Positions 1 to 52,420 of a stretch of 52,420 nucleotides of DNA are shown here, one piece after another (within the stretch, counting starts at the first letter, position 1; each line of letters opens with the position of its first letter). Under the pieces are notes generated by a model. It worked only from the letters and a program-made list of their open reading frames with translations, was not told the origin of the DNA and ran no database searches. Origin of the DNA: Acidobacteriota bacterium (lineage in GTDB: Bacteria; Acidobacteriota; UBA6911; RPQK01; JAJDTT01). Location: positions 1 to 52,420 of the forward strand of contig JAJDTT010000240.1 of assembly GCA_022827025.1 (NCBI GenBank), in the 5' to 3' direction. The position numbers were made by a program, and so were the translations under genes.

Positions 1-106
1 CCCCCCCGCACGGCGCGAAAGAGAGCGAACGGACCGACCTTCCCTCCAAAGCAAAAAGCCAGGACGTCGAGCCGCCGAGCTTCGAGTACACCCAACGCTC
101 GAAAGA

Positions 107-126
107 GGGCGCCAAGAATGACGCCC
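107..126. repeat. Small palindrome, dispersed-repeat relative
   Basis: Arms GGGCG (107-111) and CGCCC (122-126) flank a 10-base loop and are followed by CTCC, like the copy at 342-361. The stem is short, so it is assigned to the family mainly by the shared flank. Confidence 0.4.
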
Positions 127-191
127 CTCCAAACGAGCAGCAACCCTGAGGTTGCCGATTGGGAACAGCCTCTCGGCGGCGTCTTTCACGC

Positions 192-270
192 GGAGCGGCG
201 TCTTTCAGGCGCCGACTGGGACCGGCGTCCGGAGCGGCGTCGTCCCCGGCGCCGACTGGGACCGGCGTCC
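192..270. repeat. GC-rich tandem repeat, two units of 39 and 40 bp
   Basis: Units 192-230 and 231-270 both begin GGAGCGGCGTC and share an exact 23-base block (208-230 and 248-270). A partial third unit lies just upstream around 172-190. The units contain GGCGCC palindromes. No coding function is apparent. Confidence 0.7.
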
Positions 271-341
271 TTCCGGGCGCCGGTCTCCGGAGTCGCAACA
301 CAGCGAAAGAATTCGGGGCGCCTACAAGACGCCCATCCCAT

Positions 342-361
342 GGGCGACAAGGATGTCGCCC
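342..361. repeat. Dispersed hairpin repeat copy near esterase stop
   Basis: Perfect 8-base arms GGGCGACA (342-349) and TGTCGCCC (354-361) around a 4-base loop. A weaker relative, GGGCG to CGCCC, spans about 316-333. It lies just past the esterase stop on the minus strand, but there is no T-run, so a terminator role is only possible. Confidence 0.6.
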
Positions 362-371
362 CTCCACTATC

Positions 372-1400
372 TCAAAAGGTCTGGGTGAGGAACGCGAGCG
401 TCTCCTCCAGGTGGGCCGCCACCAGTTCCCAGCCGTGCGGCTCCCCCTCGAAGATCATGCACTGGTGGGAGACGCCACGCTCGTCCAGAATCCGCGCCAG
501 CGACTTGATGCCATGCTCCAAGGGGAAAAGCCGGTTGTATCGGTCGGCGGTGCCGTAGGAGAAGTAGAGATTCAGGCCGGCCAAGGAGGCGCTTCGGGCC
601 AGCTCTTCCAAGCTGTTCTGCTTCCAGTAATCCTGGTCCATCGGGTCGCCGAAGGCCTTTCCCACCAGACGCAGGAAGTAGGTGGAGCTGCGGGAGGGAT
701 TGGAACGGAGGCCCTCGAAGGGGTCCTCGCCCAGAAAGACGATGGGAGAGACGCCGGCGGCCGAGGCATAGAGTCCGGAATGCTTCATGGCGATCTTGAG
801 AGCCCCGTACGCTCCCATGGAGACGCCTCCGATGGCGCGTCCGCCGGCATCGGTTCGAACCCTGTACCGACCCTGAATCGCCCGTAACAGATCGTTGCGA
901 ATGTAGGTCTCGTAGTTCCCGGTCCCGTCGGGAGAATCGGTGTAGAGGCTGTTCTGGCCGTCGGGATGGACCATGACGAAGTGGGGCAGCTTCCCCTGGC
1001 TCATGAGAAGGTCGATGCGGGCCGGAAGATCCCCATAGCGCGGGGTCGCCCAACTCGTGTGGTCGTTGTTCAACCCATGCAGGAAGTAGACGATGGGGTA
1101 CTTCCTGTCCGATTCCTCATCGTAGCTCGGCGGGAGCAGGACGCTGTAATCCGCATTCATCCCCAAGGCGGACGATCGAAAGCTTCGGAACTCCACCCTC
1201 GATTTGTTGGGGAGGGTGAGGTCGACCGGGTTCTCCAAACGCCGGGGAGGCCCCTTTCGCTGGGCTTCGAGCGCAATACAGGCCAGAAGCACACCCACCA
1301 GGCAGAGTGAGCCTAGGAACGACCGTGATCGTGCTCTGCTTCGAAGACAGGTCATACGGTCCAGCATCGATGTTTCCAGTCTGCAATCACGTTTCACCAT
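372..1400 (-). CDS. Secreted esterase, alpha/beta hydrolase (FrmB/antigen 85-like)
   Basis: A 342-residue serine hydrolase that probably cleaves carboxylic esters outside the cytoplasm. An arginine-rich start and a hydrophobic stretch (about 29-45) look like a signal peptide. The fold signs are the oxyanion motif FLHGL (106-110), the nucleophile elbow GGVSMGAYG with Ser194, an Asp in GTADRYN, and His322 in EGEPHGWE, which complete the Ser-Asp-His triad of the esterase D/FrmB family. ATGs at residues 12 and 16 are also possible starts; the one at residue 16 gives a more typical signal peptide. The gene stands alone, with no operon partner to suggest a substrate, so S-formylglutathione, feruloyl or other esters cannot be told apart. 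Confidence 0.85.
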   Translation of the reverse strand: MVKRDCRLETSMLDRMTCLRSRARSRSFLGSLCLVGVLLACIALEAQRKGPPRRLENPVDLTLPNKSRVEFRSFRSSALGMNADYSVLLPPSYDEESDRKYPIVYFLHGLNNDHTSWATPRYGDLPARIDLLMSQGKLPHFVMVHPDGQNSLYTDSPDGTGNYETYIRNDLLRAIQGRYRVRTDAGGRAIGGVSMGAYGALKIAMKHSGLYASAAGVSPIVFLGEDPFEGLRSNPSRSSTYFLRLVGKAFGDPMDQDYWKQNSLEELARSASLAGLNLYFSYGTADRYNRLFPLEHGIKSLARILDERGVSHQCMIFEGEPHGWELVAAHLEETLAFLTQTF

Positions 1401-1458
1401 CTTACCAGCCGGTCCGAAAATGGGGAGCCGATTCCGGGAGGTCCGGACGGACCCCGGT

Positions 1459-2712
1459 TCAAAAGAGCCTGTGGACCGGGACCGCCCAAATACCCGGCTC
1501 CAACTCCAAAAGATCCTCGCCCCGGTGGACGACCAGGCCGCCGAGCCACTCGTCTCCCAACGCCTCTCCCAACACGCGCAGCCCGGAGGAGTCGACCCTC
1601 TCCACCCGGGCGCGGTTCTTCACCTCGATGCCGAAGACGCCGGCCGAGGTCGTGACCAGAAGATCGACTTCCCGTCCCGACCGCGTGCGGTAGAACCACA
1701 GCATCGCGTCGCGCCCGAGGGTGTCGATCCACTTGCGGGCCTCCGCTACGACCAGCGTCTCGAACAGAGGTCCGGTGATCTCGCCCCAAAAACCGGTCCC
1801 CTGGCGCAGCAGACCCAGGTCCATCCAGTAGAGTTTGGGGCTCTTCACCGTCGAGCTGGTGAGGTTGCGCGCATACGGCGGCAGCAACGCGACCTGGTAG
1901 GACAGCCGGAGGTACTCCAGGTAACGGCGGGCCGTGGCGGCGCTGACGGCCGCATCCCGACCCAACTTGGCGTAGTTGAGGAGTTGTCCGGTACGGAGCA
2001 TGGCCAGCCGTTGCAGTAAGCGAAACGGCAACAGGTCGGCGACGCGGGTCAAGTCGGCAAGGTCACGCTCGAGCCACGTCTGCTGGTAGGAGCGCAGCCA
2101 ATCGCGCCTGTCCCCATCGTCCAGCGACAGGAGCTCGGGCATCCCGCCCCAAGCCGTGAGATTATCGATTGCCTCAACGCGCGCCGTCGCCTCGTCACCC
2201 AGCAGCCGCGGCGGCTCTTCACCGAGGATCGCCGAGAATGCGTCCGGTCCGGTGATGAGCCGATCGAACAGCGGACGGGGCGGAGTGAACCCGACGGCGC
2301 AACGCAACTCGGAAGCCGTGAGCGGCCATAGATCGTAGACGAACGCCCGGCCGGCCAGCGACTCCCGGATGCGTTTCAGGAGCAGGAATCGGGACGAACC
2401 CAGCAGGACCGAGAACGAGAGATGGCCCTCATCGTAGGCCAGTTTCACCTTGTCGAAGACACCAGGTTCCTTCTGAGCCTCGTCGATCACGGCTGCGCCG
2501 ACGACCCGGCCCCAACTGCCGCTGCGCAAGGCGCGCACCGCCTCCCGTTCCTCGATCGCGTCCAGGTTCAGATACCGCAGATCGCGGTAAAGACTCCGGG
2601 CCAGCGTGGTTTTTCCGGTCTGACGCGCTCCGGTCAGAACCACCAGGCGGCGCTTGTCCGCGGTTGGCAGCCGTGTGGTGAGCCACCGGAATCTCTGTAT
2701 ATTCGTTCTCAT
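1459..2712 (-). CDS. DUF4143-type AAA ATPase
   Basis: A 417-residue protein of the AAA_14/DUF4143 family, common in bacteria and archaea but of unknown role. The N-terminal ATPase shows Walker A GARQTGKT (28-35), Walker B AAVIDEAQK (Asp77-Glu78) and a sensor-like LLGSSRFLLL. The C-terminal half carries GREVDLLV followed by EVKNR, the usual DUF4143 end, which resembles a PD-(D/E)XK nuclease core. Such proteins are often mobile singletons. I chose ATG 2712; a TTG two codons upstream is less likely. A good -35/-10 pair lies just upstream, with the -10 only 8 bases from the ATG and no Shine-Dalgarno sequence. Confidence 0.85.
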   Translation of the reverse strand: MRTNIQRFRWLTTRLPTADKRRLVVLTGARQTGKTTLARSLYRDLRYLNLDAIEEREAVRALRSGSWGRVVGAAVIDEAQKEPGVFDKVKLAYDEGHLSFSVLLGSSRFLLLKRIRESLAGRAFVYDLWPLTASELRCAVGFTPPRPLFDRLITGPDAFSAILGEEPPRLLGDEATARVEAIDNLTAWGGMPELLSLDDGDRRDWLRSYQQTWLERDLADLTRVADLLPFRLLQRLAMLRTGQLLNYAKLGRDAAVSAATARRYLEYLRLSYQVALLPPYARNLTSSTVKSPKLYWMDLGLLRQGTGFWGEITGPLFETLVVAEARKWIDTLGRDAMLWFYRTRSGREVDLLVTTSAGVFGIEVKNRARVERVDSSGLRVLGEALGDEWLGGLVVHRGEDLLELEPGIWAVPVHRLF

Positions 2713-2720
2713 TAACAACG

Positions 2721-2750
2721 ATATTACAGGTTTATCAGTCTCACCATCAA
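2721..2750 (-). promoter_or_regulatory. Sigma70-like promoter of the DUF4143 ATPase
   Basis: On the minus strand TTGATG (2750-2745), an 18-base spacer and TAATAT (2726-2721) form a near-consensus promoter. Transcription should begin close to the ATG at 2712, which implies little or no leader. Confidence 0.6.
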
Positions 2751-2858
2751 TGGATTTTCTGTATTTTCATCTTTACCAAGAGTGAACACACAATTCGTCT
2801 GGCCTCCGCCGCCGGCTCTCCCTGGTGAAGCCGGGATCAACCCTGCGGTACCATTACC

Positions 2859-5012
2859 GTGATGCGGATGGGAAAATCCCAGGTTGGGATTGCCGTGGCA
2901 CTGGTGTTGCTCACCTCGTGCTCGCGATCGGAACCGGAAATGACCAAGGACGAGACGACAATTGCCATGCGAGAAAACCCCTTTTTCACCGAGAGTCCCC
3001 TACCTTTCAATTACCCGCAGTTCGATCGGATCGACGAGCAACACTACCGTCCCGCCTTCGAGCAGGGAATGGCCCGGCACCTGGACCAGGTGAACGCCAT
3101 CGCCAACCAGGCGGAGCCTCCCACGCTCGAAAACACCCTGGTGGCGCTCGAGCGCTCCGGCCGGATGCTCAATCGGGTCAGGAGGGTCTTCTTCAACCTG
3201 GTCTCCGCCCACACCAACGACAAGCTGGACGAGATCCGGAGCGAGATGGCTCCGAAGCTCTCCGCCCACAGAGACCGGATTCTGCTGAACCGCAAGCTGT
3301 TCGAGCGGGTCCGGGACCTGCACGGCCGCCGGGCGGCGCTGGATATCGATGACGAGTCGCGGCGCCTGATCGGGGAGTACTACACCGACTTCGTGCGGGC
3401 GGGAGCGCGGCTCTCGGACGCCGACAAGGCTCGGCTCCAGGAGATCAACGTGGAGCTGGCCAGCCTGCAGACACGCTTCAGCCAGAACTTGCTGTCGGAG
3501 GTCAACGACTCGGCCGTCGTCGTCACCGGCCGCGAGCAACTGGAAGGACTGTCGGAAAACCAGATCAAAGCGGCGGCGGATGCGGCGGCGGCCCGAGACC
3601 TGAAGGGGAAGTTCCTGGTTGCGCTCCGGAACACCAGTGGCCAGCCGCCATTGACCTGGATCCGGGACCGCGGGATGCGGAAGCGGATCATGGAGGCGTC
3701 CCAGGCCCGCGGCAGACGGGGAGGCGAGTTCGACAATCGCGGCATCGTGGCCCGCTCCGCCAAGCTGCGGGCGGAACGGGCGGCGCTTCTCGGCTATGCC
3801 AACCATGCCGCCTACAGCCTGGAGCGGCAGACGGCGAAGACGGCCGAGGCGGTCAACCGCTTCCTGGCCAAACTGGCGGCGGCAGCAGCCGCCAACGCCG
3901 CGCGGGAGGCACGGGACCTGCAGGCCATGATCGACGGCGACGGCGGGAGTCATCCGTTGGCCTCGTGGGACTGGGCCTACTACGCGGAGAAGGTTCGCAG
4001 GAAACGATATGCCTTCGACGCGTCTCAGCTTCGACCCTACTTCGAGCTCGACAACGTCCTGCAAAAGGGCGTCTTCTACGCGGCGAACCGGCTCTTCGGG
4101 ATCAGCCTTCGCGAGCGGACCGATCTCCCCACCCATCACCCGGACGTGCGGGTGTTCGACGTACTCGACGCCGACGGCCGGCCGCTGGCCCTGTTTCTGG
4201 TCGATCTCTATGCCCGGCCCTCCAAGCAGGGGGGCGCCTGGATGAGCTCGTTCGTCTCCCAGTCGGAGCTGCTGGGAACCCGGCCGGTGGTCAGCAACAC
4301 CATGAATGTCCCGAAGCCTCCCCCCGGGGAGCCGACACTGCTGAACTTCGACGAGGTGGAGACGCTGTTTCACGAGTTCGGGCACGCCCTCCACGGCATC
4401 TTCTCCTCGGTCCGCTACCCCTATTTTTCGGGAACTTCCGTGCCTCGCGACTTCGTCGAATTTCCCTCCCAGATCAACGAAATGTGGGCCACGTGGCCGG
4501 AGGTGGTGGCGAACTACGCGGTCCATCACGAGACCGGGGAGCCCATGCCCCTGGAACTGGTGGAAAAGATGTTGGCCGCGGAGAAATTCAACCAGGGATT
4601 CGCCACCACCGAGTACCTGGCCGCCTCCCTGCTGGACCAGGCGTGGCACCAGCTCAAGGCCGGGGAAGCGCCCGATGACGAGGGCGTGACCGATTTCGAG
4701 GAGGCGGTGCTGGCCGAGGCCGGCGTCGCTCTCGATGCGGTTCCCCCGCGCTACCGCAGCACCTACTTCTCACACATCTGGAGCGGCGGCTACTCGGCCG
4801 GGTACTACTCGTACATCTGGAGCGAGGTGCTGGACGCCGATACCGTGGAATGGTTCAAGGAGAACGGCGGGTTGACGCGGGAGAACGGAGACCGCTTCCG
4901 CCGGATGATCCTGTCGCAAGGAGGCAGCCGGGAGGCCATGGCTCTCTACCGCGAGTTCCGGGGCCGCGAACCGGACGCCGCCTCGTTGCTGGCCCGCCGC
5001 GGCCTGAACTGA
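2859..5012 (+). CDS. M3 family metallopeptidase (Dcp/oligopeptidase-like), lipoprotein
   Basis: A 717-residue zinc peptidase of the thimet oligopeptidase/Dcp family, usual length about 680-720. The N-terminus has a short hydrophobic stretch ending in LLTSC, a lipobox, so the enzyme is probably anchored on the periplasmic face and trims short peptides. The zinc site HEFGH falls at residues 505-509, followed by the family block GTSVPRDFVEFPSQ that supplies the third ligand. Start choice is open: GTG 2859, ATG 2862 and ATG 2868 are in frame. A TACCAT box at 2849-2854 lies 7 bases before ATG 2862 and no Shine-Dalgarno is visible. It is transcribed divergently from the DUF4143 gene and stands alone. 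Confidence 0.93.
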   Translation: MMRMGKSQVGIAVALVLLTSCSRSEPEMTKDETTIAMRENPFFTESPLPFNYPQFDRIDEQHYRPAFEQGMARHLDQVNAIANQAEPPTLENTLVALERSGRMLNRVRRVFFNLVSAHTNDKLDEIRSEMAPKLSAHRDRILLNRKLFERVRDLHGRRAALDIDDESRRLIGEYYTDFVRAGARLSDADKARLQEINVELASLQTRFSQNLLSEVNDSAVVVTGREQLEGLSENQIKAAADAAAARDLKGKFLVALRNTSGQPPLTWIRDRGMRKRIMEASQARGRRGGEFDNRGIVARSAKLRAERAALLGYANHAAYSLERQTAKTAEAVNRFLAKLAAAAAANAAREARDLQAMIDGDGGSHPLASWDWAYYAEKVRRKRYAFDASQLRPYFELDNVLQKGVFYAANRLFGISLRERTDLPTHHPDVRVFDVLDADGRPLALFLVDLYARPSKQGGAWMSSFVSQSELLGTRPVVSNTMNVPKPPPGEPTLLNFDEVETLFHEFGHALHGIFSSVRYPYFSGTSVPRDFVEFPSQINEMWATWPEVVANYAVHHETGEPMPLELVEKMLAAEKFNQGFATTEYLAASLLDQAWHQLKAGEAPDDEGVTDFEEAVLAEAGVALDAVPPRYRSTYFSHIWSGGYSAGYYSYIWSEVLDADTVEWFKENGGLTRENGDRFRRMILSQGGSREAMALYREFRGREPDAASLLARRGLN

Positions 5013-5049
5013 GGGCGGCCGGAGGCGTCCAAAGTGGTCCGGTCCGGGA

Positions 5050-6150
5050 TCAGATCCGCCCCTGGGTCCGGCGATAGAGTTTCGCGATCTTGGTCACGTA
5101 GGCGGGGATGGGATAGGAACGGTCCGTGCCCGGATCGGTCCACACCAGTCCGGCTGGAGGCGCGGCCGTCCGAAGCGTGGCCACTGCCGGATGAAGGGTG
5201 AGCCGCCGGTAGGTGATCTGATGACGAACCGGCTTCAGCAGGCCATCTATGCTGAGCGACAGGCCGAGCTGGCAACGGAAGGCTTCCTCCAGCGTTTTCG
5301 CGCCCAGATTCCGTTCCCCGACCTTGACCGGGATCCGGGGGAATTCCCACATCCCCTTCAGGAATTCACTCTCCCGGTTCCGACCCAGCAGGTACCGGTC
5401 CCGGTGACGGATCACGGCCACCGCGTAGCTCAACCTCCGCACGGCACGGCGTGCCCGGGGTAGAGGCAGCTTCTCCTGCACTCCGGCCTGGAGTCCGAGG
5501 CAGCTCCCCTCCAGCGGACAGCGCCCGCAACTCGGCGAGCGCGGCGTGCAGACCAGGGCCCCCAGTTCCATGAGCGCCTGGTTCAGATCGGACACCTCCT
5601 CCCGGGCCGCCGCAAAGCGGCTGATGCGGGTCAGCAGGTCCCACAGCGGCGGGGAATCGTCTCCGGAGGAGACGCCGTCCATCTTGAGGTAGCGGGCGAA
5701 GAGCCTGCGGATGTTGCCGTCCAGGACGGGCAGGGGCTGTCCGCAGGCGATGGAGAGGACGGCTCCGGCCGTGTACCGGCCGACTCCGGGCAACCGGATC
5801 ATCTCTTCGTAGGTCCGGGGGAACTCCCCGCCGTGCCGGTCGCAAATCTGCCGGGCCGCCCGCCGAAGATTGCGGGCCCGGCTGTAGTATCCCAGCCCCG
5901 ACCAGAGGGCAAGGACTTCGTCCTCATCGCTTTCAGCCAGGTCTTCCAGCGTGGGATAACGCTTCAGGAACCTCCGGTAGTAGGGAACGACGGTCTTCAC
6001 CTGGGTCTGTTGGAGCATCACCTCGGCCAGGAGGACCGGATAGGGCTCGAGCCGGCGGCGCCAGGGAAGATCGCGCCGGTGCCGCTGATACCAGCGCAGC
6101 AGATCCCGGCAGAAAACGGCGACGGGAACCGGCAGTTCCAGCTTTTCCAT
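5050..6150 (-). CDS. mutY: A/G-specific adenine glycosylase MutY
   Basis: A 366-residue base-excision repair enzyme that removes adenine mispaired with 8-oxoguanine. Catalytic Glu43 sits in AEVMLQQTQV, the helix-hairpin-helix is LPGVGRYTAGA (120-130), and Asp144 follows in VLDGNIRRL. The iron-sulfur cluster loop has Cys201, Cys208, Cys211 and Cys217 with the canonical C-x6-C-x2-C-x5-C spacing. The C-terminal 130 residues form the NUDIX-like domain that reads 8-oxoguanine. It follows the acyl-CoA dehydrogenase by 29 bases on the same strand and may be read through from it. Confidence 0.96.
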   Translation of the reverse strand: MEKLELPVPVAVFCRDLLRWYQRHRRDLPWRRRLEPYPVLLAEVMLQQTQVKTVVPYYRRFLKRYPTLEDLAESDEDEVLALWSGLGYYSRARNLRRAARQICDRHGGEFPRTYEEMIRLPGVGRYTAGAVLSIACGQPLPVLDGNIRRLFARYLKMDGVSSGDDSPPLWDLLTRISRFAAAREEVSDLNQALMELGALVCTPRSPSCGRCPLEGSCLGLQAGVQEKLPLPRARRAVRRLSYAVAVIRHRDRYLLGRNRESEFLKGMWEFPRIPVKVGERNLGAKTLEEAFRCQLGLSLSIDGLLKPVRHQITYRRLTLHPAVATLRTAAPPAGLVWTDPGTDRSYPIPAYVTKIAKLYRRTQGRI

Positions 6151-6179
6151 GGAAATGAAAACCAGACCGGAGAGGGGTG

Positions 6180-7358
6180 CTAGGGGCTGAGGACCTGCTT
6201 GGCGATGGTGGCGAGCTGCATGTGGGTCGTTCCTTCATAGATGGACCCGATCTTGGAGTCCCGAAAATACTTCTCCACGGGATAATCCCGGGTGAAGCCA
6301 TAGCCTCCGAAAATCTCGATCGCCCGGGACGTGATCTTCTCGGCGACCCTGGAGCTGTAGTACTTGGCCATCGCCGCTTCCTTCAGAAAGGCCTTGCCCG
6401 CGTCCTTCAACCGCGCCGAGTTGTAGACCAGGAGCCTCGCCGCCTCCAACTCCGTCTCCATTTCCGCCACCGAGAACTGGACCCCCTGAAACTGGCCGAT
6501 GGGCTTGCCGAACGCCTCCCGCTCTCGACAGTAGGCGACGGCATGGTCCAGGGCCCCCCGGGCCAAGCCGATCATCTGGGCGCCGATCCCGATCCTGCCC
6601 TCATTCAGAGTCTCGATGGCGACCTTGTAGCCGATGCCCTCTTCTCCCAGGATGTTCCCGGCGGGCACGGCGCAGTCCTCCAGGATCAGCTCGCAGGTGG
6701 ACGAGGCGCGAATGCCCAGCTTGTCCTCCTTCTTGCCGACGCGGAATCCGGAAAAATCCCGCTCCACCAGGAAGGCGGTGATGCCCTTGTACCTCTTCTC
6801 GGGGGCCGCGTTGGCGAAGACGATGAAAAGGTCGGCCTCCGCCGCATTCGTGGTCCACAGCTTCTGGCCATTGAGCACGTAATGGTCCCCCTGCCGGGAG
6901 GCCCGGGCCGCCATGGTGAACGCGTCGCTGCCCGAGGTCGCCTCCGACAGGGCGTAGGCGCCCACCCACCGCGAGGCCATGCGGGGCAGATACCGCTCCT
7001 TTTGGGACCGGGTCCCCCAGCGCAGCAGAGCATTGTTGACCAGCGTGTTCTGGACGTCCACCACGACCCCGGCCGAGGCATCCTCCCTGCTCAACGCCTC
7101 CACCGCCAGAATGGACATGAAGAAACTGGCGCCGGCCCCGCCCAGGGCTACGGGGATCTCGATCCCCATCAGGTCCAACTGGAAGAACTGTTGCAGAAGT
7201 TCGGGCCGGAAGGCTCCGTCCCGATCCATCGCCGCAGCCAGTGGCCGGACCTCGCTCCGGGCGAAGTCGGAGACGGCATCGCGAAACAGCATCTCCTCTT
7301 CCGACAATTCCGTAAGCGGCGACGGAGACGAGCCGAAGTCGGACATGAGACGGATCAT
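6180..7358 (-). CDS. Acyl-CoA dehydrogenase
   Basis: A flavoenzyme of about 392 residues, the normal family length, that introduces the alpha-beta double bond into acyl-CoA. Family marks are the substrate and FAD region ALSEATSGSDAFTMAARA, the central strand ILEDCAVPAGNILG, and the C-terminal block EIFGGYGFTRDYPVEKYFRD with the following SIYEGTTHMQLATIA. In this subfamily the general base is usually the Glu of YEGT. The frame extends upstream to 7499, but the first 47 residues look unlike protein, so I chose ATG 7358; ATG 7346 is also possible. Chain-length preference cannot be read from sequence. No electron-transfer flavoprotein genes are nearby. Confidence 0.93.
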   Translation of the reverse strand: MIRLMSDFGSSPSPLTELSEEEMLFRDAVSDFARSEVRPLAAAMDRDGAFRPELLQQFFQLDLMGIEIPVALGGAGASFFMSILAVEALSREDASAGVVVDVQNTLVNNALLRWGTRSQKERYLPRMASRWVGAYALSEATSGSDAFTMAARASRQGDHYVLNGQKLWTTNAAEADLFIVFANAAPEKRYKGITAFLVERDFSGFRVGKKEDKLGIRASSTCELILEDCAVPAGNILGEEGIGYKVAIETLNEGRIGIGAQMIGLARGALDHAVAYCREREAFGKPIGQFQGVQFSVAEMETELEAARLLVYNSARLKDAGKAFLKEAAMAKYYSSRVAEKITSRAIEIFGGYGFTRDYPVEKYFRDSKIGSIYEGTTHMQLATIAKQVLSP

Positions 7359-7453
7359 AGTCAGCCCCCCTATCCCTGACAAGGCCGGCAGCAGCCCGGT
7401 CAGGCTGTCCGTTTCGGACACCGGCGGCGCCACGACGGTCTCCCGGCGCCGTC

Positions 7454-7483
7454 CTGACAGCAATCCCGGCGCCGTAGTAGACT
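7454..7483 (+). promoter_or_regulatory. Promoter of the serine acetyltransferase gene
   Basis: CTGACA (7454-7459), an 18-base spacer and TAGACT (7478-7483) form a sigma70-like promoter. The direct repeat CCGGCGCCGT occurs at 7444-7453 and 7468-7477, 24 bases apart, so its copies flank the -35 box and abut the -10 box. Confidence 0.5.
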
Positions 7484-7504
7484 GTTTGCGACGGGTCAAG
7501 GGCC

Positions 7505-8419
7505 ATGAATTCCAAAAGCAGCAGTTCGCGAGGCCGCCGGTCTCTTTCCCGAGTCATCGACGAGATCGCTGCCACCTACCGGGACAGCCGTCTGAAGCAC
7601 CAGCATTTGGGGGAGACGCCTCTTCCCAGTCAGCGGGTCGTCGTCGACGTCCTGGGAAAGATCCGGATGATTCTCTTCCCCGGGTACTTCGGGCACCAAT
7701 CGGTCACCCAAGAGAGCGTGGAAGAGTACGTGAGCGGCTTGGTCGACGAAGTGTATCAGCGGCTCTCGAAGGAGATCTGCAAAGCCCTCGTGCTCGAATC
7801 CGGCCCGGACCCGGAGAGGGTCGGGAGAACCGCGGATGACATCTGCCTCCTTTTCCTGAAGACCTTTCCGCGGCTTCGACGGCTGTTGGGACTGGACCTG
7901 GAGGCCGCCATGGACGGCGACCCGGCGGCCCAGAGCAACCACGAGATCATCTTCAGCTACCCCTGCATGAAGGCGGTCACCATCTATCGGGTCGCCCACG
8001 AGCTGACCCTTCTGAACGTCCCGCTGATCCCCAGGATCATGACCGAATACGCCCATCACGAAACCGGTATCGACATTCACCCGGGCGCCCGAATCGGACG
8101 CCGCTTCTTCATCGACCACGGCACCGGTGTCGTCATCGGCGAAACCACCGAGATCGGAGAGAACGTCAAGCTCTATCAGGGCGTGACTCTGGGCGCACTG
8201 AGCTTCCCCGAAGGGGCGGCGGCGGCCCGTGGAAAGAAACGTCATCCCACCATCGAGGACAACGTGGTCATCTATTCCGGGGCCACGATTCTGGGCGGCA
8301 ACACGGTCATCGGACGGGACTCCATCATCGGGGGCAACGTCTGGATCATCAGCAGCGTGCCTCCCGGGTCCAAGGTCATGGTGAGGGTTCCCAAACTTCG
8401 GATCACCGCCGCCGTTTGA
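7505..8419 (+). CDS. cysE: Serine O-acetyltransferase
   Basis: A 304-residue enzyme that makes O-acetylserine from serine and acetyl-CoA, the first step of cysteine synthesis. An N-terminal helical domain (to about residue 170) precedes a left-handed beta-helix of hexapeptide repeats beginning IDIHPGARIGRRFFIDHG, with the active-site His-Gly pair and the later GVVIGETTEIGENV repeat. The long N-terminus and the break before the C-terminal turns match the EpsC/SrpH-like class rather than the shorter E. coli type. AAGGG lies 5 bases before the ATG. No cysteine synthase gene adjoins it. Confidence 0.9.
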   Translation: MNSKSSSSRGRRSLSRVIDEIAATYRDSRLKHQHLGETPLPSQRVVVDVLGKIRMILFPGYFGHQSVTQESVEEYVSGLVDEVYQRLSKEICKALVLESGPDPERVGRTADDICLLFLKTFPRLRRLLGLDLEAAMDGDPAAQSNHEIIFSYPCMKAVTIYRVAHELTLLNVPLIPRIMTEYAHHETGIDIHPGARIGRRFFIDHGTGVVIGETTEIGENVKLYQGVTLGALSFPEGAAAARGKKRHPTIEDNVVIYSGATILGGNTVIGRDSIIGGNVWIISSVPPGSKVMVRVPKLRITAAV

Positions 8420-8767
8420 CCCGCAATTCCAACCGGGCCGGCGGGCCCGCGCTCTCACACTTCCGTTACCCTCTTTCACACCTTCCCCCGACAGTAGGGA
8501 CACCCCTGGTGCCCTCGTCAATCGGAACCTGCCCGGACCCGGTCGACCGCCGGGACATGGCGTGGGAGTCAGGGGTTGCCCCCGGTCGATCCCGGTTGCC
8601 GGCAGCCGGAGGGCGACCACAAGGGTCGCCCCTACGAACGGGGAAAGTCCGATGGGCGGGACGACGGGCCGCGCCCTGCTCGGGGGGCGCCCCTACGAAC
8701 GGAGAAAGTCCCGCTTCCCGGACGTTGACAGTTTCTTCCGGCCATTGGTAACTTGGCAGGTAACTCC
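8420..8767. other. Intergenic region with dispersed repeats
   Basis: A 348-base gap without a convincing gene. It carries a longer form of the dispersed repeat (about 8537-8641), including CGGGACATGGCGTGGGA at 8551-8567 that recurs at 47351-47367, the hairpin at 8611-8631, and a second partial copy at 8688-8711. Near the end, TTGACA (8725-8730) and GGTAAC (8747-8752) may serve as the promoter for the next gene. Confidence 0.55.
8611..8631. repeat. Dispersed hairpin repeat copy
   Basis: Arms GGGCGACC (8611-8618) and GGTCGCCC (8624-8631) around ACAAG, followed by CTACGAACG. The block GCCCCTACGAACGG plus GAAAGTCC recurs about 60 bases on (8688-8711), so the unit is partly duplicated here. Confidence 0.75.
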
Positions 8768-11467
8768 ATGCTCAATCGGGTCTTACTCTCAGTCGGCGTC
8801 CTGCTGGGGCCGGCTCTGCCCTTGTTCGGCTCCGATCCGGCCGCGGCCGAGTTCTTCGAGATGCGCATTCGGCCCCTGCTGGCCGAAAACTGCTACGCCT
8901 GCCACACCAGCGCCCGCAAGGGAGATCTACGGCTGGATTCGCGGGAGGGACTGGTTCGCGGGGGAAGTTCCGGGCCGGCCATCAGGCCCGGAAACTCTGC
9001 CGGCAGCCTCCTGGTCCGGGTCGTCTCCCACACCCACGAGCGGCTGCAGATGCCTCCCCAGGGAAAGCTCAGCGACCGGAATGTCGAGGATCTGCGCAGT
9101 TGGATCGACGCCGGCGCCGTCTGGCCGGACACCGGCGACAAGTTGATCGCCTCGAATCCGGCAGCCACCTACACGGTCACGCCGGAGCAGCGGGCCTTCT
9201 GGTCTCTTCGGCCGCTACGAGAAACCGATCCTCCCGACGCGGGGGATGCCGCCTGGCCGGGAAACGCCATCGACTATTTCGTCCTGGACCGGCTGGAAAA
9301 GGAGGGTCTGGCTCCCGTCGGGTCCGCCGACAGGCGAACTCTCATCCGGAGAGCCAGCTTCGACCTGATCGGACTTCCGCCCACGCCCGAAGAGGTGGAG
9401 GACTTTGTCGCCGACCCCTCCCCAGATGCCTTCTCCCGGGTCGTGGAGCGCCTCCTCGCGTCCCGGCACTATGGAGAGCGCTGGGGCCGCCACTGGCTGG
9501 ACCTGGCCCGCTATTCCGACGGCAGATTGGGAGCGCGGACGGACACTCCCTATCCCAACGCCTTCCGGTACCGGGATTGGGTCGTCGAGGCGTTCAACCG
9601 GGACCTACCCTACGATCGATTCATCCTGGCCCAGATGGCGGCCGATCAACTGCCTGTCGAGAGCCGGGAGGAGTTGCTGGCGGGCCTGGGCTTTCTCGCC
9701 ATCGCGCCCAACCTGGACGATCTGGTGGACGTGACGGCCCGGACTTTTCTGGGATTGACCGTGGGCTGCGCCCGCTGTCACGACCACAAGTACGACCCCA
9801 TCCCCACCCAGGACTTCTATTCCCTGAAGGGTGTGTTCAGCAGCAGCAAAGCCGCGGAACACCCTTTGGTGGCCGACCCCGTCGTCGAGGCCTACAAGCA
9901 GAGCCAGGAGCGGATCAACGCCCGGAAAGAGGCGATTCAGGCCTTCATCAAGGCGCAGTCGAAGCAACTGTCGGAAATCCTGATGGGACAGACCTCCGAC
10001 TACATGGTGGCCGCCTGGAAGGCGATGAGCGAGAAGCCGCAGACGCCGCCGGCCGACCTGGACTCGGAGATCCTGGAGCGGTGGGTCAAGTACCTGGGCC
10101 GAACGGACCTGGAACACCCCTACCTGCGGGAGTGGGAAGAGCTTGGAGGCCAGGGAGGAACTCTCCAGCAGGTGAGCGATCTCTCCCGCCGCTTCCAGGA
10201 CACGGTGCTGGCGGTCCACGCCGAGAAGAAGGCCATCGAAGACCGGAACTACGTGAAGTTGGGCGGGGCCAAAGGGGTTGCCGACCAGGGCACCCGCCAG
10301 TTCACCAACCTGGAGTTCCTCGACCTGGAGAAGTGGTACCTGTGGAGGGACCTGGCGGCGGAGCCTCATCCCAGAGGGAGCTTCCGGTTCCCGGGCGGTG
10401 TCTTCTACTACGGCGCGGAAGAGGGGCTGGAGATCGACCGCTTCCTCAGCCCGGTCTGGAAGGGTCATCTGGATCGGATGCGCGCCGAATTGAAGCGCCT
10501 GGAGGATTCGGCTCCCGAGCCCTATCCGTTTCTCCACATCTACCAGGACCGGGAGAAACCGAAGGACCTTCAAATTGCCATCCGGGGCGACAACAAGAAC
10601 CTGGGGGACGTGGCTCCGCGAAGGTTTCTCCACATTCTGAGCCAGGGGACGCCGAAACCCTTCAAGGAGGGAAGCGGGCGCCTGGAGTTGGCCAGGGCCA
10701 TCGCCGATCCCGGGAACCCTTTGACCGCGCGGGTCATGGTCAATCGGATCTGGCAGCATCACTTCGGGCGGGGACTCATCTCGACGCCGAGCAATCTGGG
10801 GAGATTGGGAGAACCGGCCAGCCATCCCCGGCTGCTGGACTACCTGGCGTCACGCTTCATTCGCGGCGGGTGGTCCGTCAAGCAACTCCACAAGGAGATC
10901 ATGCTGTCGGCCACCTACGCCCGGAGCAGCCGCCACCACCAGGAGAATTTCGAGAAGGATCCTCAGAACCGGTTTCTGTGGCGGATGAACCCGATTCAGA
11001 GGCTGGATGCGGAAGCCTTGCGGGACACGATTCTGGCCGTCTCGGGAAGTCTGGACCGGACGCCGGGCGGACCGCCGAATCCGCTGGACGAAAAGCACCG
11101 GCGCCGGGCCCTGTACGCCACCGTCAGCCGGACTCAGCCCGACCGGGCCATGGCGCTGTTCGATTTTCCCGACCCCAATGCCCACAGCGACCGCCGCGCC
11201 GTGACCGTGGGTCCCATGCAGCGGCTCTTTTTCCTGAACAGCCCCTTTGTCATGGAGCAGGCGAAAGCCCTGGCCGGCCGCCTGGCCAGGGAGTCTCCCC
11301 AGGGGAACCGGGCCCGGATCCGCCGGGCCTACCAATTGCTGTACGGGCGCCCCCCCGATCCGTCAGAGATCCGCATGGGGCTCGAATATCTGGAGGGAGA
11401 AAAGGATCCCTGGCCCAAGTACGCCCAGATGTTGCTGGCGTCCAGCGAGTTCAGCTCGGTGAACTGA
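8768..11467 (+). CDS. PSD1 / DUF1549-DUF1553 protein with cytochrome c-like motifs
   Basis: An 899-residue secreted protein. A signal peptide (about 1-20) is followed by a planctomycete-type cytochrome C region with CYACH (42-46), the DUF1549 domain containing a second C-x2-C-H, CARCH at 334-338, a linker, and the C-terminal DUF1553 domain with LTARVMVNRIWQHHFGRG. The family is abundant in Planctomycetota, Verrucomicrobiota and some Acidobacteriota; its chemistry is not established, though a role with sulfated or complex polysaccharides has been proposed. I chose ATG 8768 over an in-frame TTG five codons upstream. The DUF1501 partner follows after 84 bases, the usual genomic pairing. Confidence 0.9.
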   Translation: MLNRVLLSVGVLLGPALPLFGSDPAAAEFFEMRIRPLLAENCYACHTSARKGDLRLDSREGLVRGGSSGPAIRPGNSAGSLLVRVVSHTHERLQMPPQGKLSDRNVEDLRSWIDAGAVWPDTGDKLIASNPAATYTVTPEQRAFWSLRPLRETDPPDAGDAAWPGNAIDYFVLDRLEKEGLAPVGSADRRTLIRRASFDLIGLPPTPEEVEDFVADPSPDAFSRVVERLLASRHYGERWGRHWLDLARYSDGRLGARTDTPYPNAFRYRDWVVEAFNRDLPYDRFILAQMAADQLPVESREELLAGLGFLAIAPNLDDLVDVTARTFLGLTVGCARCHDHKYDPIPTQDFYSLKGVFSSSKAAEHPLVADPVVEAYKQSQERINARKEAIQAFIKAQSKQLSEILMGQTSDYMVAAWKAMSEKPQTPPADLDSEILERWVKYLGRTDLEHPYLREWEELGGQGGTLQQVSDLSRRFQDTVLAVHAEKKAIEDRNYVKLGGAKGVADQGTRQFTNLEFLDLEKWYLWRDLAAEPHPRGSFRFPGGVFYYGAEEGLEIDRFLSPVWKGHLDRMRAELKRLEDSAPEPYPFLHIYQDREKPKDLQIAIRGDNKNLGDVAPRRFLHILSQGTPKPFKEGSGRLELARAIADPGNPLTARVMVNRIWQHHFGRGLISTPSNLGRLGEPASHPRLLDYLASRFIRGGWSVKQLHKEIMLSATYARSSRHHQENFEKDPQNRFLWRMNPIQRLDAEALRDTILAVSGSLDRTPGGPPNPLDEKHRRRALYATVSRTQPDRAMALFDFPDPNAHSDRRAVTVGPMQRLFFLNSPFVMEQAKALAGRLARESPQGNRARIRRAYQLLYGRPPDPSEIRMGLEYLEGEKDPWPKYAQMLLASSEFSSVN

Positions 11468-11551
11468 GATGGCCGAACTCACAGGAAATGAAGGGCGCGG
11501 TACTGACAATCCGGGAAGGTTCCCGTACCGTTGTCCTGGGAGGAGTCCAAC

Positions 11552-12925
11552 ATGAACCGACGTGAAATGCTGTCTCTCATGGGGACCGGGTTCGGCACGG
11601 TGGGGATGTCCAGCCTGCTGGCCGGCCCTTCCGGCGACCAGCCCCTGTCTCGCCAGGCACCCCATTTTCCACCCAAGGCCAAGCACGTCATCTTTCTGTT
11701 CCTCAATGGCGGGCTCTCCCAGGTGGATACTTTCGACCCCAAACCGGCGCTGGCCCGGCACGACGGCGATCCGCTACCCGGCCCCAAGGTCAGGACCGAC
11801 CGGGCCTCGGGAACCCTGATGAGATCTCCGTTTCGCTTTCGCCGCTGCGGCGAGAGCGGAATCCCGGTCTCGGAGATCTTCTCGCAAGTGGGCGATTCCA
11901 TCGACGACTTCTGCGTCATCCGCTCCATGCATTCGGACATCGGCAATCATGAGCCCTCCCTGCTCCTCATGAGCTGCGGGCATCAGCTCCCCGGTCACCC
12001 CTCCATGGGTTCGTGGATCACCTACGGACTGGGCTCCGAGAACGAGAACCTGCCCGGGTTCGTGGTGTTGTGCCCGGGCTATCCCATCGTGGGCCCACCC
12101 CTCTGGTCCTCCGGCTTCCTTCCCAACACCTACCAGGGGACCCACGTTCGAAACAACGAGACGTCGCCGGACAAGCTGGTCCGGAACGTTCGGAACCAGA
12201 AGTTGCTCCCCGGCGAGCAGGAGCGGCAGTTGGCTCTGCTGTCCCGACTCAACCGCTCCTACCTGGGACGGCTCGGTCACCAGCCGGAACTGGAGTCCGG
12301 AATCGCCGCCATGGAAGTGGCGTTCCGGATGCAGATGGAAGTGCCCCACGTCTTCGACATCACCCGGGAGCCGGAGTCCACACGCGCCCGTTACGGCGAC
12401 AGCGACTTCGGCCGCGGCTGCCTCATGGCCCTTCGCCTGGTGGAACAGGGAGTTCGCATGGTCCAGGTCTTCTACGGAAGCTCCCAGCCTTGGGACAGCC
12501 ACGACGACATCCAGGACCACCGCCGCCACGCCCGGGTGGCCGACGGTCCCATCGCCGCCCTGATCCGGGACCTGAAGTCACGGGGCCTGTTCGAGGAGAC
12601 CCTGGTCATGGTCGGCAGCGAGTTCGGCCGCACGCCCATGATCCAGAACAGCGGCCTGGAGAAGATCGGAAAGGGACGCGACCACAACGTGCATGGTTAC
12701 AGCACGCTCCTGGCCGGCGGTGGAATCCGTGGCGGCTGCACCTACGGCGCCACCGACGATTTCGGATACAAGGCCGTGGAAAACCGGGTCCATCCCAACG
12801 ACCTGCATGCCACGATCCTGCATCTCCTGGGCTTGGACCACACCCGATTGACCTTTCGTTACAGCGGGAGGGACTTCCGCCTGACCGACGTTGGAGGCAG
12901 GGTCCTCCACGACGTCCTGGCGTGA
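11552..12925 (+). CDS. DUF1501 family protein (sulfatase-fold)
   Basis: A 457-residue protein of the DUF1501 family, which shares the alkaline phosphatase/sulfatase fold. The N-terminus MNRREMLSLMGTG has adjacent arginines before a hydrophobic stretch, suggesting a Tat-type signal. Fold landmarks are KHVIFLFLNGGLSQVDTFD (a DUF1501 hallmark), LMALRLVEQGVRMVQVFYG, and VMVGSEFGRTPMIQ. A strong GGGAGGAG Shine-Dalgarno lies just upstream of ATG 11552, which rules out the longer frame from 11531. It partners the DUF1549/DUF1553 gene and converges on the M28 peptidase with a 3-base gap. Confidence 0.9.
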   Translation: MNRREMLSLMGTGFGTVGMSSLLAGPSGDQPLSRQAPHFPPKAKHVIFLFLNGGLSQVDTFDPKPALARHDGDPLPGPKVRTDRASGTLMRSPFRFRRCGESGIPVSEIFSQVGDSIDDFCVIRSMHSDIGNHEPSLLLMSCGHQLPGHPSMGSWITYGLGSENENLPGFVVLCPGYPIVGPPLWSSGFLPNTYQGTHVRNNETSPDKLVRNVRNQKLLPGEQERQLALLSRLNRSYLGRLGHQPELESGIAAMEVAFRMQMEVPHVFDITREPESTRARYGDSDFGRGCLMALRLVEQGVRMVQVFYGSSQPWDSHDDIQDHRRHARVADGPIAALIRDLKSRGLFEETLVMVGSEFGRTPMIQNSGLEKIGKGRDHNVHGYSTLLAGGGIRGGCTYGATDDFGYKAVENRVHPNDLHATILHLLGLDHTRLTFRYSGRDFRLTDVGGRVLHDVLA

Positions 12926-12928
12926 CTG

Positions 12929-15184
12929 TCAAGGCCCCAGCAATCGAGCCGCCCGCTCGACCTCGCCGGAGAAGTCCCGGATCAAGCCGGCCGTCCGTTC
13001 GATCTGAACCTCGACCTGTTCCCAACTCCGTTGCTCAATGGCCTCTCGGACTCCGGGAAGGGTCTTGACGCCGTACCCGGTGTAGAAACCCGGCGCATAG
13101 ATGTGATGCCGGTACCAGGGGCGCCCCGGCAGCCCCTCCGGGTGTGCGAACTTCTGCTCCAGCCCCAGCAGGATCCGATTCAACTGCAGCCGTTCCGGTT
13201 CCGGAAGCGCGCCCCCCGATGCGAAACGGCCGTAGCCGCGAGCATACTTGCGGGCGCTGGACTGAAGTCCCGCCACGGCGTTTCGAAGCGGCGCGAAGTT
13301 GAAGAAGGGAACCGGGTCCCGAGGCGCGGGAGGGACGTAGGTCCGGGCCGGATCCGAGGCCGCCTTCAGGTATCCCTCCCGAATCCAACGGTTCAGGGCT
13401 TCGGTCCCGCGGCGCATTTCGCCGGCCAGGTCCATGACCTCCGCCAGGTAACCCTCCAGCGTCGCGGCGAGGGGAGTGAACTCCAACGGCAGGATCTCGG
13501 CGTTGGCCAGCCGAAGGACGATTCTGCCGGCCACCTGGGCCAGGGCCACGCCGTACCGGTATCCCGGATCCATGAACCGCTGGTAATGGTCGAAGGAATC
13601 GTACAGGGAATGATAGGAGCCCTGGGCGGACTCGCCGCCGAAAGCCAGGTTCAGACTGGCGATTCCCAGGTGCTGAAGAAACGGAGTGTAGTCGGAACCC
13701 GATCCCAGGGCTCCCAGCTTCACCCGCTCCACCGGTGCCAGCGGCAGCGGATCGATGGAGACCGTTCGCCGCGCCAGGGAACGCTGCAGGACGCTCAGGT
13801 CCGTCTGGGGATCGTCGACGTCCCGCGCCGCCTGGTTGACCAGCGTCTCCAGGCTGTGGGAGCCTCCGGCACTCAGGAATCCACGGCCGTTGGAGTCGCT
13901 GTTCACGTACGCGACGGCCTTTTCCTTCAACTCGCCGGCGTATTCCTCCGCCCACTCGGTGGAGCCGATCAGGCCCGGCTCCTCGGCGTCCCAGGCGGCG
14001 TAGACGATGCTGCGGCGAGGACGCCAACCGTCCCCGGTCAGGCTGGCCACCGCCCGGGCCTCGGCCAGCATGGCGGCGATGCCGCTCAGCGGGTCCCTGG
14101 CTCCGTGGACCCAGGCGTCATGATGGTTCCCGCGGAGGATCCACTGATCCGGCTCTTCCCGGCCTTCCAGCCGGGCGATGACGTTGTAGGCGGGGACCAG
14201 GTCCCAGTTGAACTCCAGCTTGAGGCGCACCGTGGCCGGACCCGGACCCACGTGGTAGGTAATGGGCAGGGCGCCGCGCCAGTGAAGGGGAGCCACCGGA
14301 CCCTCCAGCGCACTGAGCAGGGGAAGGGCGTCTTCATGGGAGATGGGAAGGACCGGAATTCGAGGCAGGGTGGGCGCCTCGCTTCGGGACAATCTCTCAG
14401 CGTCCCCGTTCGCCGCCGTGAAGGGGGTCAACGGGTCTCCGGGATGAACCGGCATGTCGAGTACCGATCCCCTCTCCACGCCGTCCTGATTCCGAAACGG
14501 ACCCTTGGGATAGGCGTCCCCCTGGAAGTACCCGTCGTCCTTGGGATCGGAATAGATGATGCAGGCCAGCGCGCCCCGCTCGGCCGCCAGCTTGGGCTTG
14601 AGTCCCCTCCAGGAGCCGCCGTAGCGGGCGATGACGATCCGGTCCTTGACCTGTATGCCCCGGCGCTCCAGTTGCTCGTAGTCGGCCGGGATCCCGTAAT
14701 TGACGTAGACCAGTTGACCGGTCGCCTCCCCGTCCGGCGAGTACGCGTTGTAGGCGGGCAGAATTTCCGAGGTCTGGCCGGACGTGGAATCCTGGGCCAG
14801 CGCGGGTTCCAGCAGGCGAGCCACGAAGGGCTCGGGCTCCAGCATTTCCAACCGGCGGAGCTTGGGTGTGGGAAAGAGGATCCGGTACTCGTCCAACCGG
14901 GCCTCATACCCCCAGGAGCGGAACAGGGACACCATGAACTCGGCGTTTTCCCGGCCCTTGGGAGAGCCCGGATGATGGGGGCGGGAGCTGAGCTTTCGGA
15001 TCCATGCTTCAATCTGCGCCGGATCCAGGTCGGCGTCCATCTTCGATTCCAGGAGCCGCTGCTCCTCGGCCGCGCCGGGGGAAAATCCCAAGATCCCGGG
15101 TGGATTCTCGGGCGCGCTCTCGACCGGAGGCCAACCGCACCACAGGATCAGAAGTCCGATTCCACAATTCCTGCTGATGCTCAT
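12929..15184 (-). CDS. M28 family peptidase, glutamate carboxypeptidase II-like
   Basis: A 751-residue secreted zinc peptidase with the architecture of PSMA/glutamate carboxypeptidase II: signal peptide, protease-associated domain, M28 catalytic domain and a C-terminal transferrin-receptor-like dimerisation domain. Zinc and catalytic residues lie in GNHHDAWVHGARDPLSG, DAEEPGLIGSTEW and YVNSDSNGRG, with a late His in SYHSLYDSFDHY. It probably releases C-terminal residues from small peptides in the periplasm. ATG 15184 has CCGGAGG 7 bases upstream; an in-frame TTG eight codons earlier is less likely. It is the last gene of the minus-strand run that starts near 23141. Confidence 0.93.
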   Translation of the reverse strand: MSISRNCGIGLLILWCGWPPVESAPENPPGILGFSPGAAEEQRLLESKMDADLDPAQIEAWIRKLSSRPHHPGSPKGRENAEFMVSLFRSWGYEARLDEYRILFPTPKLRRLEMLEPEPFVARLLEPALAQDSTSGQTSEILPAYNAYSPDGEATGQLVYVNYGIPADYEQLERRGIQVKDRIVIARYGGSWRGLKPKLAAERGALACIIYSDPKDDGYFQGDAYPKGPFRNQDGVERGSVLDMPVHPGDPLTPFTAANGDAERLSRSEAPTLPRIPVLPISHEDALPLLSALEGPVAPLHWRGALPITYHVGPGPATVRLKLEFNWDLVPAYNVIARLEGREEPDQWILRGNHHDAWVHGARDPLSGIAAMLAEARAVASLTGDGWRPRRSIVYAAWDAEEPGLIGSTEWAEEYAGELKEKAVAYVNSDSNGRGFLSAGGSHSLETLVNQAARDVDDPQTDLSVLQRSLARRTVSIDPLPLAPVERVKLGALGSGSDYTPFLQHLGIASLNLAFGGESAQGSYHSLYDSFDHYQRFMDPGYRYGVALAQVAGRIVLRLANAEILPLEFTPLAATLEGYLAEVMDLAGEMRRGTEALNRWIREGYLKAASDPARTYVPPAPRDPVPFFNFAPLRNAVAGLQSSARKYARGYGRFASGGALPEPERLQLNRILLGLEQKFAHPEGLPGRPWYRHHIYAPGFYTGYGVKTLPGVREAIEQRSWEQVEVQIERTAGLIRDFSGEVERAARLLGP

Positions 15185-15224
15185 CGAGGACCTCCGGGAA
15201 ATTCGCAAGGCTGCCGAAACCGTC

Positions 15225-17018
15225 TCAAAACGGCCAGAAACGAGGAATGAGCAGTGTCGCCATGACCCAGAAAAGCAGGCTCAAGGGGCCGCCGAATCGG
15301 GTGAAGTCCAGAAATCGGTAGTTGCCCGGAGCATAGACCATGAGATTGGTCTGGTAACCCATGGGAGTGAGAAACGCCGATGACGCGGCGAAGCAGGTCG
15401 CCATCAGAAAGGGCCTCGCGTCCACACCCAAGGCGGCGGCCAGGCTCAGGGCCACCGGCGGCATCAGGACAGCGGTGGCCGCATTGGACACCACCTGAGT
15501 CAGGACGCAGGTGACCAGGTAGATCAGCGCCACGCCGACATAAGGGGCGATGTCCGACCCCTCGAAGAACGAGACCACAATCAATATCTGGTCGGCGATG
15601 TAGCCGGCCGTGCCGGTCTCGATCATGGCTTCCCCCACGGGGATCAACGACGCGATCAGGACGACTACCGACCAGTCGATGGAGCGGTAGGTCTCCTGCG
15701 GGGAGAGAATGGCGAGAAACAGGAGTAGCACCACTGCCAGAAATGCACCCTTCAAAATCTCCATGGTACCCACGGCGGCCAGGAGCACCATCAGCGGAAT
15801 CAAAGCCAGGACCAGCCACCACAGGCGGCCTCTTCTGATGTGGAGATCGACCTCGGAGATGATGATGAGGTCCTCGGACCGCCTGAGTTCGTCGAGGCGA
15901 TCGGGTGACGCCAGCATCAGCAGCGTGTCGGAAAAACGCAACGGAATGTACGCCAGCTTGTCCCGCAGGATCTCTCCATGGCGGCGGACAGCCAGCACGA
16001 ATGCCCGATAGTGTTGGCGAAAGTCGGAATCCTTCAGGGTCTTGCCGAGAAGTGAGCTGGTGCGGGTGACCAGGCCTTCCGCCATGATCTGACCCTCCCG
16101 GGCCAGTTCCCGATCGTTGAGCTTGACGTCTGACAGGAGGGCCAGCCCCAACTCCGTCCGCAGCCGGAAGATATTGTCGACGGTACCGCGGACGATCAGG
16201 ATGTCGCCGACACCGAGACGCTCGTTTCGAATGTTCTGGGAAACATGCTCGTCATCTCTCAGGATCGAGAGGACGGTGATGTCGTAGGTCCTGTTCATGC
16301 CGACTTCCAGGCAGCTCTTTCCGGCGAGCTTCGACTTTTCCTGGACCCGGACTTCGGTCAGGTAGGCGCCCATGTGGTAGTTCCCGGCCAGGGAGACGGG
16401 AGTGGAGCGGGCCGGCAGAAGGCGCCGGGCGAGAAGGCAGACGTAAATCAGTCCGGCGCCCAGCAACAGGATCCCCAAAGGGAAAAACTCGAGCATTCCG
16501 AAAGGGGCCTGACCGGCTTTTTCCGCGACGGAACTGACGATCAGATTGGTGGACGTCCCCACCAGGGTCAGGGTTCCGCCGGCCATGCTGGCGAAGGAGA
16601 GGGGGATCAGGGCTTTGCTGGGACTCAGGTGGAACCGGCGGCACAGGCTGATGGCCAGGGGAATGAAGACCGCCACCACGGCGGTGTTGTTCAGAAAGCC
16701 GGAGAGTATGCCGGCGACCCCCAGGAAAATGCACATCCCCATCCATTTCCGGGTCCCTACCTGCCGGCTGAGGCGGTCGGCGGCCACCTCCAGAATACCG
16801 GTCTTCACCAGGGCGTGACTCAGGACGAACATGGCGGCTATGGTGATCACCGCCTTGTTGCTGAACCCCGAAACGGCCTGTTCAACAGTGAGGGTTCCGG
16901 TCACCAGGAGAACGCCCAACAGGCCGACCGCCGTCACCTCGATGGGGAAGATTTCCAGTGAGAACACCACCAGCGCGACCGCAATCAGTCCCAACATGAA
17001 GGCGACCTCGAAGGTCAT
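15225..17018 (-). CDS. SLC13-type permease with two TrkA-C (RCK_C) domains
   Basis: A 597-residue inner-membrane transporter of the ArsB/NhaD/DASS superfamily. Hydrophobic helices fill the first and last thirds; the duplicated transport motifs are FLNNTAVVAVFIPLAI with GTSTNLIVSSV in the first half and VSNAATAVLMPPVALSL with the later PMGYQTNLMVYAPGNY. The hydrophilic middle (about 200-380) holds two TrkA-C-like domains, which in relatives bind small ligands and may gate transport. Substrates in this group include sulfate, dicarboxylates and other anions; none can be assigned here. It sits between the acyl-activating enzyme and the M28 peptidase on the same strand. Confidence 0.88.
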   Translation of the reverse strand: MTFEVAFMLGLIAVALVVFSLEIFPIEVTAVGLLGVLLVTGTLTVEQAVSGFSNKAVITIAAMFVLSHALVKTGILEVAADRLSRQVGTRKWMGMCIFLGVAGILSGFLNNTAVVAVFIPLAISLCRRFHLSPSKALIPLSFASMAGGTLTLVGTSTNLIVSSVAEKAGQAPFGMLEFFPLGILLLGAGLIYVCLLARRLLPARSTPVSLAGNYHMGAYLTEVRVQEKSKLAGKSCLEVGMNRTYDITVLSILRDDEHVSQNIRNERLGVGDILIVRGTVDNIFRLRTELGLALLSDVKLNDRELAREGQIMAEGLVTRTSSLLGKTLKDSDFRQHYRAFVLAVRRHGEILRDKLAYIPLRFSDTLLMLASPDRLDELRRSEDLIIISEVDLHIRRGRLWWLVLALIPLMVLLAAVGTMEILKGAFLAVVLLLFLAILSPQETYRSIDWSVVVLIASLIPVGEAMIETGTAGYIADQILIVVSFFEGSDIAPYVGVALIYLVTCVLTQVVSNAATAVLMPPVALSLAAALGVDARPFLMATCFAASSAFLTPMGYQTNLMVYAPGNYRFLDFTRFGGPLSLLFWVMATLLIPRFWPF

Positions 17019-17049
17019 GATGCGCCGTCCCCCCCCACTTGTCTCCCGA

Positions 17050-19107
17050 TCACGAATCCTGCCCCGTGTACCTGGACCGCAACTGCCGCCGCAGGATCTT
17101 GTTGGAGGCGGTGCGGGGCATCTGGCGGACCACCTTCACGTCGTGCAACCTGAACAGGGGGTTGAGCCGCTCCGCGATCGCCTGCTGAAAGATCCGCAAG
17201 AGTCCTTCCTCGTCGAGCTCCGGTTCCGGCGTGGCCGGGACGACGTAGACCACCAGCCGGGTCGCGCCTCCACCGGGAGGAGAGACCGCCACCGCCGCCG
17301 TCTCACCGATCCCCGGCACCCGGTTCAAGACTCTTTCGATCTCCGCCGACCCCACCTTGATGCCGCCCAGGTTCATGGTGTCGTCCATTCGGCCCTGAGC
17401 CCGATAGTAACCGTTGTCGAGCCGCTCCATCCGATCCCCATGACGGCGCAGCGGGCCCCCTCCCGGCCCCTGAGGCGTTCCGGCGAAATACTCCCGGTGG
17501 TGGTCCCGGTTCAAGAGGCGCGTGGAGAGACCGATGGAAGGCGGAACGATGAAAATCTCCCCTTGGTCGGACTCGACGCCGCGCCGGTCCCGAATGGTCA
17601 GACTCATCCCCAGAGCCGCCGTCGAGAAGGCTGAGGCGACGGAGGTCTGCACCACGGTGCCCGTAATGTAGGCGCCGCCGATCTCGGTGCCGCCGCAGTA
17701 CTCCACCACCGGCCGGTATCCCGCCCGGGAGGTCAGATAGTGCATATCGCCGGGATTCGAGCATTCGCCCGTGGAAGTGAAGACCCTGACCGAGGACCAG
17801 TCGAGTCCCTCCACGCAGCTTCCGGCCCGCCAGGCCCCGACCAGAGTGGGGACCACCCCCAGGACGTTCACCTTCGCATCCTGCACGAACTCGCAGAATT
17901 GCCTGGACGTGGGAACGCCGTCGTAGAGCGCGATGGTGGCTCCATTGACCAGGGAAGCATAGATCAACCAGGGTCCCATCATCCATCCCAGGCTCGTGGG
18001 CCATGCCACCACGTCGCCCTCCCGAATGTCCTGATGCAAACATCCGTCGGCGGCGCACTTGATAGGGGTCAGGTGGGTGAACGGAATGGCCTTGGGCTCG
18101 CCTGTGGTCCCCGAGGAGAAGAGAATGTTGATGGCGTCGCCGGGATCACACGCCACCGCCCGGAAAGCCTCGTTGTCACTCAGGAAATCGTCCCAAGACA
18201 GGTCTCCCTCCCGGAGCGGCTGGGAGAGGCGTCCCTGAGCCGGCACCACCACCGTTGCCGGCGCGCCAGCCTCCAACATCCTGGTGTAAAGGGGCAGTTC
18301 CCGGGAACCGCGCAGTATCCGGTCCTGGGTGAAGAGGGCCCTGGCTTCTCCGACTCTGAGCCGGGTCCGGACCTCCGGCGCGGAAAAACTCTCGGCTATG
18401 GTCAGCGCCACGCAACCCGCCTTGATGACACCCAGGTAGATGGCCACCGCTTCGACGTTCATGGGCATGTCGATGGCGACCGTGTCGCCCCGGGCCACCC
18501 CCAGGCGGGGCAGCGCGTTGGCGACGCGGTTCGAGAGGGAGTCCAGCCCTTTCCGGGTCAGACTGGAAAGGGGGGTCCCTTCCCTCTGGTAAACGACGGC
18601 CGTTCCCGATCCACGGCCGAAACAGCTCTCGGCAATGTTCAGCCGGGCGCCGGGCAGCCATCTCACCTGTTCCACGCCCGGTGTCGAATCCAGGATTTCG
18701 ACCGGCGGGGTGCGGAACCGGATCCCCAGTTGACGGATCATCAACTCCCAGTACGCGGAGCGGTTCTCTACGGTCCAGGAGTGGAGTTCGGCATACGATG
18801 CCAGACCCAGTTGCTCCTGGATTCGCGCCAGGTTGGTTTTTTTTATGGATTCCGGCGCCGGAACGAAAATCGGCGCCGGGCCCGCGTCGGGCTCGTTGTC
18901 GAACACGGTCCGGTGCAACATTTGGTGGACCGGGAACGGATGAGCCGGACGCAGGAGACCGCTACTCACTCTGCGCCAGCATTCGGCGGAGGAGCAAGTC
19001 CCCAACAGGCGTTTCACTCCCTCCGAGAGCCGCCGGGCTTCCGGAGGTTCCAACCCAAGGGCGACGAGGTCGCCGCTGCGTACCGGTTCGGCGGCGGAAC
19101 TCCTCAC
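17050..19107 (-). CDS. AMP-dependent acyl-activating enzyme (AAE18/acetoacetyl-CoA synthetase-like)
   Basis: A 685-residue ANL-superfamily ligase that should form an acyl-adenylate and then a CoA thioester. The P-loop-like motif is LFSSGTTGEPKAIPFTHL, the core motif TSLGWMMGPWLIYASLV, the hinge region QGRMDDTMNLGGIKVGSAEI, and the C-terminal catalytic Lys lies in RTASNKILRRQL. Length and the long N-terminal part resemble acetoacetyl-CoA synthetase and plant AAE17/18. The start GTG 19107 overlaps the stop of the upstream ABC gene as GTGA, with GAGGAGGAG just before it; the open frame continues to 19578 but that part is the shadow of the ABC gene. The acid substrate is unknown. Confidence 0.88.
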   Translation of the reverse strand: MRSSAAEPVRSGDLVALGLEPPEARRLSEGVKRLLGTCSSAECWRRVSSGLLRPAHPFPVHQMLHRTVFDNEPDAGPAPIFVPAPESIKKTNLARIQEQLGLASYAELHSWTVENRSAYWELMIRQLGIRFRTPPVEILDSTPGVEQVRWLPGARLNIAESCFGRGSGTAVVYQREGTPLSSLTRKGLDSLSNRVANALPRLGVARGDTVAIDMPMNVEAVAIYLGVIKAGCVALTIAESFSAPEVRTRLRVGEARALFTQDRILRGSRELPLYTRMLEAGAPATVVVPAQGRLSQPLREGDLSWDDFLSDNEAFRAVACDPGDAINILFSSGTTGEPKAIPFTHLTPIKCAADGCLHQDIREGDVVAWPTSLGWMMGPWLIYASLVNGATIALYDGVPTSRQFCEFVQDAKVNVLGVVPTLVGAWRAGSCVEGLDWSSVRVFTSTGECSNPGDMHYLTSRAGYRPVVEYCGGTEIGGAYITGTVVQTSVASAFSTAALGMSLTIRDRRGVESDQGEIFIVPPSIGLSTRLLNRDHHREYFAGTPQGPGGGPLRRHGDRMERLDNGYYRAQGRMDDTMNLGGIKVGSAEIERVLNRVPGIGETAAVAVSPPGGGATRLVVYVVPATPEPELDEEGLLRIFQQAIAERLNPLFRLHDVKVVRQMPRTASNKILRRQLRSRYTGQDS

Positions 19108-20303
19108 TCCCCACTCCTCCTCGTCTCTGTTTCCTGTCCCCGCCCCCATTCCACTGCCAGCCGCAGAAGACCCGAATCGGAACCGCCGTGGGTCACGGCG
19201 AAGGGTTCCTTCTTCTCGGCCAGGTCGTAGGACTGGAGACCGGCGGTGTCGGTGGCCACGACGTTGAAGTAGTACCGGCCTTCCAACAGCGCCAGGCGGG
19301 GAAAAACCACCCGGGCGTGGTACTCGCCGGGACCGGCTTCCCGGAGCGGGACGCCGTCGAACACGGTGCTGGTGACGTAGACGACAACTCCGTCGTCCCG
19401 CACCACGGCGACCCCCAGGCCGGGAGTCCCGCGAAACTCGGGGAGAAAGCGGGCCGACACGTCCAACTCCAGGCTCTCGCCGGTCCGGAAAGGCCCGGTC
19501 CGGGGACGTTCGAGCCTGACCTCCTCGACCCAGCAGATCTTTCGAGAACCGGCCTCGCGGGCCTGGAGCGGGTCCCATTCCCGGCTCCCGGTCCGGCAGA
19601 AATCACGGTACCGCCCCACCACGTCGCGGCTTGAGCCCATGGCTTGGACCCGCCCGCGATGCAGCCACAGGGCCCTGGAACAGAAGGTCTCGACCTGATG
19701 GAGGGCGTGGGAGCACAAGACGGCGGTGCAGCCTCGGTCCCGGAGGTCCTGGATTCGATTCAGGCACCTGCTCTGGAACTCGCCGTCGCCCACGGCCAGG
19801 ACCTCATCCAGGATCAGGACATCCGGCTCGAAATCGGTCGCCAGGGAGAAGGCAAGGCGCAGCATCATGCCTGCGGAGTAGGTCTTGAGCGGCCGATCGA
19901 TCTCGTCGCCCAGGCCACTGAATTCGATGATCCCGGACTCGCGGCGGACGATCTCCTCCCTGGAAAAACCGGCCAGCGCGCCCCCGAAGTAGAGGTTTCG
20001 CCTTCCCGTGAACTCCGGATCGAAACCGACGCCCAATTCCAGAAGCGCCGCCACCCGGCCCCGGACCTGGACATCTCCGCTGGTGGGAGCGCAGGTACCG
20101 GCCAAGATCTTGAGCAGCGTCGTCTTCCCCGCCCCGTTGTTGCCGACGATGCCGAAACTTTCGCCGCGCCGGACCTGAAAGTCGACCGATTTCAGGGCCG
20201 CGAAGCGCCGATGGGAAGGTCTCCCGGAACCGAGCTCCCGCAACAGGGCAAATGGGCCCGGATAGGACTTGTAGACCTTGCTGATCTGAAGGGCCCGGAT
20301 CAC
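19104..20303 (-). CDS. Wzt/TagH-like ABC transporter ATPase
   Basis: A 399-residue ATPase of the class that drives export of polysaccharides such as O-antigen or teichoic acid. Walker A is GNNGAGKTT (54-62), the signature is the degenerate YSAGM (142-146) typical of Wzt/TagH, and Walker B is DVLILDEVLAVGD. Residues about 250-390 form a beta-rich C-terminal domain like Wzt_C, which in relatives binds the polysaccharide end. No permease gene is in the window, so the partner is elsewhere. The start is GTG with TATACT exactly 6 bases upstream and no Shine-Dalgarno; the stop overlaps the next gene by 4 bases. Confidence 0.9.
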   Translation of the reverse strand: MIRALQISKVYKSYPGPFALLRELGSGRPSHRRFAALKSVDFQVRRGESFGIVGNNGAGKTTLLKILAGTCAPTSGDVQVRGRVAALLELGVGFDPEFTGRRNLYFGGALAGFSREEIVRRESGIIEFSGLGDEIDRPLKTYSAGMMLRLAFSLATDFEPDVLILDEVLAVGDGEFQSRCLNRIQDLRDRGCTAVLCSHALHQVETFCSRALWLHRGRVQAMGSSRDVVGRYRDFCRTGSREWDPLQAREAGSRKICWVEEVRLERPRTGPFRTGESLELDVSARFLPEFRGTPGLGVAVVRDDGVVVYVTSTVFDGVPLREAGPGEYHARVVFPRLALLEGRYYFNVVATDTAGLQSYDLAEKKEPFAVTHGGSDSGLLRLAVEWGRGQETETRRSGE

Positions 20304-20309
20304 GTCGGG

Positions 20310-20315
20310 AGTATA
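20310..20315 (-). promoter_or_regulatory. Extended -10 box of the ABC ATPase gene
   Basis: TGATATACT on the minus strand is a TGn-extended -10 box. Its TATACT ends 6 bases before the GTG start, so a transcript from it would be leaderless. The gene could still also be reached from the upstream operon. Confidence 0.5.
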
Positions 20316-20344
20316 TCAGCCGCTGCCAAGATTCCCGGAACCGG

Positions 20345-21607
20345 CTACTTCTTCCTCAGATCCAGGCAGATCAGGCGAATTTCGTTGCGCAGATAGAGAA
20401 GTCCGCGGGAGAGAACCGGTGGAGCCCAGCAGGGATAGGTCAGAACCCGGGCTCGTGCCTTCTCCCGATAAGAGTCCGGACTCAGTTCCACCAGGGCCAG
20501 GTCTCCCCGCTCCCCCAGGAGAATGAGCCGGCCCTCGGCCAGGACAAAACCGGACCGGCCCAGGTCCCGAGGCGATTTCCAGCGAACCGCACCCGTCAGG
20601 AACTCGATGCAACGCAGGTTGGCCTGTCCCTCGTGCCGGCCGTCCACGCCATACAGGTATCCGTCCCGGTAGAGACTCGTGGCCCAGTGGTTCTGCATCG
20701 CCATCCGGTCCCGCCAGACTTCCGCCGGACCCTGCGGGCCCAGCTCCAACAGAACGGCTCCCGTATTGTAAGTCGCCGAGAGAAAGACGTGGTTGCCCAC
20801 CACGACCGGGGTGGCGGCATTGACCGATTCATGGCTGCGGGAGCGGAAAGGATAGCGGTACAGTTCCCGGCCGTCCGCCGCGTCCACCGCCAGGAAGCCC
20901 CCCCGGGTCAGGAACATGGCGGCTCGCCGGCCGTCCAGGTCGACGACGGCCGGCGTCGAGTAGCTCGCCTCGTCATCGCCGGTCTTCCAGACGGTCACTC
21001 CCGAATGCTTGTCCACCGCCAGGACACCCGCGCCGTCGCCGCCCGCGTTCACCAGGATGCGGGTCCCTTCGACGACGGGAGCCGAACCGACGCCGAAAAA
21101 GTTCTGGGGGACGCGATAGTCCCGGTTGATCCACCGCTGCCAGACGATTCGGCCGGTGGAAAAATCCAGACAGGTGAGCTTTCCCTCGGCCCCGAAGGTG
21201 TAGACGCGGTCTCCGTCGATGGTTGGGGAGGACCGGGGGCCGTTGTTGTAACCGTAACGATCCCGGTAGCGAGTCGGATATGCCTGTTTCCAGATGGGAT
21301 GCCCCGTCCCGGCTTCGAGACACTCGACGACCTCCTCGCCCCGAATCCGGTGAAATACGACGATGCGCCCGCCAGAGGTCACCGGCGGACTGAAAGAGCG
21401 CCCCAGGCTCCGTTCCCAGACCAGCGGCGGACCTTCTTCGGACCAGCCTTCCAGCAAACCGGTCTCGCTTGAGCTGCCGTCTCCCCGGGGACCCAGGAAG
21501 CGGGGCCAATCCTCTCCTCCATCCTGGGCCGGCAGCGGCAGGTGAACCTGAAGCCCCAGCAATAGCGGGAAGAGCCACCCGGGCGCGCAAGCGAGAGATC
21601 CGCGCAT
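20345..21607 (-). CDS. PQQ-type beta-propeller protein
   Basis: A 420-residue secreted protein with PQQ-like WD-type repeats. A signal peptide (about 1-27) precedes DWPRFLGPRGDGSS, the usual opening of outer beta-propeller proteins in this family. Repeats follow with motifs such as PSPTIDGDRVYTFGAEGKL, VLAVDKHSGVTVWKTGDDE and FLAVDAADGRELYRYPF. No methanol-dehydrogenase residues are seen, so it is likely a binding or scaffold propeller and not a PQQ dehydrogenase. I chose ATG 21607, preceded by GGAAAGGA; the frame runs on to 21754 only as overlap with the upstream gene, which ends 4 bases away. Confidence 0.88.
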   Translation of the reverse strand: MRGSLACAPGWLFPLLLGLQVHLPLPAQDGGEDWPRFLGPRGDGSSSETGLLEGWSEEGPPLVWERSLGRSFSPPVTSGGRIVVFHRIRGEEVVECLEAGTGHPIWKQAYPTRYRDRYGYNNGPRSSPTIDGDRVYTFGAEGKLTCLDFSTGRIVWQRWINRDYRVPQNFFGVGSAPVVEGTRILVNAGGDGAGVLAVDKHSGVTVWKTGDDEASYSTPAVVDLDGRRAAMFLTRGGFLAVDAADGRELYRYPFRSRSHESVNAATPVVVGNHVFLSATYNTGAVLLELGPQGPAEVWRDRMAMQNHWATSLYRDGYLYGVDGRHEGQANLRCIEFLTGAVRWKSPRDLGRSGFVLAEGRLILLGERGDLALVELSPDSYREKARARVLTYPCWAPPVLSRGLLYLRNEIRLICLDLRKK

Positions 21608-21611
21608 TTTT

Positions 21612-23141
21612 TTATTCCTTTCCGGCAGGGAAACGCCCCGCCGCGGCGGCGGACGACAGGCCGTGCACCCGAATCGAAGCCATCGTCCCGTTTCCCGCGT
21701 GATCGACAGCCTCCACTCGAATTCGGTTCTCTCCCTCCCGGAGCCGCAGGTCACAATTGAATTCCGTGTCCCAAGACCGGATCGGCGTTCCGTTGCAAGT
21801 CACTTGGGCGACTCCGGAGACGGCGTCCCGGACCATCCCCGTCAGCCTCATCCCCCCCTCTTCCAGCCGGGACCCGGTCTTGGGCCACGTCACCTCGACG
21901 GACGGGGGTTGCTTGTCCAGCTTGACTTCCAGATCCAGGGACGTGCTGTTTCCCGCCCGATCGACGGCCATGCCCCTGAGGCGGCGACCCGGCCCTTCGG
22001 TGGTGACTTGCAGGTCGGGAGTTACGCTGAACAACCCGGCCAGGTTGTCCCGCGCCTTGAACGAAACGGTCACGTCCGAATTGTGCCAGCCGCGGCGGTT
22101 CGGCGGGGGAGTGGTCTCGGCCTGGAGGACGGGCGGCGTGCCGTCCACCATGACGGTTCCGGTGATGGGAAACGACGCGGCCCGGTACTCGCCCGGCTTG
22201 CGCACGGGAATCCTGCCCCGGCGCCGGTCGAACACCGTGAGTCTCGTGAGCTGACCGAAGGCCAGGTAGGGGTAGCTCCCGTCGGGCACGAGGCGTCCGG
22301 TTCCGTCCTTGCCGTCCCACGGACGATTGTTCAGGATCCGGATCACCTCGCCGCTGGCCGGATCCTGGATGACGCGGACATAGTCCAGCGAATAGTGTCC
22401 CCGGGCCAGGATCTTGAAGGTGATGGACAGGGTGCTGGTGGCCAGTTCCGGAGAAAACGGATCGGGAGAGTCGCGGAAGGCAATGACCGCCAGGCTCTGC
22501 CGGCGCACCGCCCGCTGCGACGCTTCCCAAGCCTTCTTCAGGGCATCCATGGCCTTCCGGGAATTGTCGTGCTGCCCGGCTTTTTCCAATTCCCGAAAGG
22601 CTCTTTCCACCCGCCATTCGTCCGCCAGACCGATGGCGCTCAACCGCTGGGCCGCTTCGATGGAGGCCCGTGCGATCTCCGTCTGAGCCTCGAGGAGGTT
22701 CCTTGCCACCTGCTGGAAGACCGACTGCGCCTCGCGGTTCCCGCGCACCGAATTGATGCCCCGCTGGAGCCGCCGCAGCGCCCGTTTGTTGTACTTGAAG
22801 ACCCTCTTCCCGTCGGGATACGAACGGATCTGGCTTCCATCGAGATAAAGGCTCTCTCCCTTGTGGGCCAGGCTTTCGGAGATGGCCTCCACGATGTCGT
22901 CCACCGAACGCTTGACGCGGCGGTTGGAGCCGGGAAGCTGCCGGAGTTGGAGAATCGCCTCGCGCAAGAGCTCCTGAGGCGACGGACGGGACTCGGTGCC
23001 GGAGGCTGGGGACAGGTCAAGTCGCGGCGCGGCCACCGAACCGGCGTTGGCGGCCGGCTCTTGACCCAAAGCGGTTTCCGCCGAAACCAGGAGAGGAGCC
23101 AGAAGCAGCCAAGCCGCCCACCTGCCCGCACGCTGCTCCAT
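21612..23141 (-). CDS. Secreted protein with FlgD-Ig-like and Ig-like domains, function unknown
   Basis: A 509-residue protein I cannot assign to a known function. It has a signal peptide, a helical, charged N-terminal half (about 60-210), then PDPFSPELATSTLSITF and PWDGKDGTGRLVPDGSYPY, which together look like a FlgD-type Ig domain. Two further Ig-like units follow, marked by DNLAGLFSV / VDRAGNSTS and by DAVSGVAQVTCNG / LREGENRIRVEAVDHAGN. This suggests an extracellular or periplasmic structural or binding role. ATG 23141 has GGAG 6 bases before it; GTG 23153 is the other option. It heads the minus-strand run and abuts the PQQ-propeller gene. Confidence 0.75.
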   Translation of the reverse strand: MEQRAGRWAAWLLLAPLLVSAETALGQEPAANAGSVAAPRLDLSPASGTESRPSPQELLREAILQLRQLPGSNRRVKRSVDDIVEAISESLAHKGESLYLDGSQIRSYPDGKRVFKYNKRALRRLQRGINSVRGNREAQSVFQQVARNLLEAQTEIARASIEAAQRLSAIGLADEWRVERAFRELEKAGQHDNSRKAMDALKKAWEASQRAVRRQSLAVIAFRDSPDPFSPELATSTLSITFKILARGHYSLDYVRVIQDPASGEVIRILNNRPWDGKDGTGRLVPDGSYPYLAFGQLTRLTVFDRRRGRIPVRKPGEYRAASFPITGTVMVDGTPPVLQAETTPPPNRRGWHNSDVTVSFKARDNLAGLFSVTPDLQVTTEGPGRRLRGMAVDRAGNSTSLDLEVKLDKQPPSVEVTWPKTGSRLEEGGMRLTGMVRDAVSGVAQVTCNGTPIRSWDTEFNCDLRLREGENRIRVEAVDHAGNGTMASIRVHGLSSAAAAGRFPAGKE

Positions 23142-23287
23142 CTCCGACTCCACGACTCGCGAACCGCCCGACGAGACGCAGCATGTGCGTCCCAGGCGTG
23201 GTTCATCAGGTTAGCCCTACCCGTAACAGTTTGCCAGAGCGCAACCCGCCCCGCCGGACCAACGGGCGCCGCCCCGGTCCCGGCGCT

Positions 23288-23318
23288 GCGTGAGACTTTC
23301 GCCGCAGGCTGTTAAGAT
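23288..23318 (+). promoter_or_regulatory. Repeated extended -10 promoter-like motif upstream of Gfo/Idh gene
   Basis: GAGACTTTCGCCGCAG is followed by GCTGTTAAGAT, in which TGTTAAGAT is a TGn-extended -10 box. Close copies lie at 29122-29150, 39904-39932 and 40079-40110. The start codon is 36 bases beyond the -10, and GCGAGGTGAG acts as Shine-Dalgarno. Confidence 0.55.
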
Positions 23319-23354
23319 CGGCATCATCCCCAACCTGTTCTGCGAGGTGAGACT

Positions 23355-24458
23355 ATGAGTGAAAAATACCGGGTCGCGGTCATCGGCCGGACCAACCGAG
23401 GCAACTATGGGCACGGGCTGGACACCGTCTGGCCGGCGGTGGACCGGGCGGAGCTGGTCGCCGTCGCCGATGAGGACGAAAAGGGTCTCAAGGAAGCGAC
23501 TGAGCGGCTGGGCGTCAAGGCCGGCTACTCGGACTACCGGGAGATGCTGCGGCAGGAACGGCCTCAGATCGTGAGCGTCGCGCCCCGGTGGTTGGACTGC
23601 CACCACGACATGGTGTTGGCCTGCGCCGAGTACGGAGCCAGCATCTTCCTGGAAAAACCGATGTGCCGGACCCTGGCCGAGGCGGACGCCATGGTGTTGG
23701 CCTGCGAGCGTTCCCACGTCAAGCTGGCCATCGCCCACCAGACCCGTTACAGCCCCAAGATCCAGGTGATCAAGGACCTGATCGCCGGGGGGCGCCTGGG
23801 CCGGGTGCTGGAATTCTGCGGCCGCGGCAAGGAGGACCGCCGAGGGGGCGGCGAGGACCTGTGGGTCCTGGGGACGCACATCTTCGACCTGATGCGTATT
23901 TTCGGGGGAAACGCCCTCTGGTGCTACGCCCGGGTCACCCAAGACGGACGCCCGGTGACCCGCGCCGACGTGGTCGACGGCGCCGAAGGCATCGGCGCAT
24001 TGGCCGGAGACCGGGTGGAGGCCATGTACGGCATGGAGAACGGAGCGGGCGCCTATTTTTCGAGCCACCGGAACGCAGCCGGCCGGCCGACCCGTTTCGG
24101 GCTCACGATCCGGGGATCCAAGGGACTGCTCGAGACGTACACCGGTTCCGTTCCGGACGTGCACCTGCTGGAAGACTCTGCCTGGTCGCCGGGCCGGACC
24201 GGCTCCAAGTGGATCGGCGTGAGCACCGCTGGAGTCGGAAAGCCGGAACCGCTGGAAAAGGGCCGTGCTCACCAGGGGAACATCTGGATCTGTGAAGATC
24301 TGATCCGGGCGATCGAGGAGGATCGAGACCCGATCGGCAGCGTCTACGACGCCCGCGGAGCCACCGAGATGATCGTCGCGGCCTTCGAGTCCCATCGCCA
24401 GGGAGGTCCCGTCAAACTGCCCTTGGAAAACCGGGAGAACCCCCTGCTTTCCCTATGA
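23355..24458 (+). CDS. Gfo/Idh/MocA family oxidoreductase
   Basis: A 367-residue NAD(P)-dependent oxidoreductase, probably acting on a sugar, inositol or related polyol. The Rossmann start YRVAVIGRTNRGNYGHG deviates from the usual GxGxxG. The conserved EKP motif appears in FLEKPMCRTLAEA, and the second domain carries GEDLWVLGTHIFDLMRIFG with the family His. No sugar-transport or catabolic partner is adjacent. ATG 23355 has a clear Shine-Dalgarno. Its stop overlaps the pyrF start as ATGA, so the two are translationally coupled although no pathway link is evident. Confidence 0.9.
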   Translation: MSEKYRVAVIGRTNRGNYGHGLDTVWPAVDRAELVAVADEDEKGLKEATERLGVKAGYSDYREMLRQERPQIVSVAPRWLDCHHDMVLACAEYGASIFLEKPMCRTLAEADAMVLACERSHVKLAIAHQTRYSPKIQVIKDLIAGGRLGRVLEFCGRGKEDRRGGGEDLWVLGTHIFDLMRIFGGNALWCYARVTQDGRPVTRADVVDGAEGIGALAGDRVEAMYGMENGAGAYFSSHRNAAGRPTRFGLTIRGSKGLLETYTGSVPDVHLLEDSAWSPGRTGSKWIGVSTAGVGKPEPLEKGRAHQGNIWICEDLIRAIEEDRDPIGSVYDARGATEMIVAAFESHRQGGPVKLPLENRENPLLSL

Positions 24459-25207
24459 GCGCCGGCGCTTCGGAGAGGCGGCTCATTTTCGCCCTGGATG
24501 TGGCCAGCCGGGCCGAAGCGGAGACCCTGGTCGCCAAATTGCGGCCTTCCGTCGGCTTCTTCAAGGTGGGCCTCGAACTCTTCGTTTCCGAAGGGCCCGA
24601 ACTGGTGCGGTGGCTGGTCGGGGAGGGACTGGACGTTTTCCTGGACCTCAAGCTGTACGACATCCCGGCCACCATGCGCCGTTCCGTCGCCGCGGCCTCT
24701 CGGTTGGGCGCCCGCTTCATCACCATTCACGACGCGGGAGCCGGAGCGGCGGCCGCCCGGGAGGGAACAGACGATTCCCGGCTGCAGGTCCTCTGCGTCA
24801 CCCTGCTCACCAGTGTGGATGCCCGCGACCTGCGAGACAACGTGGGGATGGGTTCGGGAGGACGGTTCCGGGACTTGGACGAATACGTCGGCTGGAGGGC
24901 CCGGACCGCGGTCTCCAACGGCTGCGACGGACTGATCTGCTCCGGCCAGAATGCGCGCAGGCTGCGCCGGGAGTTGGGCCCGGGACCGATCCTGGTCTGC
25001 CCCGGCATCCGGCTCGGCGGGGACCGGCTCGACGACCAGAAACGGGTGGTCACTCCCTATCGCGCGGTCCGGGACGGCGCCGACTACCTGGTGGTGGGAC
25101 GGCCCATCCGCGACGCCGCCGACCCCCTGGCGCAAGCCCGGAAAATCCTGGCCGAGATCGACCGCGGCCTCCAGGACCGAAAGTCTACGCTTGGGTCCGG
25201 CGTCTAA
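24455..25207 (+). CDS. pyrF: Orotidine 5'-phosphate decarboxylase
   Basis: A 250-residue enzyme that converts OMP to UMP, the last step of de novo pyrimidine synthesis. The substrate-binding region FFKVGLELF and the catalytic block DVFLDLKLYDIPATM contain the Asp-Lys-x-x-Asp charge network. PGIRLGGDRLDDQKRV and DYLVVGRPI are the phosphate-binding loops near the C-terminus. Length is normal for the group I bacterial form. It overlaps the oxidoreductase by 4 bases. No other pyr gene is in the window. Confidence 0.95.
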   Translation: MSAGASERRLIFALDVASRAEAETLVAKLRPSVGFFKVGLELFVSEGPELVRWLVGEGLDVFLDLKLYDIPATMRRSVAAASRLGARFITIHDAGAGAAAAREGTDDSRLQVLCVTLLTSVDARDLRDNVGMGSGGRFRDLDEYVGWRARTAVSNGCDGLICSGQNARRLRRELGPGPILVCPGIRLGGDRLDDQKRVVTPYRAVRDGADYLVVGRPIRDAADPLAQARKILAEIDRGLQDRKSTLGSGV

Positions 25208-25444
25208 CCGATTCGCGTCCCCCTGGGATCGAGTTAAGGGGTGCGGCACCGAGCAAATCGGTCAAGGCCGCCAGCGTCAAGTTGTAGGGAGACGCTACTA
25301 TGCCCTGCCGCTGCCGGCGAGTTGGGTGTCAGGCAAGATGTCAAGTTATTGGGAGCATTCAGCATAACCATTTGTAATTCCATCACTTAGCTTGTCAAAC
25401 AAGCTGTCGCAATACGTGTCAGTCAAATATGGAACACCGGAATC
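25208..25444. other. Lower-GC intergenic stretch with a perfect hairpin
   Basis: This gap marks the left edge of a lower-GC patch. GTCAAGTT followed by GGGAG occurs twice (about 25276-25290 and 25340-25354). The hairpin at 25389-25405 lies 40 bases before the small ORF at 25445. A 25-codon Cys-rich frame at 25300-25377, preceded by AGGGAG, is noted but not called a gene. Confidence 0.45.
25389..25405. repeat. Perfect inverted repeat upstream of NYN module
   Basis: AGCTTGT (25389-25395), loop CAA, ACAAGCT (25399-25405). It is a perfect 7-base stem just before the small ORF and the NYN gene. It could be an operator or a small transcript hairpin; there is no T-run for a terminator. Confidence 0.5.
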
Positions 25445-25567
25445 ATGGCGCCGAAGGTTTATCGCACAATGCTCCAGTTCAAAGCCGGCCGGAAATTAGC
25501 CGCCTCGCAGCCGGAGCGGGAACCGGAACAAGCTGTGTTGATCGAAGAGGAGCACGAATCGGAATGA
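25445..25567 (+). CDS. Small ORF coupled to NYN gene, 40 residues
   Basis: An ATG-started frame of 40 codons whose TGA overlaps the NYN start as ATGA, the pattern of translational coupling. The product begins MAPKVYRTML, is basic in its first half and strongly acidic at its end (EEEHESE). I do not recognise it. The frame contains GAGGAG, which would also serve the NYN gene. The overlap favours a real gene, for instance a small partner or leader peptide, but the length and unknown family keep confidence low. Confidence 0.4.
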   Translation: MAPKVYRTMLQFKAGRKLAASQPEREPEQAVLIEEEHESE

Positions 25568-26196
25568 ACCGCGTTTTCATATATTGGGACAATTCGAACA
25601 TCTTTCACGAGGCACAGCGCATTGCGGAGGAGCGAAATGAAGGGCCCGGCGCTCGATTTCGCGTGCGCATCCATTTCGACAACATCCTCCGTCTGGCGCA
25701 TGCCGAACGACCTATGCAGAGGGCGGTTGCGGCAGGTTCCATACCACCGGAAATGCGACAGTTGTGGAACCGGATGGAGAGCAACGGCGTAGAAGGGAAA
25801 CTCTTCGACCGCGGCGACCCGGCGCGGAGCGAACAGGGCAAACCCGACCGAATTCTCCAGTTAAGGATGTTGGAGGACGCCCTTGATTACATTGACAACC
25901 CCGGCATCGTGGTCCTCTTGACCGGCGATGGCGCCGGCTATTATGAGGGGGTCGGCTTTCATAGCACGTTGGAGCGCATGCACAAGCGCGGCTGGCGCGT
26001 AGAAATCCTGTCCTGGGGCTACTCCTGCAACCAGCGGATGCGCCGGTGGGCGGAAGAGAACGGCTTGTTCGTGGCGTTGGACGACTTCTACGAGTCGATC
26101 ACCTTCATGGAGCCGTCCAGGCCGGGGTTCGAGTTTGCCCGTGGGCGTGAAGCAGTCGGCATGGAGCTGTCGCATCGGTCGACGACTCGAAGCTGA
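25564..26196 (+). CDS. NYN-domain protein, LabA-like
   Basis: A 210-residue protein with the NYN fold, a PIN-like domain often found in RNases. The opening MNRVFIYWDNSNIFHEA carries the first acidic site; a second patch is RILQLRMLEDALDYID, and the third is IVVLLTGDGAGYYEGVGF, after which WRVEILSWGYSCNQRMRRW matches the end of LabA-like proteins. The Asp pair often seen as TGDGD is reduced to TGDGAG. I chose ATG 25564; the frame reaches 25429 but that part overlaps the small ORF. A role in RNA cleavage, defence or toxin function is inferred from family and context only. Confidence 0.8.
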   Translation: MNRVFIYWDNSNIFHEAQRIAEERNEGPGARFRVRIHFDNILRLAHAERPMQRAVAAGSIPPEMRQLWNRMESNGVEGKLFDRGDPARSEQGKPDRILQLRMLEDALDYIDNPGIVVLLTGDGAGYYEGVGFHSTLERMHKRGWRVEILSWGYSCNQRMRRWAEENGLFVALDDFYESITFMEPSRPGFEFARGREAVGMELSHRSTTRS

Positions 26197-26315
26197 GTCG
26201 AGCGACCCGTTCGAACAGCTGGGACACAAGGCGTAGCCATAGACGACTGTAGTTGATCTTTACGAATCTGCGTCCCCCATATGGGAAACTGCTCGTCAAG
26301 AAACAAGCGACATCA

Positions 26316-27341
26316 ATGACTCCAGCCGCGCAAGTCTCCGACGATGTGTGGAACCGACTGAAGCAGTCACGGGAGTTCGATGTACGCTTGGGCGAAGAGA
26401 CCCTCACGGATATCCTCACCCTTGATTTTACCCGGTTGTCCGGAGGACATAAGGTCAAGATTCGCCAGACAGAGAAGCATGAGGAGGCACAGAACGGCGC
26501 CGATCTGGAGATCTTCGTGAACATCGGTGGAGGCTCAGCGTTTCGATACGCCGTGCAAGCAAAAAAACTCTACCCTGAGGGGAAATACCGTTATCTCAAG
26601 GCGAAAGCGGGAAAAAGCGGCCCGTTTCAATTGGATGTATTGGAAGCTGCCGCCAAGGCTAATGGAATTCTTCCCTACTACCTGTTGTACAACTACGTTG
26701 ATCGCGTAAACACGGATCAGCATTGGCATTGCTGCCAATCTCCCGACGAGAATCAGTTTGGCTGCACCCTCGTTCCCAGTTGGCGCGTTCGTCAAGCCAT
26801 TGATCCACCTTGCTGTCGGACGTTCAAATTCCTGCATTCCTTTCCGGAAGCGTTACCTTTCCGCTGTCGTTTCGACTGTCCGCGTGACGCAAGGTGGGAT
26901 CGAAAATGTGAGACTGAACGGTCCCATTTCAAATCTCATGGATCCACCATTACTTTTCAGGAAGCGCCCGATTGGTGGAAGGATCTGGAACGACGCGAAC
27001 ACGAATGGCCCGAATGGTTATGGGAACGAGAAGGCCCACAGTTGTCCATGGACGATACGAGGAGATTGTGGCCCGAGCTGATCTCCGACACTCTTGAAAC
27101 TTCTCTTGGTGCGGAGCATCCACGCGGGCCAAGCGTGCGCCTGTCGGTTCCACGCAGGATTTTGTTGATTGGACCGGACACGTGTACCGATGAACCCGAA
27201 CGGGGACGAAATGGAGTCCTTTCACCCAATGGAAGCGGCAGCTCTGCCAAGGGCGGCTTGGAACTCGTGGAACGACGTCTGCCACCACACTGTCGGACAC
27301 GCCAAATGAAGTCTGGTAAGGGAACTGCGAGACGCGCGTAA
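26316..27341 (+). CDS. DUF6615-like protein with nuclease-like core
   Basis: A 341-residue protein resembling the DUF6615 family, function unknown. ETLTDILTLDF, then NGADLEIFVN and YAVQAKKLY give an acidic residue, an Asp-x-Glu and a Gln-x-Lys in the order of a PD-(D/E)XK-type nuclease core. KAKAGKSGPFQLDVLEAA and ILPYYLLYNYVD follow, as in DUF6615. The last 75 or so residues are rich in Arg, Pro and Gly and read less like protein; a one-base shift near 27100-27120 would instead give an end with DFVDWTGHVYR and stop at 27193. ATG 26316 was chosen over a TTG at 26253. GC is visibly lower than in ruvA beside it. Confidence 0.6.
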   Translation: MTPAAQVSDDVWNRLKQSREFDVRLGEETLTDILTLDFTRLSGGHKVKIRQTEKHEEAQNGADLEIFVNIGGGSAFRYAVQAKKLYPEGKYRYLKAKAGKSGPFQLDVLEAAAKANGILPYYLLYNYVDRVNTDQHWHCCQSPDENQFGCTLVPSWRVRQAIDPPCCRTFKFLHSFPEALPFRCRFDCPRDARWDRKCETERSHFKSHGSTITFQEAPDWWKDLERREHEWPEWLWEREGPQLSMDDTRRLWPELISDTLETSLGAEHPRGPSVRLSVPRRILLIGPDTCTDEPERGRNGVLSPNGSGSSAKGGLELVERRLPPHCRTRQMKSGKGTARRA

Positions 27342-27404
27342 CCGCTGGACGCGCCAGGAATCGTGTTCAAGCGTCCTCCGCCTCGTCCGCTCAGGGGCTG
27401 ACGC

Positions 27405-27410
27405 TATAAT
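27405..27410 (+). promoter_or_regulatory. -10 box of ruvA, leaderless geometry
   Basis: A consensus TATAAT ends 6 bases before the ruvA ATG. No Shine-Dalgarno fits in that space, so the transcript from it would start at or near the start codon. A clear -35 box is not visible. Confidence 0.6.
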
Positions 27411-27416
27411 CGCCAA

Positions 27417-28013
27417 ATGATCGCCCGCCTGACAGGCGTCCTCGCGGAGAAGTCGGCCGGCCGCGTCATCGTGGACGTTCGCGGCGTCGGATACGAGGTC
27501 CACATCCCCTTCTCGACCTACTACGAGCTGGGTTCCGAGTCGGACCCTGTCACCCTCCAAATCTACACTCACGCGAAAGGGGATCAGCTCAGTCTCTATG
27601 GTTTCTCCACTGTCAGAGAGAAGGAGCTTTTCACCCGACTCATCCAGGTATCGGGCATCGGTCCCCGACTGGGAATCGCCATCCTGTCGGGAATGCCGGT
27701 CGACGAGTTTCTGGAGGCCGTCGCGGCCCAGGACCTGGCCCGGCTCTGTGCTGTCCCGGGCGTGGGCAAGAAGACGGCGGGACGGATCGTCCTGGAGATG
27801 CCGGACCGGTTGCAGGGGTTGGCGGCGCCAGTGGAGACGGCCGTCATTTCGGGGGTTCCGGCACACCTGCGGCAGGATGTCGTCTCCGCCCTGGTCAACT
27901 TGGGCTATGTCAAGAAGATCGCCGAGAGGGCCGTTACCCAGGTGCTCAAGCAGGAGAGCCCGGATCGCTTCGAGGACCTGCTCAAGAGCACGTTGCGCAA
28001 GATCTCCAGGTAA
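27417..28013 (+). CDS. ruvA: Holliday junction branch migration protein RuvA
   Basis: A 198-residue DNA-binding subunit that holds the Holliday junction for the RuvB motors. MIARLTGVLAEK begins the OB-fold; the two helix-hairpin-helix motifs are VSGIGPRLGIAILSG and VPGVGKKTAGRIVLEM; the C-terminal domain (about 145-198) is the RuvB contact. The start codon is directly downstream of a TATAAT box. ruvB follows after 37 bases, and ruvC lies 20 kb away with yebC. Confidence 0.97.
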   Translation: MIARLTGVLAEKSAGRVIVDVRGVGYEVHIPFSTYYELGSESDPVTLQIYTHAKGDQLSLYGFSTVREKELFTRLIQVSGIGPRLGIAILSGMPVDEFLEAVAAQDLARLCAVPGVGKKTAGRIVLEMPDRLQGLAAPVETAVISGVPAHLRQDVVSALVNLGYVKKIAERAVTQVLKQESPDRFEDLLKSTLRKISR

Positions 28014-28050
28014 CCGGCGGATGCAATCGGACTTGAATTAGAGCGGCCAA

Positions 28051-29106
28051 ATGCCGGTGGAAACCGAAGTTCAGAGGAACGGAAAGGTGCAGGACCGGAT
28101 CATGAATCCCCGGCATCAGGAGGAAGAGGTCCTCTACGAGACCGACCTCCGTCCTCGCCGGCTGCGCGACTTTGTCGGTCAGCACCAGGTGAAGGAGGGG
28201 CTCTCCGTCGGCATCGAGGCCGCCCGCCGCCGCGGGGAGGCCCTGGACCACATTCTGATTTTCGGCCCCCCCGGTCTGGGGAAGACGACTCTGGCCCACG
28301 TCATCGCCCATGAGCTCGAGGTCAACTTCCGCTCCACCTCCGGCCCCGCCATCGAGAAGCGTGGGGACCTGGCCGCCATTCTCACCAACCTGGAGGACAA
28401 GGACGTTCTCTTCATCGACGAGATCCACCGGCTCCATCCCGCCATCGAGGAGATTCTCTACCCGGCCATGGAGGACTTCCAGATCGACATCATCATCGGC
28501 GAAGGCCCGGGCGCCCGCTCCATCAAGATCGACATTCCCCGGTTCACGCTGGTGGGGGCCACGACCCGCACCGGACTGATCACCTCCCCGCTCCGGGGAC
28601 GGTTCGGAATCATACAGCGCCTCGATTTCTATGACGTCGAGAGCCTGGTCTCCATCGTTCGCCGGTCCGCGGGAATTCTGGACGTGGAGATCGACCTGAA
28701 GGGAGCGTCCGAGGTGGCGCGAAGGAGCCGGGGCACGCCACGAATCGCCAACCGCCTGCTCAAGCGGGTCCGCGACTACGCCCAGGTGCGGGCCAACGGA
28801 AAGATTTCCCGGGACATCGCCTGCCGGGGCCTGGAACTCATGAACGTGGACCGGTTCGGATTCGACGAGATCGACCGCAAGCTCATGGACACCATCATCG
28901 AACGATTCGACGGCGGCCCCGTCGGCCTGAGCACTCTCTCCGCCGCCATCAGCGAGGAAAAGGGCGCCATCGAGGACATCTACGAGCCCTACCTGATTCA
29001 GATCGGCTTCATTGCCCGCACTCCGCGGGGCCGCGTGGCCACCCCTCTGGCCTATTCCCACCTGGGCCTAGAAGCGGCTGCTCCCCAGAAAAACCTGTTC
29101 GGCTGA
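28051..29106 (+). CDS. ruvB: Holliday junction helicase motor RuvB
   Basis: A 351-residue AAA+ ATPase that drives branch migration with RuvA. Walker A is [11 protein letters not shown], Walker B is [12 protein letters not shown], sensor 1 is [11 protein letters not shown], and the arginine finger lies in [11 protein letters not shown]. The C-terminal winged-helix domain ends with [16 protein letters not shown]. The N-terminus is about 15 residues longer than most; ATG 28102, with AGGA before it, would give 334 residues and is a plausible alternative start. Confidence 0.97.
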
Positions 29107-29121
29107 CGCCGCCGGGACTCA

Positions 29122-29150
29122 GCGACTTTCGCGGAGGGCTGCTATCATAC
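29122..29150 (+). promoter_or_regulatory. Repeated promoter-like motif upstream of moxR
   Basis: GCGACTTTCGCGGAGG plus GCTGCTATCAT is a diverged copy of the motif at 23288-23318. TGCTATCAT is a TGn-extended -10 box whose TATCAT (29143-29148) ends 6 bases before the GTG start at 29155, so a leaderless transcript is likely. Confidence 0.55.
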
Positions 29151-29154
29151 GCCC

Positions 29155-30114
29155 GTGTCGAACGGTGCCGGAATCGCCAGCCTGACGGAGAGATTCAAGG
29201 CCCTCCAGTACTCCGTCGAACGGGTCATCAAGGGCAAATCGGACGTGGTTGAGCTGGCCGTGGTGACCCTGCTGGCACGGGGACACATGCTGGTGGAGGA
29301 CGTCCCCGGCGTCGGCAAGACCACCTTGGCTCACGCTCTGGCGCGTTCCGTCGACTGCCGCTTCCAGCGCATCCAGTTCACCAGCGACCTGCTTCCCTCG
29401 GACCTGACCGGGATCTCGGTCTTCAACCAGGTGCACCGGGATTTCGAGTTCCGGCCGGGGCCCCTGTTCGCCAACGTGGTGCTGGCCGATGAAGTCAACC
29501 GCACCACCCCCAGGACCCAGAGCGCCCTGCTCGAGGCCATGAGCGAGGCGAAGATCACGGTGGACAATCACACCCACCTGCTGCCTCATCCCTTCATGGT
29601 GATCGCCACCCAGAATCCCATCGAACACCACGGAACGTATCCCCTGCCCGAGTCCCAGTTGGACCGGTTTCTCATGCGCATCTCCATGGGCTATCCCAGT
29701 GAGTCTCACGAAAAGGAGATTCTGCGCTCCTTGGGGCGGTATGACACCCTTGATCTCGATCCGGTCATCAGCACCGAGGACCTCCTGAGAGGCCAGGAAG
29801 AGGTTCAGGAAGTGAGGTTCGAGGAGACGCTTCTTCAGTACCTCATGGAACTGGTGAGAGCGACCCGGGAGTGCGAGCTCCTGGCCCTGGGAGTGAGCAC
29901 CCGGGGCGCCATGTTCCTGTATCGGGCGGCCCAGGCGCTGGCCTATTTCCAGGGTCGGTCCTACTGCATTCCAGACGACGTCAAACGCTTGGTGGTGCCC
30001 GTATTTTCCCACCGCGTCCTGGTCAGTCCCAGGCATGCCTCGCCTCTGGAAAAGACCCGGGAAGCCGAAACGATCATTGCGGATCTAGTGGACCAGGTCG
30101 AGGTCCCGGTCTGA
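29155..30114 (+). CDS. MoxR family AAA+ ATPase
   Basis: A 319-residue MoxR-type ATPase, a chaperone-like factor usually encoded beside DUF58 and von Willebrand or transglutaminase proteins. Walker A is VPGVGKTTLAHAL, Walker B with its insert is VVLADEVNRTTPRTQSALL, and VIATQNPIEHHGTYPLPESQ holds sensor 1. Its stop overlaps the DUF58 start by one base (TGATG). The start is GTG, immediately after the promoter motif. In characterised relatives these clusters help assemble or stabilise metal-dependent or envelope complexes; no target is evident here. Confidence 0.94.
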   Translation: MSNGAGIASLTERFKALQYSVERVIKGKSDVVELAVVTLLARGHMLVEDVPGVGKTTLAHALARSVDCRFQRIQFTSDLLPSDLTGISVFNQVHRDFEFRPGPLFANVVLADEVNRTTPRTQSALLEAMSEAKITVDNHTHLLPHPFMVIATQNPIEHHGTYPLPESQLDRFLMRISMGYPSESHEKEILRSLGRYDTLDLDPVISTEDLLRGQEEVQEVRFEETLLQYLMELVRATRECELLALGVSTRGAMFLYRAAQALAYFQGRSYCIPDDVKRLVVPVFSHRVLVSPRHASPLEKTREAETIIADLVDQVEVPV

Positions 30115-31388
30115 TGATTCGGCGGCTCAAGCCGAAATGGGCCCGGGGAGAAATCGTCTGGCCGCTGATCCTGCTCGTGTCCGCTGCGATGCTGGCCGCC
30201 CTGAGCGCCCTGGCGCGCTGGTTCGATCAGGGCCATGGTGCGGCATTTCTGGCCCTGGCGTCGTTGATCTTCGCGTCCCTGGCGGCCATGACGCTGGCGC
30301 CGTACGTGTTGTCCCGATATCGGAAGGATCTGCGGGAGAGGATTCCCACGCTTTCCATCACCCATCGGGGGGCCTTCTTCCTCCTGTTGGTGACCGTGTT
30401 GGGATTCTCGTCCATGAACTCGGGCAACAACCTGCTGGTTCTCCTGCTCTCTCTTCTGCTGGCCGCGCTGCTGGTTTCGGGACTGCTTTCCGCGTTGGTC
30501 CTGCACGGCTTGAAGGTGAGCATCAGCGTTCCGGAGACGATCCGGGCCCAGGACACCGCCACCTGTTTCGTCACTCTGCATAACCTGAAGCGCTGGATCC
30601 CGTCCTTCGCCCTGAAGCTGAGAGGCCGTCAGAAACGGGAACAGGATCCCGAACCGGCGACCGATTTCTTCACCCGGGAGAAGGTCTTTCCCTATATCGG
30701 TATCCGTTCCGACCTGAAGTTGACCCTGAAGTGCCTGTTTCGCCGCCGCGGTTCCTATCCGGTCGATGGCTTCGAGATCGGCACCAGGTTCCCCTTCGGC
30801 CTCTTTCATCGCAAGAGAATGCTGCGGACCCAGGGCTCCATCCTGGTCTACCCCGCGCTGATGAATTTGCGGACCCTGTTCTTCATCTATCCCGAGTTGC
30901 ACGGGGCGGAGGCCCTGAACCTGAGAGGCCACGGCGACAGCCTCTATGGGATCCGACGGTACCAGAGCGGCGACAGCGCCCGGCTGGTGGACTGGAAATC
31001 GACCGCCAGATTGGATCAGCTCATGGTCCGGGACTTCGTCGCCGAGAATCAGAACCTGATCGACCTGACCTTTCGCCCCGATCTGAACGATCTCTCTCCC
31101 CGCAGCCTGGAACAGTTCGAAAAGGGAGTCTCCTGCGTGGCGGCCCTGGGGGACCATTACTGGCGAATGGGCCAAAAGTTCCGATTCACTTGCGAAGAGA
31201 CCCTGGTACTCGTCGACGGCCGCAGAAACGGCTACGAGAGGTTCATGGAATGCCTGGCGCTGGTCCAGCCGGTGAGCCGCCACCCGGAGACCCTCCAGAA
31301 CGAGCCGGCGCGAAACGGCATCGAGGTGGCCGCGGGCCATCGGTGGGTCCCGCCGGGATCCGTGGCCATAGACTACTTGCGGATCTGA
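30114..31388 (+). CDS. DUF58 domain protein
   Basis: A 424-residue membrane protein. Two hydrophobic segments lie near the N-terminus (about 15-65) and a second pair around 80-125. The conserved DUF58 block YGIRRYQSGDSARLVDWK and STARLDQLMVRDF appears at about residues 280-310 and leads into a VWA-like fold. The start ATG 30114 overlaps the moxR stop; the frame extends upstream to 29871 only as shadow. It works with the adjacent MoxR ATPase and the transglutaminase-like protein, but the cluster's function is not established. Confidence 0.9.
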   Translation: MIRRLKPKWARGEIVWPLILLVSAAMLAALSALARWFDQGHGAAFLALASLIFASLAAMTLAPYVLSRYRKDLRERIPTLSITHRGAFFLLLVTVLGFSSMNSGNNLLVLLLSLLLAALLVSGLLSALVLHGLKVSISVPETIRAQDTATCFVTLHNLKRWIPSFALKLRGRQKREQDPEPATDFFTREKVFPYIGIRSDLKLTLKCLFRRRGSYPVDGFEIGTRFPFGLFHRKRMLRTQGSILVYPALMNLRTLFFIYPELHGAEALNLRGHGDSLYGIRRYQSGDSARLVDWKSTARLDQLMVRDFVAENQNLIDLTFRPDLNDLSPRSLEQFEKGVSCVAALGDHYWRMGQKFRFTCEETLVLVDGRRNGYERFMECLALVQPVSRHPETLQNEPARNGIEVAAGHRWVPPGSVAIDYLRI

Positions 31389-31392
31389 CGCC

Positions 31393-33453
31393 ATGCGGTT
31401 CAAGACGGTCCTGCATCTGACCAGCTACGGACTGCAGGTGACGGGCGTGTCGACGCTCTACTCGTCCGGTGAAATCGGCGGCGGGATGCTGCTCGGCTAC
31501 CTGGCCTGCCTGGGCGCCACTCGATTCCTGCCCCGAATCCGGCTGGACGGCGCCGTTCAAGGCATCGTCTTCGGCATCCTGCTGACCCTGTTCGTCGTCG
31601 ACGCCGCGATCCTTTCCCCCTTCGTTCCGGCGACGGCCCACCTGCTCATGCTCGTCAGCCTGGTGAGGCTCTGCAGCGCCCGCACCAAGCGGGATTACCT
31701 GCTGTTGCTGTTCATCTCCTTCGCCTTCGTCCTGATCGCATCCACCGCCACCATCTCCGTCGTATTTCCGGTCTGGGTCCTGGTGTTCCTTTTCCTGGCC
31801 GTGCTGGTGCTCATTTTGCTGGAGAGCAAGGATCCCTACGAGAGAAATCGCGGACTCAGCCTCGCGCTTCGCGGGCATCTGTGGACCGCCCTGCTGATTA
31901 CGCTGCTGCTGGCGGTGGTTGCCGTTCCCATCTTCGTGGTCATTCCCCGGGGGAACCTGGGAGCGTTGCCGGCGAAGCGCGTTGCCGGCCATCTGAGCGG
32001 ATTCTCCGAGAAGGTGAGCCTGGGAGAAATGGGAGAGATCCTCATCAACGAGGAGGTGGTGTTGCGCATCAAGGTGGACAAGCCGCCTCACCGGATGCCT
32101 CGGAAGCTGAAGTGGAGGGGAATCGCCTTCGATCACTACGACGGCAAGACGTGGTCCAGCACCCGGGGCCTCAGGCAGGTCGCCCGGGACGACCGCTATC
32201 AGGGGTTTCTGGTGGCCGGCCGGCGCCGGCAGGAGGAGTTCCTGATCCGCCAGACCATCCACCAGGAGCCTTTGACCCGAGTGTTGTTCGGGCTCCCCGA
32301 CATCATTCTCATTTCCGGGCAGCTCCACAGGCCCTACGTTTTTCAGGACGGGAACCGTTCCTTCAGGACGACCGGCGTCGGGGTCCGGACCTACACCGTC
32401 TTCTCCGACGTGATGACGCGGGACGAGAAACTCTCCCAGGCTCCGGTCCCGGTCTACCGCCAGGCTCCGGGCCGGCACTATCTCCAGCTCCCCGAGCTGG
32501 ACCCGGAGGTCGGACGGCTGGCCCGGCGCATCACCTCGGGAATCACCGATCCCATCCACAAGGCCTTCATGGTGGAACAGTTCTTGAAGGAGAACTACCA
32601 GTACTCTCTCGAGAACACCTCGGCCTCCAGCCGCGACCCGCTCCACGATTTCCTGTTCGATTCGCGGGCTGGACACTGCGAGTATTTCGCCACGGCCCAG
32701 GCCGTACTGCTGCGAACGTTGGGCATTCCGACCCGGGTGGTCAACGGCTTCAAGCGGGGAGACTACAACCGGTGGAACGGTTACTTCATGGTTCGCCATT
32801 CCGATGCTCACAGTTGGGTCGAAGCCTATTTTCCGGGGCGGGAGTGGATCGAGTTCGACGCCACCCCGGCAGTCGCCGCCGGCGCCTCTCTGCCGGTTTT
32901 TGCCGCTTTCCGCGAGTTGTTGGACGCCATCGATCTGGCATGGCTGGACGTGGTCACCTTCGACCACCTGAAACAGTACGGCTTGTTCCAGGCGCTGGGC
33001 GATTCCTGGAAGGAGAGCTGGGACAACTCGCGGCGGCGAACGCTGGCCGCCTGGTCCGGCTGGATCTCCGGAGTCACCTGGCAACAGGCCGGACTCTTGG
33101 CATTGGCCGTCCTGGTTTCGGCGCTGCTCCTGGTTCGGACCGGTCCGCGGCTCTGGAGGAGGGTCCGGGACAAGTGGGCCGGCAGGAGTTGGGTCCGAGG
33201 TTCCGCCACTTCGATTCCCGACTATTACCTGGAGTTGACCCGGATTCTGGAAGCGCGTGGACTCGTCCGGAAGAGGTCCGAGACTCCCGGAGAATTCGCT
33301 GGGAGAATCGGTGGCGCATTGAATAGCAGCGTGCCCCAGAGACTAACGGAGATCTACTATGGGAACCGCTTCGGCGGGCTGGATCCCAGTCCTTCCGAAC
33401 TGGCGGAGATTCGGGTTTCCCTGGATTCGCTGCGGCGTCCAGGCGGAATCTGA
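31393..33453 (+). CDS. TgpA-like membrane transglutaminase-like protein
   Basis: A 686-residue inner-membrane protein with the DUF3488-transglutaminase architecture. Several N-terminal membrane helices (to about residue 190) are followed by a periplasmic transglutaminase-like domain with RAGHCEYFATAQAVLLRTLG (catalytic Cys), HSDAHSWVEAYFPG (His) and WIEFDATP (Asp). One further helix near 560-580 precedes a cytoplasmic C-terminal tail like DUF4129. It starts 4 bases after the DUF58 stop and completes the MoxR-DUF58-TgpA set. Peptide cross-linking or hydrolysis at the envelope is the likely chemistry, inferred from the fold. Confidence 0.93.
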   Translation: MRFKTVLHLTSYGLQVTGVSTLYSSGEIGGGMLLGYLACLGATRFLPRIRLDGAVQGIVFGILLTLFVVDAAILSPFVPATAHLLMLVSLVRLCSARTKRDYLLLLFISFAFVLIASTATISVVFPVWVLVFLFLAVLVLILLESKDPYERNRGLSLALRGHLWTALLITLLLAVVAVPIFVVIPRGNLGALPAKRVAGHLSGFSEKVSLGEMGEILINEEVVLRIKVDKPPHRMPRKLKWRGIAFDHYDGKTWSSTRGLRQVARDDRYQGFLVAGRRRQEEFLIRQTIHQEPLTRVLFGLPDIILISGQLHRPYVFQDGNRSFRTTGVGVRTYTVFSDVMTRDEKLSQAPVPVYRQAPGRHYLQLPELDPEVGRLARRITSGITDPIHKAFMVEQFLKENYQYSLENTSASSRDPLHDFLFDSRAGHCEYFATAQAVLLRTLGIPTRVVNGFKRGDYNRWNGYFMVRHSDAHSWVEAYFPGREWIEFDATPAVAAGASLPVFAAFRELLDAIDLAWLDVVTFDHLKQYGLFQALGDSWKESWDNSRRRTLAAWSGWISGVTWQQAGLLALAVLVSALLLVRTGPRLWRRVRDKWAGRSWVRGSATSIPDYYLELTRILEARGLVRKRSETPGEFAGRIGGALNSSVPQRLTEIYYGNRFGGLDPSPSELAEIRVSLDSLRRPGGI

Positions 33454-33501
33454 GATTTTGTACTCGCGCCGGAGGCCGGGTTCGGATACAAGGTCCAGGA
33501 C

Positions 33502-33675
33502 ATGAGTCGACAAACCTCCAAGTGCCCCATCTGCAAACGAAGGGTGAAGAGGGATGCCCCCGATTTTCCCTTCTGCAGTGAGTACTGCAGGTTCGTGGAC
33601 CTGGGCCGCTGGTTCGGCGAGGAATATCGAGTCCGCCGGCAGACCTGGAAGGACACGGAAAAGAAGAATGCGTGA
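33502..33675 (+). CDS. yacG: DNA gyrase inhibitor YacG, zinc-binding
   Basis: A 57-residue zinc protein. CPIC and CSEYC give the Cys-x2-Cys and Cys-x3-Cys ligands, and FVDLGRWFGEEYRV matches the conserved YacG segment. In E. coli YacG binds GyrB and blocks DNA binding. AAGG and AGGA precede the ATG. The last 8 bases overlap the pgpA start (ATGCGTGA), so the two should be translated together, a pairing with no obvious functional reason. Confidence 0.93.
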   Translation: MSRQTSKCPICKRRVKRDAPDFPFCSEYCRFVDLGRWFGEEYRVRRQTWKDTEKKNA

Positions 33676-34135
33676 GAACGGACGGCTTGCCCACACCCTG
33701 GCCACCGCTTTCGGTCTCGGGTACGTCCCGTACATTCCGGGGACCTTCGCCTCGCTGGTCACAGCCGCAGCCGTCGCCCTGCTGCACCGGGCTTCCGACT
33801 CGGCCACGCTGCAACTCGGCGCGGTCCTGGTGCTGCTTCTGCCCGTGAGCATCTGGGCATCGGCCCGCGCCGCCCGCCGGGCGGCCAGGTCCGACCCTTC
33901 GCACGTCGTCATCGACGAGGTGGCGGGCCAGATTTTCTGCCTTCTCTGGGTTCCGTTTTCGTGGACGTTCCTGGTCCTGGGCTTCGTGGCATTTCGCGCC
34001 TTCGACATTCTGAAACCCTATCCCATCAAGCAAGTGGAGCGACTCCGGGGAGGCGTGGGAATCGTCGGCGACGACCTCATCGCCGGCCTTTACGCGGGTC
34101 TCCTGCTGAGGATCGTCTACGCTTTTCTTCCCTAG
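33668..34135 (+). CDS. pgpA: Phosphatidylglycerophosphatase A
   Basis: A 155-residue membrane enzyme that makes phosphatidylglycerol from its phosphate. The family motif GLGYVPYIPGTFASLVTA lies near the N-terminus, and SHVVIDEVAGQIFCL carries conserved acidic residues. Three or four hydrophobic segments are visible. ATG 33668 overlaps yacG by 8 bases; the frame upstream of it is antisense-like and rejected. pncC follows after 10 bases. Confidence 0.92.
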   Translation: MRENGRLAHTLATAFGLGYVPYIPGTFASLVTAAAVALLHRASDSATLQLGAVLVLLLPVSIWASARAARRAARSDPSHVVIDEVAGQIFCLLWVPFSWTFLVLGFVAFRAFDILKPYPIKQVERLRGGVGIVGDDLIAGLYAGLLLRIVYAFLP

Positions 34136-34145
34136 ACTCAGGTCG

Positions 34146-34676
34146 ATGACAGACACCCGGCAAGGCCTGAGAACCGCTCCGGCTACCTTGAATCGCACCC
34201 GCGGGGAGGAGTCCCTCGAATCGATGGTGGGACGCTTGCTGAGACGGCAGGGGAAGACCCTGGCCACCGCCGAGTCGTGCACGGGAGGCTTCCTGGGCAA
34301 GCTCCTGACGGACATTCCGGGCAGCTCCGATTTCTACGAGGGAGGAATCATCAGCTACAGCAACGCTCTCAAGATCCGGCATCTCAAGGTGTGCCGGGAG
34401 GATCTGGATCGATGGGGCGCAGTCAGCGAACCGGTCGCTTGTCAGATGGCCCGGGGGGTCCGAAACTGGAGCGGCGCCGACTTGGGCATCTCTGTGACCG
34501 GGATCGCGGGCCCCTCCGGGGGAAGTCCCGAAAAGCCGGTGGGGCTCGTTTATCTGGGCCTCTCCGATTCCGCGGAGACCCGCGCCCGCAAACTCTTGCT
34601 GGAGGGTGATCGCGAGGCGGTCCGGGCAAGCGCATGCCGGATCGCCCTCGATTGGATCCGAAGGCATCTGACGTGA
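34146..34676 (+). CDS. pncC: Nicotinamide-nucleotide amidohydrolase, CinA C-terminal family
   Basis: A 176-residue enzyme of the CinA C-terminal family that deamidates NMN to nicotinate mononucleotide in NAD salvage. Motifs are TLATAESCTGGFLGKLL, FYEGGIISYSNALK, and VTGIAGPSGGSPEKPVG with the catalytic Ser and Lys region. It is the stand-alone form without the CinA N-terminal domain. Its first 25 residues are extra compared with most. The stop overlaps the thpR start as GTGA. Confidence 0.92.
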   Translation: MTDTRQGLRTAPATLNRTRGEESLESMVGRLLRRQGKTLATAESCTGGFLGKLLTDIPGSSDFYEGGIISYSNALKIRHLKVCREDLDRWGAVSEPVACQMARGVRNWSGADLGISVTGIAGPSGGSPEKPVGLVYLGLSDSAETRARKLLLEGDREAVRASACRIALDWIRRHLT

Positions 34677-35236
34677 TCCGCGCCTTCATCGCCATCGACG
34701 TCCCGCAGGACGTCAAGAACCACTTGGGCTCCGTCTCGGACGCTCTCGCCTCCTTGGACCTGGACGCCCGGCTGGCCCCGGTCTCGTCCATCCACCTGAC
34801 CCTTCGATTCCTGGGCAACGTCGAAGAGAGTCGAGTTTCCGGGCTGGGAGACGCGATTCGCTGCTGCGCGCGGCAGGTGCCGCCCTTCCCCCTTGCGGTC
34901 CGGACCCTGGGCGCCTTCCCCACCCGGAGACGGCCTCGTATCGTCTGGGCCGGTGTCACCGGAGACGGAGGCCTGGAACGTCTGCATCGGGTCCTGGGAC
35001 TCGAGTTGCAAAAGCTGGGTTTCGACCGCGAGCGAAAGAAGTTCAGGCCTCATTTGACCCTGCTTCGCCTGAAATCCTCCCGGAATCGGAAGCGGCTGTC
35101 ACGCTTTCTCGACCAGGAAGGGGACCGGACCCGTCCGGTTCCATTTTGCGTCCGTCAGATCCACCTCTATGAGAGCCGGCTGCACAGCCGGGGAGCCCGG
35201 CACCTCAAGCTGGCAACGGCAGAGCTGGGAAGCTGA
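34673..35236 (+). CDS. thpR: RNA 2',3'-cyclic phosphodiesterase
   Basis: A 187-residue 2H phosphoesterase (LigT/ThpR) that opens 2',3'-cyclic phosphates on RNA. The two signature motifs are SIHLTLRFLG and RPHLTLLRL, which supply both catalytic His-x-Thr pairs. RAFIAIDVPQDVK is the usual N-terminus. GTG 34673 overlaps the pncC stop by 4 bases and is preferred over an upstream ATG at 34634 in the pncC gene. It is the last gene of the run beginning at ruvA. Confidence 0.92.
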   Translation: MIRAFIAIDVPQDVKNHLGSVSDALASLDLDARLAPVSSIHLTLRFLGNVEESRVSGLGDAIRCCARQVPPFPLAVRTLGAFPTRRRPRIVWAGVTGDGGLERLHRVLGLELQKLGFDRERKKFRPHLTLLRLKSSRNRKRLSRFLDQEGDRTRPVPFCVRQIHLYESRLHSRGARHLKLATAELGS

Positions 35237-35322
35237 TCGGACCGTCCACGCCGCATGGAAGAATAGTCCAACCTCAATGAGGTCAACGCCTGGTGGCAAT
35301 GGTCGTCACCGCAGTGCTTCCT

Positions 35323-36093
35323 TCAATCGACACGCTGATAAACGATATGACGTATGCCCCATTCGATCTCATCCCTGCAGGTCTGAGCCTGAAGCTGTTC
35401 GAGTCTGCGGGCCAGGATATCCAGAAAACTTGTCTCGTAGTTGTCGACGACGAAACGGTCCGACCTCCAGACGCTCAAGTTGAGCGAGAACATTTTCGCG
35501 GCGTCCCCGGTAGCTACCGGCGCCCTGTAGACCTCACTCGACACTCGCCGCAACTTTTTGGGATCAGCGGCGTCCAGGCGCGGTCCCAGGTAGAGGGCTC
35601 CACCGCTATCCGCAATCAAGCGCTCCACAACGGACAGATAGGTCGTGAATACGGGATGTTCGGTCTTGATGAACTCCACTTCTGCAACGCCGATCAAACC
35701 GCGGGGAGCCATTTCATTCGCCCACGCTCCGAGAATGCCCTCGGGATCCGAAAGATGGGCCAACAAGAACCGCGCGACGATGAAGTCCGGGCTCTCAATG
35801 GGAAACGGCGTCCGCGTCACGTCGTGCTCCACGAACTCGAGATCCGGAAACCTGGCCCGGGCCGACCGCACGTAGCCCCCAGACACATCCACCCCCACAA
35901 CTCTGTGCGGTTGGACGACATCCTTGAGCAGCCGGGTAGTGAATCCGGGGCCACACCCGAGATCGAGGGCAAGCCGGATCCGTCTCGCGGGGAGCTTGGC
36001 CAGGAGCCCGCGCATCTCCGGCTCGAAGGCCTTCGCGAGAAGGGCGAGTCTCACTTCAGCCGGGTCGGTATCACGGAAGGAATAACGATTCAT
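35323..36093 (-). CDS. Class I SAM-dependent methyltransferase
   Basis: A 256-residue methyltransferase. Motif I is LALDLGCGPGFTTRLL, motif II VVGVDVSGGYVRSARARF, and the post-II block FVEHDVTRTPFPIESPDFIV. The substrate cannot be inferred; the C-terminal half, with residues such as FSLNLSVWRS and YETSFLDILA, is not one I recognise. I chose ATG 36093; GTG 36117 is a weaker upstream option. It converges on thpR and has no operon partner. Dispersed hairpin repeats lie just upstream. Confidence 0.88.
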   Translation of the reverse strand: MNRYSFRDTDPAEVRLALLAKAFEPEMRGLLAKLPARRIRLALDLGCGPGFTTRLLKDVVQPHRVVGVDVSGGYVRSARARFPDLEFVEHDVTRTPFPIESPDFIVARFLLAHLSDPEGILGAWANEMAPRGLIGVAEVEFIKTEHPVFTTYLSVVERLIADSGGALYLGPRLDAADPKKLRRVSSEVYRAPVATGDAAKMFSLNLSVWRSDRFVVDNYETSFLDILARRLEQLQAQTCRDEIEWGIRHIVYQRVD

Positions 36094-36111
36094 CGAATTC
36101 GAATTCCGCAG

Positions 36112-36134
36112 GGGCACCCCTTGTGTGGGTGCCC
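36112..36134. repeat. Dispersed hairpin repeat, CACC variant
   Basis: Arms GGGCACCC (36112-36119) and GGGTGCCC (36127-36134) with a 7-base loop. The same variant occurs at 47293-47313. Confidence 0.7.
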
Positions 36135-36187
36135 TCTCAGGTCGAAATCGACCCCGCCCCGGTCAACCTCGGTTGCCTGCCGCGGGA

Positions 36188-36208
36188 GGGCGACCACAAG
36201 GGTCGCCC
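36188..36208. repeat. Dispersed hairpin repeat, GACC variant
   Basis: Arms GGGCGACC (36188-36195) and GGTCGCCC (36201-36208) around ACAAG, then CTACGAACG. The 21-base core and its 3' flank are identical to the copy at 8611-8631, and the preceding CGGTTGCC is shared as well. Confidence 0.75.
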
Positions 36209-36346
36209 CTACGAACGCGAAGCTGTTGCACCGGAATGGCACTCTCTATCCGACCTCCTGTCCAACCCTCTCCGCCTGTTCCTCTGACTGTTCAAAATAA
36301 GGGAAAGTCATTGCCGCGCCGGATTGACCCCGGCGAGCTACAGCCG

Positions 36347-36352
36347 TAGTCT
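36347..36352 (+). promoter_or_regulatory. -10-like box before the Trm112-like gene
   Basis: TAGTCT ends 6 bases before the GTG start at 36359, matching the leaderless geometry at ruvA, moxR and the ABC ATPase gene. The box itself is a weak match to TATAAT. Confidence 0.35.
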
Positions 36353-36358
36353 TACCCG

Positions 36359-36565
36359 GTGGCAATCAACCCGGAGCTGCTGGAGATCCTGGCCTGCCCG
36401 GTCTGCAAGATCGAGGTGCTCCTGACCGCGGACGGCAACGGATTGAAGTGCCGCGCCTGTTACCGAGTCTATCCCATCCGTGACGATATCCCGGTGATGC
36501 TCATCGACGAGGCCGTCATCAAGCCGCCGGAAGGTCAGTCCGCCACCGATCACACCGGCGGATGA
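36359..36565 (+). CDS. Trm112 family zinc-binding protein
   Basis: A 68-residue protein of the Trm112/YcaR family. LLEILACPVCKIEV and LKCRACYRVYPIRDDIPVM give two Cys-x2-Cys pairs and the conserved end of the family. Trm112-like proteins act as small partners of methyltransferases in other systems; the methyltransferase at 35323-36093 is on the opposite strand and need not be its partner. The stop overlaps the next gene as ATGA. GTG is the start, with no Shine-Dalgarno in view. Confidence 0.9.
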   Translation: MAINPELLEILACPVCKIEVLLTADGNGLKCRACYRVYPIRDDIPVMLIDEAVIKPPEGQSATDHTGG

Positions 36566-37635
36566 GCCGCCGTTCCCGCGTCCTTCTGGTGCGCCTGCGC
36601 TCTCTGGGGGACGCGGTCCTGATGACCCCGGCTCTCACGGTCCTCAAACGAAACCCGGACACGCGGGTGGCCGTGCTCCTGGAGGCGCCGTTTGACGAGG
36701 TGCTGGCGAACCATCCCGACGTGGACCGGATCATTGCCGTCCCCCGCGGCCGATCCAAGCTCCTGACCCGGAGCCTGGCCGTTCGGGCGGCCCGAAGCTT
36801 CTCGCCGGACCTGACCGTCGATCTCCATGGCGGGACCACCAGCGCTCTCATCACCGCTCTTTCGGGGGCGTCCGTGCGCCTCGGCTATGCCAGCAGCCGC
36901 AGCCGCCGCTTCTACAACCGGTCCGTGCCCGATTCGCGGGGGATCTGGGGCAAGGACTCGATCCACACCGTCGAGCACCAGCTCTCCCCCTTCAAACACC
37001 TCGGATTCCAGGTCGAACCCATACCGCCACTCCAGGTTCCAGTCGATGCCGCGGCCCTGGATCGAGTCCGGTCACTTCTGTCCCGGCGCGCCATCGAGGA
37101 GGGTTTCCTCCTGATTCACCCGGGCGCCGCCTTCGATACGAAGCAATGGGAGCCGGCGAAGTTTGCGGAGATTGCGGCACTTCTGGAGCGTGACGGACAC
37201 CCCATCGTCTTCACGGCGGGCCCGGGGGAGGAGCCGCTCCTGGAGGATCTCAGAAAGACCGCTCCCGCCTCGGTTCATTTCGCGGGGCCGTTTCCCCTGG
37301 ACCAGTTCATCGCCCTGGCTTCGCTGTGCCGCCTCTATCTGGGGAACGACACGGGCACGACCCACATCGCCGCGGCCCTGGGCAAGCCCCTGGTGGTCAT
37401 CTTCGGTTCTTCCGACTCTCCGGTCTGGTCTCCCTGGGGAACCCGGCACCGCTTGATTCGATCCGACCTCCCGTGCATCCCCTGCCCGGGATACTACTGT
37501 CTCCACTACCAGGAGCCCATGTGCATCCGGTCGATTACCGTCCCCCGCGTATTGGAGGCGGTGCGGTCACTCCTTCATGACTCCGGCCGACCGGAATTCC
37601 CCCGATTCTGGACGAACCCGGCTCAGACGGCCTGA
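36562..37635 (+). CDS. Glycosyltransferase family 9 (heptosyltransferase-like)
   Basis: A 357-residue glycosyltransferase of the ADP-heptose:LPS family. The N-terminal domain starts [18 protein letters not shown], the usual GT9 acceptor region, and the C-terminal donor domain has [18 protein letters not shown] and [14 protein letters not shown] Cys-rich end, [17 protein letters not shown], is common in GT9 proteins. It likely adds heptose or another sugar to a lipopolysaccharide core, which fits a Gram-negative envelope. It is coupled to the Trm112-like gene and overlaps the end of the converging B12-binding gene by 13 bases. Confidence 0.9.
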
Positions 37636-38015
37636 TTCAAAAACCGGATGATGTCCCGGGTAGAGGATCCCGGCTGAAAGATCTCGGCCACGCCCAGCTC
37701 CTTGAGGCCGGGAATGTCCTCGTCCGGAATGATGCCGCCTCCGAAGACCAGGATGTCCAAGGCATCCTGGCCGGCCAGAAGCTGCATGATCCGATTGAAG
37801 AGGTGCTCGTGAGCACCCGAGAGGATGGAAAGTCCGATGGCGTCCACGTCTTCCTGGATGGCGGCCTGCACGATCTGCTCGGGAGTCTGGCGCAACCCGG
37901 TGTAGATGACCTCCATGCCGGCATCGCGGAGAGCGCGGGCCACGATCTTGGCGCCCCGGTCGTGTCCGTCGAGCCCCGGCTTGGCGATGAGGATCCTGAG
38001 TCTTCGGTTGCTCAT
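37623..38015 (-). CDS. B12-binding subunit of methylmalonyl-CoA mutase-type enzyme
   Basis: A 130-residue cobalamin-binding protein. The Asp-x-His-x2-Gly motif appears as [10 protein letters not shown], with His18 the predicted cobalt ligand, followed by [11 protein letters not shown] and [12 protein letters not shown]. It is the small subunit of a two-subunit acyl-CoA mutase, most likely methylmalonyl-CoA mutase, which in other bacteria is often fused to the large chain. The large-subunit gene ends 13 bases upstream on the same strand. Its last bases overlap the converging glycosyltransferase gene. Confidence 0.93.
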
Positions 38016-38028
38016 TCGGTTTGAATCC

Positions 38029-39600
38029 TCAGAACAAGGGTTCCTGGTAAACCCCGAAGACCTCCTTCAGGGAGGTGCTGATCTCCCCGACGGTGGCGTA
38101 TTCCCGCACCGCATGAATCAGATGGGGCATCAGGTTCTCGTCGGTCCGGGCGGCCTGGTTCAGGTCGCGGAGGGCCCGGCTGACGCCCGCCTCGTTCCGC
38201 TCCCGCCGCAGGGTCCGGAGGCTCTCGACCTGGGCGTCCTCCACTTCCGGCCCGATTCGGAGAATCTCCGGCCGCGAGGGCTCGCCGGTGACGAAGCGAT
38301 TCACGCCCACCACCACCTGTTCCTCTTTCTCGATGGCGCGTTGCTCCCGGTAGGAGGCGTCCTGGATCTCGCGCTGCGGGTACCCCGCCTCGATGGCGTT
38401 GATCATTCCTCCCATCCCATCGATCCGGTCCATGTACTCCACCGCCCGATCCTCGACCCGGCAGGTGAGGTCCTCCAGGTAATAGGATCCGCCCGCGGGG
38501 TCCACGCTCGCGGTGAGGCCCGACTCGTAGGCCAGAACCTGCTGAGTCCGAAGCGCGATCTTGGCCGTCTCCTCGGTGGGAAGCGCCCACGCTTCGTCCA
38601 GGGCGTTGGTGTGAAGCGAATTGGTCCCTCCCAGAACCGCGGCGACCGCCTGCAGCGTCGTCCGGATGATGTTGTTGGCCGGCTGCTGCATGGTCAGCGT
38701 GCAACCGGCGGTCTGAGTGTGGAACCGGCACATCCAGGACCGCTCGTTCCGCGCTCCGAAGCGGTTCCTCATGGTACGCGCCCAGAGCCTCCGGGCGGCC
38801 CGGAACTTGGCGATCTCCTCGAAGAAATTGTTGTGGGAGTTGAAGAAGAAGGAGAGGCGGGGCGCGAAGTCATCCACTTCCATTCCGCGCCGGACGCACC
38901 AGTCCACGTATTCGATGCCGTCCCGCAACGTGAAGGCCAGTTCCTGGACCGCGGTGGAGCCGGCTTCGCGAATGTGGTACCCGCTGATGGAAATGCTGTT
39001 GTACCGGGGAAGCTGCTGCGAGCAGAACTGGATCGAATCCACGACCAGGCGCATGGACGGGGCGGGAGGGTAGATCCACTCCTTCTGCGCGATGTATTCC
39101 TTCAAGATGTCGTTCTGGAGGGTGCCCCGGATCCGGCCGGCCGCGACCCCCTGTTTCTCCGCCGCCACCACGTACATGGCCAAGAGGACGGCCGCGGGAG
39201 CGTTGATGGTCATGGAGGTGCTCACCCGGGCCAGATCGATCCGGTCGAACAGGACCTCCATGTCCCGGAGGGAGTCGACGGCAACGCCGCATTTTCCGAC
39301 TTCGCCGGCCGAGAGGGGATCATCCGAATCCAGGCCCATCAGGGTCGGCAGATCGAAAGCGACGGAGAGGCCGGTCTGTCCGTGCTCCAGGAGGAAACGG
39401 TACCGGCGGTTCGTTTCTTCGGCGCTGCCATGGCCCGAGAATTGGCGCATGGTCCAGAGACGTCCCCGGTACATGTTCGGGTAGATGCCCCGGGTGTAGG
39501 GGTACGACCCCGGCTCGCCAATGTCCCGGCGGTAGTCCAGTTCAGCCACGTCCGGCGCCCCGAAGGCGGATGATCCGGCTCTGAATCGGTTTCCCTTCAC
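38029..39600 (-). CDS. Methylmalonyl-CoA mutase large (catalytic) subunit
   Basis: A 523-residue acyl-CoA mutase catalytic subunit of the archaeal-type split form, interconverting methylmalonyl-CoA and succinyl-CoA in propionate metabolism. Landmarks include [39 protein letters not shown] and the C-terminal [14 protein letters not shown]. Related isobutyryl-CoA or ethylmalonyl-CoA mutases cannot be excluded by eye. The start is GTG 39600 with CGGAGG upstream. The B12 subunit follows; no MeaB-type chaperone or epimerase gene is seen in the window. Confidence 0.92.
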
Positions 39601-39909
39601 GGACCATCCTCCGCGAATCTCGTCAGAGCCGCTGCTGCCACGTCATCGATAAATCCCATTGAGCTCCGATCTCCGAAGTTCCCCACCGCCCCCTAAAGCT
39701 ACCCCTTTTTTCCGGCGTTGCAAACGACTCCCCGGGCAATTATCGGGACCGGGACTTCGGCCTGGACGGGTTGTCCACGGATTTTGTGGAAATGCCGGTG
39801 GAAAACGTTGTGAAGACACGATTCAAGCGGTTGTCAAATGGAGACTTTCTACATTTTGCATCGTTTTTGTGCAGTCTCTCAAGGCTCGGCCGTCCCCGAA
39901 CCGGCGCGA

Positions 39910-39949
39910 GACTTTCGCCACGGACTGTTAACAGCCCGCGGCAAAAGTC
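39910..39949. repeat. 40-bp head-to-head palindrome of the repeated promoter-like motif
   Basis: GACTTTCGCCACGGACTGTT (39910-39929) is followed at once by a right arm (39930-39949) whose reverse complement matches it at 17 of 20 bases, centred on TTAA. Each arm equals the conserved part of the motif at 23288-23318 and 40079-40110, so divergent transcription or a DNA-binding protein site is possible. Confidence 0.75.
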
Positions 39950-40002
39950 GTCACGGCATTCGACCGCCCCTGCATCCCGGCGGACTGCGTTGCGTTTCGG
40001 GA

Positions 40003-40023
40003 GGGCGACCACAAGGGTCGCCC
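40003..40023. repeat. Dispersed hairpin repeat, GACC variant
   Basis: Arms GGGCGACC (40003-40010) and GGTCGCCC (40016-40023) around ACAAG, then CTAC. It is the same core as at 8611-8631 and 36188-36208. Confidence 0.75.
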
Positions 40024-40078
40024 CTACATGCACCCGAATCGCGCCTTGTCCGGCGGGCGCAGGAACGGTCTCGATGCT

Positions 40079-40110
40079 CGCGAGACTTTCACCGCGGGCT
40101 GTTAAACTGA
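40079..40110 (+). promoter_or_regulatory. Repeated extended -10 promoter-like motif before the 89-residue gene
   Basis: CGAGACTTTCACCGCGG plus GCTGTTAAACT. TGTTAAACT is a TGn-extended -10 box; its TAAACT (40103-40108) ends 8 bases before the ATG at 40117. Confidence 0.5.
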
Positions 40111-40116
40111 GCCGCA

Positions 40117-40386
40117 ATGTCCACTTCGGATCGTGAAGATCTGATTCGGGAGGAGAACCGGAGACTCCGGCGCCTGCGTTTTCTGGTCGATCTGACGCTC
40201 AGCGTCCTGTACCAGGACCCCAGGCTGACATTGGGCGAAGCCCGGCGGATGGTCCGGCGGACCGAGAGAGCCGTCCTGGGCATGTTTCCGGATAAAGAGT
40301 TCACCTTCCACCTGTTGCTCATGCCGCGTTTCGAGAGAGTCCTGCGGGAACGTTGGGGCGAAGGAATGGAACGAACCATCCACTGA
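40117..40386 (+). CDS. Hypothetical protein, 89 residues
   Basis: A small, highly charged, probably helical protein beginning MSTSDREDLIREENRRLRRL with no signal peptide, cysteines or known motif. I do not recognise the family. It precedes dtd by 6 bases on the same strand, directly downstream of a copy of the repeated promoter-like motif, and uses ATG 8 bases beyond the -10 box without a Shine-Dalgarno. The order suggests a shared transcript with dtd, hence perhaps a translation-related role, but that is only context. Confidence 0.7.
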   Translation: MSTSDREDLIREENRRLRRLRFLVDLTLSVLYQDPRLTLGEARRMVRRTERAVLGMFPDKEFTFHLLLMPRFERVLRERWGEGMERTIH

Positions 40387-40392
40387 ATCGCC

Positions 40393-40845
40393 ATGCGCGT
40401 CGTGATCCAGCGGGTGTCGAAGGCCAAGGTGGAAGTCGAGGGCCGCACGGTGGGCCGGATCGGCCCCGGCGTGGCCGTTCTGGTTGCCGTCTGCGCCGGC
40501 GACACGGACCGGGACCTGGCCTTCATCAGGAAGAAGATCCTTCAACTCCGTATCTTTCCGGATGATGCCGGCAGGATGAACCGTTCCCTGCTGCAAGCGG
40601 GGGGAGCCATCCTTCTGGTCTCCCAGTTCACGCTCTATGGCGACTGCCGCAAGGGGAACCGGCCCAGCTTCAGCAGGGCGGCTCCTCCCGCCGCGGCAAG
40701 GACCGAGTACCGGCGACTCGCCGAGCTGCTTCGGGAGGCTGGCGTGGTGGTCGAAACGGGCCGCTTCGGAGCCATGATGGCGCTGTCGCTGGTAAACGAC
40801 GGGCCGGTGACGTTGATCGTCGACTCCAGAAAAAACACGCATTAG
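40393..40845 (+). CDS. dtd: D-aminoacyl-tRNA deacylase
   Basis: A 150-residue enzyme that removes D-amino acids, and glycine misattached to tRNA-Ala, from tRNA. The catalytic pocket motifs are LLVSQFTLYGDCRKGNRPSF and LVNDGPVTLIVDS, the signature of the DTD family. Length is typical (about 145-150). It is the second gene of a pair with the 89-residue protein. Confidence 0.96.
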   Translation: MRVVIQRVSKAKVEVEGRTVGRIGPGVAVLVAVCAGDTDRDLAFIRKKILQLRIFPDDAGRMNRSLLQAGGAILLVSQFTLYGDCRKGNRPSFSRAAPPAAARTEYRRLAELLREAGVVVETGRFGAMMALSLVNDGPVTLIVDSRKNTH

Positions 40846-40891
40846 TTCCTACTCCCAAAACCTTGAGCAAATAGCCTGAAAACGTCCGTAG

Positions 40892-40918
40892 GGGCGACCC
40901 TTGTGTGTGTGGTCGCCC
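40892..40918. repeat. Dispersed hairpin repeat with expanded loop
   Basis: Arms GGGCGACC (40892-40899) and GGTCGCCC (40911-40918). The loop is CTTGTGTGTGT, a GT expansion of the usual loop in reverse orientation; this copy points the other way from those at 8611 and 40003. Confidence 0.7.
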
Positions 40919-40961
40919 TCTTCGCTCCAAAGCGGAGCAGGACCGGGACGGACAAAGACGT

Positions 40962-41001
40962 GATCCGCGAAACGCGGGATCATATTCGGCGTATATATAA
41001 T
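40962..41001 (+). promoter_or_regulatory. Likely promoter and hairpin upstream of the kinase-STAS pair
   Basis: A consensus TATAAT lies at 40996-41001 in an AT-rich run, with a near-palindromic stretch GATCCGCG to CGCGGGATC at 40962-40981 where a -35 or operator would be. A transcript would have a leader of about 65 bases before ATG 41074. Confidence 0.55.
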
Positions 41002-41073
41002 TTGGTATGTGAAAGCAGTTCAACAATATCGGCCGGGACGTAGCACCGTTCGGATACCGCGGGGCCATCACCC

Positions 41074-41562
41074 ATGAGCGATTCAGAGCAACGGGAAACG
41101 GACCGGCAAGAGTTGCCGGGTAAACCGGCGGGGAAGGAATTTCAGAAGGAATTCGAGATGTCTTTCGGGAGCAATATCGAGTTTCTCGATCTGGTTCAGG
41201 AAATTTCCGAGAGTATCACTCGAATGGCCGGGTTCGACGACGAGGCAAGCCATTGGATCTGCTTGTCGGTCCGCGAATCGGTGGCCAATGCCATCCAGCA
41301 CGGAAATCAACAGGATGAAGGCAAGAAGGTGGGCGTCCGATTCCGTATCGATCGCCGCCGTCTTCTCATTACCGTTTCAGATCAGGGATGTGGCTTTGAC
41401 GAGTCCTCCCTGCCCGACCCGCTGGACAGCGGGAATCTGTTGAAACCCTCGGGCCGCGGGGTTTTCTTCGTTCATACGTTTATGGACGACGTGACCTATC
41501 ACAATCTCCCCCAGGGGGGATTTGAAGTTACAATGGAGAAGCGGCTCAAACACACCACGTGA
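41074..41562 (+). CDS. RsbW-like anti-sigma factor kinase / histidine-kinase-fold ATPase
   Basis: A 162-residue GHKL-fold protein of the anti-sigma factor serine kinase type. The N box is SVRESVANAIQHGN, G1 is VSDQGCGFDES, and G2 is KPSGRGVFFVHTFMD. The first 35 residues form a charged extension. In partner-switching systems such kinases bind a sigma factor and phosphorylate a STAS antagonist; the STAS gene follows after 10 bases. No sigma factor or PP2C phosphatase gene lies nearby, so the targets are elsewhere. Confidence 0.88.
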   Translation: MSDSEQRETDRQELPGKPAGKEFQKEFEMSFGSNIEFLDLVQEISESITRMAGFDDEASHWICLSVRESVANAIQHGNQQDEGKKVGVRFRIDRRRLLITVSDQGCGFDESSLPDPLDSGNLLKPSGRGVFFVHTFMDDVTYHNLPQGGFEVTMEKRLKHTT

Positions 41563-41572
41563 GGAGGTAACC

Positions 41573-41911
41573 ATGAGCATCGACACCAGAAACGTGCACG
41601 GCGTAACGATCCTGGACATCCAGGGAAGGATCACCATCGGCGAAGAGAGCGCCCTGATTCGGAATACCATTCGGGGATTGGTCAAGTCGGGTCAGAAGAA
41701 TCTGCTCATGAACCTGGCCGATGTCCGTACGGTGGACAGCACCGGGATCGGCGAGCTCGTCAGCTCCTACTCTCACGTTGCCGACCAGGGAGGAGCGCTC
41801 AAACTGCTCCATCTGACCAAGAGGACACGGGAGCTGCTGGCCATCACCAAGCTTCTGACCGTATTCGACACCTTCGAAGACGAGTCTCAAGCGGTCGCCA
41901 GCTTCGCCTGA
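41573..41911 (+). CDS. STAS-domain anti-sigma factor antagonist
   Basis: A 112-residue STAS protein of the RsbV/SpoIIAA type. The segment VRTVDSTGIGELVSSY carries Ser56, at the usual phosphorylation site (consensus DSSG). A GAGGAGGTAA Shine-Dalgarno precedes ATG 41573, which rules out the longer frame from 41522. It is presumably phosphorylated by the kinase encoded just upstream, releasing or binding a sigma factor. It converges on the rseP gene with a 6-base gap. Confidence 0.9.
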   Translation: MSIDTRNVHGVTILDIQGRITIGEESALIRNTIRGLVKSGQKNLLMNLADVRTVDSTGIGELVSSYSHVADQGGALKLLHLTKRTRELLAITKLLTVFDTFEDESQAVASFA

Positions 41912-41917
41912 TCGCGA

Positions 41918-43249
41918 TCAGTCGAAGAAAGGCAGGTTCTTGGAGAGGTCGTTGAAGAGGATCACACCCATCAGCAAGACCAGGAAGATGAATCCGGCCT
42001 GAAAGATCCGTTCTTTCACCTTGAGGCTGAGGTCCCTGCCGATGATTCCCTCGACGGCCAACATGGCGATGAGGCCTCCGTCCAGGACGGGGATTGGGAA
42101 GAGATTCAGGATCCCCAGGTTAAGTGAAATCAGGGCCATGAAGCCCATCAGGGGGACCAGGCCGCTGGAAGCGGCGGCTCCCGAAAAGCGGGCAATATCG
42201 ATGGGCCCGGACATGCTTCGGAGGGAGGCCTTGCCGGTCACGATCTTTCCCATGATGTGACCGATCAACAGGACCAGTTCTCCGTTTCTTCGGATCGACC
42301 TCTCCAGGGACTCCACGATTCCATATTTCTCGACGTGGAATGGGGGGCCTCGCTGAACCCCGATCAGAACCTGGCCTTCGATCTGCGCCGGCCGAATGGT
42401 GGCCTCCAGGAACTCTTCGCCCCGCCGCAGCTTGAAGACCAACGGCTCTCCTTCGCGTTCCGAAACGAACGGCGAGACCGCGGAGGGTTCGTTGACCGAA
42501 CCATCCTTTCCCCGCACTTCGACGATCTCGTCACCCGGTTTCAGGCCCGCAGCTTCCGCTGGTGAGCCCTCGATGATTCCGGTGATGAGGAAGGGGATCC
42601 AGGGCTCCGCGCCGATGGTGCCCACGTCGCCCCGGTCCGACGCCGCGGTGACCAGGACCCGTTTGTCGATCCGGTTCCCTCCCCGGTCCAGAGTCAGGCG
42701 AAGGCTCTGCCCGGGACTGGTGGCGATGGCGATCTCGGCATCCTGCCAGGTGGACACTTCGTCGCCATCGATGGCCACGATGGTATCCCGAACCTGAACG
42801 CCCGCCGCTTCCGCGGAAGAACCGGCGGTCACGGCCCCCACCTCCGCGGGACCCGACCGGTAGGTGAGCACCCGGACTCCCAGCGTGTAGGTGGCGGCCG
42901 ACAAGAGAATCGCCAGGACGATGTTCATCATCGGTCCGGCAACGGCCACCGCGAAACGATGCCGTTTGGGGCGGGACAGGAACTCGTCGCTGGAGCCGGT
43001 CAACGACTCGTCGTAGTTCTCTCCGGCCATCTTGACGTACCCGCCCAGGGGCAACAGGCTCACCCGGTAGTCGGTTTCGCCACGGCGAAAGCCCACCAGC
43101 CTGGGGCCGAATCCGAGTGAGAACACATCGACGCGAATACGCAGAAATTTGGCAACCGCGCAGTGTCCCAACTCGTGGAAGAAGATCATGACCCCCAGGA
43201 CGAAGATGAAGGCCAGCAGAGTGGTCCCGAAATATTCGATCAACTGCAA
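41918..43249 (-). CDS. rseP: RIP metalloprotease RseP
   Basis: A 443-residue intramembrane zinc protease that makes the second cut of anti-sigma factor proteins. The active-site HELGH lies in FIFVLGVMIFFHELGHCAVA in the first membrane helix, followed by two PDZ domains (about 120-300), and the second catalytic-region helix has GILNLFPIPVLDGGL. Start choice is uncertain: TTG 43249 with AAAGGCGAG upstream fits family length, while the frame runs on to 43363. It follows dxr after about 200 bases. The envelope-stress role is family knowledge; its substrate here is unknown. Confidence 0.94.
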   Translation of the reverse strand: MQLIEYFGTTLLAFIFVLGVMIFFHELGHCAVAKFLRIRVDVFSLGFGPRLVGFRRGETDYRVSLLPLGGYVKMAGENYDESLTGSSDEFLSRPKRHRFAVAVAGPMMNIVLAILLSAATYTLGVRVLTYRSGPAEVGAVTAGSSAEAAGVQVRDTIVAIDGDEVSTWQDAEIAIATSPGQSLRLTLDRGGNRIDKRVLVTAASDRGDVGTIGAEPWIPFLITGIIEGSPAEAAGLKPGDEIVEVRGKDGSVNEPSAVSPFVSEREGEPLVFKLRRGEEFLEATIRPAQIEGQVLIGVQRGPPFHVEKYGIVESLERSIRRNGELVLLIGHIMGKIVTGKASLRSMSGPIDIARFSGAAASSGLVPLMGFMALISLNLGILNLFPIPVLDGGLIAMLAVEGIIGRDLSLKVKERIFQAGFIFLVLLMGVILFNDLSKNLPFFD

Positions 43250-43271
43250 AGGAATCTCGCCTTTCTGACTA

Positions 43272-43319
43272 GGAATCTGCGCGGCAGAGCAGATTAATTT
43301 CCGCTGCGCAGGCTCTTGG
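43272..43319. repeat. Shared element upstream of rseP
   Basis: On the minus strand this stretch reads CCAAG-AGCCTGCGCAGCGGAA and later CTCTGCCGCG-CAGATTCC. A close copy lies at 44647-44696 upstream of dxr. Arms CTGCGC and GCGCAG could form a hairpin. Confidence 0.55.
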
Positions 43320-43446
43320 GCTCCAGGGACGGAATTCGGTGTCCCCGCGACCGCCCGTCTCAACCATCAACGACTTCCGTTTCAACTCCCGCACTTTCAT
43401 AGAGTGTCTCGACCCGCGCGGGTTCTCCATACTCGCCCCGAGATGG

Positions 43447-44598
43447 TCACATCCTGGTCACGGCCAGATCGTGGGCCTCCAGGCGCGACCTCCGGTCCAC
43501 CTCCAGCACGACTTCCAGAGATTCGGGATCTCGCGGCCGATGCCGGTCCAGGACTCCCTCGATAACGGCGGGGATGTCCGGAAAAGGAATTCGTCCTTCC
43601 AAAAAGAGTCCGACGGCCACTTCGTTGGCGGCATTGAGGGCCGCAGGGGTGGTCCGTCCCTGTTGCAGAGCCGCTTCCGCCAAGCGCAAACAGGGAAATT
43701 TTACGGGGTCCGGCGGATGGAACTCCAACGGCCGCATAGCGAAGAGATCCAGGGACGGAACCGGAAGATTGCAACGGTCCGGGTAGCTCAGGGCATATCC
43801 GACCGGGAGCCGCATGTCGGTGATACCCAGTTGGGCCATGATGGCCCCGTCCACGAACTCCACCATGGAGTGAACCATCGATTGGGGATGGATCACGATT
43901 TCCACCTGCCCCGGCTGCAGGCCGAAGAGATGGTGCGCTTCGATCACCTCCAGCCCCTTGTTCATGAGCGTGGCCGAGTCCACCGTGATCTTGGGTCCCA
44001 TTTTCCAGGTCGGATGGTTCAAGGCCTCCTGGACCGTCACCTCACTCAGTTCCCGGAGGGACTTGCCGAAAAAGGGCCCGCCGGACGCGGTCAGCAGGAT
44101 CCGCTTGACCTGGGCCTGCCGCTCTCCGTTGAGGCATTGGTGAATGGCGCTGTGCTCGCTGTCGACGGGCAGCAGGCGGACCTTCGCGTCCCGAACCTCC
44201 CGCATCATCAACTCCCCCGCCATCACCAACGTCTCTTTGTTGGCCAGAGCCACGTCCCGGCCCGCCTGGATGGCGGCCAGGGTGGGAATCAGACCCGCCG
44301 CACCGGTAATGGCCGCCACCACGATTTCCGCTTCCACTTCGGCAGCCAGCCTGGACACTCCCTCCTGTCCCTCCAGGACCGGAGTCCCGGGAAGTTGCTG
44401 CCGGAGCCATGCCGCCTGCTCCCGATCATGAAGGGCGACGGCGAGCGGAGAGTATTTTTGGGCCTGTTCCAGGAGTCGGGCGGCGTTTCGTCGCGCCGCC
44501 AGGCCCACGATCCGGAACCGGTCCGGGTTCAGGCCGGCCAGACTCAGCGTGCTGCGTCCAACGGAACCCGTAGAGCCCAGAACCGATATCTTTTTCAT
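43447..44598 (-). CDS. dxr: 1-deoxy-D-xylulose 5-phosphate reductoisomerase
   Basis: A 383-residue NADPH enzyme of the MEP isoprenoid pathway that forms 2-C-methylerythritol 4-phosphate. MKKISVLGSTGSVGRSTL is the NADPH-binding start; LPVDSEHSAIHQCL, LTASGGPFFG and MGPKITVDSATLMNKGLE are the metal and substrate regions. Length is typical. ATG 44598 was chosen over the in-frame codon at 44673. cdsA lies about 180 bases upstream and rseP about 200 bases downstream, the common bacterial uppS-cdsA-dxr-rseP order. Confidence 0.96.
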   Translation of the reverse strand: MKKISVLGSTGSVGRSTLSLAGLNPDRFRIVGLAARRNAARLLEQAQKYSPLAVALHDREQAAWLRQQLPGTPVLEGQEGVSRLAAEVEAEIVVAAITGAAGLIPTLAAIQAGRDVALANKETLVMAGELMMREVRDAKVRLLPVDSEHSAIHQCLNGERQAQVKRILLTASGGPFFGKSLRELSEVTVQEALNHPTWKMGPKITVDSATLMNKGLEVIEAHHLFGLQPGQVEIVIHPQSMVHSMVEFVDGAIMAQLGITDMRLPVGYALSYPDRCNLPVPSLDLFAMRPLEFHPPDPVKFPCLRLAEAALQQGRTTPAALNAANEVAVGLFLEGRIPFPDIPAVIEGVLDRHRPRDPESLEVVLEVDRRSRLEAHDLAVTRM

Positions 44599-44646
44599 CT
44601 TCGTCCGGGATTCGTCACGCGATCGAGCGAGGCGCTGAAGGCTCCT

Positions 44647-44696
44647 GGAGTCTGCGCTTTCGCAGTAGAGCAAGTTCTGCCGCGCAGGCTCCTTGG
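44647..44696. repeat. Shared element upstream of dxr
   Basis: On the minus strand it reads CCAAGGAGCCTGCGCGGCAG, then AACTTGCTCTACTGCG and CGCAGACTCC, nearly the same as the element upstream of rseP at 43272-43319. It begins about 50 bases before the dxr ATG. Confidence 0.55.
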
Positions 44697-44775
44697 CCGC
44701 GAAAAACAGTCCAGGGCGAAAATCGACGCGGGCTGTCCGGCGCCAAGAAACGCCCGCGGCAGCCGCCTCGGCGCA

Positions 44776-45555
44776 TCATCCTAGCAGAAAAGACAGGCAG
44801 TGATAGACGGGGAAAGCGAAGACCAGACTGTCGATCCGGTCCAAGAGTCCCCCGTGTCCCGGGATCAGGGAACCGCTGTCCTTGGCGCCGACGGCACGCT
44901 TGAGGAGGGACTCGAAGAGATCTCCCAGGATGGCGGCCGACCCCACCGCAACGCCCACCAGGGACAACAATCCCCAATCGGACCGGCCCAGCAGGCCGTA
45001 TCCCACCAGCAGGGCCACCGCCAGCGCGGCGGCGAGACCGGCGGCGAATCCCTCCAGGGACTTTGCCGGGCTCAGCCGGGGAGTGATGCGGTGGCGTCCC
45101 CAGCGCGACCCGACGAGATATGCCGCGATGTCGCAGGACCAGACGATGGCCAGGATCATGAGCAACTCGCCGGATCGGGTCTGGTACCCGGCCAGCAGCG
45201 ACACGGGCAGCCCCAGATAGAGGAGCGCCATGAGACTGGCCGAAGCCGAAGCCAGGGCGTCCCGGTGGTTGACGACCCGGTAGAGATGCGCGGTGAGCAG
45301 GCAAAGGCAGGCCCCCAGCAAGTAGACCACCACCGCGCCGCCTCCCTGATTCCACACCCAGGGAAGAATCAGGCACGCGACGATCGCCGGAACGGGCTTC
45401 CTCGCTCCCAAGGGCGCCAGGAGCTGAAACAGTTCCAGGATTGCGATCAGGAGGATCAGATCCAGGAACGCCAGGAACACCGGGGCGGGCGCCAGAACGA
45501 TGATCACGAGGACCAGCGGCGCCAGCACGACGACGCTGAGGGTGCGGCGGATCAT
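44776..45555 (-). CDS. cdsA: Phosphatidate cytidylyltransferase
   Basis: A 259-residue membrane enzyme that makes CDP-diacylglycerol, the precursor of phospholipids. Six to eight hydrophobic segments are visible. The signature KRAVGAKDSGSLIPGHGGLL followed by DRIDSLVFAFP lies near the C-terminus and contains the conserved Asp residues. ATG 45555 overlaps the uppS stop as ATGA, so the two genes are translationally coupled. Confidence 0.95.
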   Translation of the reverse strand: MIRRTLSVVVLAPLVLVIIVLAPAPVFLAFLDLILLIAILELFQLLAPLGARKPVPAIVACLILPWVWNQGGGAVVVYLLGACLCLLTAHLYRVVNHRDALASASASLMALLYLGLPVSLLAGYQTRSGELLMILAIVWSCDIAAYLVGSRWGRHRITPRLSPAKSLEGFAAGLAAALAVALLVGYGLLGRSDWGLLSLVGVAVGSAAILGDLFESLLKRAVGAKDSGSLIPGHGGLLDRIDSLVFAFPVYHCLSFLLG

Positions 45556-46343
45556 CTGGCGCCTTGCAGGGAACGGGAACGGATTCCCCCGTACCGGCGC
45601 TCCCGCTTCTGGTAGGCCAGGATCGACTCCAGCAGGTGATGGGACCGGAAGTCGGGCCAGAGCACGTCGGTGACGTAGATCTCGGAATACGCAATCTGCC
45701 AGAGCAGGAAGTTGCTGATTCGCATCTCTCCACTGGTGCGGACCAGGAGATCCGGATCGGGAAGGTCGCCGGTATAGAGGCTCCGCTGCACCTCCGTCTC
45801 ACTCACCCGCCGGGTCCTCCCCTGCAGGAGCAGCGAATTGAAGGCGTCCACCAGTTCGGCCCGGCCGCTGTAGTTCAGCGCCAGAACCATTTTCATCCCC
45901 CGGTTGAATCGGGACTCCTGCTCCACGTGCCGCAACTCCCTCCGGACCGAGCGGGGAAGCTCGTGGATCCGCCCGATGGCGTGGAAACGAATGTCGTTTT
46001 CCTGGATTTCCGGCAACTCCTTCCGCAGGTATTCCTTCAGCAGCTCCATCAGGGTATTGACTTCGCTCATGGGCCGCTTCCAGTTCTCCACCGAGAAGGC
46101 GTAGAGGGTCAGCACCGGGATGTCGAGCCGGACGCTGGTCTCGACCGTAGCCCGAACCGCCTTGATCCCGGCGCTGTGCCCCTTGACCCGGGGAAGGCCC
46201 CGCTGCCGGGCCCAGCGGCCGTTTCCGTCCATGATGATGGCCACGTGGCGGGGCAACTTGTGAGGATCGAGTCGGGCCAGCAGCCGCGCTTCCAGGCTTC
46301 CAGGCTCGACGATACCGGTGAAGTTCTCAAAGGGGGGAGTCAT
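45552..46343 (-). CDS. uppS: Isoprenyl transferase (undecaprenyl diphosphate synthase)
   Basis: A 263-residue cis-prenyltransferase that makes the undecaprenyl carrier used in peptidoglycan and polysaccharide export. The catalytic start HVAIIMDGNGRWARQRGLPR contains the metal-binding Asp; YAFSVENWKRP and RTSGEMRISNFLLWQ are the other conserved blocks, with FLLWQIAYSEIY near the end. About 25 residues precede the domain. It overlaps cdsA by 4 bases and lies 65 bases after truA on the same strand. Confidence 0.96.
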   Translation of the reverse strand: MTPPFENFTGIVEPGSLEARLLARLDPHKLPRHVAIIMDGNGRWARQRGLPRVKGHSAGIKAVRATVETSVRLDIPVLTLYAFSVENWKRPMSEVNTLMELLKEYLRKELPEIQENDIRFHAIGRIHELPRSVRRELRHVEQESRFNRGMKMVLALNYSGRAELVDAFNSLLLQGRTRRVSETEVQRSLYTGDLPDPDLLVRTSGEMRISNFLLWQIAYSEIYVTDVLWPDFRSHHLLESILAYQKRERRYGGIRSRSLQGAR

Positions 46344-46408
46344 TGCGGTGAGGTAAATCTACCACAATTTGGAGCGTTCCCGGATGGGCCGAGCGGTTGC
46401 CGGAACTT

Positions 46409-47149
46409 TCAATTCCGGTACCACACCCGCGCCAGGAACAGGCCGTGAGCGGGGGCCGTGGGCCCGGCCAGGCGCCGGTCCCCGGATTCCAGAATCGTGA
46501 CCATGTCCGCCGCCGGCCTTCGACCGTGTCCAATCTGGATCATGGTGCCCACGAGGTTCCGGACCATGTGATGGAGAAAGCCGTCCCCCTCGATTCGATA
46601 GGAAAAGTGCCTTCCTTTCCGTCGCCAACGGGAAACGAAAACGGTTCGGACGCGGTTCTTCACCTGGGACGCCGAGGCCGTGAAGCCGCTGAAATCACGG
46701 GTGCCGGCGATCAGTTCCGACGCCTGTTGCATCGCCTCCAGGGAGAGAGGGCGGTAGACCTGCAGCACCCTTCCCTCCAAAAACGGAGAGAGCACGGGTC
46801 CGTTGTAAAGACGATAGATGTAGCGTTTCCGCTTCGCGTCCTTCTGGGCATGAAAGGCGCCGGAAGCCACGCTCAACCGGAGCACCCGAATCTGGGAGGG
46901 GAGCACGCCGTTGAGAGATTTCAGCAGGCGGTCGGCCGGCCGGGTACGACAGAGTCTGAAGTGCGCCACCTGGCCCAGCGCATGCACCCCGGCGTCGGTT
47001 CTTCCGGCGCCCACGACGGAGACGGTTTCGCCCGTGATCCGGGCCAGAGCGGATTCGATGGCGCCGCCGATGGTGGGACGATTCTTCTGGACCTGCCACC
47101 CGGAATAACCGTCGGAGCGATACTGGACCACGAAACGATACTTGGTCAT
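46409..47149 (-). CDS. truA: tRNA pseudouridine synthase TruA
   Basis: A 246-residue enzyme that makes pseudouridine at positions 38-40 of tRNA anticodon stems. The catalytic Asp lies in VGAGRTDAGVHALGQVAHF; LPSQIRVLRLS and FLHHMVRNLVGTMI are further family blocks. The frame extends to 47350, but ATG 47149 has GAAGAGG immediately upstream and gives the normal length. It leads the minus-strand group that continues with uppS, cdsA, dxr and rseP. Confidence 0.95.
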   Translation of the reverse strand: MTKYRFVVQYRSDGYSGWQVQKNRPTIGGAIESALARITGETVSVVGAGRTDAGVHALGQVAHFRLCRTRPADRLLKSLNGVLPSQIRVLRLSVASGAFHAQKDAKRKRYIYRLYNGPVLSPFLEGRVLQVYRPLSLEAMQQASELIAGTRDFSGFTASASQVKNRVRTVFVSRWRRKGRHFSYRIEGDGFLHHMVRNLVGTMIQIGHGRRPAADMVTILESGDRRLAGPTAPAHGLFLARVWYRN

Positions 47150-47203
47150 AACCTCTTCGGTCCCCTTACCGTCCGCCGTTACCAGGAGTTTCCCCCAATA
47201 ATA

Positions 47204-47219
47204 GAGGTGGAAACACCTC
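47204..47219. other. Perfect hairpin upstream of truA
   Basis: GAGGTG (47204-47209), loop GAAA, CACCTC (47214-47219). It abuts the TATTAT box of the truA promoter on the minus strand, so it may be an operator or mRNA stem; no T-run is present. Confidence 0.5.
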
Positions 47220-47292
47220 AATTGTTTGATACCAGGAGAATATGAACATCTGGCTAATGGAATGGGTCGAGCCGCCAATTGGAATCCCGTAG

Positions 47293-47313
47293 GGGCACCC
47301 CTTGTGGGTGCCC
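47293..47313. repeat. Dispersed hairpin repeat, CACC variant
   Basis: Arms GGGCACCC (47293-47300) and GGGTGCCC (47306-47313) around CTTGT, preceded by CGTAGG. It is the same variant as at 36112-36134. Confidence 0.7.
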
Positions 47314-47457
47314 TCTTCGGTTCGAACCAGACGATGACCTGGTCAGCCACCGGGACATGGCGTGGGATCAGCGGGGTGACGCCCGGTCAGTTCCGGTTGC
47401 TGGCGCCGCGGGAGAAGGTCCGGTGGTTGCGGACTCTGGCCTGGAGAGACGCCGTGT

Positions 47458-47463
47458 TACAAT
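47458..47463 (+). promoter_or_regulatory. -10 box of yebC
   Basis: TACAAT at 47458-47463, about 30 bases before the yebC ATG, with CAGGAG serving as Shine-Dalgarno. No good -35 box is at the normal distance. Confidence 0.5.
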
Positions 47464-47493
47464 AGCCGCCAGTCACCATCAGGAGATCCGGCC

Positions 47494-48246
47494 ATGTCAG
47501 GACATTCCAAGTGGCATTCCATCCGGCACAAGAAGGCCGTCGTGGACGCCAAGAGGGGCAAAATGTTCAGCAAGATGATCCGGGAAATCACCGTGGCGGC
47601 CCGTACGGGCGGCGGAGATCCGGACGCCAATCCGCGGCTGCGCACGGCGATTCAGACGGCCAAAGCGGCCAATATGCCCCACGACAACATAGAACGGGCC
47701 GTCATGAAGGGGACGGGCGAACTCCCGGGCCAGAGCTTCGACGCCGTGACCTATGAGGGCTACGGACCCGGCGGCGTGGCGGTTCTGATCGAGACCCTGA
47801 CCGACAACAGGAACCGGACCGTGGCCGAGATCCGGCACATCTTTTCCAAGAACGGCGGGAGTCTGGGAGAGACGGGCAGCGTTCTATGGATGTTCGAGAA
47901 GCGGGGATACTTCGGCGTTCCCAGCGACTCGGTCTCGGAAGAAACGCTCTTGGAGGTGGTGCTGGACGCCGGGGCCGACGATCTCCAGACCGAGGGCGAC
48001 ACCCTGGCCGTCTACACCCCCTTCGAAAACTTCGAGCAGGTGCGGCAGGAACTGGAAGCGTCCAACATCCCCACCGAGTCGAGTCAGATCACCATGCTCC
48101 CCCAGAATTCCCTCAGGATGGAAGGCAAGGTGGCGGGAAAGATGCTGAAGCTGATGGACGCCCTCGAAGACCACGACGACGTCCAGCATGTCTACGCCAA
48201 CTTCGACATCGACGAGCAGGAGATGGAGGCGCTTCTCCGGACCTGA
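47494..48246 (+). CDS. yebC: YebC/PmpR family transcriptional regulator
   Basis: A 250-residue YebC/PmpR-type protein, the usual length. SGHSKWHSIRHKKAVVDAKR is the near-universal N-terminus, and YEGYGPGGVAVLIETLTDN is the second conserved block. Family members act as DNA-binding regulators, and some affect translation of proline-rich stretches. The stop overlaps ruvC by one base (TGATG), the common yebC-ruvC pairing. AGGAG lies 9 bases before the ATG. Confidence 0.96.
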   Translation: MSGHSKWHSIRHKKAVVDAKRGKMFSKMIREITVAARTGGGDPDANPRLRTAIQTAKAANMPHDNIERAVMKGTGELPGQSFDAVTYEGYGPGGVAVLIETLTDNRNRTVAEIRHIFSKNGGSLGETGSVLWMFEKRGYFGVPSDSVSEETLLEVVLDAGADDLQTEGDTLAVYTPFENFEQVRQELEASNIPTESSQITMLPQNSLRMEGKVAGKMLKLMDALEDHDDVQHVYANFDIDEQEMEALLRT

Positions 48247-48782
48247 TGGGTCAACCCTCCCCCACCATCGTCATGGGCATCGATCCGGGTAGCCGCATCA
48301 CCGGCTACGGGATCATCTCGGTCCTTGGGAATCACTGCCGTTGCATCGAGTACGGTGCGATCCGCTGTCATGACCGCAGGCTGGAGACTCCCTTCGAGCA
48401 ACGGCTCAAGACCATCTACCACGAACTTGGCGGCGTGCTCCGCCGTCACGCTCCAAGTGTGGCGGCCGTGGAATCCGTCTTTCATGCAGTCAATGCCCGC
48501 AGCGCTCTCCAGTTGGGGCACGCCCGGGGAGTGGTCCTGCTGGCCGCCGCGGAACTGGAGATTCCGCTGTTCGAGTACTCCCCGCGGGAGGTCAAGAAAT
48601 CGATCTCGGTCTCCGGGCGGGCGACCAAGGAAGAGGTTCAGACCATGGTTCGGATCCTGCTCAGGCTCAAGGAACTCCCCCGGCCCAAAGACGCGGCCGA
48701 CGCCCTGGCCGTCGCCCTCTGCCATGCCTTCAAGGGGGTGTCTTCCCAGCGGCTGCAGCAGCAGGCAAGACTTGCCCGCTGA
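48246..48782 (+). CDS. ruvC: Holliday junction resolvase RuvC
   Basis: A 178-residue endonuclease that cuts Holliday junctions. Acidic catalytic residues are seen in VMGIDPGSRITGYG, in VAAVESVFHAVNARSALQLG, and in PKDAADALAVALCH; PREVKKSISVSGRATKEEV is the conserved DNA-binding block. The start ATG 48246 overlaps the yebC stop; the longer frame from 47886 is shadow. It acts with RuvA and RuvB, encoded 20 kb away in the same window. Confidence 0.96.
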   Translation: MGQPSPTIVMGIDPGSRITGYGIISVLGNHCRCIEYGAIRCHDRRLETPFEQRLKTIYHELGGVLRRHAPSVAAVESVFHAVNARSALQLGHARGVVLLAAAELEIPLFEYSPREVKKSISVSGRATKEEVQTMVRILLRLKELPRPKDAADALAVALCHAFKGVSSQRLQQQARLAR

Positions 48783-48812
48783 CCGACGTCTCGGACCGAT
48801 TCCGGGGAACCC

Positions 48813-49433
48813 TCATTCCTGTTTCGCGCCGGAATCGGACTCGCCGCCGGATGCGGCGTCGACCAGCCGTCCGACCCGAGCTCTCGCAGGACGCAGGAGC
48901 CGGTCCCCGTACCGATAGCCCCTCTGAACCACCTCGACGACCCGTTGATCCAGCGCCGCGTCGGTGACCGGAATGAGCCCCACGGCTTCCGTCAGATGGG
49001 GGTCGAAGGGTTGGTTCAACACCTGGATGGGCTCGATTCCCGCCTCCCTGAGCCGGTCCAGGAAGAGCCGGAGATTCAACTCCACGCCTTTACGGAGCTC
49101 TTGCGGGTCGGAACCGCTCTCCGCCGCCTCCAGGGCCCGCTCCAGGTTGTCCGCCACCTCCAGGAACCGGAGCAGGAGATCCATCTTGAACCGGTTCAGG
49201 CGTTGTTCCAGGGTCCGTTCGAGACGCCGGCGAAGCGCGTCGTTGTCGGACTCGAGCTGCTCGAGCCTCTGCTTCAGCTTCCGTTCGGCCAGCTCGGTCC
49301 GGGCCTTCAATTCCTCCACGTATGAGGGATACCGGTTCTCCGGGATCTGCGACCCTTCGATGACCGATTCATCTTCGAGCCAGCTTCGCCGATCGGTGAC
49401 CTGAAACCTTCCTTCGCGTTCCTTCTCCGCCAT
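48813..49433 (-). CDS. grpE: Nucleotide exchange factor GrpE
   Basis: A 206-residue cochaperone that releases ADP from DnaK. A long predicted coiled coil (about residues 40-100) is followed by the beta-domain with VLNQPFDPHLTEAVGLIPV, VVEVVQRGYRYGDRLLRPA and RVGRLVD, the GrpE signature. ATG 49433 has GCGAGG upstream, and TAGACT at 49464-49459 on the minus strand is a plausible -10 box. It is divergent from clpB, so this pair of quality-control genes may share control; no dnaK or dnaJ lies in the window and no CIRCE element was seen. Confidence 0.93.
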   Translation of the reverse strand: MAEKEREGRFQVTDRRSWLEDESVIEGSQIPENRYPSYVEELKARTELAERKLKQRLEQLESDNDALRRRLERTLEQRLNRFKMDLLLRFLEVADNLERALEAAESGSDPQELRKGVELNLRLFLDRLREAGIEPIQVLNQPFDPHLTEAVGLIPVTDAALDQRVVEVVQRGYRYGDRLLRPARARVGRLVDAASGGESDSGAKQE

Positions 49434-49458
49434 ACCGGGCCTCGCGTAGAACAGGCGC

Positions 49459-49464
49459 AGTCTA
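49459..49464 (-). promoter_or_regulatory. -10 box of grpE
   Basis: GTAGTAGACT on the minus strand holds TAGACT about 25 bases before the grpE ATG. The same CGTAGTAGACTG string occurs at the cysE promoter (7473-7484). Confidence 0.45.
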
Positions 49465-49572
49465 CTACGGCGGGCGGGTGCGAGAAACCGGGGGCCGGCC
49501 GAAGATCCCAACCGCGGAGCCGTCATCCGGCGTCACCGGGAAACGGGAATCTCCACGAAGGTCCGCGCTCCC

Positions 49573-49601
49573 TTGCGGCGCCCGAGGGCCGATCCTATAA
49601 G
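49573..49601 (+). promoter_or_regulatory. Promoter of clpB
   Basis: TTGCGG (49573-49578), a 17-base spacer and TATAAG (49596-49601). Transcription would start near 49608, with GGAGG shortly before ATG 49633. No heat-shock (sigma32) consensus is evident. Confidence 0.5.
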
Positions 49602-49632
49602 GAGGGGAGACCGGACGGCGGAGGACCGGAAC

Positions 49633-52272
49633 ATGGAACTGAATCGACTGACCGAAAGCGTTCGCGAAGGTCTGACCCGGGCTGAGGCCGCGGCCGGGAG
49701 CCTCGGTCACCAACAGGTGGACGTGGAGCATCTTCTGGCCGCCCTGCTGGAGCAGGAGCAAGGGCTGGCGGCATCCATCCTGAACAAGGCGGACCTGGAC
49801 CCCGGCCGACTGACCCGGAGGCTGCATCAGGATTTGCGCGGCCGCGCCCAGGTGAGCGGACCCGCTGCCGCTGCCGGCCAGGTCTACGCCGCACCTCGCC
49901 TGACGCGCCTCTTGAGCAGAGCGCAGGAGGAAGCGAAACAGCTCAAGGACGAGTACGTTTCCGTCGAGCACCTGTTGCTGGCGATGGTGGCGGACACGGG
50001 CGCTGCCGGACGCCTCCTGAAGGCGGAAGGAATCACCCGGGAGCGCCTGATGCAGACCCTGCGGGAGGTCCGCGGGAGCCAGCGGGTGACCTCCCCCCAT
50101 CCCGAGGCGACCTACGAGGCCCTGGAGCGATACGGCCGGGACCTGACCCAACTGGCCACCGCGGGCAAGCTCGACCCGGTGATCGGGAGAGACTACGAAA
50201 TCCGGCGGCTGATGCAGGTCCTGTCCCGCAGGACCAAGAACAACCCGGTCCTGATCGGCGATCCGGGCGTCGGCAAGACGGCCATCGCGGAGGGCTTGGC
50301 CCAGCGCATCGTCCGGGGCGACGTGCCCGAGGGCCTGAAGCGCCGCCGGGTCGTCTCGCTGGACATGGGATCCCTGATCGCCGGCGCCAAGTACCGGGGC
50401 GAATTCGAGGAGCGCCTCAAGGCCGTTCTGAAGGCGGTCCAGGAACAGGAAGGGGAAGTCATCCTCTTCATCGACGAGCTCCACACCGTGGTGGGAGCGG
50501 GCCGGGTCGAAGGGGCGATGGATGCGGGAAACCTGCTCAAACCGATGCTGGCCCGGGGCGAGCTCCACTGTATCGGCGCCACCACCGTGGACGAATACCG
50601 GAAACACGTGGAAAAGGACAGCGCGCTGGAGCGGCGGTTCCAGCCGGTCCTGGTGGACCAGCCTTCGGTCGAGGACACGATTTCGATACTGAGAGGCCTG
50701 AAGGAACGCTATGAGGTCCACCACGGCGTCCACATCAGGGACGCCGCGCTGGTGGCGGCGGCCGTCCTGTCGAACCGCTACATTCCGGACCGTTTCCTGC
50801 CCGACAAGGCCATCGACCTGATGGATGAAGCCGCAGCCAAGCTGCGGACCGAAATGGATTCCATGCCCACCGAGCTGGACGAGACCCGGCGGCGGGTGAT
50901 GCAACTGGAGATCGAAAGGGAGGCGTTGCGCAAGGAGAAGGACAAGGGCTCCCGGGACCGGCTGGACCGGATCGAGAAGGAATTGGCCGAGGAACGGGGC
51001 AGGGCCACCGCGCTCAAGGCGCAATGGCAGTCCGAACAGGAGGGAGTCCGGCAACTGCGAACACTCCGAGAGCAGATCGAGGAGACCAAGATCCGGATCG
51101 AACAATCGGAACGGGAATACGACCTGAATCAGGCGGCCGAGCTCAAGTACGGAACCCTGGCGTCCCTGGAACGGAAGCTGGAATCCGAGCAGCAGAGGCT
51201 GGACCGCAAGCAGGGAACGGCGCCTCTGTTGAAGGAGGACGTGGGCGAGGAAGACATCGCCGACGTGGTCAGCCGTTGGACCGGCATCCCGGTCTCCAGG
51301 CTCATGGAGGGCGAAATGGAGCGGCTCCTGAACCTGGACGAGACGCTCCACCGGAGAGTCGTCGGTCAGGACGAAGCGATTCGGGCCGTCTCGGAGGCCG
51401 TCATCCGTTCCCGGGCCGGACTCAAGGATCCCGCCCGCCCCATCGGCAGCTTCCTTTTCCTGGGTCCGACGGGAGTCGGAAAGACGGAGCTGGGGAGAGC
51501 CCTGGCCGAGGCTCTCTTCGACGACGAGCAGGCCATGATCCGCATCGACATGTCGGAATACCAGGAGAAGCACACGGTGGCGCGGCTGATCGGCGCTCCT
51601 CCCGGCTACGTGGGACACGAGGAGGGGGGTCAACTGAGCGAGGCGGTGCGGCGAAGACCCTACTCCGTGCTCCTCTTCGACGAGATCGAGAAGGCCCACT
51701 TCGACGTCTTCAACCTCCTGCTCCAGATCCTGGACGACGGCCGCCTCACCGACGGCAAGGGCAGGACGGTGGATTTCAAGAACTGCATCATCATCATGAC
51801 CTCGAACCTGGGCAGCGCCGACATCCTGGATTACCGGGGAGCCTTCGACGGAACCGAATTCGAGAGGATGAAGCGGGCCGTGATCCGGAAACTGGCCCGG
51901 CACTTCCGTCCCGAGTTCCTGAATCGAATCGACGACCGGATCGTCTTCCACGCCCTGTCTCAGGAACATCTGAAACAGATCGTGGAGATTCAGTTGGACC
52001 TCTTGAGGCAACGCCTGAAGGAGCGCCGGATGACGCTGGAGCTGAGCGGCGAGCTCAGGATGCAACTGGTGCGGGAGGGCTACGATCCCGTCTATGGGGC
52101 CCGCCCGCTGAAGCGGGCCATCCAGCGGCGGATCGAGAATCCCCTGGCGCGGCTCATCGTCTCCGGCTCACTGACCGAAGGCGCCCGGGTTCTGGCGGAA
52201 GCGGCTCCCGGCGGGGGCGAACCGGTCTTCAGTTACGATTCCGAGAGGCAGAAGACCGGCGTTGCCGGCTGA
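49633..52272 (+). CDS. clpB: ATP-dependent disaggregase ClpB
   Basis: An 879-residue Hsp100 chaperone that threads aggregated proteins through its hexamer with DnaK. An N-terminal Clp domain (about 1-145) precedes NBD1 with Walker [14 protein letters not shown] and Walker [15 protein letters not shown], a coiled-coil middle domain (about 400-530) and NBD2 with [17 protein letters not shown] and [11 protein letters not shown]. The C-terminus has [25 protein letters not shown] precedes ATG 49633; the frame upstream to 49573 is not used. The middle domain marks it as ClpB and not ClpA or ClpC. Confidence 0.97.
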
Positions 52273-52304
52273 ATGGGGTCAGAGCAGGGCAATCGTCCCG
52301 GGAC

Positions 52305-52420
52305 CTACTGCGGGATGCGCAGGGTCTGTCCCGGGTGGATGCGATCACGCCGCCGAATGCCGTTGGCTCGCTGGAGCTGGCTCGTGGACACTCCGAATCT
52401 CTTGGCGATGACCCACAAGG
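52305..52420 (-). CDS. C-terminal end of a LysM-domain protein (partial)
   Basis: Only the last 37 codons lie in the window; the gene continues beyond base 52420. The end reads WVIAKRFGVSTSQLQRAN then GIRRRDRIHPGQTLRIPQ, the typical LysM repeat (xxIAxxFxVSxxxLxxxN, then IxxGxxLxIP). It is likely a peptidoglycan-binding module of a cell-wall hydrolase such as a lytic transglycosylase or of a similar secreted protein. It converges on clpB. Confidence 0.85.
   Translation of the reverse strand, partial: LWVIAKRFGVSTSQLQRANGIRRRDRIHPGQTLRIPQ

Follow-up and report, generated by a model that had tools for sequence, protein, structure and literature searches.

Start codons placed directly behind a promoter are well known: -10 boxes abutting the coding sequence, which give leaderless mRNAs, are an established kind of gene start (PMC3160421). 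Table 2 of Zheng et al. 2011 (PMC3160421) gives TA-led leaderless genes in three of three Acidobacteria genomes, at an average of 13.3% (9.7-19.4). In Deinococcus, Zhong et al. 2025 (PMC12340547) report a -10 motif adjacent to open reading frames (ORFs), tested by experiment and found at about one-third of genes. MITEs that carry promoters, e.g., Correia elements with their sigma70-like promoter parts, are also known (reviewed in PMC10969869). As far as we found, leaderless genes in Acidobacteriota rest on one computational survey, and we found no transcript-start map for this phylum in the open-access literature. Here we trace individual start-abutting boxes in one such genome. What is new is a motif at three of these sites that resembles the ends of a MITE restricted to the genus; at two of the three, some genomes have this MITE inserted in the TA of the -10 box, with the box intact on the gene side.

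The window, i.e., the whole 52,420-nucleotide stretch that was analyzed, is one contig of a 5.33-Mb genome assembly of 318 contigs. This genome is designated G000, and the genomes of its genus are G000 to G003. The closest RuvB, at 97% identity, is labeled Candidatus Aminicenantes, and the next ones, at 75 to 76%, are labeled Acidobacteria or Acidobacteriota; we therefore regard G000 as a member of Acidobacteriota. Along the window G+C is 61 to 66%, and no Rfam family was found within it at gathering score. An earlier note had claimed that six genes here have a -10 box 6 to 8 nt before the start codon and lack a Shine-Dalgarno (SD) sequence there. All six boxes were located as written, at the claimed spacings (Table 1), and no SD was seen at any of the six starts, judged by eye. 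By Pfam, the genes encode an ABC ATPase (ABC_tran plus Wzt_C), RuvA, a MoxR protein (AAA_3), a Trm112-like protein (Trm112p), and a DUF4143 ATPase (AAA_14 plus DUF4143). The sixth, an 89-amino-acid (89-aa) gene, had no match in a Pfam search and is present in 16 of 40 genomes, its own counted. The gene starting at ATG 2862, which has a seventh such site, is a Peptidase_M3. The DUF4143 ATPase gene (1459-2712) gave 23 matched stretches in its own genome, where one gene can give two, 11 to 23 in the other genus genomes, 23 in G011, and 0 to 8 in the remaining genomes searched.

Table 1. Start-abutting boxes, upstream promoter parts, and MITE-related features, in positions of the window
Feature	Position	Strand	Remarks
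ABC ATPase (Wzt-type) -10, TATACT	20310..20315	-	N6, then GTG 20303..20301; preceded by GGCTGA (extended -10, TGn); TGn-TATACT-N6-GTG in 4/4 genus genomes
ruvA -10, TATAAT	27405..27410	+	N6, then ATG 27417; same in G001, none in G002/G003
moxR -10, TATCAT	29143..29148	+	N6, then GTG 29155; 4/4 genus genomes
Trm112-like gene -10, TAGTCT	36347..36352	+	N6, then GTG 36359; TARTCT-N6-RTG in 4/4 genus genomes
DUF4143 ATPase -10, TAATAT	2721..2726	-	N8, then ATG 2712..2710; CTGTAATAT-N8-RTG in 4/4 genus genomes
89-aa gene -10, TAAACT	40103..40108	+	N8, then ATG 40117; preceded by TGn; TAAACT/TACACT-N8 in the 3 genus genomes in which it was found
Seventh site, M3 peptidase gene -10, TACCAT	2849..2854	+	N7, then ATG 2862; divergent from DUF4143 gene
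Trm112-like gene -35, TTGACC	36324..36329	+	17 nt before -10 (18 in the other three genus genomes); CCGGATTGACCCCGGCGAG in 4/4 genus genomes
DUF4143 -35-like, TTGATG	2745..2750	-	18 nt before TAATAT; TTGAT in 3/4 genus genomes, TTGGC in G001
MITE-like element, 170 bp, CAG...CTG	39932..40101	+	Flanked by TTAA 39928-39931 and TTAA 40102-40105; right end abuts 89-aa gene -10; site empty in G001
Half-site GACTTTCGCCACGGACTG	39910..39927	+	Third half-site, on far side of MITE; aligns with sequence before the empty site in G001
Half-site GACTTTCGCGGAGGGCTG, 18 nt	29124..29141	+	2 mismatches to MITE-end pattern; ends 1 nt before moxR -10
Half-site GACTTTCGCCGCAGGCTG	23294..23318	+	Followed by T and TAAGAT, 36 nt before ATG 23355 with SD-like GAGGTG; motif at a leadered gene

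The strongest evidence for these putative start-abutting promoters is their conservation. Within the genus, box and spacing are kept at five sites in every genome in which we found the gene (4/4 for the ABC, moxR, Trm112, and DUF4143 genes, 3/3 for the 89-aa gene), and in genomes that have the box, none of the six sites has an indel between it and the start codon. The ruvA box occurs in two of the four genomes. In the window, ruvA is preceded by an NYN-domain gene and a DUF6615 gene (25429-27341); in G002 and G003, which lack the box, ruvA stands directly after sequence matching that NYN gene, so the region upstream of ruvA has been rearranged within the genus. At ATG 2862, the window has TACCAT-N7-ATG, and G001 and G003 have TAGCAT-N7-ATG.

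Beyond the genus, we examined loci in 30 of 38 matching genomes for ruvA and in 30 of 40 for moxR. The script used for the order and class considers several in-frame starts and distances and keeps whichever fits best, which makes its raw tallies too generous (ruvA, 13/13 in the order and 2/13 in the class; moxR, 7/16 in the class). Counting only exact TATAAT at the aligned ATG, and leaving out G004, G007, and G016, TATAAT-N7-9-ATG precedes ruvA in 10 of 13 other genomes of the order, despite otherwise different upstream DNA, and in none of the 13 genomes examined in the rest of the class. At moxR, TANNNT-N6-8-RTG is found in 8 of 10 others of the order (TATCAT in five) and is absent in G006 and G012; six of the eight order genomes with the box have TTGA 17 to 18 nt above it. 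In the rest of the class, TATACT-N7-9-ATG is present at 6 of 16 moxR loci, a count that takes only TATACT, leaves out one TACTAT, and draws several of its six loci from one genus. The 89-aa gene has TGn-TANNNT-N6-9-ATG in 8 of 10 others of the order, again with no box in G006 and G012, and in two of three in the rest of the class. All 14 boxes found at this gene across genus, order, and class are preceded by TGn. The ABC gene has a box at two of six loci outside the genus, both without TGn. At the aligned Trm112 start, none of nine loci outside the genus has a start-abutting box, and seven of the nine are SD-like. For the DUF4143 site, the comparison covered the genus.

Upstream of the boxes, two promoter types can be distinguished. 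In the first, a -35 box lies 17 to 18 nt away (Trm112, DUF4143, and, in most of the order, moxR); in the second, the -10 is extended by TGn (ABC, the 89-aa gene, and, in this genus, moxR). The moxR gene of G000 has no recognizable -35. The three genes of the second type have a relative of GACTTTCGCCACGGGCTG just before the box, with 6 (ABC), 2 (moxR), and 0 (89-aa gene) mismatches, and the ruvA, Trm112, and DUF4143 sites are without this motif (11 to 15 mismatches). The earlier note had missed this shared motif and its relation to a mobile repeat.

The motif resembles the ends of a multicopy element with terminal inverted repeats that measures 157 to 170 bp in 43 of 47 paired ends. With up to two mismatches, the 18-nt end has 105 matches in its own genome versus 4 for the reversed pattern, and 84 to 285 in each of the four genus genomes. 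In the other genomes among the 40, matches to the 18-mer are at about background, except in G033 (37) and G025 (15). These two genomes belong to another family of the class, and their matches compare with 1 and 3 for the reversed control.

Comparison of genomes reveals where the element inserted. G003 has a complete MITE between ruvB and moxR, and the site is empty in G000 and G001; the copy went into the TA of TATCAT, duplicated 4 bp, and left TATCAT unchanged next to the gene. The site at the 89-aa gene is empty in G001 and occupied in the window and in G003, again with a 4-bp duplication and an intact box on the gene side. Of 12 MITE copies in the window plus 280 kb of G001 and G003, three have clean empty sites. 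The third, at G001 134079, has the 4-bp overlap and no such motif; a fourth comparison was ragged (overlap 5) and was left out of the count. A target duplication of TA only was considered initially and was replaced by 4 bp after the empty-site comparison. A 4-bp duplication around TA is reminiscent of IS5-group elements. At both moxR and the 89-aa gene, the half-site was already in place before the MITE inserted, and TGn-TANNNT at the 89-aa gene predates the genus. The promoter therefore appears to precede the MITE.

How could a promoter tolerate such an insertion? In this genus, some promoters of the TGn type read GACTTTCGCCACGGRCTG-Y-TANNNT, and the first 18 nt of this sequence correspond to the ends of the MITE, which has a 4-bp target duplication around TA. 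A MITE entering the TA of a box would leave a gene-side copy that keeps the box, the MITE end would supply TGn, and one of its two ends would also bring a -35-like GTGACG at 18 nt. With box, TGn, and, from one end, GTGACG all in place, the promoter should survive the insertion. A further reading, possible though less likely than not, is that the ends of this genus-restricted MITE mimic what lies upstream of the box in a start-abutting promoter, so that the MITE enters the -10 TA and rebuilds the promoter on the gene side. The 18-nt half-sites left by its decay would then act as promoters, mainly for leaderless genes but also for some leadered genes and tRNA genes.

The ends were also surveyed. 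The sampled DNA has 97 distinct ends, 88 of which end in CTG (41 mated and 47 solo, a solo end having no mate 120 to 260 nt upstream). Of 50 solo ends before the CTG filter, seven were too near a locus edge to tell, and 3 of 50 apparent mates were 11-nt internal dyads. CTG-N-TA continues to TANNNT at 22 of 34 solo ends and 10 of 27 mated (MITE) ends, against a background of 53/189 for intergenic CTGNTA and 2027/9576 for intergenic TA. Thirteen ends are followed by a well-scoring ORF that starts 6 to 9 nt past the box. An ORF at locus L316 is cut off by the locus edge. A Pfam family was found for 11 of the 13 proteins, and these families differ from one another or are as broad as radical SAM. 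One solo end lies just before a tRNA-Arg gene, and others lie before leadered SD genes.

These same ends might be read differently, in which case GACTTTCGCCACGGRCTG would not be the end of a mobile element but a regulator's operator or a spacer native to the promoter. The extended consensus of 23 solo sites, CCGTGGC-GACTTTC-GCCACGG, is a dyad between -35 and -10; several solo copies have no MITE interior, and the half-site's presence before insertion at moxR and the 89-aa gene fits as well. Against this, the genes downstream are unrelated (M64 and M24 peptidases, radical SAM, SpoU methylase, BshC, and the tRNA-Arg), and there are complete elements that have the same ends and whose insertions are polymorphic. 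We consider an operator or spacer rather unlikely. The survey of ends fits a mobile element that has spread or captured promoter parts, rather than one regulon.

Turning from the element to the boxes themselves, RNA polymerase starts about 6 to 8 nt past the -10 hexamer. With N6, the first transcribed base would be the first of the start codon, and with N8, transcription would begin one or two bases before it. A start on the start codon or within about 3 nt of it would leave no room for an SD, and translation would be leaderless. From box, spacing, SD absence, conservation, and the excess of boxes at 12 to 14 nt described below, we infer both the position of the transcription start and leaderless translation. 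In our reading, the six boxes are very probably housekeeping sigma70-type -10 elements that abut the coding sequence and give mRNAs that are leaderless or nearly so, alongside genes with an SD. The earlier note had the transcripts beginning at the start codon itself. The excess and the conservation in genus and order support this, except that N8-N9 spacings leave a leader of 1 to 3 nt if transcription starts 6 to 7 nt past the box; hence our wording, leaderless or nearly so.

The boxes could also be real promoters whose functional mRNAs are leadered, either because transcription starts a few nucleotides or further upstream or because read-through supplies the main transcript. The N8-N9 spacings allow for this, a same-strand gene ends 41 nt before the ABC start and 48 nt before the moxR start, and ruvA of G002 and G003, without the box and behind the NYN-matching sequence, has an SD-like AGGA. 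However, the available space holds no SD, the spacing is N6 at four of the six sites, and D. radiodurans MP1, with boxes of a kind tested experimentally in that organism, shows the same peak among gene starts. Leadered mRNAs as the functional form are improbable, and read-through may add leadered mRNAs to leaderless ones at the ABC and moxR genes.

We likewise give a low probability to the recurrence in the window being mainly that of a dispersed repeat, whose ends happen to precede TA and look like promoters only incidentally. The motif is indeed at three of the six sites, and its matches are many in all four genus genomes. But ruvA, Trm112, and DUF4143 are without it, the moxR and 89-aa boxes persist in other genomes of the order, in which the repeat stands at background level, and solo ends continue to TANNNT far more often (22/34) than intergenic CTGNTA does (53/189).

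For gene starts at large, we sampled 1.13 Mb (the window plus further stretches of the same genome, 21% of the genome), in which a home-made gene caller (codon-pair model) yielded 706 genes with 1514 starts; these starts are candidates, not annotations. Distances were counted upstream from the candidate start to the first T of TANNNT, with 12 nt equal to N6, and the expected count at 12 to 14 nt was taken from the mean at 16 to 40 nt. TANNNT stands at 12, 13, and 14 nt in 24, 16, and 10 cases, i.e., 50 versus 26.6 expected (Poisson P, 3e-5), and near-consensus boxes (up to one mismatch to TATAAT) number 20 versus 4.7 (P, 1e-7). The same script found the same peak in the positive control, D. 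radiodurans plasmid MP1 (14 versus 2.6 expected), and no peak in the negative control, 200 kb of E. coli K-12 (10 versus 16.1). In a first sample of 737 kb, where the sum at 12 to 14 nt was set against three times the mean of 6 to 30 nt, the counts were 40 versus about 22 for TANNNT, 40 versus about 30 for the reversed box, 37 versus about 34 for the complemented box, and 18 versus about 23 for TANNNT before out-of-frame start codons. The genome-wide excess of the 6-base spacing, which the earlier note had offered as a check, is thus borne out in the 21% sample, with the highest count (24) at 12 nt.

The window is richer than average, with 9 of the 50 rows at 12 to 14 nt and 4.6% of the sampled DNA. 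Six of the nine are the sites picked out before, two (2861 and 2867) are the single gene start of the M3 peptidase (ATG 2862), and the ninth is 34145. The last was dropped from the start-abutting boxes and is probably chance, as it is not conserved in G001 or G003. As a bare pattern, TANNNT-N6-RTG is at its chance level in the window (7 found versus 6.62 expected from shuffles), and four of the seven matches are gene starts. There is next to no probability left for chance as the whole explanation, i.e., a loose TANNNT pattern with cases picked near starts: despite this whole-window count, the unconserved 34145 site, and the slight rise of the reversed box, it is ruled out by the position of the excess at 12 to 14 nt, with working positive and negative controls, and by box and spacing being kept across genomes whose upstream DNA otherwise differs.

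Other promoter parts were examined in the same rows of the 1.13-Mb sample. TTGA at -35 was tested as general support for promoters, and no enrichment was found (3 of 50 leaderless-type rows versus 17 of 222 rows with the box at 16 to 40 nt). TGn is weakly enriched (17/50 versus 46/222; P, 0.06), and the repeat-like motif is not significantly so (4/50 versus 10/222; P, 0.30). SD-like sequences occur in 6 of the 50 leaderless-type rows versus 57 of the 222. The same genome sample has an SD peak, AGGAG/GGAGG with its first base 10 to 14 nt upstream of starts, beside the TANNNT excess at 12 to 14 nt, in agreement with the claim that the two modes coexist. The excess is modest, about 23 sites among 706 genes (3.3%). 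In D. radiodurans, the same method recovers 10.6% of genes, and the published leaderless share for its phylum is 36 to 46% (PMC3160421). Scaling the 3.3% by this recovery, our guess would be roughly 12% leaderless genes here.

The conserved promoters at ruvA, moxR, and the 89-aa gene are concrete sites for tests, and they can aid the annotation of start codons in uncultured genomes. If the link to the MITE is true, it shows how a mobile element could insert into a functioning promoter and leave it unbroken, and it would be one route by which leaderless starts may arise. The MITE would then be a portable promoter seed, able to make genes leaderless and to invade the promoter of a needed gene without silencing it. 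We found the combination of a start-abutting promoter with a MITE end nowhere in the open-access literature searched, and its components each resemble described systems.

As with the TA-led leaderless genes surveyed by Zheng et al. (PMC3160421), the first T of TANNNT lies about 12 nt before the start, and SD genes occur in the same genomes. Unlike in that survey, single promoters are traced here through genus, order, and class, some with a -35 or TGn and some with a MITE-like end. The box and its distance are also those of Deinococcus (PMC12340547), as is the peak in the D. radiodurans MP1 control; in contrast to that experimental work, the evidence here is from sequence, and the excess is weaker. 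Like the Correia-type MITEs covered by the review (PMC10969869), the element is short and multicopy, has terminal inverted repeats and sigma70-like promoter parts, and lies beside genes. It differs from them in that the -10 hexamer would come largely from the target site (TA plus NNNT), that its ends abut start codons, and that insertion into an existing -10 box leaves the box intact.
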